Assembly: GCF_000004075.3 (NCBI RefSeq)
Contig: NC_026660.2
Location: 11,966,001 to 12,030,000, forward strand
Direction: 5' to 3'
Length of the DNA stretch: 64,000 bases
From: Cucumis sativus
Taxonomy: Eukaryota > Streptophyta > Magnoliopsida > Cucurbitales > Cucurbitaceae
The number at the start of each line of letters is the position of its first letter. The first letter of the stretch is position 1. Made by a program: the position numbers and the translations under genes. The notes under the pieces were generated by a model. It was not told the origin of the DNA, made no database searches, and saw only the letters and a list, made by a program, of their open reading frames with translations. Positions 1 through 64,000 of the stretch are shown one piece after another.

Positions 1-438
1 AGAGATTCGTCATTTTCCACTTTAGTGACCTTAATGCATCCAAAACGTTTGACTTTTGTTTAGTTCATGAATTGTGAAGCACAATTTAAACTTGTTACAT
101 TGTATTTAAATTCCAACAATATTGGAACATAATATGTACTTTATAAATAAATATGAAAATTAGATTTGATATTTTAATTCTGGATTAATTTGTTTTATAT
201 GTCCCACACTACCATTGATATATAATAGATACTCTTGCGTAAACCTAAATGTATTGTAGAATATAAAACTTTCCATATAAATTATCCCCAAACCAAATTC
301 TGAGAAAACAAGTGTTTTAGAAGATGATGTGAAGGCCTGTCCATCAGGAACTAAAACATAAAAAACAAATCATCTAACCCCAACACCATAATCTAACGAA
401 GATATTGTCGAAATAAAAATGGCAATGAAGCGCTTTTC
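1..438. other. 3' flank of the UBL-LRR gene
   Basis: AT-rich sequence beyond the stop codon of the minus-strand gene that ends at 439. It probably includes that gene's 3' UTR. No coding or structured feature is visible. Confidence 0.5.
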
Positions 439-3400
439 TCAATGTTTATCAGCACCTTCATCAAAATCAGCCTGGTTCATTACCCGAAAATCCAGTTGTT
501 TCTGGTGCTTTAAACGGCGACGTTCATCAAAAGCTTTCCATCCTTCATACTGTCAAAAGAGGGAATCAGATTATTCAAGGAGGTGCAAATTGATTCGAAC
601 AATGATTTGAGTCTATGAAATAAAGTAATGTGATATTTGACGAGACTTCAAATTTTGAAGGTGGGGAGTATGTATTGTACTACTGCAAAATTTGTCTGAA
701 CTAATTCCAGCATGAGTGCATACCTGTCGGAGAAGGTCTATGGTGATTTCTGTGTTGTGGAGATCAAGGGTAGAGAGTTGGATACACATCTTAAATAGTG
801 TAGAAGGTAGGGACGTTAGGCCATTATGATTGAGATGCAAAGCCTGCAGTGATGACATAATAATTAACACAGAAAACTCCTATTGACGTTTGTACAAACA
901 AACCTTGTACCTAGATCATGCAGCTACTACTTATGAATCCTTATAATACAATGTAAAATAAATAACTGAAAAGATTAGTAGCTGGCTTGAGTTCAATAAC
1001 TCGTTTAACATGAAATCAGATCCGTTTGGTTATGTTCAAATTTTTATGATATGATATAATCTCTCTATATTAATAGTCTATACTTGATCGCTCTTGTGAG
1101 TCAGATTTACACATGAGCCAATATTTGAGGGAGGTGTACATGATTAATATTCCCCGAACCGACGGTATAAGTTTTAGGCCAAGGATGGTTTAATGGTTAT
1201 TATTTTCCATTTGTAGGTAGCTCGTCGGAATGTCCCTTCATGAAGTGGAAGTTTGAAGGACTATTGAGAAACACCATCAACGGCTAATGGTTAAAGCACC
1301 AACTTACAAACTTAGATGCTTTTTTTGGAGTTACAATTCAAATTGTGATAGCAATTTGATGGTCATGCGGTTTACCCCATGAAATTATTCGAGGTTTCTA
1401 GTTGGGGAGCAAGGTTTATGGAAACTTACGTTTCATTAAAAACACCTGTTTGTTTTGGCGGTAGATTGACACCTTATCTACGCACATAGTTTCAACTTAG
1501 CGAGGCTTTTTTTGTTGAACAATGGCAATTGCCAGTCTATCAGAACACTTGAAGAAGATTGGAGGAAAAGGAAGAAGAAAGGCTACTTCTCAAGCTGGAT
1601 CTTGAGACAGCTTGTAACTGGAATCGATTGAGATTTTCTTTAAATCTCAAGGGCTAAGATTTTGGAGATATTCTTAGGTGCTTCAACGGATTTTCCCTTT
1701 CAGCTGAATGTAAGACCAACGAGCAAGATTTTAGCTTCAGAGGAAAGAATCAGAGTTACCCTCTCTCTCCATTCTTATATTTCCTGGTGGTGAGTCGCAT
1801 CAGCCAGTATTGACCAAGGTAATTCTGTTACTTCCATAAATACTTAGTCACCAGTTTGGGGGAACAGGTAGATTATTTCCCATAGCAGAGTTACCTTAAA
1901 ATTAACTGGAAAACAGAACCTAGAAGTTTTAGGATAACTGCAACTAGATATTACATAGATTGCGACATGCATTCTATTTAAATGAGTGTTTTCAGTTTGC
2001 AAAGAAAGAGAGAATAGAAAGAGTAGACAAGGGAATTTCATGTAAGTTGCTCCCAAAGAATTATCTAAGAGCAACTTCTAATGAAAGAAACATGCTTCTA
2101 TTTTACGTATTCTGTATAACGTTCCATAATTTCCACTATTGGATAATAATCGATCATTCGAAGAAAGTATATGATTTGAAAGATAATGAAGTGGGTAGGA
2201 ACCTTCAAATTGAGCAGGCAACCTAGTGTCTCGGGTAACTCTGACAGAAGATTTGATGACAGATCCACCTGTGTACGATAGCCAAGCATGTCAATATTTC
2301 TTGGATGGGGGGAGGGGAGGGGGGACAATGTTAGGAATCAATCTTTCTTAAACTAAAAAGAAGAGTGCGAAAGAATGGTTCTTTTAAAAATAAGCCTTGT
2401 ACCTCTGTAAGAGAACTACATTCCCCAATGGTTGAAGGAACAACGCTTATCCTGAGCCATGTATGGAGAGAGACGCATTAATAATAGATAACAGTGGATA
2501 AAGTTATTTGCATTAGATAAACTAGGAAATGTTTATCTGCACCACAAGAAGAAAAAAAGTGTAAATAAATTATAAATTATCTAGTGAGGATCTCCACCAC
2601 AATTATAGAGTTTACTGATGAGGAATTTGTGCGAGTATATGCGGCTCAATGTTACCTATTATGGCCGACTTTCAAAACTTCCAGTCGGGTCAAAAATTTT
2701 ATTTCATCTGGGAGACTCATCAATTTGTTATTGTTCACATGGAGTTGCTTTAGTGAAGTCAAACTCCCAAGTGCAGAAGGTAAAGTAGTTAACCTGCATC
2801 AACCAACTTAATTGATGTTAACGGATCAGTCGATAAAGAATACCTAACTTGATCATTTTTTCTTCTGATATTGCAAAAATTAGATATCAACTAATCCTTG
2901 AAACAACTGAAGCTACTTACAGATTATGAGATAGAGACAAAACTGTTAGATGCTTCAAAAATGGAAAACCATTCCAACTTATAGACTCATCAGATATCTC
3001 ATTAACATTCAGCAACAATTTCTGCAGATCATGATAAAATTGGAGAAATTTTACAAAGATAAAATACAAATGTGAAAAGGAAGACAGGAATTAACTTCAC
3101 CTGCAGTTTACTTAGACTGCCAACTTGAGAAGGAACACGGTTAATAGAGTTGTTGCTCAAATCAAGTACTCTGGCTGAAGTTTCACAAGACCACACTTCA
3201 TTGGGAATTACCTATAGGAGATTTCAATGAAGATTTCGAAAGAAAAAAAAAAAAAATCATCACAAATTTGTTTTGTTCTGCGAAAGGATGGTTTGATCTA
3301 TACCTTCAAATTGCAGTCAGATAACGCTATCACTCCAGTGGCCTTCCATCTTTCAAAACGGCTTTTATCTACAGGTACACGCTGTTTCTCATCAACCAAT

Positions 3401-4123
3401 TTACTCGCATTTTGCACACTCCTTTCTCTGGGACGAGTTCTCGCTTCTCGAAGGATAGGGCCATCCTATTCAATCAAATCCAAAGAGAGAACTAATTGCA
3501 AAATGCCTAATCTCAAATCCACCAATGTCCAAATGAAAACATATAACAATATACATTCCATTTAATTTTCAACTGCAAATCAAATATACGATGAATCCAC
3601 AAAGCTTAACAGACGAACCATCTTTGTGGCAGTTTTAACAAATTAACCCTAAGAAGTAACACAAGCGGAAGAGAGATGTAATAGGAGAGATTGAAATAAA
3701 GATTTAGCAAAATTGAAATCCAGATGCAAGAAATAAGAATTCAATTGAAAATGAAACGAATTACCCCTTGGTGTAGTCCCTGAGAAGCCATGAGCATCAT
3801 TTTCGCTCCATTAGCCACCTCCGACGCCGCCAACGTCATCTCGTCCGCCAAAACCTTCCCTGAAATCACATATCACGAACTTACTCAATAAGAATCCAAT
3901 ACTGCTCACGTCTCTCAGAAAAAAATCTTCCACCACGACCTTTGAAGATGAGCTTCTGGCCACGAGGAAGGACATTGGTTAAAGGTTGAAGAAGGGATTT
4001 GAGATCTTTCACAGTGGAATCGGGGGGAAGAGTAATTGGTATTGACTTTCCGGTGAACTTGACGTTGATAGAGATAGACTTTCGATTGGGTTCAGATGTC
4101 GTGGCCGTCGCTCCGACCTCCAT
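439..4123 (-). CDS. Ubiquitin-like domain plus leucine-rich-repeat protein (At2g30105-like)
   Basis: Ten exons on the minus strand, all with GT..AG borders: 3940-4123, 3765-3859, 3304-3465, 3101-3211, 2921-3021, 2656-2793, 2403-2451, 2203-2268, 724-843, 439-549. They sum to 1137 nt, or 378 residues, close to the size I recall for the Arabidopsis protein. Residues about 13-93 form a ubiquitin-like fold (KSISINVKFTGKSIPITL, then LIFKGKVLADE across the first junction). A linker follows, then about eight LRR units (LDLSNNSINRVPSQVG, LSLSHNLLTTLPSALG, VDLSSNLLSELPETLG, LHLNHNGLTSLPSTLF). The C-terminus is a conserved tail, ERRRLKHQKQLDFRV, ending FDEGADKH. No signal peptide or membrane segment is seen, so it is probably cytosolic or nuclear. 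The biochemical role of the family is not established; the domains suggest protein-protein or ubiquitin-pathway contacts. The intron at 844-2202 is unusually long. Confidence 0.92.
844..2202 (-). other. Expanded intron of the UBL-LRR gene
   Basis: Intron of 1359 nt between LRR exons, against about 80-230 nt for most others in this gene. The part at about 1180-1800 is less AT-rich than usual intron sequence and holds short open runs on the plus strand broken by stops, such as KAPTYKLRCFFWSY near 1295. This looks like a decayed insertion (retroelement-like), but no ends or target duplication were found. Confidence 0.35.
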
Positions 4124-7100
4124 TTCTGGGTGCCTGAGATTCTTCCTTTAGAACTACAAGTCTAAGACGATGAATATTTATTTTTCAAAATTAGTTATTT
4201 CTTTTGAGTAAACAATGATTAGTTGAGATAATTTTATAGTGAATCTAAAATTTAAACCAAAATGAAATATGTCGCACTCTTTTTTAAATACTGTTTGGTG
4301 GACTAACTCAATGTTTTAACCCTACACTTCAAATGTTAACAAAATTACTATAAAAGTGTCATTAAACAAATCAATTAAAAGTTTCAATTTTTTATTTAAA
4401 AATACCCTTCTTCATCAATCTTAATTTTCTTTTATCATATTATTCATCCAATTGGTTGCCGGAGCTCATCCGTTGATCGCTAGTAGTGGTCACAAGAATG
4501 GGTCGTTCTTGGAGGTGGCTGTCAGAAGTTTCCTCGCAATTGTCACTATAGGCGATAACTATGGTGATAGTGAGTTAGAAGATTAGTGATTGCTGGACAG
4601 GAGAAAGCACGGTTGATTACCGTGTGACATTGATATAGTTAGTTTGTTTGAAGAGAAGAAGAAAGCAACCTACAAAAGTAAAAACTTGTGTATTAACGTG
4701 ACAATTGTCACACGCACTTTGATGCTTAAGTTAGAGAGTGAGATACCGTGTAAGCTTAGTTTGTTCTCTAAGGTTATAGAGTTGCTGAAGTATACCAAGA
4801 TATCTCTTTGGATCATAGGGCATGCTTGATTTCATGTTTGGTTAGGGTCATCTACTTTCTCGACCAAGGTTAAACTATATTTTGGTCTTTAGTTGCCACC
4901 TTTAGCTCGTATCATGCTTTTTCGTGACTTTGTTGTTTCAAGTGTTAATTGATCATTCAATCCAAAATCATCTATAACAATGATGACGTTTTGGTATTAT
5001 ATATTACATAAAGTAGGGAAAGACTCCAAAATATTTTATTTCTTTCTTAAAGTTAATTTAAAATTTTCTCTAAAACCAATTTATTTTGTAAATATATTCA
5101 CTTAAAAAACAAACACTCGAACCTTTTCTTTTCTATAAAATTAAACACCCAGAAAATTTTGAAATATATTTCATTAATGTGATTTTTAAATTTTGTTCCT
5201 TAATAGGTTTTTAAAATAGATTTTTTGTTTAGTATATTTCTCACTGACTCATGCAACCAATTTTATCTCCTAAATTTTCAAATAATATCATATTTTTAAT
5301 TTTTTTTTTAAAAAAAAGGAGATGATAAGAATTAGTAAAGATAAGTAATAATAATATATTAAAAAAAAGTAGCATTATATTAGAAAGAAATGTTGAGCAT
5401 ATGGTGGAAGGTAGAATTGGTTAGACATGATGAGATGTTATGAAGTGTTAATTAAAGGGTAATGGCAGAGACAGAGTTATTTAATAATGACGAAAAATGT
5501 AAGAATGAATGAATTAATCTAAAAACATTGTGAATGAATAATATATAATATGAAAACGCGTATAGATGTGATTATTTGTGGGTCACAGCTACACAATCAG
5601 AATCTAAATGGTAACACAACAAACAAAGAAACCAACCCAAATTCAATAACTTTGATTCTGTTCTTAGTTAATAACAAAATTGTTAGAATGTTTTGATAAA
5701 TTCAATTGGAATTAGAGATTTAAATATATTATTGTATTATTTAAATAAAGAAAGAAAGGTAATGTGAAGCATCCATCCAGTTTGGCAGAGTGAAGGAAGA
5801 AGAGAACAAAAGTTCTAAAGTAAAAAAATTAAAAGGCCATTACATTTTCAAGGCTTCACACACGGGATTTTGGAAAGAGATTTGAAGGTAGATTTTAGGG
5901 AAGGAAATGTATAATTGTTGATGATTAAATTTGTATTTGGTTATGTGTTTATATATAAATTGAAAGAAATTAATTAGGTAATTTTGATAGCATGTGAAGC
6001 TTTTAAACTTTTCAGAGACCACCAAACTTTAGTAAAAAGAAATTATACATTTGTGTTTAAAGAGGAAACAGGGGATGTCACCACACCACACTCATTACAT
6101 TCTAAATCTATTGTTTCGGTGGGCCATACTGCACGTGATCCCATCCCATTCTTCTCCAATTTTCCTTTCCTTCCTCTTTAAATTAAATTAAATAAAACTA
6201 TAATTTTAACCATATTACTTTCCTTTTTAATTTTCATAATATATTGTAAATCAAATACATAATAACTCGTTCAAAAATAGGGGAATTAAAAAAAGGATTA
6301 TGGCTTTATAATTTAATTCCCATCAAATGTTTCACTATAAACTCTTCTCCAAGATACCCAACAACATGCAGCTATTTCTTATACAATATGTTTAAGATTT
6401 TCTTTCCTTACAAATAAAACACATGAAGTGGATTTTTATTTATTCATTTCCCTTCCTAACTTTATATAATATATTCATTTGACCTTTCCCACATATCTTA
6501 TTGTGACATCTTTTATTACATAGAACAACACTATAATCATATCATTTCATTTTATTTCAAGCATTTATAAATAAATAAATGTCAATTCCAATCCAAATTA
6601 ATTAAGGCAGTATGATTCATTTATAAACAAGAATCCACCAAAATGAGTATGAGATTCATACTACCAACTTTAAAGTTATGGGTCATTTTCTCAGCTCATG
6701 CATGGAAAAAAAGAAGAAGCTTAAAGTTAACAAATTAAAATGAAAAATTGCATAAAACAAAAATATTTAAAAGGGGAAGCAAAAAGTCAATATATATAAG
6801 ATTTGGTGGACAACTAATTTATTTATATATTTTAGAGGCTGTTTGTTTTGCAAGCATCTCAATAAAGATATTTAAACATTGTTAGACGTGTTAAGATGCT
6901 TTTACAAAAGCCATTTCAGAGTTTTAGATGACTTCTTAAGATATGTCTTTCTTCAAATTTCTGTATCCAGGGCATTCCATTTTTATCTACTTGTTTTTGT
7001 AAGTTATTTAACTTCACATATATATATTCTTTATTTTATAAAAAAATATCAATATATAATAATTAGTTGAGAAAATGTCTAATTTTCTTTTTTAAATAAG

Positions 7101-7640
7101 AGGGAAGAATGAAATCAAAGAAAATAGGAAATAAAAATAGTAATTTAAGACAAATGTGTGTGATTTTTTTAAAGATTAAACTGCAAATTGAATCTCTTAG
7201 CTTTCTCAAACTTTAACATTTATAAAAAGGTTTAATTTATTTATATATTTATAAGAAAAGGAATTAGGAATTTAATAGATAGAAAATGAATTGGTACAAA
7301 AAAAAAAAAAGGAAAAATAATAAAGGAAGTACTTAAAATGATTTAAAAGATGAGTACATGTAGATTAAATATAAATGAAGAGCAAATAAAGAGGTTACTT
7401 AAAGAAAATTATGATTTGTCTTTCCTAATTACAACCTCTCATAAAAAGCAAAACCGCCTTTCTTTTTCAAACCGCTACAATACCCTTCACCTTCAATCTT
7501 CAACCTTTCTTTTCCCTTTTTAATCTTATTTCTTCTCTCTCTTCTTTAACCTAAAAACTGAAAAAGCTTCATTCCACTGCAAAATTAAACCCTTTTCCCC
7601 CTTTTTCTTCACATATTCAATCATCCAAGTCTTCGCTTCA
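4124..7640. other. AT-rich intergenic region
   Basis: Divergent promoter space between the UBL-LRR gene (leftward) and the glutaredoxin-like gene (rightward). It is mostly homopolymer A/T runs. Short ORFs here carry no recognisable domain. No element ends were recognised. Confidence 0.5.
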
Positions 7641-7654
7641 AGCAATCCTCAACT

Positions 7655-7708
7655 TCTTTTTCTTTTTCTTCTTCTTCTTCTTCTTTTTTTTTTTTTTTGT
7701 GTGTGTGG
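7655..7708 (+). repeat. TTC/T-rich tract followed by GTGTGTG in the 5' leader of the glutaredoxin-like gene
   Basis: A run of TTCTTC units, then a long T tract and GTGTGTGTG, lies 95-145 nt upstream of the start codon. Pyrimidine-rich leaders are common in plants. The mirror ORF of Lys/Arg on the opposite strand is a by-product. Confidence 0.6.
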
Positions 7709-7800
7709 AATTTGAGCCGCCGTGAGGTATAATTTCTTCTTTTTTATTTTGTGTTGTTTTTGTTGTTGTTTACGATTTCCGGCGAGGAATTTTGGCCTCG

Positions 7801-8580
7801 ATGTGGCGGTCGTGGAGCAAATCGATGGTACAGATTCCTGATAAGTCTTCACAATCCTCTCCATTCTCTTGTTCTTCCTTCAAAGACGTTCAAGAACTTT
7901 TCGCTGACGAACCCCCCCCTAAACCTACTTCGAGAAAAGCTTCAATCGTTTTCCAGCGTGTTCGATTTGTTAATTCCTTGCTTAGGGCGTGGTCTAATCT
8001 CCCGTCCGAGAGTCAATCGCAGCTTCGATTTCAACCTGAGTCTGAACCGGTCCTCAAATTTCTAGACCCTAAATCCACTAAATCGTCGCAGGTTCCGTCG
8101 CGATCTGAGGCCGGGCCTGTTTCGGATAAACGAATTGTGGTTTACTTTACTAGCTTACGTGTTGTGAGGTCTACGTTTGAGGATTGTAAGACCGTCCGTT
8201 CAATACTCCGAGGGTTTCGTGTTTCGATTGATGAACGGGATCTGTCGATGGATTCAGGATTTGTGGCGGAATTACAGCAGATACTTGGTAAAAAGGAGTT
8301 ACCCTTACCGACGGTTTTCATCGGCGGGGAATACATCGGTGGAGCAGAGGAAATCAGGCAGTTACACGAGATTGGTGAGCTGAAGAAGCTGATCGAAGGG
8401 TTGCCAACGGCGGATTCCGGCGTTTGTGAGGTGTGTGGTGGGTACAGATTCATACTGTGTGAGGATTGTAATGGAAGCCATAAGTTGTTCACAGAGAAAA
8501 GTGGGTTCAAGACATGTACGACTTGCAATGAGAACGGTCTAATCAGGTGCCATTCTTGCTCTTCTTCTGCAACATTGTGA
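7801..8580 (+). CDS. Glutaredoxin-like protein with C-terminal Cys-rich finger
   Basis: Intronless, 259 residues from the ATG at 7801 (MWRSWSKSMVQIPDKS). The codons just upstream are open but contain no ATG. Residues about 111-205 are a glutaredoxin/thioredoxin fold (RIVVYFTSLRVVRSTFEDC, then LPTVFIGGEYIGGAEEI, with the GSH-site TVF and GG pattern). Residues 209-253 hold four CxxC pairs (CEVC, CEDC, CTTC, CHSC), a DnaJ-type zinc-binding finger. The usual N-terminal active-site Cys motif (CPYC or CGFS) is missing; the position reads SLRVVR, as in the plant subfamily of At5g03870/At5g39865 type. A redox-catalytic role is therefore doubtful, and a zinc or iron-sulfur or scaffold role is possible. 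The N-terminal 110 residues are Ser/Pro-rich and probably disordered. Cytosolic location is inferred. Confidence 0.9.
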   Translation: MWRSWSKSMVQIPDKSSQSSPFSCSSFKDVQELFADEPPPKPTSRKASIVFQRVRFVNSLLRAWSNLPSESQSQLRFQPESEPVLKFLDPKSTKSSQVPSRSEAGPVSDKRIVVYFTSLRVVRSTFEDCKTVRSILRGFRVSIDERDLSMDSGFVAELQQILGKKELPLPTVFIGGEYIGGAEEIRQLHEIGELKKLIEGLPTADSGVCEVCGGYRFILCEDCNGSHKLFTEKSGFKTCTTCNENGLIRCHSCSSSATL

Positions 8581-10407
8581 ATCATTCTGATTTCTGAGCC
8601 TTTCTCTTTGGTTAATTTAAAGAAGAAAATGATGAAAGGGAATAAGAAATCATCCCCATAAAAGGAAACCCAACAACAACAACAACAACAAAAAAAAGGA
8701 AACTAATTTTTATTGACCAAATTTTCTTTTCTTGGACCAGTTCTTAACATTTTTGTATCTAAAAAGTAGCTTTTAACGAGTTTAGCTTCTTCTTATTAAG
8801 CTGCCTCCATAGATTTGTCTGGTAATGTTGTTGTTTGCATAAGAAAGCAATCACAAAAATGTGTTTTAATTTCCATTTCCCTCTCATTTTCCCCTGAAAA
8901 TGTTCCTTAATTTCAAATATGAATTTTGAGTTAGCTTTAAAAGAAAAAATTGATCTTGCCATTAGAATTGAGCTGAGGCGCCTTGATTTGTGGTGGGAGG
9001 ATCATTTTTGTTTTGTATGTAGAGAGAGTGTACAGCTACAGTGGCAAATAATTGATTCATAATTTGGGGAAATTGAAAGGCCTTTGTTGATATTATTTTT
9101 AAATGAACAAATATTTTGTTAAGTAGTGGGTTGTTTCCTTTTGTTAACAAATATAATGTGTATTGATTAAATTAATGTTACATATGCAACAAAGATCTGT
9201 CACATCAAACCTAAGTCAGTGACTACTAATGCCTAATAACTCTTATTTAGTGATTTTTCTTTTGTTTTGAATTTATGGACACCTAAAATTTTCACATATG
9301 GGACAACCATCAAACCATATATTCTAAATTTTCGTCTAGAGCCTGAAATGTGAAAACATGCTTGAGTTTTTAAACTTGCAGTGTGATCAGATTTTGGGTA
9401 AAAGTTGGTACTTGGTAGGTGAAATACTTTGGAAAAAATGTTTGAACTAATTGGAAATAGGGAAGGTTGTGATTAGTTAAAAGGGAAAGAGAGAGATAGA
9501 GAGAGTTACTTCCCTTGTTCTTATAGTAAGTCCTCTGTATGAACACATCAAATGATATATATATATATATTGAAAAATAAAACATGTATATATGGATTTT
9601 TTAATTCAAAAATAGAAATTGTTCCAAAGATATTAGTCAAACAGTGTGGCAGTTTTTAATGGTTTTTAATTCAGTTACATATTTTCTATGTATCTAAAAG
9701 CAAGGAAGGTTGGATCAACCACAATATTCTATGTCTAATAATCCTCATTTTAATTTTTCTTTTTAAATTTTAAATTTTTATATATAATATATAACGTAGT
9801 TTTTGTGATATTTAGATAATTGAACCTTGATTTAGCAATTTTTTTTTAAATAATGAGACGGTAATCAAACGGTCCTTAAACTGCTTTTAAATTTACTATT
9901 CGTTAAACTGCTTTTAAATTTAGATAATTGAGATGCACTCTATTATCTTATAAAAAAAATTGCTATTTTCTTTTAGAACTTTCCTTCAAAAAAAAATGTT
10001 ACAGTCAAGAGTTTAGTTTGAAGTTTATTTCTAAATTTCTTTAAAATAATAAAAGATAAAAGGGGAAATTATTTTGAAGTATTTTTTTTTTTGTTATTGT
10101 TATGATGTATTCAACAATAAAAATTGAATGTTTTGCTTTATTTAAAACTAACGAATATGACAACTTCTTAAACTTTCTTATAAGTAACTGAATTTTATCT
10201 AATAATTTAGTTCTTGAACTGATTAAGTAATTGTTTAATTTTAATATCTCTAAATTTCTAAGTATTTTGTCTTCATTAGAAAAATGTCTATCAAATTTAA
10301 TAGTTAACTAAGATAAAGTTGACTCCTAATATGTTTATTAATTTACATGAGTAAGGAATTTTCTTAAACCTTAAACATTTTTTTCCACCTCGTGGATTTG
10401 ACTTTTA
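8581..10407. other. Intergenic region downstream of the glutaredoxin-like gene
   Basis: Contains the probable 3' UTR with a (CAA)n tract at about 8670-8691, then AT-rich sequence with a short (AT)n run near 9556-9570. No gene recognised. Confidence 0.5.
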
Positions 10408-10600
10408 CGAAGACTACATTCATACTAAATAGTTATATATGTAACGCATAAAGATTAAATTGATACTAATTAACGTTCAAGTGTTATATCGTTACCCAAA
10501 TTGGAAGTACATGAATATGAAAATACATATACTAAGTTGTTAACGAAGAAAGTGCACAAAAAATGTATGGAATTTTGATGATTGTTTAAGTACACCAATT
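10408..10600 (+). repeat. Long direct repeat, copy 1
   Basis: About 193 bp beginning near GACTACATTCATACTAAATA and ending near TACACCAATT. It is closely similar to 11936-12130 on the same strand, with scattered substitutions and small indels. The intervening 1.3 kb is AT-rich and non-coding. No TG..CA ends were seen, so these are not clearly LTRs. Confidence 0.8.
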
Positions 10601-11935
10601 TTGTTCAACACTTAACTTTTAAATTTATGATTACATTAATTTTCTAATTTATGGATATTTATAGTTGTGATCCACTAATTTTGTATTAATTAAAAGACAT
10701 AAATTTATAGAAAGTACCTTTGATTGTAAAATAATTAAAAAAATGTCTAATACAATAATTTAACAATTTTCATTCAATAAAAAAAGATCAATTGTATTAA
10801 ATATTTTGTTGATTAAAATTAGTTATTATAATTCTTTTTTTTTTTTTGTTATGAAAGTTAATTAAAATATTACTAGTATATTAATTATATTTAAATTATA
10901 TTCACTTAAACTATATTACTTATTATTATTATTTAGTACTTAAAAGATAAAGTTATGAGATAAAAATAGTATAAAAAATATTTATTTGTGAAAATATAAA
11001 TCGGATAATAAAAATACAAAAATCTGAGTTTTTAAAATTGAAATTAAATCTAGACGAGATTTATTATTTTATTTATAATTTAAAATTTGAAAAAAATTAA
11101 AATTTAAAATTGATCAAATATTTGAAAGTTTAGCAAAATATTTTTTAAAAATAGATTTATTTGAAAATTTATCAAAATATTTGAAAAATTAAGGAGATAT
11201 GTGAGTAACAAATTTTGTTTTCTGGAAATATAAATAGTTTTTTACTTTTTTTTTTTTAACTCTTGTAATTTACCCTTAATATATTTTCTAACTAAATTAT
11301 ATTTTAAAAACAATCCATAAATCTTGTACATAATTAAATTTGAAATATACAAAATCTTGTAAAACTAGATAAATATAACAAATATTGAACATAATATTTA
11401 AATCTCTATTTGCTAATTGTGATATGACAAATAACAAGAAGAGTATATGTGCTAATATAGAATTTATGGACTAGACAAATTTGATGTATGTGAAGACCTG
11501 ATCAACATTCGTTTGTTTATTTTTATTAAACAAATTTATCAATCATAGTTAATGCTAATAATATAAATTAAACTCTAACCATAATTATATTTGTAACTAT
11601 TGTTTTTTATAATTATGTTAAACATAAAATTTTGAAAAATTTGAATAAAACGATATCCAATTTTGTTAGTTCATCAGGTGAAAGAATTTGAAATTTTTTA
11701 AATAGAAAAAAAAAACTCATAATCATAGTTCTTTTTTCTAATTTGTTTTTAAAACTATTGACGATATTTATTAATATTTTATTTAATTATCTATTTTTTT
11801 CTCTTGTAAAACAACGTTGCAATAAAAATTAAAACACGAGAGATATATAAGCATTATATAATTAATAAATTAACATAAAAATAAATTATAATGACATTAA
11901 AAGTGTATTATTGTAACCATCATCATCATAACGTA

Positions 11936-12130
11936 TGAGGACTACATTCATACTAAATAGTTATATATGTAACGCGTGAAGACTAAATCAATACAAATTA
12001 ACGTTCAAGCGTTGCATCGTTACCCAAGTTGGAAGTACATGAATGCGGGAATACATATAATAAGTCATTAACCAAGAAAGTGTAAAAAAAAAATGTATGA
12101 AAATTTGATGATTCTTTTTAGTACACTAAT
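11936..12130 (+). repeat. Long direct repeat, copy 2
   Basis: Second copy of the repeat at 10408-10600, sharing GACTACATTCATACTAAATA, TTGGAAGTACATGAAT and TTTGATGATT in the same order. Many differences are C/T or G/A, as expected for decay of methylated repeats. Confidence 0.8.
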
Positions 12131-12689
12131 TATGAAGGTGGAGTGTTGAACCTTTCATTTTAAGAATGGAAGATTACGTCAATTGTCAATAGAATACATT
12201 GAAGCTAAATTTGATTTACGCATTTGTGTAAGTTCTAATCCATCTAATTAAAAAAGTTTGTATGTATATAAGTAACAGATGCAGACATATTTTCAAAACA
12301 CAGATCTTTTTCTCACGGCCCCCAAACATATTGGTATGGTAAGCTCATTGTTGCTTTGATTTCCAATGTGTGCAACTTTACCAATTTGTAGCATCTTTTT
12401 TCACAATGTGTAGCTAATTCACCCCTAGACAATATAGTTTCAAATAAGACTTGGATCCTCAAATTAGTCGTAATTTTGAACGTCCGGTGAACCATTTGCT
12501 TGCCATATATGTCTATTTCTATCCTTCATATATTTATACAAACTCAATGTTATGTCACATTTACATTTTTATTTTAAGAAAAAAAAAATTAAAACATTTG
12601 AATCAATATAGCAATCAAATCTAAAATATTTGAATTGTATATGTAGCAGAGTGTTAGAAAGTTTGCAGATATAATAAGATTTAGATTAT

Positions 12690-12895
12690 ATTTTTGAAGT
12701 TTATCAATGATGAATCATATCGCTCATAGAGTCGATTGGTGATAGGAATATTAGTGATATTAGAGCATATCATTGACAGAGATCTATAAGTGGGAGACCA
12801 TATCATTAGTAGGAGTCTATCATTTATAGAGTTTATCATTTGATAGATTTTGCTATATATTTGTAATTTCTTAAAATTGTTGCTATCACTAATAG
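12690..12895. repeat. TCTATCA/TGATAGA-type degenerate repeat (cucurbit-like)
   Basis: Irregular repetition of units such as CATATCATT, TCTATCATTTATAGAG and TTTGATAGATTTTGCTATAT, ending in AAATTGTTGCTATCACTAATAG. I associate this style of repeat with Cucumis genomes, from memory. Related scraps occur near 14970-15010 and 30385-30460. Confidence 0.5.
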
Positions 12896-13009
12896 TAAAC
12901 TATGTTGAAGATGGATAACTTAACTCTTCTTGTCCGTTCTCCTTGGCATATCTAGTTGGTTCTAGAGTACGAAATTTGCCATGTGCAAATCACCCTCATC
13001 CATGTTGGA

Positions 13010-13450
13010 AATGGTTTATGAGCCTAAGCCCATAAGCAAAGTTGAGAGAACTTCAATTCCCTTATTGAAAGATTTAGAAGAGGTGAAAGAGTATAAATAC
13101 TAAAGAACGTTAAGTGAAAAACAAATTATGTTAGTGGTGATAGCATAACCCCATCACTACACTTGCGTGCTGTTACCGTCTAGTTGAACGGACGGGCGGA
13201 CGGGTAGGTTTGGGTAACTATGCTTTCTAAGATAGTTTCCAAAACCATTTTTAAAAAACAATCTCTATTTTCCTTTACTGTTTTGAGCATTCTTCGTTTC
13301 GTTTTGTTTCTATTCTTTATTCCGACGAGTGCACGTCTGAATAGGGGAGCTGCAAGCAACACCTAAGTCGATCTATTTTGTTCGACATTCTAATATTATT
13401 TTTCCAATAATCTATAGCATAAGCGAACAACAAACTTCCTTGTAATAAAC
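13010..13450 (+). other. Possible decayed LTR-like sequence
   Basis: The stretch contains TATAAATAC near 13092 and a less AT-rich segment after it (GAACGGACGGGCGGACGG near 13182, then CTGTTTTGAGCATTC), with a layout like an LTR promoter and R/U5 region. No matching ends or target duplication could be identified, so this is only a suggestion. Confidence 0.2.
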
Positions 13451-16400
13451 AAGAAGCTTCCTAGATGGATCAAAAAAAAATCTTACTAACTAATTAGATA
13501 AATGTTTCATCATCCAAATACAACACATCACAATTAAATTGAAAATTGAAAACAAAGTCATGGGTTGTTGTTTGATGTCACACTAACACATATTTCTTTT
13601 CTATTACCACATCTCTATTCTCTTAATATCTAAAGAGTTTTTGAAAGTACAATTAAAACCTATAAAAATTAATCATGCTACCCGTAGCTAGATTAATTAG
13701 GATTAATAATAATAGTGTCTAGCCTTGTTTGAGTCCAACACATTCCTCTTTGTTCACTTCTATATATATATATGTATATGTATACATGTACATGTATATA
13801 TGCACATTAGCATCAAATGTAAAAGCCCAAACTTTTTGTACAATAATTCACCAACTCTTTAACACCTCCCAATGGTCCTTTACTTTGCTTCCTAGCAAGA
13901 GCAATTATTCACTTTGTAGGTGAAACCACCAAATATAAAGCCACCAAATTTTAACTATTATTTTAAATAAAGGAATGGTTCATAAGGCATAAGTTATTTA
14001 TTTTAGTTGGGTGGGAGGTTTAACACAACTTTTATATACAAAAAAATATGGTTAAAGTATTTAGCTTTAAGTCAATGACAGACAGTTTAAGAGAATAAGT
14101 ATCATTGAAAGTATGAAAGCTAACTCATAGATTTGATCATAAAGACTAAAGAGATAAAAAATTAACATCATAAGATCAACGACAACTACGAAAACTAATC
14201 CATATGATCAATCATAGAAGTTAAGAAGGTAAAACAGATTGACACCGTAGACTTCCATAAAGGTTGACCCTTGGGTGTGAGTGAAAACTTATATGTTTTA
14301 ATCTTTACTTGCTAATTACTAATTGCATTTGTTTAGATTCGTCATCAATGAAATAATTCAAATGATTTGTAACGATCAATTTAAATTAGTAGTGGTCAAA
14401 TTAAGGAGCTAATAGTTCATGTAGCCAACATCTCAACATAAGCAAAAAGCACTATACATTTGAGACACGTTAGAAATAGACTATGAGTTAATATAGTTCT
14501 ATAAGTCGTCTAAAATTGTTATTTACTTTATGGTTGAAGTGTAGGAAGGCAAGTATGATAGTTGGCAAGATCCTTATTGTCTTATAAAAGGGCAATCATT
14601 TAGTTTTTAGTATAGAGATTAGTCTACCTTTTTATAGTAGTAAAATAATTGTGAAAGGGGGAATCCAACCTAGCTTTCACCCTCTTTCAATCCTATTCTC
14701 TTTTCTTATTACAACACACATGAGATTGGAGGTCATGGACTAACCTATGATAATCGTGATTTAGCATCAAAGTTACTCCAAATTTTACTTTCATCGTAGT
14801 GGATCTTCCACAACACAAAAACCGTTTTCATTTCAAATTATATAACTAATTTGCTAATTTTTAAGTTCTTGAATGATTACATCAAATTGAATTGATGCAA
14901 ATAAATAAGGGAATAATTGTTATGAATAGAAAAAAAAAAAGTTAAATAAGCAAGCTAGAAGGAGTTCCATAGATTTTGCTATATTTTATAAATAGATTGC
15001 TATTTTTTAAAATATTTCAAGTAAATATATGTTGATTTTCTAACACTATATAAATAAAAAATGTTTATCAATTTTGATGGGAAACAAATTTGAAAATATG
15101 TTGAGAATATTTGAAAAGATTATTAGAACATGGGTGTAATTGCTACAAGATATAAGACCCAAAAGAATCAATAAATTGGAAAAAGAATTAGATCTCTTGT
15201 CAATCTATTTCCAATGGATTAAGAAAAATGGTTTGAACCATTTTGAAAAAATGACGCTAGTGTTTTTTTTCTTCTTTTGTATGAATAGGACTCTTTCCCA
15301 AATTTTTGTTAGAGAAAGAATCTTCAAAATTCATTTGAATAAGTCACTTTCTGGTACTTAAGAAAAGGCCAAGAACTTGTTGGGTAAAGGTTCAAATTTG
15401 GAAAGAACTTTGAAGAATTACAGCTAAATATATGTTTGTTAATATGTATATGATTTGAACACATTGAAATCATTGATTGCAATGTGAAAAGAAAGCATGA
15501 ATCCACCATTAAAAAAAGACAAAATTATGAACAATACAAATGTACATAATATATATTTGGAAGAAAAGCATTGGATGTTGCCATTTGAAGGGCAGTTAAT
15601 GTAAAGGAAATTGATATGACAATGAGTATTATTAAAAGTCCCATGAGGTTAGGTCTTGTAATTTAGAGACAAAACGAGACCCACTCCACTTATTAGTTTA
15701 CACACAAAATTTGTACACAAAGACATTTGTTGAAAGGGGGAAATTGAAATGTTTAAACAACAAAAGAAATTTGAAATGGTCATTTTGATTAAATAATTGG
15801 TGGATTACATATGTATATATATATATTGCATCCAAAAGTAAAAAGACAAAAAGAGAAAAAGAAAAGTTTGGTTATATTGATTTAATTGGAAAATAATGTG
15901 GGTTGTAGTGTCAATTTGAATGGGCATTGCTTCACTTTCTTTCTATTTGAGCTTTGGTTGGGTTGGATCATTCATAACTCTCTCAACCTCTTTCACCTAA
16001 ATGTAGGGCCCTCTCTTTATCTTCATATGGATATCAACACATGTATTCATTAGTTTATGGAAAACTAAGTTATAAGAACACTACATATAACATCAATTTA
16101 ATCCTTCAACCAAAAATATGATTTTAGGGTATATTTCTTTTAACAAAATTTCTCAAAAATAATAAATTTTATAAAATATTTACTAACATATAACAAAAAT
16201 TTTATTTTTAGATTCTACCAATAATATATGGATATTTGAAAACACTTGTATGTATTTAAAATATATTTTGCATATGTAGGAAAAAAAAATAGATTACAAG
16301 TGATGAAAGATTGCTGTCCTATGTATTTAAAATTTAGAGACAAACAAAAAGTAATTTTCTAAGTTTAAGATCCCAAATTTATATTTATATTTAATGGATA

Positions 16401-17830
16401 AATAAAATTTAATGATTTTAAATTTGTTAGAAAGATGACCGATATAAAGTTTTTTTAAAAAAATAAAAACAAACAACTAAATAGACACAAACATGCCTTC
16501 ATTTAATTTAAATTTTTTGAAAAAAGAAATTAATTTAAAATAAAACTTAATGATTAGGGAAAATAAATAAATAATAATGGGAAGAAAATGCAGTGAAGCG
16601 ACGGCCACCGCCACCGCCACCGCCACCGCCGGTGAGATGGAAACATCGGAAGAGGTATGAGCAGTCAAATTGGAAAAGCTCTCATTTCACAATCTTTCTT
16701 TTCTCTTTTATTATTATTACTTAAATTCTACGCTATAAGATTCTTTTCCAATAAAAATATCAAATATAAATTCTAAATGTTACTTTTCATCTAACCTTTT
16801 CATTTACTTTTAACTCATTACTTATTCCCATTTTTATTTCCTTGTTCCAAAAATATCAAATATATGCCTTCTCTCTTTTTTTTAACCTAATCAACTATCC
16901 ATATTCATACAATCATACATTCATCTTCTCTCTAATCCAATTAATTTATCTCTAAATTTTGAGTTTGATTTCAATTTTATTGGTTAAAATTTGAGTTTTT
17001 TTTTTTGTTCGATTTGATCATTGAATGTCAAGACTTACACTTTACAATATTAATATTTCACTAACTATTTGCTTTCCATTTTCGTATTAATTTGTATTAA
17101 TTAATTTTAAATAACAATTATGAAATGAAATTTTAAATTAATTAATTTTTAAAAAAATTAATTATTAGGCATCAACACTAGATACTTTGGTATTGAGTAT
17201 TAAAATGTAAATCTTGAAATTAGGTTCTATTTTCTTTCTAGTTTTTTGAAAATGAAGTATATTTCCTTTTCATTTCTTTCTATGATTTGTTTAATTCTTA
17301 TTCATTTTTTTTTAAAAGAATAATGAGCAAACTAAAGATTAAGTTAGAATTAAATTGAAACAAAATTTAGAAGATATGAGATAAGATTGTAATATTTTAG
17401 AAGAAGTTAAAATAATAAAAAGGGGAACATTTCTAAATCTATAAGTTATGAATTATATAAAGATAATGGAGTAATTTGATTTGAGTATAGAGTAAGGGTA
17501 TGATTGGTGGGAAACATATTAAACTAAACAAAATGGGTTTTATAATGATTTTGTATAGGGGTTGGGTCGCTCTCCATTTTGACTTTTTTTTTTTTTTTAA
17601 ATCGGTTGATTTTGAAAGAAATAAGTATTATATTATATATAAATAATTATGTTTATATTTAACTCCCAAAATGTGCTTTTGGCTAATATCCATTTTAATT
17701 TAATTATATAATTGTACCAATTTGATCTCAAATTCCTTCTTAAAAATAAAGAGTATTGTATATTTTTTTTGTTTTATAATTTAAGGTTGTAAAATAGAAA
17801 GAAAAAAAAAAAGAAAAGAAAAGAAAGCAC
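13451..17830. other. AT-rich intergenic region
   Basis: Low-complexity DNA with (TA)n/(TATG)n near 13760-13800 and 15812-15826. A (CCACCG)n tract at 16602-16631 gives a 27-residue ORF at 16577-16660 (MGRKCSEATATATA...), without support for being a gene. No element ends recognised. Confidence 0.5.
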
Positions 17831-17838
17831 GAGGACGG

Positions 17839-17874
17839 CACGTGATATAGATAGAAAGGACGGCGCTATAAATT
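17839..17874 (+). promoter_or_regulatory. Candidate promoter of the LRR pseudokinase gene: G-box and TATA box
   Basis: A CACGTG G-box at 17839-17844 is followed by TATAAATT at 17867-17874, about 300 nt upstream of the start codon at 18167. The spacing fits transcription starting near 17900, with a leader that includes a T/C-rich tract. Confidence 0.45.
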
Positions 17875-18166
17875 AGAAGAAAAAAGAAGAGTCATGGGAG
17901 CCGAATCACCGATCTTTCTGTCCATTTTTTTTCTTCTTCTTCTTTGTTTCGGTTTAATATTTATTATTTTTTTCTTTAACATAATTTTAGTATATAGATT
18001 CTCTAAGACTATGAGAAAGTTGGCAAAATTTACGCGCTTTCTTCTGAGACCTATCTAAATTTGCTCCACTTTCCGTAGCTACAGCATTAATCTATTTCTA
18101 ACTCACAACCTTACTCTTAACTTACATCTTTATTTGACTGCTAATTTCTTGAGTGGACCATTGGGG

Positions 18167-20927
18167 ATGAATGAATGGTGGGGTTTTCGCCCGCAGCGGC
18201 TGCGATGGGCGGTGCTGGTGATGATGTTCCTGTTTCAGAGTATGACACTCTGTTTTTCTCTGAATAATGAAGGTAAGAAATTCTGGGTGGGTATGTGAAT
18301 GGGGTTGTTTTTTTTTTTTTTTTTTTTTTTTTGGGAATTTTGAGGAAATGGGTTTTTGTTTTTTTGATGCAGGTTTAGCATTGTTGAGGATTAGGGATGC
18401 GGTTGGTAGCGACCCTTTTGGTGCTTTAGCAAATTGGAATGATAAAGATGGGGAATTTGATCATTGTTCTTGGTTTGGTGTTGAGTGTTCTGATGGGAAA
18501 GTTGTGATACTGTGAGTGAATTCTTTCATTGTTTTTTTTTTCTTCGTTTAGAGCTTGATGGATTTGGGATATGAATGTTGAGGTTTTGGTGAACTTGTAG
18601 GAACTTGAGAGATCTCTGTCTTGGAGGGACATTAGCACCTGAAATGGGGAAATTTCCCTACATAAAATCCATGTAAGTAAAAGAATTCATTGCCCCTCTT
18701 AGCTTAGTCGTCTTCTTGGCTGAAGTTTTTGCTGTTTTGTCGTTGTCGTGATCGTTGTTTTTCGTGCAGCATTCTGCGAAACAACTCCTTCCATGGGGGA
18801 ATTCCGCAAGAGATTGGGGATTTGCTTGAGCTAGAGGTTTTGGATTTGGGATTTAATAATTTCTCTGGGCCATTTCCCTTGGATCTTGGGAATAACTTGT
18901 CTCTAACCACCTTGTAAGGATTGAAGAACTTGCTGATTCTATTCATTTGGGTGAAATTTTCTTGTAGACTTTGCCGAGCTTATGTTGTCGGTTTTTGTAG
19001 GCTTCTTGATCATAATGAATTCATTACTAGCATTACTCCTGAAGCCTATGAACTCAATTTGCTCTCTGAAACTCTAATGGATGAGGAGCAGCTCTCCAGC
19101 ATTCAAGGCAAATCTTCTTGTACTAGAGAAACTGTACGCTGGTAAGCAAATGCCACCCCACAAATCAGTTATTCTTGTTTGGATCGAAAATTTTGTTGAG
19201 AGGCTGAGTTTGTTTCATTTTTGTAGGAATTTTGGCCAGTTCCAAGATGCAGATTACCAGAGGCGACGACTAGGAGGAGTTCAATCTCCCAAACGTTCGT
19301 TCTTCTCGTTACCACCGTCTTCGTTCGCTTCGTCTCCATCTCCACTATCACCTTCGGCTCCACCATTCTCTCCAGCACCCTCCCCAAGGTCCCCATCAGC
19401 ATCTCCCACAGAGCCTCCAGCCCCATTGTTGTCATTAGCACCTGCACCTAGCCTCCATTTGAATCCTGCACGACCGCCTGCTGTAGCCCCGACTCTACAC
19501 GCACCAGTTCATGTTCTTACACCACCTCACTCCCGTGGCGTTCCACCACGCTCCTCAGCTCCTTCTCCAAATCTGATTGGGAGGAGTAATAAGAACAAAA
19601 ATCACAAAGTTCTAATATTGACAGGAATTGTAGCAGGATCATTGTTCTTATTATTTGCAACCGTTGGAATTTTGATGTTCCGAAGCAGTAAGGTTGTTAC
19701 GGTGAAGCCTTGGGCCACAGGTTTAAGTGGACAGCTGCAGAAGGCATTTGTAACAGGTTAGCTTTCTTTCCTCAACTGAGTAGAATTTAGAAAATAGAAG
19801 AATGCCTCAACACTTAAAATTTCTTACTGTTGTCATTCGATATCAGGTGTCCCAAAGCTTAAGCGATCTGAACTTGAAGCAGCTTGTGAAGACTTCAGCA
19901 ATATAATTGGGTCCTTCTCAGACATCACAGTGTATAAGGGAACTCTTTCCAGTGGGGTTGAAATAGCTGTGACATCAACTGCAGTGACATCAAATGCAGA
20001 TTGGTCAAAAACTAAAGAAGAACAATTCCGGAAAAAGGTACAAGAAAACAAATCCTCTTTCAAGTTCACTGTTATAGGTTCTAAATTTCCTTTCTTCTCT
20101 ATGTTTGCAGATCGAAACTTTGTCTAGGGTGAACCACAAAAACTTCGTCAGTCTTATCGGCTTTTGTGAAGAAGCACAACCCTTCACAAGGATGATGGTT
20201 TTTGAATATGCTCCAAATGGAACTCTCTTTGAGCATCTCCACAGTAAGTGCTTTATTTTTCTTCTTATAAACATGTTGAAGAGTTGTGTATTGTTCTGCC
20301 AAAGTTCATGATATCATCCCTCTTGTAGTAAAAGAAGCTGAGCACTTGGACTGGGAGATGAGACTGAGAATAGCAATGGGAGTAGCATACTGCTTAGACC
20401 ATATGCACCAGCTTGATCTGCCCGTCGTACACAGACATCTTTGTTCTTCTTCAGTATACCTCACCGAAGACTATGCTGCCAAGTTGTCAGATTTTAGCTA
20501 TTGGAGCGAAGCAACAGCGGCGAAGTTAGGATCAGCAACAGTCGAGCTCTTGGAAACATCACCAGCAGATTTAGAGAGCAATGTTTATAGCTTTGGAGTG
20601 ATTTTGTTAGAAATGATTACAGGTAGACTTCCATTCTCGGTTGATGATGGCTCTCTTGCAGATTGGGCATCGGATTTTCTCAAGGGAGAACAGTTGTTAA
20701 GAGATATAGTGGATCCAATTCTAAGCTCTTTCAAAGAAGAACAGCTTGAGAATTTATCTCAAGTGATAAAAATGTGCGTCAAGCCCGAGCCAAAGCAAAG
20801 ACCGACAATGCCCGAGATTGCTTTACGATTGAAAGAAATCACCGCATTGGAGCCTGCTGGAGCAACACCAAAACTATCTCCTCTGTGGTGGGCAGAACTA
20901 GAAATCTTGTCTACAGATACAAATTGA
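18167..20927 (+). CDS. LRR receptor-like pseudokinase (MRH1/MALE DISCOVERER family)
   Basis: Nine exons: 18167-18272, 18373-18511, 18601-18672, 18770-18913, 19001-19141, 19227-19756, 19847-20037, 20111-20243, 20329-20927. They total 2055 nt, or 684 residues. Order: signal peptide (RWAVLVMMFLFQSMTLCFS); LRR N-cap with the CSWFGVEC motif; a few LRRs (LRNNSFHGGIPQEIGDL, LDLGFNNFSGPFP); a Ser/Pro-rich juxtamembrane stretch; membrane helix about 329-352 (VLILTGIVAGSLFLLFATVG); kinase fold about 378-670. The catalytic residues are gone: the beta-3 Lys is Thr420 (IAVTS), HRD is H520-R521-H522, and DFG is D540-F541-S542. It should be an inactive kinase that works as a co-receptor or scaffold at the plasma membrane. 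Relatives act in root-hair growth and pollen-tube guidance; which role applies here is unknown. Confidence 0.93.
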
Positions 20928-23041
20928 GTTCAAGTGGAACATAAAGTTTAAAGTTAACTCATGCTATCCTTTTCTTTTAGGATTTTTCAAAATTCTTTTG
21001 TTGATTGTAGTAGTAAAGTAATTGGTTGTTTGACTGTAAAATGAGGAAGAAATGGTTCAAAATAGCAGAGCAGAGGTTGAGTAGGGCGGATGCTGTTCTT
21101 CACTTATGCAAAGTGGTAAGAAATGAAGATGTACATAGAAAAAGTTGCTAAGCCGGTGTTGTAAAAGCTCCACAACATTAATATGTATATGCATTTTTCT
21201 CCAATGATAATGATCTTGGTTTTCTGAGTGATTTTTTTGCACCATCTTTGTGTTACCTTATTTTCTTACACAAAATCTCAAATGTGTTACTATAAAGATC
21301 GCTTGAGTTTGAGACTCGGGGTTGTTGCCAAATTTACCTCTCCAAGTAATTAAGAGATTTCATGCATGTTTCTTGGTTAGCAGTGTATGTTTGAAGTCTC
21401 GTTTTGTTTTCCTGTCTAAACTTCCTCACAACCCTTATCTTTTACCACAAATTTCGAAGTTATCTGCTAAAAACTTTCTTGTAAAGTCCGTGGTGCAGAC
21501 GGAAAAAAATAGTATTAAAAAGGAAAATGCTTGTTTGGAATATAGAGATGGTAGGTAAGTAGAGTATAATTTGGGCACACACATATATATATTAAAAATT
21601 AAAAGAACAAGGTTGAAGGATTCAAATGATTGACCTGACCTAAGGAACAATGTGCACATGGTATAGAGCTTGGAAGAGAAGATGATTGGATACCAATAAT
21701 GGAGGCTAAGTGGTGACAGATAAACACATTTAGATATCATATTACAGGAATTTCTATATGCTTAATTCTTTGGTGGGAACCTTCCTATTATATTATATAC
21801 AACAAATTAAACAGTTATTCACCACTAACACTACGTCTATCTCTCTTACCCAACCAACCATGTGGATCTTTTGTCTTAAATATGATAGACAGTTCTAATT
21901 ACACTTTCAAACTTTCAATTATAAAAATTGAATACTCAAACTTATATTATATTAGTGTTAAACAATCGATTTTAATCTTTTAATTTTGTACTTATTCTAT
22001 TATAAAAACGAAAGCTCTTCCACTTTCGATAGACAACAAAAAAAAAAGAAGAGAGCAAATATCAAATTTTGCTTTCTCAACTTTGGAGGTTTTATCAACT
22101 TCCCAAACTAATAATTTTGTTATGAATGAACCAAATTTAAATCTTTTGTTCTGACATTTATACTTAATTAAAAATGAATTTGTTACATAATAGAAGATGG
22201 TCAAATGAAAAACTAATCAAATTTAATAATGAAAAACTCACATATCTATAATTGATATTCATCTTTACATCAAAGAAATTTTAAAATTTGATGGTTAACT
22301 TGAAATTACATTCGAATCAAAAGAAATTAATTATGTAAAGAAAGTAAGAAAGTTTGTATCAATTCCCAATTGAAATTTTTTCTAAGTTGAGAATAAAAAA
22401 ACATACCAAACATACAAGATATAAATGGACCCAAGAGACAATTACATTAAACCTCCACAACATGGAAACATGGGTTTGATTCCAAACAGATACTTCAATT
22501 TACTAACCATTATAAGAAAAAAGTAAAAGACATTGCATCAATCATACACCCAATAAATTATTGATATGATAATGTAATAGTGCAATGGTGTAAAACCTGA
22601 ATATCATATCCATCAAATGAACACACCACATGCTGTTTTCTGGGCAGGAAGAAGCAAAATATGGCCACGACTGTTCACAAACTTCTCCTTCTCCTTCTTC
22701 TCCATTTGGTTGTCTTTTTCCTTTTACAATGAAAACCAGATTCTTCACACATGAAAACACGGAAGAAACCAAGGCATGTACACTAAAAATATCAGAATAT
22801 GTAATTTCTTTATACAATCTATACATTGAAACATTGGTTCTTTGTGCACAGTCGTTGCTCATACATGTATATTTATATATATACACAAGTATTCCTCTTC
22901 AAGTGCTTACAGAGCTTCAAACTATACAAGATCAACATGTAAAAGCACCTAAAAAAGAGCTGGTGCTGTATGATATGAATATGGTTTTTGATCCACTTTT
23001 ATTAGCTGCCTGTGCAAAGAGGTAGGTGTTGAGGAGTTTCT
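20928..23041. other. Convergent intergenic region
   Basis: Space between the 3' ends of the receptor-like gene (rightward) and the PPR gene (leftward). The last few hundred bases before 23042 are probably the PPR gene's 3' UTR. ORFs here are AT-rich without domains. Confidence 0.5.
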
Positions 23042-25620
23042 TCAAAGCATTTTAATGATCCAGAGCTTGTGTTTCTGTAAGTGCAAATATACAAGACTAG
23101 GTCCAATTAGATTGGCATCAGAAAGACACTTGCAGAGATCGAGGTACGTATGAACACTTTCTGGTTCACGAATTTCTTTTCTTAATCCTTGCAGTACAGC
23201 TACTCTGTCCAAGTACTCTGGGAGAAAACCCAAATTGATCATTTTTACTAATGTTCCTGCAGCATCACGGAAATGCCCTCCTTTGATGTAACCCCTAAGT
23301 AGCCATGTCAAACTCTTTTTCTTAATCATGGGACTCGTAATCTCGATCCTGGTAAGCAACCGTTTCATTGCTTTTGTCTCCTTCTGTGAAGCACAAATGG
23401 CTAGAACAATATCGTAGAGATCAGCATCGGCCTCCTTGCCAACAAGCTTCATTTCCCAAAGCTGTCTCTCTGCCTCGACTCCTTGCCCAGCACAAATGTA
23501 CATTGCAAGGAGTCTCTCGTGAACCACCCCACGAATTGAAGAGCTTCCCTCTTCAAGTACCCAGTTGGATAACTGCACTCCATCAGCTAGAAGCTCTGTC
23601 TGATACTTTGCAACAAGTTCAACATTGTTTTTATCAAGTTCAGCCACAAACCCGTCTCTTGCGTAGCCTTTGAGTTTCCGAAGAGCTTTTGCAAATTCAT
23701 TCAGCTCTTTAACCACAGCAGTCATGGCAATAAGATAGGAGTAAACCTCTGGCCTTAACCCAGATTCTCTAAGATGCAGCACCATTTTCACTGCACCTCT
23801 GTAGTCACCATCAACCTAAGAGAATTTATTTTCGAGATCATTAGCAATTGAATTTTCACTTGGGGTCGTGCTGGACAAACATAACAATTTGATAAAACTT
23901 TTTAAAATCCTTGTGCAACTAATCAACTACCATTAACTGGTGAAGGGAACAAAAGTATCAGTAGTGTGCTATAATACTAGATTCCAGCGCCACATACAGT
24001 TACTCGATGTTGTTCAAAATAAATCATGTATGCAGGAGTGCAACTAATAGAAGCAAGAGAATACCAGAAGTAGCACTATGATATGGAAGTTTAATACACC
24101 GCATATACTAACATAGAAAGGCAATTCAACAATCTAAAAATGGCTTCTAGAAGAGACCATAAAGATGGATACTTTCACTGATGATAGATGAAGCTCCAAA
24201 GAAATTGACAATGAACAAAGATAAGCCCAAAAGTTCTCAATAAATGAAACTAACGACAACAAAGTTCAAGTGAAAAGGTCCCTAAGATACTCATGGGTTT
24301 CCCAAATCCTACGTCTGCAGGAATAAACTTCAGTATCACCAACACTGATTCTCTTTTTCTTTTTTGAGGCACACATAACAATAGACTCAAACATGCTTAA
24401 CCATATGTATCAAAAGTACTAATACCAAATCATAGTACATACTGAACGCCCACCTAGCTCTCTGATAAAAAAGAAAACCTACATAGTTCTTCCTGAACCC
24501 CTCCAATTATGATTATACAAACACAACCCCAGAAAATATTCTTTTCAACACTGACCAAAGTCACCACAACAAAAATCTGATGCTCAAATAACAAAAAAAA
24601 TCTAATAAGATCAAGATACTAACCTAAATGATTAAACTACAGGAGTAAAATAAAGAATGTAAACGTAAGGAATCTCTAAAATCAGGAATTTCAAGATTCA
24701 AAATATGACATTCAAAGCTAGTAAACATTGATTGAAGATATTTAGATTTCATGATATGAATTTTCAATGCAATAATAGATAGACACAGCAAAAGAATACC
24801 ATTGTTGACTCTGAAGCAAGTTAATGGCTAAAGATACGAAAATCTTGATTAGCTGAAGGCTTACCATCATCTTCCATGCAAGATAACCGCTCGGTCCTCC
24901 TTTATGCCCCTCCCAATCATCCTTCATAAAAGCAAGATTGCGCCCCAAAACCTCTTTCACAAAGAAAACCGCTTTTTCCTTCTCACCCATTTCCCAGTAC
25001 AAAGAGATAACCTTTTCTATCATGCTAAAATGAGGTTTCAAACCAACACAATCCATATCCACAAGAAGGTCAACAACATCTCCAACATTATGTCGTCCCT
25101 CCACCAACTTCTTGATCCAACTACACATTATAGACACCATAAGCTCCATGGTCTCCTTATCAACCCGATTTTCCTTTTGAAGCCACTCAAAAACCTCAAG
25201 AGCACACCATGAATCTCTACCTTCTTGAGAGAAGTAGACCAACACAAGCTGAATTTCCCTAGCGGAAAGGCGATCGTTCATTTCTTCAAGAACATCCGAT
25301 GGTTCCCTCGTCATCCGTTCCAATTCCTCAATGGCCTCAAAAAACCCATCACCCATTTCATCTTCATCATCACTGGTGATGAACTGGTCCAACTCAACCG
25401 ATTTGAACAACCTTAAATCCCGAAACTTAGCAGCTCTGGAAACAGAGAAAGTAGAATCCTGGTAATTGCAAGAAATAGGAGAAACCATATACAATCGGGG
25501 AGTAGAAAACCCACATCTCTGAGATTCCAATGGAGAAGATAAAGAAAATGAAAACCCAAATTGGGTTAAGGGAGTAAAGCCCTGGGCACAAATCATTTCG
25601 AAGTTTGAATCCAAAGGCAC
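23042..25620 (-). CDS. Pentatricopeptide-repeat-type protein (At2g30100-like)
   Basis: Two exons on the minus strand: 24865-25620 and 23042-23815, joined in phase 0, giving 509 residues. The intron (23816-24864) is about 1.05 kb. The N-terminus is Ser-rich with few acidic residues over about 80 positions (FSFSLSSPLESQRCGFSTP), as in plastid transit peptides. An acidic stretch (SDDEDEMGDGFFEAIEELER) follows, then helical repeats resembling PPR units (PHFSMIEKVISLYWEMGEKEKA, VDGDYRGAVKMVLHLRESGL across the junction, HERLLAMYICAGQGVEAERQ, WLLRGYIKGGHFRDAAGTL). PPR proteins usually bind organellar RNA; here the repeats are sparse and divergent, so the substrate is not predictable. A Met at residue 9 is an alternative start. 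Confidence 0.88.
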
Positions 25621-25879
25621 TAAACTTGAAAGTAAAGAAAGGAAGAAATGAAGAAAAGGGTTTCCCGGCGCATGAATTAGGAGAGAAATTTGAAGCAGTT
25701 AAAAAACAGTAACAAAAGAAACAGAAAATGAAGGAAACGAAAAGCGGAAGAGAGAAGAGAGAAGAATAGAGAGAGAGAAAGGGAGAAGGGGGTTGAAGAA
25801 GCGGTGAATTGGATTGAATTAAAGTGAATTGATGATCGGAGAAGAAAAGAAAGGAACCCTAAGGTTGTGGGGGAGAATA

Positions 25880-25922
25880 GAGAGAAGGGTGAAGGGTGAA
25901 GGGTGAAGGGTGAAGGGTGGGA
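25880..25922. repeat. GAAGGGT tandem repeat upstream of the PPR gene
   Basis: About five 7-bp GAAGGGT units (ACCCTTC on the transcribed strand) lie 260-300 bp upstream of the PPR start codon, in the probable leader or proximal promoter. They create a spurious ORF of THPSPF-type repeats on the minus strand. Confidence 0.8.
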
Positions 25923-25979
25923 GGTCGGAGTGAGTGGTCGCAATGGCAGCGTTTTTGGCGCCACTGGAAGACAAAGCAT

Positions 25980-27371
25980 TCGTGTTGGAGTTTTATACCA
26001 TTTTTTTTTCTTTTTAACTTTAACTTAATTTATTCATTTTGATTACGTGTTCATGAAGAGAAGTAAAGTAAAGTAAAGTGAATTAAATGAGTTTAAATTC
26101 ATAGGATATATATTATAAAGCATACCACACCATCTCAATTCTCAATTCTCAATTCTCAATTCATTTCATGAATAATATTAATATTACCTACTCTCCTAAA
26201 TACAACAAAACTAAATACAAACTTTTATCATCGAAACATTCATTTACCTTTTACCTCACATCTAATATTATCAACACATATCATTTTACTCTTTCAAACT
26301 ACAAAAACTACCATTCAAAATTACCGTGAGTGATCTCCAAACATGATATATTGATCAATGAAAAAAAAAAATCAAAAAAGAAAAAATTATCGAATAAATT
26401 CTTGAATAGTCAACCGTATTAATTAGTATTCCACCGAACTCGAATTATCCCAAACAAACCAAGTTATTTGATTATACAAATCATAATTAAATTGAAAGCT
26501 TGAAACATTTCATTAATCCATAATTTACAACAACCAAAACAAAGTCTACATTGACAACTCATTATATATATGATGTTACTCTTTCTCTCTCTCAATAAAA
26601 AAAACATCATAATCCTTGAAAATTTTCTAAATCTCATTTGGGTTCTTCAAATTGGTTTTTTTATTTATTTAGTTTGTTCAGACTTCCAAAAATTTTAATT
26701 TTATTATTTTAAATGATCATCATTCCCAAGGATGAATGAAGATGAAGTCCTAAATATATTTTATTTTATTACCACATTGAAAAAAAAAAAGTTATTTACT
26801 TCTAATTTTAATACAAAGTTTGTTAGGCCAATTATTTTTAGCTTATATTCAATTATATGCTAAAAACATTGAGCTTTGTGTGAGTTTGAACTTCAAATAC
26901 ATAATATATTTGACCATTAAAAATGAAAAATGAGAATCACAACATTCTTAGTTTATTCTCTCCTATTATTATTTATTTGTTTAAATAAAGTTACAGTGAC
27001 TACCTCAACCTTGTTGAAAAATAAATATTTGACCTAATCGAATAGAGTAAATATCGAAATCATCGAAATCATAATGGATTGGGTAGAAGTTCGGAGAATA
27101 TAACACATAATTAATGGTTTCTTCAATGATTTTACATGAAAACTCTAAAACAAATAAGGATAAAACAACGTATAAGATTTTTCTTTTATCATAGAGGAAG
27201 AATTAATAAAGTCTTTCATGTAACTCTCTAAGATTGAGTTTTATGTTTGATATCAATTTTTTCTTATTTGATTTGGTTTCACCTGTTTATTGTTAAAAGA
27301 AACTAGATCATAAAAGTAAATTCAAATGATTTTAAATAACGTGAAAGAACTAAAGTTTACAAATAAATAGA
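25980..27371. other. AT-rich intergenic region
   Basis: Promoter side of the PPR gene, then AT-rich DNA. Small tandem repeats: AAGTA units near 26060-26078 and a TCAATTC/CTCAATT repeat at 26132-26162. No gene recognised. Confidence 0.5.
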
Positions 27372-27377
27372 CACTAC

Positions 27378-28271
27378 TGTTCGCACGAGATTTCCGGAGA
27401 AATTTAATTCGTGGACTTGAACTTGGAGTTGATGTTGTATTTTTGTTGATTTGATGCGATGCGGTTCAATCTCTAGAATTTGATCCTCTGATTCTCTCTC
27501 AACTGTATGTCTACGCTTGATTTGGAGGAAGCGGAGCACGTGATGTTCTTGGAAGTTTGTTGAACGTCTACACTTGATTTGGAGAAGCGGAGCACGTGAT
27601 GTTCTTGAAGTTTATTGAACGTCTACGCTTGATTTGGAGAAGCGGAGCACGTGATGTTCTTGAAGTTTGTTGAACGTCTACGCTTGATTTGGAGAAGCGG
27701 AGCACGTGATGTTCTTCAAGTTGGTTGAATGCTTACGCTTGATTTGAGGAAGCGGAGCACGTGATGTTCTTGAAGTTGGAGTCTTGGAATAAAGTTTGTA
27801 TCTTCAAAGCAGCTTCAATCTTCGAGGGTGGTCAACTTCAGAAGTTAGGGAGTCTTCTAGCTCTTGGAAGAATTCTCTCTGGATCTTCTAGAGTCAAAAT
27901 TTTCCAACCCCTGCAAATGAAGAGAATTCCTCTATTTATAGAGTTCACTGGTGGGCTTTATGGGTTTGAACTTGGTTGGTCCATGGACCAGACCCATGGG
28001 CTCAACCATATGGACTTAGGTTATATTTAGTCTTTGGGCTCAATTAAGCTTATTTTTTTTGCTTAATTGAACTAAAATGATTAACTTAATCCAACGATTA
28101 ATATGAAAACATGTGGCATTATTAGAATGACCAATTTATTTATTTTAACTCTTTAATTTGGGGCATGTGTCAATTTTAATTAGTCCCAAATTTAATTATT
28201 TGTACTTTTCATCATTAACTTAATAAATGATGTGGCAACTTGTGATTGGTCTCAAAATTTCTTATTCAACA
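27378..28271 (-). mobile_element. Solo LTR of an LTR retrotransposon (894 bp)
   Basis: Begins TGTTCGCACGAG and ends TTATTCAACA, so it has TG..CA ends, and it is flanked by the perfect 5-bp duplication ACTAC at 27373-27377 and 28272-28276. The element reads on the minus strand: CTATAAATAGAGG near 27925-27940 is the likely TATA box, with U3 to its right and R/U5, including a 55-bp tandem array, to its left. No primer-binding site, polypurine tract or internal coding region flanks it, so it is a solo LTR left by recombination. Confidence 0.85.
27510..27775 (+). repeat. Five tandem copies of a 55-bp repeat containing a G-box
   Basis: Five adjacent copies, 50-57 bp each, share CGCTTGATTTGGAGAAGCGG followed by AGCACGTGATGTTCTTGAAG. 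Each contains CACGTG. The second to fourth copies are almost identical; the first and fifth differ by a few bases. They lie in the transcribed (R/U5) part of the solo LTR. Confidence 0.9.
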
Positions 28272-28665
28272 ACTACTACAAAATTGGCTTTTCTTGACAC
28301 ATAAATTTTGATTTCTCGATTGTTGTTGCAAAAGACCATCAACAGAAATATTTTTCTTGATGCAATGATTATCTTGAAGTTTCTGACGATCAAGAAAACA
28401 TCATTTATTTTGTGGACACATATGCAAAAATGGTAAAATATATGAGTTATTGGACTGGAGTTTTGTTGACGATAAAAAAACCTTCAAAAAAAGCATTGCT
28501 TGATGGACAATGCATATAAAAAATACCATATTATTTGACGGACATTGTCAATCAAGAAATCGTGTGGAAAAATAATTTTAAGCAATTTATTTTTCTTAAT
28601 GGCCAATGATCATCAAGGAAAACCTCCTTAATCCTTAATCAACATCGACCATCAAGAAAATTTTA

Positions 28666-31580
28666 AAATTAATATTTATATTTATATTAAATTGTTTCAC
28701 TTCCTTTTTGCCATATATATTTTGTAATTTGTTGTCATTTTTCTTTAGAAGTTTTTGTTTGTGGAAATTTTTTCTTCTTAACAGAGTTGGAAAATTTTGA
28801 AAATTTTGACTCACTTTATACTGCAAGAAATTCCAACATGATTTTTTTTTCAAATCTGGTTCTAGGATGGATTGTGTAGCCAAATCTAAACTACCAATTT
28901 GGTAGAAGATCGTACCAATACCTCAACTAAGGGAAAAAATATGAAAAGGAAGAGAAAAACTGAAATATTTTTTAAAAAATAGTCATGATGTTTTTTATTT
29001 TTTTACCCGACTATAAATATTTTGGTGTTTTTTTTTATTATTTATGAAAATTAACCAATTAAAAAATAAAATTATTTATCAAAATATAGCATAATCTACA
29101 AGACTCCCTTGTTAATTTTTTTTTTTTTGTTATATTTTCATTTTTGTATTTTTCTTTTGTTGCTATCAACAATCATTTCCCTAAAATTTAAAAGAAATAA
29201 CTATAAATATAAAAAATTTAAAATAACTAAGTATATAGTAAAATTTTAACTGCCAAATTTGTACTAATCTTAAAATTTTCCAAGCAGACTGGATCGTATT
29301 TGGGCCATGATTTTCGTTGGACTACATGGTAATGTTAGTTGGGCTTGTAAATTGTAAAATTATTGGCCCATTCAACTGACTATTTGAGCCGAACCATCTC
29401 AAGCTTCAGTAAACCTGGGCCAGTTCGCCAGTGTGTGGGCTGGATGTCATATGTAACTGGTGAAGTGGTCTTCCCACCCATTACTGAGATAAGCCCTATC
29501 GTAATCTAACCCCATCGCTTTTTACTCATTTCGAACGTTAAAACAATCCTACTTAGAGGTAGCCTAAGTTGAAACCAAACAGAAAATAAGAGAAAATTAT
29601 GAGTGAGCCACTCAAGGAGTTATCCTATGAATATTTTTATTGTAATTGCTAAACTCTTTATCTTTGTATAGTAAAATTTCATTCCATTGAACATATTGTC
29701 TCCCAGATGTAAGCGATTTTGCACTGAATTGCAATATCAATCTTTGTGTCTTTTTTTTTCTTGTTTAATTTATTATGTGATGGTCCTCTTGTCGTACGTA
29801 TTGTTTGTGATATCATACTTGACATGTGTTATATGTTAGATCCACATTTTGTGTTTTCATTATACGTTATATTATATCATGTGTAATAAATTTTATTTTA
29901 CTAAATAACATAAAAATATAGTTGTCAAACAAATTTACGTTTTCAAACCAATACAAATAGTTGTTTAAGTTACATGCACATTAGAAATTGCCGGTTAGTA
30001 TAGGCTAGTAGTAAGCATTGCATATCATTTTTCATCGAATGTTATATGAATATCGGTAACATGATTGAAGAAAAAAAAAAACAACAATAGAAAATAATGA
30101 TTAAAAAAACTACAATCCAACTCAATCTGACCATTACTCTTAATTTCTTTAACATACCCTCGAGAATTCCCACCAATCCAACTTATTTGAAACAAGAAAT
30201 TCTCAATAATCATGATTTCATTACCTTCGTAATTTTTTTATTATAAAATTAGTAAATAGATATATTGTTTTGTTTTTATTTTTCAAAAAAAGAAAAAGAA
30301 AAATTCATGATAGTTAGCTAAAAGTTTCATTTTTTACCGTTTGACACAATACATACGTCATTTTTTAAATTGTAGTAAAACAATTTAGAGTTTATTAATG
30401 ATATGGATAGTTAGCGATAGTCTAAAACTTTACTATATTTTAAAAATATTTTAGTTCATTTGAAAATGTCATTTTTCAATTAAAAAAATCAAACTTTAAA
30501 TATACTCATATGGTATTGTCCAAGTGTAATGATTTTTTTAAAAAGAAAAAATTTACCATTTGAATAAATTAAAGAAACAATAGAATTCATTTAAATAAAC
30601 TGAAGTTGAAAAAAATATTTGAAGAGTAATTGTTAATCTAAAGAATTCCAATCCCCATTGAGGAATCCCACGTGGTTAAAATCAATGGATCTCATGACCT
30701 TCATTCTTTTACAACCTATACTTTTACCTTCATCTCATGATCTCATCACCATCGTGCCTGTCGCTCGTAGCCATTTCGCCTCCACCGTTGTCGCATATCG
30801 TTATATATTAGTTTGATGTGATTTTTGTTTTATTTACAATATAAAATATGATTTAAATTAGAAATTAGGGTTTTGAATTAGTTTTTGTTTTAGGAATGAT
30901 ATTTTGAGTTATGTTTTAGTTTGGAATTAACAATTGGGTGTTTGATTAAGGAGTCGATCTTGCACATTTCTGTTTTATAAATTTTTCATATATGTTTATT
31001 AGGTGATTTCATTTACTAATGGATAATTAGAAGAAATCCAAATGTATGAATAATTTGTTAATGTAATTGTAATGAAATGTGCAAATTAAGTAGGTTAAGA
31101 AAATTGAAAAGTTTAAGTAAGTTAAATTTGAGAGAAATAATATAAAATGATATATTTAAGAAAATGGAGAAATTAATATTAGGTAGAAAAAAAAAAAGAG
31201 AAAGAGGGAAGGGAAGGGGGAGGGGACGCTTCAAATCTATGTTTATTTAGTTGATGAAATTGTATTATTGAAGTACAAAAGTATTGAATATTATTGTATT
31301 TATACGATGAGGGGTACAACAACGACTATCCTACTATTGATTATGGTAGTCTCTTCTCTTTAGTGCAGACTTTATTTATAATTAATTAGATATAGTAGGG
31401 TGTTTGGTTAGTTTGTTTTGGCTATACTGCAGTTATGGTAGCCTTTGTGTAGTTGAACTTAGCTTCAGTTAAAAGAGATGGAAGATTTGGCATAACTTAT
31501 TCATGGTGTAAGTAAGTGTAGGGTTTGATATAGAGGAATATAGGACTAATGATCAAACATATTTATATTTTATGTATTTG
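28666..31580. other. Intergenic, partly transposon-derived
   Basis: AT-rich DNA. The segment at 29280-29620 is less AT-rich and contains TGGGCC/GGCCCA motifs (29299, 29382, 29430), resembling a plant housekeeping promoter. It is followed by an ATG at 29600 (MSEPLKELSYEYF, stop soon after). No gene could be built from it. Confidence 0.35.
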
Positions 31581-32015
31581 ATGATGGACAAGAGTTGAAT
31601 GAAAGTTAAGAATAAGTTATCGGTTGAGTATAGAGAGGGTGTGTCCCAATTTTTAGTGATTGTCAAGTTCCATGTTGATGCTTACAGACGAATAAGGTGT
31701 CCATGTAAGAGATGTATGAACTCAAATTGGTACTCATTAGAAGGTGTGGGGCAACATCTATTAACCATCGAAATATACCCCTCCTATACAGAATGGTTGT
31801 ATCATGGAGATCCAGTGAACTTCCATAGAGGTATTGAAGGTTTGATGAAGGAACCAGTAGTAACCCTTTTAATGAATGAACTAGGTAATAACCCTTTTGA
31901 TGAAGAAGATGAAATGTTTGATATGCTTAGCAATTTACAAGCTTCGATTGAACACGAACGAAAAATAGAAGCTTCCATTGGGATAGATATAGAAGAAGAA
32001 ACATCAAACATGTAA
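31581..32015 (+). pseudogene. CACTA transposase-associated N-terminal domain, disrupted
   Basis: The conserved start MMDKS at 31581 is followed by TGA where the family has Trp (MDKSW), then MKVKNKLSVEYREGVSQFL continues in the same frame to 32015. The sequence has the zinc-ribbon-like pattern IRCPCKRCMN, then GQHLL and YTEWLYHGD, diagnostic of the transposase-associated domain of En/Spm (CACTA) elements, followed by an acidic FDEEDEMFDML region. The catalytic transposase core is absent, so this is a non-autonomous, pseudogenised remnant. A related, differently broken copy lies at 61671-62042 on the minus strand. Confidence 0.8.
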
Positions 32016-32352
32016 TATTATTCAAACCTTTGCCAACGTGAATGGTAAGGACGTCGGCAAAAGTTTAAACATTAATTTTTATTCAAAACTTTGTCGACGT
32101 CCTTACACGTGACGTCAGCGAAAGTTGTATTTTAATAATATTATTTAAACCTTTGCCGACGTCGTGTGTAAGTACGTTGGAATTTTTTTTAAACAAAAGT
32201 TAATGTTTAAACTTTTGTCGACGTCATAGTCAATCGCGTTGACATTACCCCTTATCCAGATGTGTATTCCACCACGTCGGCGTTGTCGCTCTTCGCTGAC
32301 GTCGTTTTTCTTGACGTCTATGGCATCGGTAAAAGTCTCATTTCTTGTAGTG
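32016..32352 (+). mobile_element. Subterminal repeats and 3' terminus of a CACTA element
   Basis: Repeated and inverted motifs containing CGACGTC occur between 32030 and 32330 (TTTGCCGACGTC, TTTGTCGACGTC, GACGTCGGCAAAAG). The stretch ends in TTTCTTGTAGTG at 32352, the TAGTG end complementary to CACTA. The 3 bp beyond the end are GAA; no CACTA end preceded by GAA was found upstream. The left end is therefore lost or unrecognised. Confidence 0.7.
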
Positions 32353-34215
32353 GAATTCAATTGAAGAGGAAAAATATAAAAAGAAAAATAAAGATAATAA
32401 TCGCATAAAAATAATGGGAGAAGAAGAAGAATGATTTGAGAACAATGATGATGATCATGAATTCAAAGAAAAATAAAAGGAAAAATGCAGAAAAAGAAGA
32501 AGAGAAGAGAAGAAAAAACTAATAAAAAAGAAAAATAAAGAGAATTACAGAAGAAGAAGAGATGATCATGATCATAAATTCATTCAAAAAGAGAACGAAG
32601 AAAAAAAGAGAAGAAGAAGATCAAGAAGAATTGACCTACCACCGTCATGAGGAGGATTCGATAACAATATGACACCATTGAAACCTATCGTTCGTGACCG
32701 TCGTCGCTCCAACTCGTCGATGATGAGAAATATGAAGAAGAAATCCACACAATTAAACATACACCGAGAGCAATTTTGTAATTTATATATGAAAAAACAA
32801 TGAACTTGAATGGAATTTTGAATATTGTTATATATTTTTATAAATTAGAGTGAATTAAGAAATTAATGGATTGTTAAGAATTTTAACATAAAGAAAATAA
32901 AGAGACCTCACAGCTAGCTAGAAGGTTTCCATTCTACCTCATGCCTCTCTTGTTGAACAATTTCTAACGTTAGAATGCAATCAAATGGCTAAGTTATGTA
33001 AACATACATCTATTGTTATTTACGAGTATGACATTAGGGTTTAAGACATTATATATAGATCTTTTAAACTTAAATTCGAGGAGTCTCTACAATCTCAAAA
33101 TTATTATTATGAACTAAACAACAAACTAATTTCTTCTGCAAAAATGTTAGTCGATATTTATTCATTGATCTCATAACACCTAATGTATTCCAAATGCATT
33201 TTTCTGATGAGAATTTGGGTTTTAATTACTTTTCAAGTGGTCCAAGAGAGGATGAAGTTTGTTTTCAAAGAATGTGATGAACAGAAGATGAAAGTGAAAC
33301 AGCAGCCATTTGAAAATCAACACAAAAAAGTGGAAATTAACTTGTATGTATGTAATGTGTATATAATTATTTAACGCACTAAAATTTCACAAGCAAAGAA
33401 ACACTTCAAATCAACTTCACATTGTCCATAAATTGCAAAGACATATTTCTATTTTTGGAAGATTAAACCTTTGGCCTAACTCATCCATGGTTGTGTATTT
33501 TTTATTTTGCTAAAATTTTTCTCCCCTCTTTGCCCTTTCCCTTCCACCATTTTGGCCTTCCTTTAAACCCTAATAATTCCAAACTCTCGACTTTTTAAAG
33601 ATTAACACTTAATATTTAACCTAATCTCTATTTATATATATGTCTTTCTTTCTTTTCACCCTTATTATTGCCTTTTGGATATAACATGTGATGAGAATAT
33701 TCCCCAAATGTCTCTCCTCATTTCATATTGCTTTTCAACTTTTTTGAATATTTTATAAAGCAAAAAGATGGGTAGCACCTAAATTAGGAATGTCTAAGGG
33801 TTTTTTCCTCTCTTCACCGACACAAACGTAACAAAACGAAAAAAACGGTATCATAAAATGCAAAAGTTAGACATTAACTCCAATTAACCAAAGAATTAAC
33901 ATTACCGTTTGATTGTTAATTATTTAGATTTCAAACCAATAGTATATATTACTAATAGAAAACGATAACGATGTTGATATTTTCTTTTAATTCATATTTA
34001 GTCATGAATACAATACTACAATTAGAGACTTAGTTAAATCAAGAAACATCCATATAAAAAAGACAAATAAATTTACAATTTCAGTTCATAAGTCGTCGTT
34101 GTCCTTCCTTCTTCATAACTTTTCTTCTTTTACTTTCGCTTTGTTCTCAAGTACGAACAATAATTAGATTGAGACGTGTCGAGAAAGGGTTGAAAGCCTT
34201 TTTCTTTTTATTCTT
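32353..34215. other. Intergenic region
   Basis: Purine-rich GAAGAAGA tracts (32370-32640), then AT-rich sequence up to the 3' end of the GNAT gene. ORFs of about 60 residues have no recognisable domains. Confidence 0.45.
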
Positions 34216-36091
34216 TTATACCTCTCTTGGGTCTACAAAAAGAGTTCTAATAGGTGGGGTATTTGTCCATTCCAATATATGATCATCATGATCATGATCA
34301 TTGCTGATATTATTATTATTTTTCTTACTTTTCAAGGACTTTATGCACCAAAAATCTTCATAACATGATAGCAATTTCCAATGAGGAATCTCCATTTTCA
34401 GGTCATCATCTTCATCACCACTAATCTCAGTAACAATAGCTTTACAATTATGATCCTTTGAATTATTCATTGCCATATTGTGCACAAATTTGCACAAAGC
34501 TCCAACCAATCTCTCAGAAAAAGGCCCCTCATGGTGCAATCCATAAACAAAATAGAACCCGAATGGCTTGAAAAAATTAGGCACCAAAACAAGCTTAAAG
34601 CATGGCAAAATTTTGTCCATAATTTTCAAACTCTTTGTGTAAATTACCCATGCAAATGGTGCTTTTCCTAGCCTTAGCCTGAAAACTTCCCCACTATTCC
34701 ATAGACTTACAATGGCCCAGCTGCTTTGCTCGTTTCCGCCTGTGGTGCTCGACGACGACCTCAACGGATAATGTTGTTGTTTGAAATTTGCCATCCATGT
34801 CCCTAAACTCAACTTGTTTTTCAATATGTTTTTTATGTCTTTGGGAAAGAGCTCTGTTGAGGCCATGTGTTTTTTGTATATTGCTTCTGCATCTTCTATT
34901 TTTAGCTTTTGAATTTTGATTTCTGATGAATTGATGTTGTATGGATGGTTTCTTACTGGGTTTACCAAAATTCTTCCAGTTCTAAACTTTATGTACCTGT
35001 TGGGAAAAGAATAAAAATGTTTAAATAAATTTCTAATATATCTCTAAACTTAATACGAATGTAACATTAAGTTTCAAAATACTATAAATATAAATATATA
35101 AGAGACATTTTAAAATCGTTAAAATCACTTTTATCCAATTCTAAATTAATTTGAGTAAAATATGAATTCAATTCCACGTATAAAATATAAATAATGTTTA
35201 AAAAGTGTGAAGATAAACCCATTAAATAAATTTTGTATAAGAAAAAGGACCGTAGGTAATCATCTTAAAACTACTCTCAAAATATTTTGAGTGACTTTTA
35301 AAATTTTATTTTTATATCTAAATATTGTCTTGTTGAAAATAGCTCCACCGTATAATAACATAGATATTAGTCATCATCATATAATAGCAGTCTCATACAA
35401 CCAATAAGTAATTATCGAAAAATCTAACTAAAAATTTCTAGTTGATTAGATAAACAACACCAATCACCATTTCAAATAACACAATTAAATATGGGGATTT
35501 TGGAAGATTAGTTATAGAGAAAATACCTCAAATTATTGATGAAGAGATTAAGAGAGGCATGGTTATCTTTCTCAGCAGCCATACAACAATAATCAACATC
35601 ATTGGAAACAAACCAATCTTCCAAACGGCGAACGAGGGCAGCCCCAATCCCACGGCGGCGATACGGCGGAGCCACTCTCAAACCAAGAACGTATCCCACT
35701 TTAACCACCAAGCCGGGTGGCGGGGGTTTATGAGGAGTAAAAAAGACAGCTTTTATTGATCCTTGAATAACACCAACCACTTCCTTGTCACACTCAGCAA
35801 CCTAAAAATTTAAAAATTAAATACAATTAATTTCACAAAGCAATAATTAAGTTAATCCATAAAGAAAAACATACAATTAATTAGATTAAATGAAATTACC
35901 AGCATTTTATACATAGGACTATTACGAATCCTACAAATGGGGTCACCCAAATTATCAGTGAAGAGAAACACACGTTTTGATTGGCCAATTTCACATCTTC
36001 TTTCAAGGTCTAAGACTTGAGCTTTATCAGAGAATTGGCCTTCATCATTATGATCTTCATAGCTTCGAATAACAAACCCATTAAATTCCAT
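34216..36091 (-). CDS. HLS1-like GNAT N-acetyltransferase (At2g30090-like)
   Basis: Three exons on the minus strand: 35900-36091, 35527-35801, 34216-34996. They sum to 1248 nt, or 415 residues, near the 400-odd of HOOKLESS1. The N-terminal half is a GNAT fold: FVIRSYEDHNDEGQ at the start, then VVGVIQGSIK, and acetyl-CoA-binding motif A VGYVLGLRVAPPYRRRGIG, with R112-R113-R114-G115-I116-G117. AAEKDNHASLNLFINNLRY crosses the second junction and continues YIKFRTGRILVNPV. The C-terminal half (LSLGTWMANF, APFAWVIYTKS, FGFYFVYGLHHEGP) is characteristic of HLS1-like proteins rather than generic acetyltransferases. HLS1 acts in apical-hook and auxin/ethylene responses, and its substrate is unclear. 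An Asn/Asp/His-rich patch (NNNNISNDHDHDDH) near the C-terminus looks species-specific. Confidence 0.92.
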
Positions 36092-39000
36092 TAATTAAAG
36101 AGAATATATATATATAATATAATATAAGGTTTCAGGGGGGGGGGGGGATATGATTTTAGAAAAAAAACAAATGAGAGGGGGAAATAATTTAATATTTATA
36201 TGAGAAGAAAGGGGTTTAATTGTAAATATGTAATGGATATATATCAACATCAAAATGGTAGATAAATTTTTCTTGAAAATTAATATGAGACAAAAAGTGA
36301 TTAATGATAGAACGTGTTGTTTGTCTATGGTTTACCCTTGTTAACTTCTCTTTTACTTATTATAGGCAGACCACGTTAGGGTAACCTTATGGATCCATAA
36401 AACTCTCTCTCTCTCTTCCTTGTTTATTTAACTACAATCACTCTAATTCCGTCATTTAAATTTTGTTGGTTTTGATCCATATACTATCAATATTTGGTTT
36501 GATTTAATCCTTCATTGAAGCCAACGTGAGTTAATTAATTCTATTATTCTAGAAGCTTCATAATCTCATCACCTAGATCGATGTAGTAGGTCCAATCTCC
36601 TATCTCGTGGTGTTATTGTATTAAAAAACGTTTTTGAAAAAGAATGGACCAAAGTTTATAGAGATAGAAATAGATAATTTAAAGGTATAATATAAAATTG
36701 AACCTTTTAGATTAAAATAGGTCAAATCTACAAATTTCTTTTCCTAAGGTTAGGAGAAAGTTTTTTTTCTTTTAAAAAAAATACTTCCATTAACCAATAA
36801 CGAGGCTAGAACCAATCAAAACCTCAAACAACAATTACAATCAAAATAAGAAATTTCTTAACATGTGAACAAAATCAGAATTTAATCTTTATCTTTTATA
36901 AGGAAAACTTAGTCTATATGATTTTATAATTCTCTCGTGACTAATTAGGAGACATTTATCAAACCATTAAAATTATTTATGAAATTTTTTTATTAAACTA
37001 AAAGAAATAAATACTGAGTTTTGAAACTATAAGAAGTAAAATTCTAATGAATTTTGACTTTCATCCTTCTTATAGCACATGTGAGCTGACATGAAAAGGC
37101 TAATAACTTCAAAAATGATCAAAGCAATATTTGAACAAGCACTTGGAAGGGATAGAGACGAAATTAATAAAAGAAAAGGATATTAAAACCTAATGAATTA
37201 AGATAGAATGGAAATGGAAAAGAGACCAAGATTGAGTCGAGGGAGAGAATATATAAATGTAATATTACAAAGAAATGATGAGTACATTTTTTTTTTTGGT
37301 TAGAACCTTTTCAAAAATGAGGAAAACTAGAAATTCTTACCTTAAAAAACTACATATATACAAATGGCAAAAAAGCATTGATGACAACAAAATTCCAATT
37401 TCATGGCAATCAATTTTTGTATTATTATATTTATTTTATTTTTCAAAGCATTGATTGATTCACATTGCAATGGAAAAAGAGTTTCAATTTTTTTCTTTTT
37501 TTTTTTTTGGGTTAATATTGGGGTGGTCCACTGCTTCTCTAATTTCATAGCTTTTAAGTGACATTTATGTGATATAAATTTACATATTGGCTAAGTGGGT
37601 GAAAGTGAAATGGCACTAAATGAAGGCCATATGTCTAATTGCATTTGCAATCAATACATTTTCGTCTTCTTTCATTTTTCTACTTCTACTCTTTCCTTTT
37701 TAATCTTATTCACTTACTCTCCAAATTTTTATTTGAAAAATTACGATCACATTCAATTTGTCTAATTTTTGTTTGAAAAATTGTGATCACATTGAATTTA
37801 TCGATTTTACAAATTAGAAAAAGTAGTGACATAATTTTTATTATCGTAAATCTTTTTACTATTTCTACAAGTATACCTTTTTGTTTATCTTTTTTTTATT
37901 GAAAGAGTCTCTTAATGTTAGAGTTAAAAATACTTGTTATTTAGTAAAAAAATTAAAATTAATAAACAAAATAGTGAAACTTATATTCAATTTAAATAAA
38001 TTAATACAAATCGACACTAGAAACAAAGTTAATATTAATAAAAATTTGAGATTTTGAAAAATACAAACCTTCAAATCTATGTAAAATTATAACATTTTGA
38101 AAATTTAAAACTACTTTCAAACCAACCACAAAACTTTAAAACATAAAAGTGCAAGATCTTGAAATTTTAGATGAAATGAAATCTAAATTGAATAAAAGAT
38201 GTATATTTTATTTTTTTATTACTCTTTTTAGAATATACATCAATTCAAAGGCACAATACAAATAAGTAGTGTTAGGGTGTGCACGGGTGAATCATAACCC
38301 ATTTTGTAATTACTAAACTGTCACTGAATTAACTATGACCAATTTAGCAAGTGTTTAAACCGGTCTTAAATGGTAAGGAGTATTAATCATGATAAGTCTA
38401 CGATATTACTCCTCCCTCCTCTTCTTCAACAAGGTAAGTACAGTCAATTCCATTTTTATGAGTGGACTTGATTCTTTAGTTAGTATTCATCCATGAAGAT
38501 TCTTATCTTAAACCCCCTATGTAACCACACCAAAATCTACCTTTCTCCATTACCTGAGGAACTATTTTTTCCAATGTATTTAGTGGAAAAATGATGTTAA
38601 AGGGGCCCTTCTCCTCCTCCACACCACGTGTTTGGCAAACGTGGGGTTAGTGAATGATAAGAAAGCCAATAGGTGCACAATAATATGCCCTATAAGAACT
38701 TTATGTCACACTTTTGCATTTCCCCCCTCTAGTTACCATTTGGGAATTTAATTTCAAGTGTCATTCAAGTATGGACCCTTGATTTGAATATCATCCTTAT
38801 CAAATAAATTATTTAAGCAGGTCGGTGCAACATATACAACCCTATATAGTTAGAATTGTTCAACTATACTTATTTCTTTCCAAATTCAAAATTGGTTAAG
38901 TAATAATAATAATATGTATTTTTTTTCTTGAAAGAAAACATAAATACATTTTTTTAAAACAATAAAGTAAAATAAATCAAAATAGGGAAGTGTAGTAGGG

Positions 39001-41274
39001 GCAATGTGGTAAGCTCCCCTGGCCCCTTTATTGGTATGACCTTCCCATTCAAATTATTAATTATCTCTATGCCTATACTTATGTAAATATTATTTCCTCC
39101 TACCTTTCCCTAATAGTTTTGAGGGCTCATGTTTAACTATGTTTTTAAAGAGTGACAGATCAACAAAATTTATTGACATGGATTTTGTAGTTTAGTAAAA
39201 AGTATATATATATAGTAACTCTTATAATTCTTAATGCTTTTCTTCAATAGAGATGATAACCATTGTCGATTTTTTTAAAATATTTCTTTATTTAGATTTC
39301 AAATTAAATCTACAATAACATAATATTGTAATAATTAAGAAGATATTGACATATGACAAAATATAACTTAAACAACCCAACAAAATAAATTAAGATTCAT
39401 AGATTATTTCAAGAATTAATAAAATATGTATAAAAAAAAATGAGCTAATAGAAGAAAATAAGAATGATTTGAAATATGAAAACAAAATACATGTAAACAT
39501 AATAACAAACTTAATAAGAAAAAAAATAAATTACAAAATTTACCTCATAAGTTGGGAGAGATAAATTGAGGAAGAAGAAATTTTAAAAGCTAAAACAAAA
39601 AATAAGAATGATTTTAAATATTAGAAGGAAGGCATGGAAATAAAATCACAAATTTACAAAGAAAAAAGAAAAACAAACAAATAAATATAAACTATTCGCA
39701 AGCTTTGAGAAGAGGTTGAAAAAAAAAGACTGTTAGAAAGAAAATGTTGAAATTTTATAAAAATAAAAAAAATTAAAAAGTGAATTTTTATAAAATTAAA
39801 AAGAATGAAGTTGAATAACTTCAAGTGATGTGAGGAAAACTGTATAATTATTTTTTGGTGGAAATTGATGAGTTGTAGTTTGATTCACTAAAATTCTACG
39901 TTTAAAAGAATTTTCCTTTTTAACATTTTAAGAACATGTTTAATCACGACCAATAAAATTTTCATTCATTAATCATTCGATTTTTCATTGTTTGTTTTCA
40001 AAATTAAACCTATAAATATATATATTTTTTTTCAAAAAGAAAAATTAGTTGGAATGTATCTAATCAACACTTTTCTACATAAAAAAAATGGAATTTCTTA
40101 TAAAACATTATTTAATTTTTTTTTTTTTTAAAAATGAGTTCTATTTTCATTTTAGGAAGAAAAGGGTTAATAAGCATATTTTTTTTCTTTTTTAGTTTAC
40201 TATTTGAAAGATAAAAAATAAAAGCATTGACTTTGAATATTATATATAAACCATTGTTGATTAGAACTCAATAAATGATATGAAGTAAAGCGTTGTTGAG
40301 ATGAATGAATTATGTAGAAAAAGAAAGGAAGGAGAATAGAAAGAAGTACCCAAGATGTGGAAAGATGATTTTGATTGGATGAATGATTGATGTGGAGGTT
40401 GTAATAACTAATAAGGCATTTTTTTTAGGCATAAGGGGGTGAAAAATTGGCAGCCTGGCATTTATAAAAAGAAAAAAGAAAAAAAAGATATTTCCAAATG
40501 ATTTATTTGGAGCATTCCCTTTTCCCTCTCCCTATATGTTTTTAGAAATATTTACCTATAAGGAATCCAACCCTAATTTATTTTTTCATTTCTTATTATA
40601 ACCCCTTATATATATTATTATTATTATTTGTTTTTCCAAGTGAGGAGAAGCTTTTATTTATTATTTATTTTTATGTTCATTGGCAGTATCTAACATATAG
40701 ACACAACTTTTTAAAAATATTTTCTAAAATGATGATAGTTTTAGACCAAGTTAAATGTCTTTAAAACACAATTTCATGATTATAGCGATTTTGTTTCATC
40801 ACTGCCAATTTTAAATATCTTTTACTTTTATTACCTTTTCTAAAAATTAAATTATATTGTTTCTAAGTAATTCATTCATTGTCAAATCATCCATTTTATT
40901 TTATTTTCAATCTTCATTTTTTTAAATCTTCTTAAACATCCCCTCCTAACCACTTCTATCTTATCTATTTAAATATTGCTCATTTCAATGCTTACATATC
41001 TTTTTAATAACCTAAACGTTTCAATCAAATCTTTTTTTTCTTTTTTTATTATTTTTCTAAATCTTTTTACATAACTATTTTCTTAATCCATTCGTTATTA
41101 TTTCGTTAGCTTCAATTTTTATATACTTTAAACCTTTCTATTTCTTCCATCAATACTTATAATCCTTTAACGTTTTTTTAAGAGTATCTAAACTTTTTTA
41201 ATACTAAAAATTCTTGATGCAAATTGAGATATAGAATTGTATAGTGGAGACCTAAATCAAAAATATTTTAGGTT
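36092..41274. other. AT-rich intergenic region
   Basis: Upstream side of the GNAT gene; a G13 homopolymer at 36136-36148 lies close to its start. The remainder is AT-rich with many A or T runs. No gene, RNA or complete element was recognised in this 5 kb. Confidence 0.5.
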
Positions 41275-41282
41275 ATTGCTAT

Positions 41283-41666
41283 CAACGGTGTTCGTGGTTC
41301 GGTTTTGTTCGGTTTGAAGCTAAAACTGTATCGAATTGAAAAATGAAAAAAAAAAAAAAACTTATTTGAAATCGAACTAAACTGTCCATCTGTGTCAAAC
41401 TGAATGGAAACCGAACCACATATGCATAAATAAGACCGAATCAAACATTGAAATTTCAAAATTACAGACATAGATGTTTCAAACATTGAAATTTGAAAGT
41501 CCGTCAAAACGCACCTAAGATAAATAAAAGTCCTACAGTCATACAAATTTCGTCAAGACAACTTGTCATTTACGTTTTGATTATGTCATTTTTCTCCTTC
41601 TCGTTCCTCTCATGATTTTTGTCTCTATACCCACTTTGAAGTCTAAAAAAAACTCTTATTATTAGC

Positions 41667-41739
<73 letters not shown>

Positions 41740-41934
41740 TATAAATAGAACAATTTGGTTTGGTTTGAGATCGGTTCTTAACATCTTAAATCGAACCGAA
41801 CCGAATTTTATGCAGTTTTTTTAAAAATCGAAATCGAACTGAATCATATGCACTCGATTTCGATTCGGTTTTGGTTCGGTTCCAGTTTGGTTAGTGGTTC
41901 GATTAAGTTTTCAACTTCATTTTGAATATCCCTA
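41283..41934. mobile_element. Non-autonomous hAT-like element with internal (TA)n
   Basis: The left end reads CAACGGTGTTCGTGGTTCGG and the right end, reversed, TAGGGATATTCAAAATG; both are degenerate forms of the plant hAT end CAGGGGTGTTCA. Flanks are the 8-bp near-duplication ATTGCTAT (41275-41282) and ATTGCTAC (41935-41942). Both subterminal regions are filled with CGGTTCGGTTT/AACCGAACC motifs, which make the element partly self-complementary. A long (TA)n tract lies in the middle. No transposase is encoded. Confidence 0.7.
41668..41734. repeat. (TA)n microsatellite, about 33 units
   Basis: An uninterrupted TA run of about 67 bp within the hAT-like element. It is likely to be length-polymorphic. 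Confidence 0.95.
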
Positions 41935-41942
41935 ATTGCTAC

Positions 41943-43392
41943 GATACACCAATTCAAATCTTCACTATTTTTTTTTTAATTTAAAGGAATTTTATTTCGG
42001 GTCTAGTTTTGAAGCAAATAACAAATTTCATGGGTCTATTTTATGATTGACATATTCGGTCACCAGTTTGGAAATAATTTGATTTTTAGATTTTTAGTTT
42101 TAAAAAATTAAGCCTACAAACACTTCTACCTCTAAACTTGTTGCTTTGTTCTTTATTTTTATTTGAACAGGTGTTTTTTTTGTCTTTTGTTTTTGGATTT
42201 TAAAAATCAAGTAAATTTCTCTCCTATTTTCTTTTGAAAAGATATTGTAATACAACTTGAGGTGAGAGATTTAAACCATGAACCTCTTGTCTTTCGGTAC
42301 ATACAAGTGTAAGAGTTGAGCTCATTTTGACCTTTTCTCTTATATTCTTACAATAGTATGCACTTTTTAAAAATACAAGGGTTGTCATCTTAACCAAATT
42401 CCAAACAAAAACACAACTTTTTAAAAAATACTCTTTAAAATGTAGCCAACTCGGAAACCGACAAATGGAAGTGGAATTTGTAGGTTTAGTTTTAAAAAAA
42501 CGAGTTGCCGAAAATAGGCTATTTTTTAGGTTTGGAATGTAGTTAAGAATTTGAGGATGATATTTAAGAAAATACAAATCATTTTATAAAAAGAAAAAAA
42601 GAAAAAACAAGAAAACGAAATGGGTGTTGGGCCGAATAAGAAAATGGGAAGAAGCAGAAGGGATGGTGGTTAAGCCCAGTAAGAGCTTTATATGACATAA
42701 AATTGAAGGCAATGATAAGAAGGGCAAAGAGGCCCATGGTACATGTGGGCCAAGAGAGGCCAAAGGCCCAAATAAAGAAAGCGTCGTACGAGAAGTGAGG
42801 AGAAGAGAAGAGAAGAGAAGAGGACAGTTGGAAATTGTACCATACCCTTTCTTTCTATCACAAACATTAAAGTTGAAACCGACCAACCGCTATTTGTAAT
42901 CACTGTTTGGAGGTCCCTTTCATCAACCCACTCACACTTTCATTTTTATTATTCCATCTTCGCTCTTCCAATCTCACTCTCTCCTACTAATTATACTTGC
43001 ACCTCATTTTCATATTTTACCTTCATACCTAATTTCAATTTACTAACTATTTCATTTCTTCTTATATATACTTTTCATTCCATTATCTATCTAACTTTTT
43101 CCTTATTTGTTCCAAATTTATCAAATACTTCTAAACAGTTTGACATCCAATGGACACAAAAACCAATTCAATAATTCTTAGCCACATAGAAAGGACCTGA
43201 TAGAGTAATAATTCCTCATTCACACACACTCTCTCTCTCTCTCTCTCTCCTTCTTCCTCCCATTGCTTCTCTTCTTTTGGTATAATTTTGCTTTCATTTC
43301 ACTCACGCTCTCACATCTTCCAACCAACACAACACACCTCCACTTTTCGAGAAAAAAAAAAAAAAACAACTTTGGTTTGGTGAGAAAAAGAG
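41943..43392. other. Intergenic region and 5' leader of the BAG gene
   Basis: Includes a (GAGAA)n-type tract near 42798-42822 and a (CT)n tract at about 43228-43249 in the probable leader, 140-165 nt upstream of the BAG start codon. TATATATA near 43064 is a possible TATA region. Confidence 0.5.
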
Positions 43393-45796
43393 ATGAAAAA
43401 GTGGAGTTCAAAAGCAACCCAAATTAGGAGCGATGAATATGGACGAAAAGGAGATGAAGACATAGATTGGGAGATCAGACCAGGCGGAATGATTGTCCAG
43501 AAACGACGCATAGGTTCGAATCCGAATTCAGAGTGTTTCATTACCATCAACGTCTCTCATGGGTCTAACCGTCATCAAATCACCGTTGATTCCCATTCCA
43601 CAATTGGTATAATTTCAAATTTGGAGTTTTTTTTTTTTTTTTTTTGTTTTTAATGACGGACTGGGGGCCTTTTCTCTTTGAAATCTGAATTATTATTTTT
43701 TGTTTTGTGAATCAAAGGAGATTTAAAGTCGAGGTTACAACGACAGACAGGGTTGGAACCGACGGAACAGAGGTTATTGTTTAAAGGGAAAGAGAAAGAG
43801 AACGAGGAGTGGTTGCATATGGCTGGTGTAAACGACATGTCGAAACTTATACTTATGGAAGATCCTGCTAGTAAAGAGAGGAAGATGGAAGAGATGAAGA
43901 AGAATAACTCTGTCGCCGCCGGTGAAGCTCTGGCCAAGGTAGCAGTTGAGGTCGACAAACTCTCTGAAAAGGTAATTAAATCATTATAAATTTAGAAGAA
44001 TTTTACACGTTTGTTTTTTTTTCAAGTTTATTTCTTAATTTTTGAAACATAAAAAGGGTTGCTGATAAGGTTATTGTAAAGGTTGTTTAGATTTGAATGA
44101 GAATAATATTTGAAAAGAAATTACGAAAAAATATTAAATATGTGAGACAATGAAAGTAAACTTACAATATCAAATAATTGATGAAGTAAATTGAATTGAG
44201 ACTGATAATTATATTTGTTTTGATAATATATAATTGAGACTATAGAAATAGTAATTAAAATAGGGGTGGGGGTTGTTAATTGTTAAATAATGTTTAAGTA
44301 CTATAGGTTGCAGCGGTGGAAGGTGGCGTTAATGGAGGGAAGAGGGTGGAGGAGAAGGAACTAAATTTATTGATAGAGTTATTGATGATGGAATTGTTGA
44401 AGTTAGATGCAATTCACACTACTCATCCTGATTCCAAAATTCATAGAAGAACCCAGGTATTTCTTGAATATCACTAAGTTACACCACCTCTTTTCATTCA
44501 ATTTAATTTCTTTTCAAAAAATATGTCTATTCTTCAAAGAAGAAGATTGATTCAACTTAGGATATGATGATTTTAAATGGTGTGTCATCAATTGCGTATT
44601 TAATCAATAAAGCTTAAAATTTAGAGGAAATCTATATTATTTAACCTAATACTTTTCACATTAACTACACATTATAAACCTACTTTATATATTGATTTAC
44701 CAAAATTAGTTTATGAGGAGCCTTACAATTTTTTTCCTCCTTCTCTAAGTTTTTTCTTTTGTCATATTTAACATCCATTAAAATTAACACAAATCATATA
44801 TAAAATTCAAAATTCAAAATTATTAACTTGAATCTTTTGATACAAAAAATTTAAGATTTAGTAAAATTATAGAAATTAAAACACCAGACATTTTAAAATA
44901 TAGGCATTAAAATCGAAAAAAATATTTTAAATATGATCTAAATCCTACTTTCCTATTTAAATTTTAGATTAGTTACAGAACTTTTAAAAAATGCATACTA
45001 TAATCTTTTTGATTAAGATTTTGTTAACATAAATGATGATCAAAATAGGATTATTAAATTAACGAATGGGTTAGGGGGTTAGCCCTTCCTCCTAGGGCTA
45101 TAGAACTTTGAAATAATTAAAAATAATGAAAGTCACTCTTAAATTGTATGAAATTCAATGAATATATATAAATTGTGAATCCACCAATAGTAATATAGGG
45201 TCTATGACTATGAGTGATGAGTACAACAAAATTTCAATGCACTTATAATATGATATAATTGATCATTTATCTATTTATTTATTTATATATATTGAAACAT
45301 ATCCAATTTTTTTTTAATATAATAAAAATAAAAATGATTGCAGTAATAGGACAAGGATTTTAATTCTTCCCTTGGATCTGACATTTTCATGTGACACATT
45401 TTAAAACCAAAGGATTCAAATCAAAATAGATAAAACTTTAGATATGGTATGGACAAAATTAAATACAAATAATAGGATTGTTGATGTAGCATTGTACACT
45501 ACATACTAGTATAATAAATATGAATTATGATTGAGTAGATTTGGATAAATTTGAATAATAATGTGGTACATAATATATATATATATATATAACAGGTTGT
45601 TAGGGTACAAAAATTAGTGGACAGGCTTGACAATTTGAAGGCTACAATCTCAAATTCCATGAAAAGAGATTCAAGTAGTAGTGGAAGAGCCAAATGGGAA
45701 GCATTTGAATGTGGATTTGGGAGCCTCATTCCTCCAACTTCCAAACTCACCATCTCTTCTACAAAAATAACTCATGATTGGGAACTCTTTGACTAG
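43393..45796 (+). CDS. BAG-family molecular chaperone regulator (ubiquitin-like plus BAG domain)
   Basis: Four exons: 43393-43606, 43718-43971, 44307-44456, 45596-45796. They sum to 819 nt, or 272 residues, typical of Arabidopsis BAG1-4. The N-terminus has the conserved DWEIRPGGMIVQKR motif. A ubiquitin-like domain follows at about 48-121 (CFITINVSHGSNRHQITVDS, LQRQTGLEPTEQRLLFKGKE). The BAG domain at about 137-235 is helical (GEALAKVAVEVDKLSEKV, LLIELLMMELLKLDAI, VVRVQKLVDRLDNLKATI). BAG domains bind the ATPase domain of Hsp70/Hsc70 and act as nucleotide-exchange co-chaperones in stress and cell-death control. The C-terminus ends THDWELFD. The last intron is about 1.1 kb. Confidence 0.94.
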
Positions 45797-47101
45797 TACT
45801 TCTGTTCACTTCCATATATTCCTATTTTCTTTTATGTCACCCTCTCCAACCCAATGGAATCTCCATTATTTTTGACAATATTTTGTGTACATATTCTTTC
45901 ATTTCGCCTCTCCAAATACATCCCAGTATATATAGGCTCTGGATAAGCCAACCCTAATAAGGTCTGTGTGCTTACACTCTCATGTTTAATTTGGTTTTCT
46001 TTCTTAAAATTTCTTTCCTGTTTTTGTATCTAATTTTTACTATCTTTTATTATCTATTAAATGCATTTTTAAAAATTGATACTTACATAAATTAAACTAT
46101 TATCAATTTGGGTTGAGTTGAATAGGTAAAAAACATTCATTCATTTTATCGATAATTGAACAAATTCTCACTTTGTTATTCACGTTAACTTACATTTATC
46201 ACTTTATTGTTTACATATACATTTTTCTATACTCTCCAAACTCAATCCAACTTGAACCCACTTTTCTCAAGTTTTAAATTCAAAACTATGGAGACTAATT
46301 TTATTTTTTAACATTGACACATCAGAAACAGTTAATCATTGTTTGTCTTTAATATTTTCACCTATATATAGGAAGTTGTTCATAGATTACCTTTCTCAAA
46401 CATCTTATTTATGGTAACTTCTTAGTTTTACCCTCTTCCTCCCTGTTTTTCTTTGCCATTCCTTAAACCCATCTTCTTATTCTCAACATGATACCTTGTT
46501 ATTATTATTCACTATTAATTTTTTAATTAAAGAACTAAATTGTTCGTTTAAATTATCTAATCAATAGGTTAACGTTTTCAATTTTATTGATCTCTCCGTT
46601 TTAGAAGAAGAAAGACACCAATAATTAGTTCAACTGTATATTCGTTAAAGAAATTAAAACTATCGATTCAACGACTTATTATAAATAAAACAAGGACAAA
46701 ATTAATTAGATGATGATCAAGAAAATAATTATGAATTAATTTAGATATGTTTTAAATATAAGAGGGATCGTGCTTTAAATGGTATCAACTTTAATTCTCA
46801 TGCAAATATTGCAACTTTATGAGTGTACAAAGATTAGATATAAACAAGCATATCAATCAATTTTTTTAAAAAAATTAGAAAACAAAGTGTATTTCTTTCA
46901 TTTTCATAATAATAGGGGTTTATAAAAAGGCTAATTAGTCCCTACCATTTTCCTTACTCAATTCATTCATTATTTCTTCCCTTTGGCTAAGGTGCATGCC
47001 TACATATATCTAACTATATAAAATGTTTTCTTTTTTTCAAAAAGAAATTAAAGAAAACAATAATTTTGTTTCTTGGATGTAGGTTTCTTCTAATCAATCT
47101 C
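45797..47101. other. Intergenic region between the BAG and bZIP genes
   Basis: AT-rich. TATATAAAA at 47015-47023, about 85 nt before the bZIP start codon, is a possible TATA box. No other feature seen. Confidence 0.45.
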
Positions 47102-48079
47102 ATGGAAGAAAGCTACAAAATGAGAATGAGTCAAAGCGGAGGAATTCCAATGATGGCGGCGGCGCTGCCACCATTACCACCGTCTTGTTTAGGAAAACCA
47201 ACAAGCAGCGGTGAGAAAAAGTTACCATTCTTTCAATACAACACGAACTTAAACATATACGGAAATGGGAAAAGTATCCTTTCTGAAGGAGAAGCCACCA
47301 CATCACTGCCACCGAAGCAAGACAGATCACAAGTTCCCGACTCCGACAAAGACCTCACTGCCGAAGCCAAACGACTAAGAAGGTTCAGATGGAGATACAC
47401 CTAACTATTGTCCAATCAAAAACTCTCTTTTGAAATAACTTTTTATCCATGCACTTACGTGTAGGTGCATATATACATATGTTAATGGGTTTTTTTTCTT
47501 TTTGTTTACTAGGGTGATGCAAAGTAGACAATACTCTCAAAAGTACCGACTCAAACAGCTTCATTATATTACACAACTTGAATCAGAACTCAAAGCCCTT
47601 CAAGTAATTAATTACATAAATCAAATTAATTTCAATTAATTAATTTTTAACCACTGCTTTTTGTCTTTCTGTCTTCCTTTTTTAAACAGGCAGAAGTAAC
47701 AATTACCTCACCAAGGATAAAATTCATGGATCGTCAAAATTCACTACTTCGAGCAGAAAATTACTCCATCAAAGAGAAATTATCTGCATACACAGGAGAA
47801 CTTTTATTCAAAGAAGGTAAATTTCAAATTACTTAATCTTTTTTATTAAAAAAAATTAATTTATGAATAATTTTGTGGCATGCAGCTCAATATGAAGAAT
47901 TGAAAAGAGAAAGAAATATGCTGAAGGAAATTTACGAAGCATATCAAATTAAATTGGTGGAGACTTTGAAAAGCTGTAACAATAATATATCTGCTGCCAG
48001 TGGAAGCACTTTTCAGTTGGTTGAAAATTACCCACAAATTGCTACCAAATCAAATCCATTTACCATGCTTGAAAATTAA
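47102..48079 (+). CDS. bZIP-like protein with substituted basic region
   Basis: Four exons: 47102-47382, 47513-47603, 47690-47816, 47886-48079. They sum to 693 nt, or 230 residues. The basic region and zipper resemble the plant bZIP34/61 group: EAKRLRR then VMQSRQYSQKYRLKQLHYI, then QLESELKALQAEV, SPRIKFMDRQNSLLRAEN, FKEAQYEELKRE. The normally invariant Asn of the N-x7-R signature is Ser98, with Arg106 kept and zipper Leu116 and Leu123 in register. DNA binding may be changed or lost, so it could be a dimerisation partner. The N-terminal 90 residues are Pro/Ser-rich without a domain. The start at 47102 is the likely one; an in-frame ATG at 47066 would add 12 residues (MFLGCRFLLINL). Confidence 0.88.
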
Positions 48080-50760
48080 AAACCAAAACCTCTCTTATTA
48101 TATCTAATAATAAGACATTTTGATATTGATCAGTACCCTGTAATGGATGTAGGGTTTTGTGTGTTTTGAATTATGTTTTGAATTTCCTATGTAACTTTGT
48201 AGTGTTGAATTAGTTTGAAGGGAACTCCTTTCTTTGTAGTTTAATTTCTATTTTTTTTCTTTCTATATTAAATTGTGTAGCGTTTTAATGTTTAGGGGCT
48301 GGCATGACGATGATGAAATGCTATATCCTTCAATCAATATTTCTATAATGGAAAAAAAGTTATATATAGCTAAGAAATACTTATTTATTGATTTAAGCAA
48401 TTTGTGAGTGAAGTTTATCTAATGCTTCGCTTTCAACTGCATCCTCTCCACTTTTCTACGTTGATCTTGAAGTTGTTATGCTACTAAACAACCATGTCAA
48501 TTGATCTTACCAAATTTTTTGACTATGATAAACGATATCAATATGATCACGTGACCCAAGAGGGTTGAGCAATGGACTCGACTACTACGTACACTCACCA
48601 TGTTAACTTGTTTTCGTGAAAGTTGTCTAGTACGAACTTTGTTTATAAAAGTTGCTACTTTCTTCTGAAGAATTCCATGTTTCTTATTAGTTTTTGATTT
48701 TGGTTTATTATTGCATGCGTAATATTGTTAATTAATTTTGATTTTTTTACGGAATAACGATAAGCAATTTGTATGAATTTTCCAAGTATTTTTTTTTTCC
48801 TTTTGGGGCATGGATTATTTAGTGATGTTTTCAATAGATTGTTTTTATATCTTCATAATACATTCAAAGAAATATATTATCATAAATTATGATATTCACA
48901 TTTCCTCTCAAAGATAATGTTTAATTTTTTTTGCAATAGAAAGGTTATTAAGGGATGAAGTGTTAATTATGTGAATATTGTTGTGAGTTATTTCTCTCAG
49001 TTTTCCTTTGTTATGCTTTAACCAATGTGGTGCTTTTCTCATTCAAGAATCAGAGAGAGAATACAATAACTTCTTCCTTTCTAGTTAATGCTCCTCGGGC
49101 TCTCTTTCTTTCGATTTAGTTAATGGCGATCGGAGATGGTTCTTTTCCTCCTCTTCTTTTCCATCGGTTTGAGTACAACATCGTCTCTCCTTCCGCTACC
49201 ATTTTTAATACTATATTTCCCCGCAACTTATGAGTGCCTCTCCTCCTCAGACTCCCATACTTATGATTTTGACATGATCAAAATATACGTACTCTTTATT
49301 TATTTGTGTATATATAAATAAGTTTGAAAAACTATGTCATTACCATAAACTTATGTTCAAAACCACGTTTATCAATAGTTATTAATAAATTATCATTATG
49401 GTAATTTTCAATAAGTGTTATTATTCATTTTATTAGTTTTGTTTTGATAATCTAAATTTTGTTTTGATAATCTAAATTCAATAAACTAACATTCTAAACT
49501 ACATTATCAATCTTGAACTATAGGTAGATACATACCCAAACCAACGTTTAAGATACAATTTAAAGGATATAGTATATGGATCATAAGATTAGGTACTACC
49601 TTATTCTGGTAAAACTATGTGGATACAACTCATTTTGTTTTTTTATACAAACGCAATGATCCAATTCGTTTGTGTAGGGTAACATGCTAATGAGAATATC
49701 CTATACAATAAGTTTGTATAAGACTGGACCACGAATTAGTAGTAATCATTAGAGAAAAAAGAATTAGAAAAGAAAAATAGACAAAAAAAAAAAAAACAAA
49801 CACAGGTAAATAGTAGTAATTATCTTTGTTTGGATTCAAAATAATATTGAAAATGTGAAAAGCATTCTACCGTTCAAAGTTTTTTTTCTTTTCTCATACC
49901 CACCTTAGCTCTGTGCGATGATTCTCTTCTCTTTGAAAACCAAATTTATAAACAATTTATACAAATTTTTAATGTTTGATGTCAGCTGAGCTAAGCTCAC
50001 GTCGGCTAGCTTCTACAAATTTTAAAAACTCTAAATTACAAACTTTCAATTCAACTCATTAAAGTTGAACACAATTTTCATAAAGTTACTTATTTCAATC
50101 TAATTATAATTAACGCTAGAGACTGATTTGTAAGATTTATTGAAACACAAATTAAAATGAAATAAGTCACAAAATTTTCTTTCAAAAAGTAAAAAGAAAA
50201 GAAAGAAAAAGGAGTATTTGTATTCTCTATTGCCAATGAGAGGGTGGTTGACACGTTAGCAATCACAACCTCATTCATCAATGCTTATAAAGCAAAATTT
50301 ATTAGTATACTTAATCTAATTATAATAACTTCAAATTTTTTAAAATTATTTCTTTTTCTTTGAAAAAGTATAAAGTTTCCAATACTTTATTTCTTTTTCC
50401 TTTGCCAAGTACCATTAAGTTATAGCTCAACAATTTAAATTGTTTTGAAAGGATGGTCACCATATTAACAAAACAAAGACTACTTTCTTTACTAATGACT
50501 CCACAATGTCAAGGCATTACATTTTTGTCTCCATGTCATCATACATCTCTAGCTATCACTAATATTTTACACTTAATCATGAATTTTGCATTCATATAAT
50601 GTCCATAACACAAGCTTATACCAATTAAGTTATACCATTATGATAATTTTATCAATATTTTTACATCAAACGTCAATAAAAAAATTTATACTAACTGAAC
50701 TATGATCATGTAATTTTAAATGCTTTGTAAGTAAACCATTTTTTTACAACTAGCTAGCAT
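48080..50760. other. AT-rich intergenic region
   Basis: Probable 3' UTR of the bZIP gene, then AT-rich DNA. A 22-bp tandem duplication (TTTTGTTTTGATAATCTAAA) is at about 49437-49480. A short open run at 49123-49232 (MAIGDGSFPPLL...) has no recognisable domain. Confidence 0.45.
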
Positions 50761-50869
50761 CGCTGCAAGAAAATAGGGATTGGAAGATGTACGAAAATAT
50801 GTCAGGAAAGGATCTTCCAATGCAAAAATGTCCATTAAAATTGGAGTTGGACTAAATGAGTTGAGAGAA

Positions 50870-50993
50870 GAACTCCAGATGCACAAAATGTAACGTTGAG
50901 AGATCTCATATCATAACTCCCGACGTTGTCAATGTACGTCAAGAGTCATTCTTTGAGATCTCTTGATGCTACATTTTGTGCGTTAGGAGTTCC
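50870..50993. repeat. Inverted repeat, possibly a CACTA-type subterminal relic
   Basis: Arms at 50870-50908 and 50954-50993 are about 80-85% complementary (AACTCCAGATGCACAAAATG against CATTTTGTGCGTTAGGAGTT) around a 45-bp loop. The sequence just upstream, CGCTGCAAGAAAATAGGG near 50760, resembles a decayed CACTACAAGAAA end. This suggests a transposon remnant, not an RNA gene. Confidence 0.55.
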
Positions 50994-51379
50994 TCTACTT
51001 TCTAAATATATATGTATATATATATATATGAGACTTTATACGTAAATATATATATTAATACTAGACTTTAGTACAAAATCACTTTGGACGAGTTCATGGG
51101 ATGTAAAAAGTAACCATTATCCTCATTCCCATCTTGTTAGGAAAGATAAGAGTTTTGACAGCTCCTAACTGTCCACTAAAGAGGAGGGGAAGAGAACTTA
51201 AGATTAAGCAATCTATTACATCTAATTTTACTTCCAGAAGAACCTATACATAATTAGAGTTCAACAAAACATACTAATAGATGGTCATGATGCCAAGAGA
51301 ATATGTGAACCAATTGTTTATGTAAAAGATATCAGAAACACAAGTATTGAATCTATGAATACCTTAAACACTCCTTTTT

Positions 51380-51708
51380 TCAGTCAGGAACTTGATGCAT
51401 CTTAGTCCAAATATCAATAACAGAAACCCCACATTCTTTTGCAACAACAACGCAAGCCTTGGAATAAGCACCAACAACATTGTTAGTCCTCTCGAGCTCA
51501 TTTAGTGGATTTGAAACGCAAGGATTCCTATAGAGATTGTATCGTTTGTCGTTATCAGAACTACAATTCAAACACCCGGGCTTAAGATCTCTCAAAATAT
51601 AATGTGTCAAACAAAGAACGTAGGAGAGATAGATAACCATACTGTAAACGCTTCTTCATCAATAAAAGGAGGAGTGATGAGCAAAATAGTTGTTGTAGCC
51701 CATTTCTT
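51380..51708 (-). pseudogene. GDSL esterase/lipase gene fragment
   Basis: Minus strand. An exon-like piece at 51643-51708 (KKWATTTILLITPPFIDEE) has an acceptor (TTTTCAG) and a GT donor. A second piece, 51380 to about 51565, reads ELERTNNVVGAYSKACVVVA then KECGVSVIDIWTKMHQVPD and stops. These match the central part of plant GDSL lipases of the At5g45920 type (ITPPPIDE, ERTN..AGAYA.AC, VIDLWTKMQ). The catalytic Ser block (GDSITE) and the C-terminal DGLHLS block are absent from the window. It is a truncated gene fragment, not a working enzyme. Confidence 0.8.
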
Positions 51709-52214
51709 CTGAAAATCCAATAGAAACAAATTCATACTCAATTTGAATTGCTAAAAAGATAAATTCAATGGATAAACATTATTGTGTTTTTTGTTTTGTT
51801 TGTGAATAGTAGAACATGTAGGCACCACAACCAAATCACTAAACTTAATTTCAATAGCAAAAAGTTTTCACAAGAATATTTAGAATAAAGGTATAGTCCC
51901 ATTATAAAGTAAAACTTTACTTACAAACCATTTAATATTACAATAAAAGAATCCAACAAAAAAAAATCTAACCATGAAAAGAAAACCCAATTAAAAGTGA
52001 TCCCCCTTATTCAAAGCCAACCCATAAGGGTGTCACCCAAAATACTCAGTCACCCAAAATACTATTTGAGTGAAAAACAGTATAACACCATCCCTTCTAA
52101 CATCTTTTCCACTTCTAGCCAATGTTCAAATTCCAATACAATAAATCCAAAATTTTGGAGATGAATAGGAGGGCCTTTTCAACGGATCCTTAGCTCAATA
52201 GAGAATAAATATGT
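51709..52214. other. Intergenic region left of the CACTA element
   Basis: AT-rich DNA with a short duplicated phrase (GTCACCCAAAATACT at 52033 and CAGTCACCCAAAATACT at 52048). No gene seen. Confidence 0.45.
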
Positions 52215-52393
52215 AACCACTAGAAGAAAAACCCTCTACTATGACATTTATTTATATCACAAAATAGAGGGAGGAAAAAAAATGTCACGAAAGGGAAAAA
52301 AACGCGTTTTTGGCAGGAAAAGACGGAAATTTTCGGAAAATATTTTTCGCGACAGTTATTTGATGTCATAAAATAGAATTAAAATAATAATAA

Positions 52394-54326
52394 TGATAGA
52401 ACTAAGTCATGCACAGCGGAAAAAGAATCGAATTTCTACCCTAATTGCCACAATTAACATGTAACCATAAACTAATCAAATTAGGGTTTTAAGAAGTATT
52501 ACCTTTGAAGCTTTCAAAAGGTTTGATGTCTTCTTACCAATTCTATCCAAGACCACCACTAGTACTCAACTGCTATCCTCTAGACAAAGAACCAGAGGGT
52601 TTTGCGATGGACCCAATTTTGGTGTAGAAAATAATGGAGATAAAAATGAGATTGGAAAGGTTTTTTTCTTCTTTTGTTGAGATGATGAAAATGATAAAAG
52701 AGGCAAAAGTCCTTCAACATTTGAAAACACCTCTATTTATAGCCTAATTACATGCAAAAATGCATGCAATTCATTTGCCAAATCTCAACACCTAATATTC
52801 CACTAACAATTAGTGGAACTTAGTGGGCTAGGTGTCTATATCTCATATAGCCACATATCCCACTAAGAGTTAGTGGGATTATCCAACAAAATGTTGGATT
52901 TTCCCACTAACTTAGTTCAAGGGTAAAATGGTCATTAGATATTTCTAGTCAAAAGTCAAACTTTGACTTTTCTAAGTCAAAAGTCAATATTTTGACTTTT
53001 TACCATTTTGTCCGTCTTGACTAATTCCAACCTCCCGAGCATGAATCCGCATTCGTTTTTCCAAAATTCAAATCACATTTGAATATAAGGCCGGTCAAAG
53101 TTTGACTTTTCAAAGTCAAAAGTCAACATTTTGACTTTTTACTAATTTTGACCAATTCTGAGCTTCTTAGTATGAATCCGCATTCATACTTATAGTATGT
53201 AAAACATAAAGCTCTATTTCTAATTAGAAGACCGACGACTATATCACTATATTTGTCGGTTTCCCTTTCTTCTCCCAATTCGAACAATTCGACTTATTTC
53301 ATCACACTGTTCTAAGTTTAATCCATATGAGCTAGTAGAGGAACCTAATGGACCTATAGATCATGGGCTCCAACGATTCAAGATTAACTAGCTAAACTCT
53401 TTTAAACCGAGTTAATCAACATTCGTTAACTAACGGGTCATTCCACTAAAGTCCCGTAGTTGCACTCCCCTCACTATAGATATATTTGTGTCCATTTGAT
53501 AAAACCATAATCAGTAAGTTAATCCTTCACAGGTTGCTCGTAACCTTGGTTGGGTCAAAATACCGTTTTACCCCCAAGATTACATCTTGCTCCTTAAGTC
53601 CCACTAATCCACTATTGAACAATTGGTTTAAGGTTCAACCTATAAACTTAATCCCTCTCGGGCCAATGAGAGGGTGGGGCCCCTTGTTCAAGACTTGGAT
53701 TCAGTGCTTAAGAGAGCAACCTATCTACTAACCCTAAAGCGAGTAGGAGTGAATTCCATCTTGTACCCTATGTTCCCAGCTATCCACCCGATCTTACCCC
53801 TGAAATGGGAGGCTTATTGGGCCAACGCTGATGAGCTGCCCTCACCTATGCAGATCTAAGGATAATCTCGTATGAACAGGAGTTCATAGTTAACTCAGGA
53901 TTAAGATTAAGTTACCTAGGTCATCAATAATTGAGATAGTCAGTTTTAAACAGTAAACGGTGTTATAACGTAAAAATGACTAATTCATGGTTCAGTCTTA
54001 TGTAAACATTTTACATAGGATGCCCCCACTTTCATGTCTCTACATGAACGATTAGGATCACCTCGTTTGTACTACAAAGTGGGCCGCATCCATAGTTTCT
54101 CAAAATAAGGCGCCCAACCTTTATTTCATATACTATAGACTATTTAGGCTATATACTCGAACTTGATCCACGTTTATGTTTACACATAAAGTTCAAGTTT
54201 ATTCAAAAAATAGCCTTGGAACTTGATTTATTGGATTTAGATTATAATATTTAATTTCTCAATAACAACTTTATTGAACAGAATATGATTTACAAACTAC
54301 GAGTTTTAGGACAAAAAATTCCAACA
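52394..54326 (-). mobile_element. Solo LTR (about 1.93 kb) nested in the CACTA element
   Basis: Ends TGATAGAACTAAG and AATTCCAACA (on its own strand it begins TGTTGGAATTTTTTGTCC). It is flanked by the perfect 5-bp duplication AATAA at 52389-52393 and 54327-54331. A TATAAATAGAGG promoter motif on the minus strand near 52730-52742 sits about 340 bp from the 3' end, as in an LTR. The segment is less AT-rich than its surroundings (53400-54150) and non-coding. No internal retrotransposon region is present. It inserted after the CACTA element. Confidence 0.82.
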
Positions 54327-54377
54327 AATAAAATAATATATTTAATATAAAAAAATAATAACTTTTTTAGGGATTTT

Positions 54378-54720
54378 TAACTTATTCCCTTCTCCCCTTT
54401 CCCCTTTCTCCCCTTTTGCCTCCCCTTTCTGCTTTCTCCCCTTTCTCCCCTTTCGCCTCCCCTTTCAGATTTCTTTCCTTTCGCCTCCCAATCTCCGAAC
54501 TCCTTGAACTCCCTTCTCCAGACGACGACGAGGTCCATCATCGGCACTGCCCCCTCGTCGCCATCTCCCCACTCCAACGTCGCCTGTACCTCTTCTACTA
54601 CACGACGAACGGGCTACGACCACTCTTTGGAGTCTACCATTAAAGCCTCCAAATCTCGCCTTTCTCAGATTCGTTCCACCTCTTATCCTCATTTCCAAAA
54701 GGCAATTGTAATTTCTTCAT
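54378..54720 (+). pseudogene. Pyrimidine-rich start of a captured, unidentified gene
   Basis: A C/T-rich leader-like stretch (54386-54490) is followed by an open frame reading TTTRSIIGTAPSSPSPHSNV, then SLESTIKASKSRLSQIRSTS and YPHFQKA, ending at about 54705. The layout (CT-rich leader, Ser/Pro-rich start, helical segment) suggests a captured first exon. I do not recognise the gene. ORFs on the other strand here are by-products of the base composition. Confidence 0.35.
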
Positions 54721-54734
54721 CCTTTATTATTACT

Positions 54735-54801
54735 TGAATAAAGCTTTAGGCTATTTGCTAGATTGCATTTGAATAAAGTTTTAGGCTATTTGCTAGATTG
54801 C
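54735..54801. repeat. Tandem duplication of about 33 bp
   Basis: TTGAATAAAGCTTTAGGCTA and TTGAATAAAGTTTTAGGCTA both continue with TTTGCTAGATTGCA, giving two adjacent copies inside the CACTA element. Confidence 0.8.
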
Positions 54802-55389
54802 AAAGTGGTTTCTGGATACAAAATCCCATGGTCGAAATTTAAGAAGAATTGAGTTCTTGCTCCTGCCGATTTTTTCAATTAAACTTGAAACTCAATTCTC
54901 AACATTGCATCTAAGATATGTTCTTCACAAATTTTTGTATTTATTCCTTAATTTTTCTAGATTTCTGGCTGCCACTAAGTAAATGAATATTCTTTCTTTT
55001 GTGTTCCCCACCAATTGTTTGATGAAATGCCCATGGGAGGAAATCTTGATTATTGAATGTACATAGGAGGAAATCATTTTAGAATGTTATTATAGTGGAA
55101 TCCTGGTGAACTAGATTTTATTTTAATGGTTCTAATTTTATTAGTTAAATTTCTTTTGAGGTAGGGGATAAGACCCTTTGAATAAAATTTTGATTAGTTA
55201 AAACATAATCATAATTCTTTATGATTAGTTATCATGTTTTTGCTTGGAGAATATTGACTTTTTGTTGATACTTAAATCATGTTCTTAGTGATTGTGCTAG
55301 TTCCTTCCCATTTACCTACTCCCTCTCTCTAGTGTGTGTGTTTGCTTTGATCAATTAATGTGGTACATATCTGGTGGTATTTTATTTAG

Positions 55390-55440
55390 GTTTGTGATTT
55401 TGGACTTTCACGCTTGAAGTCCTTTATCAAACTTCTTTTA
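55390..55440 (+). pseudogene. Captured protein-kinase activation-segment exon
   Basis: After a good acceptor (TTTATTTAG at 55389) the frame reads VCDFGLSRLKSF. This is the DFG segment as found in Raf-like MAPKKKs of the CTR1/EDR1 group, where VCDFGLSRLK is typical. The frame runs on only briefly and no other kinase motif follows, so it is a fragment. Confidence 0.6.
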
Positions 55441-56109
55441 AAGGTAAAGTTTGTTGTAAACTCTTTTGAAAAGATCCATTTGTAAAAGGTTAGATTCACA
55501 TATTTGACATAATTCTTTTCAATTGAGATCCTTTTTATGGTTCTCCCCCAACATGGATCACTTAGCGGTGTCAAGCATTGTTCCTGGTGGTTCATTGCCT
55601 AATATATTTTTCCCAAAGATGCATGCCAAGTGTCATATTTTCTGTTAGTATTATTTTATGATCCCAATAGTCTCTCTCTTGAGAAATGAGAATATTGATC
55701 TAGAACTATAAATTCTAGTTGCCCATAGTATAGATCCCAATGTATATCACTTTTATCGAGACTAGATGTTGTCTTCCTATTACCACTATTTATGAAACTG
55801 ATATGACAATGAAAGTTCTAATGGACCAGTTGAGACATAGGATATAAATAATGCAACTTTATAGATCACAAAGAAAAATTATTTCATCTTATAAGTTATA
55901 TTAAGTTGAAGGTAGTGGTTCTCTTATCTTAACCTTTTTTAGCAAAGGAAAAAAAGGAAAGAAAAACCCAAATCAATATCATCAACCATGAACCCCATAA
56001 AGTCATTTTACGTACACTGAAAAAGTTGCATTCAAAATGGCTTGGGTCTAAGTTGAAGATATTACAAAGAGCAATTTCTAAATTGGCAATATGGTTGTAA
56101 TGCAGCCAC

Positions 56110-57216
56110 AAGCGAGTTGGAATATGCATTTGTTGAGGTACTTTTTTTATTCTTGTTTTTTTATTCTTTCTAGTACTTCGGCAAAATGCTCTTTATTGTT
56201 TTGCAGTGCAAAAACTTAATTGCTGACGTTGGGGATATGATGAGTGTCGAAGTGATTGTTGAAGGATCAATGAATAGTTCGAACCCATACTTCTCAAGCT
56301 CTTGGCGACGGGACTTCGCTGTAAGTGTTCTTCTAGTAAACAACCACAACACAATTTTTAAATATTATCTATGTTGTTTTCATTTTTCCCATCAAATCAT
56401 GATTCATGATTGCCACTTTTACACTTTTTCATGGAAGAATATGTTGTTCTTATTATAGATGGAACTATTGTATAATGGAATGCCCAATAACAAGACCTCT
56501 ACATTTATATCTATGTTATCTCTCTCTCTCTTTTTGTTCTTTTTATCCCGATGATGTATTCTTAAATTTTATCTTTCATTGACAACATATGTCTTGTGTC
56601 AGAGGGGTTTCATTTTGGATATGGGCGTACACTTCATTGCTGGATTACGGATGGTAACTGCCTTTGAAACTTTTTTCCTGTGAGAAAAATATTTGAGTTC
56701 TATCCTAATGGCTATCACTTGCCTACTGATTAACCATTATTGTTTCTGCTCTTCTTTAAGTCCAAAATGTTTATAATCTCAAAATTGACAAAACCTATAA
56801 AACCAGTACAAGTCTCAAGTACATAAGATGAGGTGGTGATGAATTACAAGCGTGACTGTCGCAAAGGCTCTAATTTGTGGAAGAAGAAAAAAAAACCACC
56901 TTTAGTCATGCATGGCATTTATGTTCCCTCCCCGATGGCACCATCCTTGATATGATATTCTTAATTTGGAAATGCTAGTTTCTTGTATTTGTAAACAACT
57001 TGTTGGATGTGAGGTGGTATCAGTTTCAGTGACTACCTCCTATGTGGATAAGTCTTTACCTCCGCCAGATAACATATCCTCGCTCTTGTAAGTTTCAATT
57101 GCTTACTGCTAATTAATGAGTCACCAACAAGTTTGAAAACCTAGAAATTAAGAATGAGACATTTTCCCCTCATTTAGCCAACTGGAGAATGGATGTTCTG
57201 GTGTTTTCGTAATGGT
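56110..57216 (+). pseudogene. Captured Gfo/Idh/MocA-type oxidoreductase gene fragment (At4g17370-like)
   Basis: Five successive exon pieces keep their order and introns: to 56137 (ELEYAFVE then GT), 56207-56320 (CKNLIADVGDMMSVEVIVEG then SMNSSNPYFSSSWRRDFA), 56603-56653 (RGFILDMGVHFIAGLRM), about 57003-57087 (CEVVSVSVTTSYVDKSLPPP then DNISS), and 57178 to about 57216 (QLENGCSGVFVMVF). The family is NAD(P)-dependent oxidoreductases with a Rossmann fold; these exons are from the C-terminal substrate-domain half, and the Rossmann part is missing. The fourth piece lacks an AG acceptor where one is expected, and the fifth runs into non-homologous sequence. It is a transposon-captured pseudogene that retains introns, so it was copied from DNA rather than RNA. 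Confidence 0.78.
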
Positions 57217-57522
57217 GTTTCTACTTGATTTACATCGTAAGCAGTTTTCTTTTTTCCAGGTTAATCTTGTAAGAACTAAAGAAAACTTACCAATATTCTT
57301 TCTGCTTGCAAAGATGAAAATGTGAAGCTATCTCCGCCTCGAATTGTATGTTATTTCTAAATTGAGTTCCAATTGTATATATTTTAGTGCTATTGTGAAT
57401 TCGGTATCCAAGATGTAGAATTCAGCTCTAGAACGTCAGGACACGAGTAGGTTGAAAAACTTTATTAGCTTTTCCTAAGTATGATTACTCACAATAACAT
57501 CTAATTTTAAACTTAAATGCAG

Positions 57523-57575
57523 AGATGAGTCTTGAAGAAGTGATAAGATATGTTGCATCTGATGAACTTATTAAG
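57523..57575 (+). pseudogene. Captured exon resembling a TypA/BipA GTPase C-terminus
   Basis: Between an acceptor (AATGCAG) and a donor (AAG then GTAG) the frame reads MSLEEVIRYVASDELIK. This resembles the LEEAIxYVAxDELIEVTP segment near the C-terminus of TypA/BipA-type translational GTPases. The match is short, so the identity is tentative. It could instead be another exon of the neighbouring captured genes. Confidence 0.35.
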
Positions 57576-57867
57576 GTAGTTTATGCTTTTATTTAATCAA
57601 ATTGTCTTTTCCATCTTCATTTTCTTTGGAAATTCTTGCCAATGTACTCAACTCGTAATATTCTGATGCAAAAACTACACACTTAATTATTGCATTGTGC
57701 CATGACCATATTGAAAAAAAAATGCAGCAAAATAGAAAGGAAAAGAAATTTCAAGAGGTAACTTATGGAAGCTCATTTGGGACTTCCATGTCCATGAAAT
57801 TACAACATTAGGTAGATGTCATTTATCTTGTTTGTTAATTTCCAATTTCTTTTCTTGGGGTTTGTAG

Positions 57868-57938
57868 GCTACTTTGGTTGATTCCTTTCTAGCAGACCTT
57901 GATGAACTCTCTGATGAACTTCTCCATGTAAATGAAGT
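57868..57938 (+). pseudogene. Captured PRP31-like N-terminal exon
   Basis: Following an acceptor-like TTTGTAG the frame reads ATLVDSFLADLDELSDELL. Plant PRP31 splicing factors begin MATLADSFLADLDELSDN. The match starts at the second residue, the initiating Met is replaced, and the acidic continuation is missing. It is a small captured piece of a U4/U6 snRNP protein gene. Confidence 0.6.
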
Positions 57939-59005
57939 AATAATTTTGTTGGTTGTGTGTGAGTGAAGTCTTTAATTTGTTTGATTTAGTTTAGTGGCTT
58001 TAATTTGATGGCTTTAATGGTTGTAATGTTTTGCTTATTTCTTTTAGCCTCTCACTTTTAAAAAATTGTTTGTTTCATTTCCACCACTCAAGTCAGGTAA
58101 ATGGATTGAGTTAAGTTACAAGACTCTGCACGAATTTCTCATAATACTTAGTTATCCATATACAAAATTTAGGATACCTATATTATAGTGTACTTCAGGA
58201 AGCTAATGAAGCATTTAATTATTTATGTCTCTTTAGGAGTCTCACATGTAACTTAAGAATTGAGTAATTAGTCAGTTGACTTCCTTACTTGTTGATGATG
58301 CAAAAACTATACAACTTTTTCTTCTATTCCTTTCAATTTGTATTGAACAAATGGAGAATCTTACAAGGGTATTCTTTGTCACGTGCCACATAGGATAATG
58401 TTGGGCACTTCATTCTAGTAACAAGCTCTAGCCCTAAATTGTTGCAAGCCAGCAATGAATGGTACATTGATATATGTATGTTTTGACACGAACCCCTTCA
58501 GTTGCCCAATCATCTGCATTCCACAAACTGGTATATATTCTTATTCATTGCTTGTTAGGAAAAGCTATTCCTTGATTATCGTAGTTGCGCAAAACTCTGA
58601 TTGAAGTGCAATTTGGCTAACTGCATTTCAGGCCTTTTTTTTGTCATGAACCTGAGTACTTGCTATAATCTTACTCTCTGTTTTAATAATCTGAGAGAAT
58701 TGGTGCATAATTATTCATAGTTCATCTTTATTTGTGATGATTGTCTAATACAAACTCTTGAACTTTAAGGACTAGGAATTGTCTTAGCTTTTTTGTTGTA
58801 AGGACTAGGAATAAGGATATATTTGTGATATTGGCTTTCCATTTTTCACTCTTTGATGATTTGTTATTAATCAATTTTAGTGGTTATATATACTAAAACA
58901 AACTATTGAATTGCAATGATAGGTAATGCTCAATGTTGAAATTTTCTATAAGAGTTGTACTCTCTTGTCCTATCATGGATGCTTATATTCATGTTGTCTT
59001 TGTAG

Positions 59006-59097
59006 GTTCAACTGGAGTCGACAACTTCATGAGTTTTCTTTCAAAGAACATTTCCAGAGACGAACATTCTCGGTTGGTCGTTTATGCTTCTGCATAA
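59006..59097 (+). pseudogene. Captured terminal exon of an unidentified gene
   Basis: After an acceptor (TTTGTAG) the frame reads GSTGVDNFMSFLSKNISRDE, then HSRLVVYASA and a TAA stop at 59095-59097, followed by 3'-UTR-like sequence. It has the composition of a real last exon. I do not recognise the family. Confidence 0.4.
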
Positions 59098-59939
59098 AAT
59101 CTTGTTAGATGTATTCTAATGCTATTTAAAATATTTTTTGATTAAGGGCTAGGATTCCGTACATGTGGATTGTTGAAACTTGTATGGAGATGTACAAATA
59201 TTATAAATTGTATTATAGTGTATATATATTAAAGTGTTGGCTATTTTTTTCTACATGGGTGTCAATATTATAAATTCAAAATTGTCATTCTCAGCTACAT
59301 TATTGTCATTCAAATGGTTCGTGTAATGGTGGAGCGGCAAAGACAACAGGAAAAAACGGTAGTAAATTGAGAAATGTGCAACATGAGATAAATGACGTAA
59401 TAAATGAATTTGTGACAGTTATTACTTGTTGTAAATTGGAGAACGATGATATTTAACAAAATAAATTGTCACGATTGCCCTATATGTGACATGAATAAAA
59501 TGTCGTCAATAGATAAACAATGACAATTTTTTTTAAAAAAAGATCTGTCACGATTGCAATATATTTGACTGCAAAAAAATGTCGTCAATAGCAAAACAAT
59601 GACATTTTTTTAAAAAAAAACTGTTGCGAATAACATATTCATGACAATTAAAAAATGTCACAATAAATGAATTCGTGGCATTTATTTAACCGTCGTTAAT
59701 ACACAAATGATGATAGTTATTTGTTGTCATAAAATAAAATATGACAGTTATTTGAAGTCGTTGAATGTTGATTAACGACATTTATTTCATGTCATAAAAT
59801 AACATATTGCGACAGTTTTTAAAAACTATCGTCGAAGGACTTTCCATGACTCCCGCTTCTATGACTGAAAATAACTGTCGTGAAATTTGTTTACTACAGT
59901 AAATAACTGTCGTCGTAGACCACTTTTCTACTAGTGAAC

Positions 59940-60908
59940 AAAAAGTAACTTGTACTTTGGCAATGACAGATTTTACGTATGTGGACAATGATGAATCCAT
60001 AAATTTTATATAAGAGACGTCAGACCCTATATAATAAACACATTAAAAGAGAGTGGAAGTTTGGATCATCGATTTTGTTGTATTTTTTTAAAAAAATTTG
60101 TTAGATAACAAATGAGGACTAGGAAATAAGTTAGAGTTTTTTTTTTTTATATATATATGAGTTTATTTTTCCTCTTTTTAAAGAATTATTTTCCTTTAGG
60201 AAATCACGAGAAACAGATAAGATTTGAGCTCACAACCTTTGATTGTGCAGCAGCCCCATGCCACTACAACAGAAATAGAATTTAGGCATATTTGAAGCTA
60301 AATTTAATATATTGTAATCTAACATATCAAAATTAATATTAAAATACAAAAATCGATAATGTGAGGGGGGCACGTGTCCACCCTGACCTCTTAATAAATC
60401 TGCCCATGTATGTGAGGAAACAACATTGCAGTCGTGAAGCAAGAATATACCTTAAAAAAGATGACGATTGAAATGAGGTTTAAGAATGTGAATGAACAAA
60501 GAAACATAGAAATTGGAAGATTCAAGAATGTGAATTCGATATGATAGGGGCAATGATAAAAGCAAATATAAGGGTTAAGAGGATACACCAAGTACAAAGC
60601 CATGGACAAAAGCACCTGCCAAAACCTCCGTGAACGATCCCTCACAACAGGGTTTAGAATCTTGAATCTCATTCAAACAAAACTCGGATGAAAAATAATC
60701 ATAAATATTAGAAAAAATAAAAACCTCATAAAATTAAATTTACCTAGGAAGAACAAGGGGTGTAAACAAGAGGAACCAAGAACTTGAATGGGACCGATTG
60801 TTTCCTCGAAACAAATGATTTTTTAGGACAAAATACAATCGAGCTGATTAAATACCGAAAGAGACAAGATAGATGATGACAACACCAGAAGAGAACTGGC
60901 CAAGAAGA
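59940..60908. other. Intergenic region between CACTA elements
   Basis: AT-rich DNA. GGGGGGCACGTG near 60364 is an isolated G-box-like site. No gene recognised. Confidence 0.4.
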
Positions 60909-61670
60909 CACTACAAGAAGTCGGGTGTTTTTCAATGTTGCTATGCATTGGGGATAGTTACAAAAGACATCGAGACAAGGTTACAAAAGGCATGGTATCA
61001 AGGGAACGTAGATGACTCTCCGGACGTCTGAGTAAACATCAGAAGAAGGTTTTTCCTGATGCTACATCGTGCAAACTATCCCCAACGTCATCTTGTATGT
61101 GTCGCGGGATGACCTATTTCCTGGCGCAAACTAGGCGCTGGGAATAATAATTTGAGGTTTTTTTAAAAAAAATATATTTTTTTGTTTTTAATTTCTTATT
61201 TCGATTGTAGTTTCTGTTCGATTCCAATTTGATTTAAATTAAATAAAAATTGAACAACCTAATTAGTAAATCATTATATATTCAAATCGAAAGTGTATTA
61301 TAATTAAATAAACGTTTCATTGTCTAACATACTTTCAAATTTGTTATTAGGACGAACCTTGTACTGAGACTCTCCACAAGTTGGACAAAACTACAAATCC
61401 TTAAAACTCCTTCAAATACAAAACACAGTCGTACTTGCAAGCATGAATAGTTTCATATCCCAGCCTCAAGTCACGCAATTTTCGTTTAGCTTCGTAGAAT
61501 AAACTAGAGACATTAGTACCATACATTGAAAACACACTTTTTATTAAGTCTAACATCATGTCAAAGAACTTGTTAGTACTCCAACAGTTTAAAACTTTTA
61601 CATGCATCATATTAACTAAAAACTTTAGGAATATGTATTTAGAACAATCGGGGTATAACTCACTACAAGC

Positions 61671-62042
61671 CTAAAATATGATTATTGTTTCTTCTTCTAT
61701 ATCTACCCCAATATTGAAGGTTATCTCATTCTCCAAACCTTCCTCTATTTCTTGTTCGTGTTCAATCGGAGCTTGTAAATCATTAAGCATACCAAACATT
61801 TCATCTTCTTCATCAAAAGGGTTACTAATGGTTCCTTCATCAACCATTATGTATAGGAGGGGATATTTCAATGGTCAATAGATATCGCTCCACATCCTCT
61901 AATGAGTATCAATTTGAGTTCATACATCTCTAACATGAACACTTTATTCGTCCGTAAGCATCGACATGGAACTTGGCAATCTCTAAAAGTTGGGACACAC
62001 CCTTTTATACTCAATCGATAACTTATTCTTAACTTTCATCCA
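61671..62042 (-). pseudogene. Frameshifted copy of the CACTA transposase-associated domain
   Basis: Homologous to 31599-32015: WMKVKNKLSIEYK, then a small deletion shifts the frame (AAAAGGG against AGAGAGGG). Stops follow, and about 60 bp around YHGDPVNFHRG is deleted. The frame is regained at the acidic region (SNPFDEEDEMFGML, LQAPIEHEQEIE). The Trp lost to a stop in the other copy is intact here, so the two copies decayed independently. Confidence 0.75.
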
Positions 62043-62216
62043 ACCACAACAATAAAAAAATGGTTTCCCCGTCATAGTACCACGTCGTGGAAGGTTATCA
62101 TGATGTCAATGTCGACCAGAATGTCGCAAAAAGTTTGTTGGGATACTTTCGACGACGCAGCTACAGCCAACGATGGGGAAAATTTCCCCAGCGTACGTGT
62201 TAGTACGTTGCAGAGG

Positions 62217-62243
62217 CCTTCTGTGACACCACGTCACAGAAGG
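62217..62243. repeat. Perfect hairpin within CACTA subterminal region
   Basis: CCTTCTGTGAC and GTCACAGAAGG are perfectly complementary 11-bp arms around a 5-bp loop (ACCAC). It lies within the inverted-motif cluster, consistent with transposase-binding subterminal DNA. Confidence 0.7.
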
Positions 62244-62300
62244 TTTTTTGCGACATTGCGTCGTCGAAAGCTTCCGCGGTGTGACATCGTGATTAACTTA

Positions 62301-63205
62301 TATGTAATGATAACATAATTACAGTGCCTCTTGAACATATCACTCAATCGATCACCTAGGTTGTCTCAAGTGTGAGACTTCCTCTCATAGTAACTTAGGT
62401 TCTCCCTAAGTTGTCGTATTAGTGAAGAATGTCTTAGGTTGTTTTAAGTCATGTAACCTTGCGCTCCCTTCACGATCCCTTCACGATGTGAGACTTCTTC
62501 TCACTTGAATCGTATATTTCCTTTCGAAAGCAAGGTCCCCTTTGGTCGAATAGCTTAGGCTCATCGTTTAAGGTTTGAGAATCTCATTTCACATTGTACA
62601 AGGAGTGAGTAGGTCAGAGTGGATGGAGTACTCTCTCCTTTTACACATCAAGACCAAAGCAGTTCACAACAAGCTAAATGTACAACCCTAAACTGGATCG
62701 TAGGACTAAGTGCCGTTGAATATGCACAATAGAATCAAAACAAGCAATATTAACTTCTGTAGCAACCACACTCTAAACAAGGAAAGATATCGAATACAAT
62801 AAGACACCAAAGAGAACCACCAATAATGAAAGTATTTTGCAGGATTAAGGTAGAAGGCCGTTTTAAACTTTTTGAGAAACCACCAAGGCAAAAGACATTT
62901 CTGATAAAATGTGAAGTCGAAAACTTTCTTTCTTTATGTTTTTGTGTATATATGTAAGTCTGTGTAATGGACGTCGGTCAAGATGGATATGAAGCTTAGC
63001 GGTGAGAAGGGAAAGTTAAAAAAAATATAACATATAAAAAAGGAAATGAAGAAGAAAGTCTTAAGAAAAAGGTAATAAAACCGTGGTTGCCCACTTCATT
63101 TAATACCCAAACCCCTTCTCTACTCTCTCTCTCTCTCTCAAACCACCAATCTTCATAAAACTCCTACACTCCCTCTCTCTCTCCTCAACCGTTTTTTCCA
63201 TTTCC
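62301..63205. other. Intergenic region and 5' leader of the ZIP gene
   Basis: Includes a (CT)n tract at 63120-63138 and a second CTCTCTCT at 63173-63183, 25-85 nt upstream of the start codon, consistent with a pyrimidine-rich leader. Confidence 0.5.
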
Positions 63206-63895
63206 ATGGCCGCCGCCTGTCCCACCGACTTCACTCACGACTCCGCCTGTCGCGACGGACGCGCCGCTGCCCACCTCAAACTAATCTCCATCTTCCTCAT
63301 CTTCATCACCAGCGTCATCGGCGTCTCCTCCCCTGTTCTCCTCACTCGCTTCTTCCACGGCAAACCTCTCTACGACAAAGCCATCCTCACCGTCAAATCC
63401 TTCGCCGCCGGCGTTATTCTCTCCACCTCCCTCGTCCACGTACTCCCTGACGCCTTCGACGCACTCTCCGACTGCCGTATCGCCTCACAGCACCCCTGGC
63501 GCGACTTCCCATTCTCGGGCCTCGTCACCATGGTGGGCGCTCTCGTGGCGCTGTTCGTGGACGTGACGGCCACATCACACGTGGGACACGACCAGTATAA
63601 TCCCGTGGAGGAGAAAGGTGGGGAGGAGTCGGGAGGGGAGATTGGGCTTCTGGTGGCAGGGGAGAGGAAATCGGAGGAAACAGGAGGGGGAGGAATTATT
63701 GGGGAAGAGGAATCGGTGAAGATGAAACAGAAATTGGTATCGAAAGTATTGGAAATAGGGATAATATTTCATTCGGTGATAATTGGAGTAACGATGGGAA
63801 TGTCTCAGAATCAGTGTACCATTAAACCGCTTGTTGCTGCTCTTGCTTTTCATCAAATTTTTGAAGGAATGGGACTTGGTGGATGTATTGCTCAG
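63206..63895 (+). CDS. ZIP6: ZIP-family zinc transporter, first exon (ZIP6-like), runs off the window
   Basis: 230 codons from the ATG at 63206 to a GTGAGT donor at 63896. The frame stays open through the visible intron to the window end, so the exon end rests on the splice consensus and on the protein pattern. Membrane segments: [60 protein letters not shown], then [20 protein letters not shown] and [19 protein letters not shown]. The metal-site motifs HSVIIG (H189, G194) and HQIFEG (H216, E220) are present. The loop between helices 3 and 4 is Glu/Gly-rich and lacks the His repeat of many ZIPs. It imports Zn or Fe into the cytosol from outside or from an organelle. The first 130 codons prefer C at position three; later ones do not. 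Remaining helices lie beyond the window. Confidence 0.92.
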
Positions 63896-64000
63896 GTGAG
63901 TAGATCATCATCATTCTTTCTTATTTTCTTATTTTCCTTTTTTAGTCCCTTAAAACTTTTCTCAAATTTTATTTCAAGGGAAAGACTTCAAGTCCTTAAG

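Follow-up and report, generated by a model that had tools for sequence, protein, structure and literature searches.

Autonomous CACTA transposons are of the En/Spm type and carry a TNP2 transposase (Pfam PF02992). In Arabidopsis, rice and maize, Pack-CACTA elements combine CACTA terminal inverted repeats (TIRs) and captured coding DNA with the lack of a transposase, and in maize the captured DNA often stems from several loci (PMC8903248). The nearest precedent for the present locus is Tgm-Express1 of soybean, a CACTA element in an F3H intron with fragments that were shown to be spliced (PMC1947982). Multi-fragment transposons are known already; the order and the mechanism of capture, however, are hard to read.

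The window analysed here, 64,000 nucleotides from Cucumis sativus, contains a well-resolved example of this known kind of element and not a new gene. From comparison with 226.6 Mb of the same genome, where donors and copies were sought, it is very probably a non-autonomous Pack-CACTA element from a clan of multi-copy relatives, which captured blocks of host DNA, was presumably served by a transposase in trans and silenced, the gene pieces being passengers. The captured DNA comes from no fewer than four unrelated host genes, with a fifth likely. The element resembles the Pack-CACTA elements of those three plants in its CACTA TIRs, its captured coding DNA and the lack of a transposase, but differs in a block that replaces older cargo, in microhomology at the junctions and in the lack of a visible tandem-insertion fusion (PMC8903248). 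Compared to Tgm-Express1, it is known from sequence alone, whereas its donors, sister copies and order of capture could be resolved. No cucumber Pack-CACTA family is named in the titles and abstract openings of the literature searched, and one may nevertheless exist in print.

Table 1. Features of the CACTA element and its surroundings (window coordinates).
Feature	Position	Strand	Remarks
Target site duplication AAC, left copy	52215-52217	.	sequence; matching duplications at sister copies
CACTA element	52218-59936	+	TIRs, AAC duplication, subterminal repeats
Left CACTA end: TIR CACTAGAAGAAAA and subterminal repeat	52218-52393	+	motif counts, genome matches
Solo-LTR-like insert	52394-54326	-	TG...CA on + strand; 5-bp AATAA at 52389-52393 and 54327-54331
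C-rich leader	54327-54734	+	matches at at least 25 other places
Kinase gene piece	55041-55419	+	intron and DFG exon from 55390, truncated mid-exon at about 55419
GFO/IDH/MocA oxidoreductase block	55468-57216	+	exons with introns; right end mid-exon
TypA/BipA piece	57216-57682	+	two exons; 2-bp frameshift in the first, common to other elements
Acyl-CoA-dehydrogenase-like exon scrap	57759-57821	+	fuller versions in L066 and L067
PRP31 piece	57817-57955	+	early exon from 57868
Further interior sequence	57956-58974	+	common to other clan elements; no coding match recognised
CACTA 3' core	58975-59936	+	own terminal exon, subterminal repeats, right TIR
Right TIR CACTAGTAGAAAA	59924-59936		within CACTA 3' core
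Target site duplication AAC, right copy	59937-59939	.	sequence

The CACTA ends, the AAC duplication and the subterminal repeats, by which a previous sequence-only reading had defined the element, were borne out by motif counts and by the copies. Exact matches to CACTAGNAGAAAA in the window were confined to 52218-52230 (+) and 59924-59936 (-); when as many as two mismatches were allowed, 20 matches were obtained versus 10.9 expected. CGACAGTTATTT, with at most one mismatch, was found five times versus 0.34 expected, always close to the two ends of the element. The left end was matched by all 40 scored candidates, the best 40 of 344 in the genome search. Matching 3-bp duplications flanked 8 of the 9 copies examined on both sides, the window counted (AAC, CTC, GTA, ACT, TGT, TAA, TAC and AAC); in the ninth the right end was not recognisable. 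The CACTA/G TIRs, the 3-bp duplication and the repeated subterminal motifs are those of the CACTA superfamily. Since relatives elsewhere carry the same two ends, with matching duplications, 52218-59936 is a single element, and an origin of the ends from two different, unrelated CACTA elements was rejected. The 1.9-kb solo-LTR-like insert, whose strand we assumed by resemblance, was missing from all six sister copies fetched at this point (L032, L033, L040, L041, L042 and L046), where 52393 joins 54327 directly. The source of the C-rich leader was sought but not found.

The terminal exon, which starts at 59006 behind an intact acceptor AG at 59004-59005, had been considered a captured orphan. 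This origin was rejected, as the exon belongs to a 3' core common to transposase-bearing relatives. Position 58975 was the left edge of the match at 14 of the 25 right-end loci matched (27 searched); six window-type copies reached further left and five started later. Eleven TNP2 matches, paired with right ends by coordinates, lay 0.6-8.3 kb upstream on the same strand (for example C6:13821813/13830278, C6:13892316/13884202, C1:15470235/15475197 and C5:12290252/12297922, the last with an 848-aa open frame), and the right ends of these relatives were 80-89% identical to that of the window. At one locus (L028) the TNP2 match, the common terminal exon and the right end were found together. The window element is like an autonomous CACTA element in the type of its ends and shares its 3' core with the TNP2-bearing relatives of this genome, but lacks their transposase, which these relatives with similar right ends would supply in trans.

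Alignment of the interior to the host genome, proposed previously as a check, located donors on C4 (oxidoreductase), C7 (TypA), C5 (PRP31) and C6 (kinase), and each of the four pieces recognised from the sequence was confirmed against these loci. Within the element, the pieces indeed share one orientation. Transduplication at the DNA level, also proposed before, agrees with four separate donor loci, with the retained introns and with an oxidoreductase donor that runs beyond the junction into its own 3' exons. Where at least three and possibly five captured host genes had been counted, four donors and a likely fifth gene stand, whereas the terminal exon, being the transposon's own, drops out. 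The whole 55468-59290 cargo was present at no fewer than eight genomic places including the window, and parts of it at further places (40 of 487 candidates scored). With no transposase, host-gene fragments whose donors lie elsewhere and a multi-copy family, the element has the attributes of a Pack-CACTA. Neither tRNA genes nor Rfam families were found when the window was scanned.

The kinase piece, which we take to be Raf-like, was 84% identical to C6:23390700-23391900, where the exons have kinase Pfam matches and the next kinase exon is present. Another candidate for the kinase gene (L065, C4:7331300) was rejected, its DFG exon being degenerate and part of its sequence being leader common to the elements. 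The TypA/BipA donor (C7:2427500-2430000, minus strand) has exons matching BipA_C (PF21018, E=3.7e-41) and BipA/TypA chains; given an identity of only 87%, the direct source may be a different copy. The PRP31 donor (C5:25793800-25795000, minus strand) was 95% identical over 57817-57918. As the N-terminal peptide matched no solved structure and no Pfam family, the PRP31 identity rests on a Prp31_C domain at C5:25791960-25792904, downstream of the donor on the same strand. A peptide of L066, which we presume to be callose-synthase-like, likewise had no match among solved structures or in Pfam. The genome was searched for a native donor gene of the acyl-CoA-dehydrogenase-like scrap, and none was found; a weak match at C4:7380264-7380402 also bears the PRP31 part, was therefore taken for an element and was rejected as donor.

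The order of capture could be read from the oxidoreductase block (Pfam matches PF22725 and PF02894). Its donor at C4:13829754-13834500 (minus strand) was 93-96% identical; none of the five matches listed in a search for the N-terminal domain lay near it, and the gene there may be incomplete. Missing from the block are 84 bp of one donor exon as well as about 500 bp upstream. Since the identical 84 bp are absent in the window and in all 13 other copies compared, the block was captured once. In an older element with kinase, TypA and PRP31 pieces (L048), about 1.46 kb of other sequence stands in its place. In L048, L051 and L066, the TypA sequence upstream of 57216 is contiguous as in the TypA gene, the place that the oxidoreductase occupies in the window family. 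The capture joints, read by eye, are TCT on the left (3 bp) and T on the right (1 bp), common to the donor and the pre-capture element. Comparison of these loci shows that the oxidoreductase block replaced the interior of an older kinase, TypA and PRP31 element, and hence that capture was stepwise. Excision would leave a gap, and the blocks would be brought in as this gap is repaired, with the template being switched where a few bases are homologous.

We tentatively put forward, as a possibility somewhat less likely than not, that the whole clan shuffles exons as a modular system: gene blocks would move between CACTA elements, and replace each other within them, through template-switching gap repair, with the elements' own terminal exon as the fixed 3' acceptor. 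If true, this would be a block-replacement route distinct from the tandem-insertion model published for Arabidopsis Pack-CACTA, by which neighbouring tandem CACTA insertions fuse and gain the intervening host DNA without template switching (PMC8903248, PMC13317346). We consider the latter unlikely as the source of the present cargo: inside the element the TIR motif does not recur, either exactly or with one mismatch, four two-mismatch matches there (52664, 55638, 56326 and 58317) are taken as chance, no subterminal repeat separates the blocks, and the oxidoreductase block is set between points within older cargo, its joints having 3 bp and 1 bp of homology. The tandem-insertion model may apply to the older blocks.

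Among 14 copies, C>T changes were found at 16 of 42 CG, 20 of 51 CHG and 21 of 347 CHH sites, hence at 36 of 93 CG and CHG sites pooled. This bias is the pattern methylation would leave and favours a silenced element; the copies would be CG/CHG-methylated and silent. As the decay suggests that the copies attracted methylation, and as their cargo is 84-96% identical to the donors, they might also be suspected of giving rise to small RNAs that adjust donor-gene activity in trans. We judge this improbable: the gene pieces all lie in one orientation, none of the inverted repeats within the element exceeded 36 nt among 25 of 30 pairs listed, and for matches of 21-24 nt the kinase and TypA donors have low identity.

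Less credible still, and very improbable in our view, is a maker of new genes, in which splicing would join the captured exons to the CACTA terminal exon as the last part of a chimeric mRNA, with selection on the encoded protein. Most oxidoreductase splice sites in the window are canonical with open exon frames, the terminal exon still has its acceptor, and splicing of Tgm-Express1 fragments is on record (PMC1947982). However, no ORF of at least 100 aa was found inside 52218-59936, and the TypA frameshift is present in the window and in all four other element sequences aligned. Two splice sites are lost in the window: the oxidoreductase acceptor at 56997-56998 reads AA instead of AG, as in 10 of the 12 other copies covering the site, and a 30-bp deletion at 57918 takes out the PRP31 donor. 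Exons diverged from the window at least as much as introns in 13 of 13 copies, comparisons that are not independent since the window is their common reference and L040 and L041 are twins; versus the donor, exons differed slightly less than introns (7/319 and 28/788, p=0.34). Given the frameshift, the exon and intron divergence, the lost splice sites and the CG/CHG decay, the coding constraint of a functional chimeric gene was not observed, and the earlier suggestion of new proteins finds no support in the sequence. The element looks silenced and decaying, and the captured pieces would ride along as passengers.

An interior made up of one decayed host gene, or of a cluster of neighbours, that a CACTA element flanked by chance would agree with the shared orientation of the pieces but is practically excluded, since the donors are dispersed over C4, C5, C6 and C7, which refutes one intact collinear host gene as well, and since the cargo is found again at other places, bounded by ends of this kind.

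In conclusion, such copies call for caution in gene annotation, where they could pass for kinase, oxidoreductase, TypA or PRP31 genes. As relatives from before the capture, copies from after it and the donor itself all survive in one genome, three readings of a capture junction are available, by which models of capture can be compared.

The sequence-only reading had delimited a CACTA element by both ends, an AAC target duplication and subterminal repeats, and this was confirmed. The element starts with CACTAGAAGAAAA and finishes with TTTTCTACTAGTG; a motif search of the 64-kb window, which spans C6:11966001-12030000, found no further end motif without mismatch. AAC lies directly outside both ends, and subterminal CGACAGTTATTT repeats were enriched in the window (5 counted, 0.34 expected). 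In the searched genome (226.6 Mb, 88 contigs) the right end (59300-59933) had at least 48 matches (40 scored of 483 candidates) and the left end at least 40 (40 of 344), both counts being lower bounds. Three-base flanks agreed in eight of nine copies with sequence on both sides (AAC, CTC, GTA, ACT, TGT, TAA, TAC, AAC), the limit being set by alignment in three of these with mutated end bases; in the ninth, the right end was unrecognisable. With 40 of 487 candidates scored, the entire interior (54330-59290) occurred in at least three places including the window (100, 98 and 98% identity), 55468-59290 as a single match in at least five further places (95-97%), and parts only at still others. The copies L040 and L041, 100.0% identical where compared, share their flank and an insertion breakpoint at 57196, reflecting either an interchromosomal duplication or an effect of the assembly.

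Positions of the element, its captured pieces and related loci (plain numbers are window coordinates)
Feature	Position	Genome match or size
CACTA element	52218-59936	
Kinase piece	55041-55419	L068 (C6), 84%
Oxidoreductase piece	55468-57216	L047 (C4, minus strand), 93-96% by piece
TypA piece	57216-57682	L061 (C7), 87%
Acyl-CoA-dehydrogenase-like piece	57759-57821	exon carried more fully by L066 and L067
PRP31 piece	57817-57918	L063 (C5), 95%
TG...CA segment	52394-54326	1,933 bp
Second, different CACTA remnant	31599-32352	
L040	C3:17557258-17563131	
L041	C4:11198545-11204405	
L042	C5:15661473-15666938	
L066	C1:14115400-14118200	
L066-type element, same ends	C6:14098726 (left end), C6:14096489 (TypA), C6:14093868 (3' core)	
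L011	C6:11387702-11391336	
L012	C3:21457454-21461091	
Copies mutated at right end	C7:112778, C7:12733340	
Copy mutated at both ends	C3:22515814	
Copy with unrecognisable right end	C1:31096370	
Array-like group of 3' cores	C3:18100236-18229786	

Alignment of the interior to the genome, proposed by the same reading as a route to the parental loci, located donors on C4, C7, C5 and C6, and the predicted oxidoreductase, TypA-like, PRP31-like and kinase exons all proved correct. The joined oxidoreductase donor exons matched GFO/IDH/MocA C-terminal families (PF22725, E=8e-15; PF02894, E=1e-14). Past 57216 the donor runs on with more exons to a stop codon, and the element stops mid-exon. A genome search for the N-terminal domain of this family gave five matches, none at the C4 locus, which we therefore term a donor locus and not a proven complete gene. 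The TypA donor exons matched BipA_C (Pfam) and solved BipA/TypA chains. Both genome matches to Prp31_C lie about 1.4-2.3 kb downstream of the PRP31 match, on the same strand. Kinase donor exons matched protein kinase families, and a peptide query recovered the DFG exon and the next exon there at 92% and 97%. Locus L065 stands between the two, matching the window at 92-96% and, along a longer stretch, this donor at 89%; the kinase block probably arrived via another element. The fuller acyl-CoA-dehydrogenase-like exon matched Acyl-CoA_dh_N (E=3e-6) and, weakly (E about 0.003), solved structures including isovaleryl-CoA dehydrogenases.

The 'orphan terminal exon', in contrast, was not upheld as a captured piece. 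A 58900-59300 query matched 25 of 27 right-end loci searched (not L004 and L014); the left edge of the match fell at 58975 in 14 of the 25, six window-type copies extended further and five started later. L028, a relative with a TNP2 match, has the same terminal exon end. Stretch 58918-59110 occurred in at least 34 places (40 of 289 candidates scored). The exon belongs to the transposon's own 3' core. Transposase_21 (PF02992) had at least 151 genome matches (150 scored of 435 candidates); eleven are followed on their own strand, 0.6-8.3 kb downstream, by right ends that are 80-89% identical to the window's, which makes them candidate sources of transposase in trans. In L069, a 1.3-kb stretch of one TNP2-bearing relative, one frame is open throughout. 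Elsewhere, at least eight 3' cores lie on one strand of C3 within 130 kb.

Related elements bear on the order of capture. L048 carries the leader, kinase, TypA and PRP31 parts; L051 carries the leader, TypA and PRP31 parts and an incomplete kinase part; neither matched the oxidoreductase part. Upstream of 57216, TypA sequence is contiguous in L048, L051 and L066, as in the TypA gene, and the window family has the oxidoreductase block in its place. The two joint points are about 1.46 kb apart in L048. Read by eye, the left joint shows TCT in both the donor and the older element (L057), and the right joint shows T in both (L048).

Other cargo was also seen. L066 and its relatives combine TypA with acyl-CoA-dehydrogenase-like exons and a further stretch, which we take to be callose-synthase-like exons; by coordinates, one element of this type shares the ends of the window element. 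The elements L011 and L012, 5.6-5.7 kb long by coordinates, have the same ends, other cargo and open frames of 85 and 98 aa. In the sister copy L042, oxidoreductase sequence ends at 56772, and exons from a BRX1-like gene for ribosome biogenesis follow. The window's second remnant has an ORF with a Transpos_assoc domain (PF13963, E=8e-16), then GTCGACGTC-type repeats and an end CACTACAAGAAAT that lies on the minus strand.

The window copy changed further. The TG...CA segment, with AATAA on either side, was missing from all six sister copies compared across the insertion point and is thus a solo-LTR-like insertion private to this copy. Following 55472, L034-L039, L044 and others contain a stretch of about 850 bp that is gone from the window copy, L032, L033 and L040-L042, with GAAAA at either edge. 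The final 235 bp of the stretch match the oxidoreductase donor; the long form therefore came first, and the subgroup without the stretch has lost it by deletion.

No ORF of at least 100 aa was found inside the element. An 84-bp exon deletion is common to the window and all 13 other copies. At 56997-56998, L039, L045 and the donor have the acceptor AG; the window and 10 of the 12 other copies that cover the site have AA instead. The TypA exon has an identical 2-bp insertion in the window and all four other element sequences aligned; the PRP31 splice donor is lost in the window and L033 and kept in L034.

Among L032-L045, captured exons tended to diverge more than introns across equivalents of 56107-57216, apparently because CG and CHG cytosines are denser in exons. 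With the window as reference throughout and copies that are not independent, exon divergence equalled or exceeded intron divergence in 13/13 other copies, reaching p<0.05 only in the twins L040 and L041 (p=0.039, corrected exon limits). Against the donor, 7/319 exon and 28/788 intron bases differ (p=0.34). Taking the donor state as ancestral, C>T polymorphism across 14 copies affected 16/42 CG, 20/51 CHG and 21/347 CHH cytosines. Fixed differences that set all copies apart from the donor number 18, one of them CG C>T and none CHG C>T; some may be changes of the donor itself. This pattern would be the expected trace of long CG/CHG methylation after amplification.

The nearest published case among those compared is Tgm-Express1 of soybean, with five host gene fragments (PMC1947982); maize Pack-CACTA elements often combine several loci in one element (PMC8903248). 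The cucumber element is a real and well resolved case of a known transposon kind.
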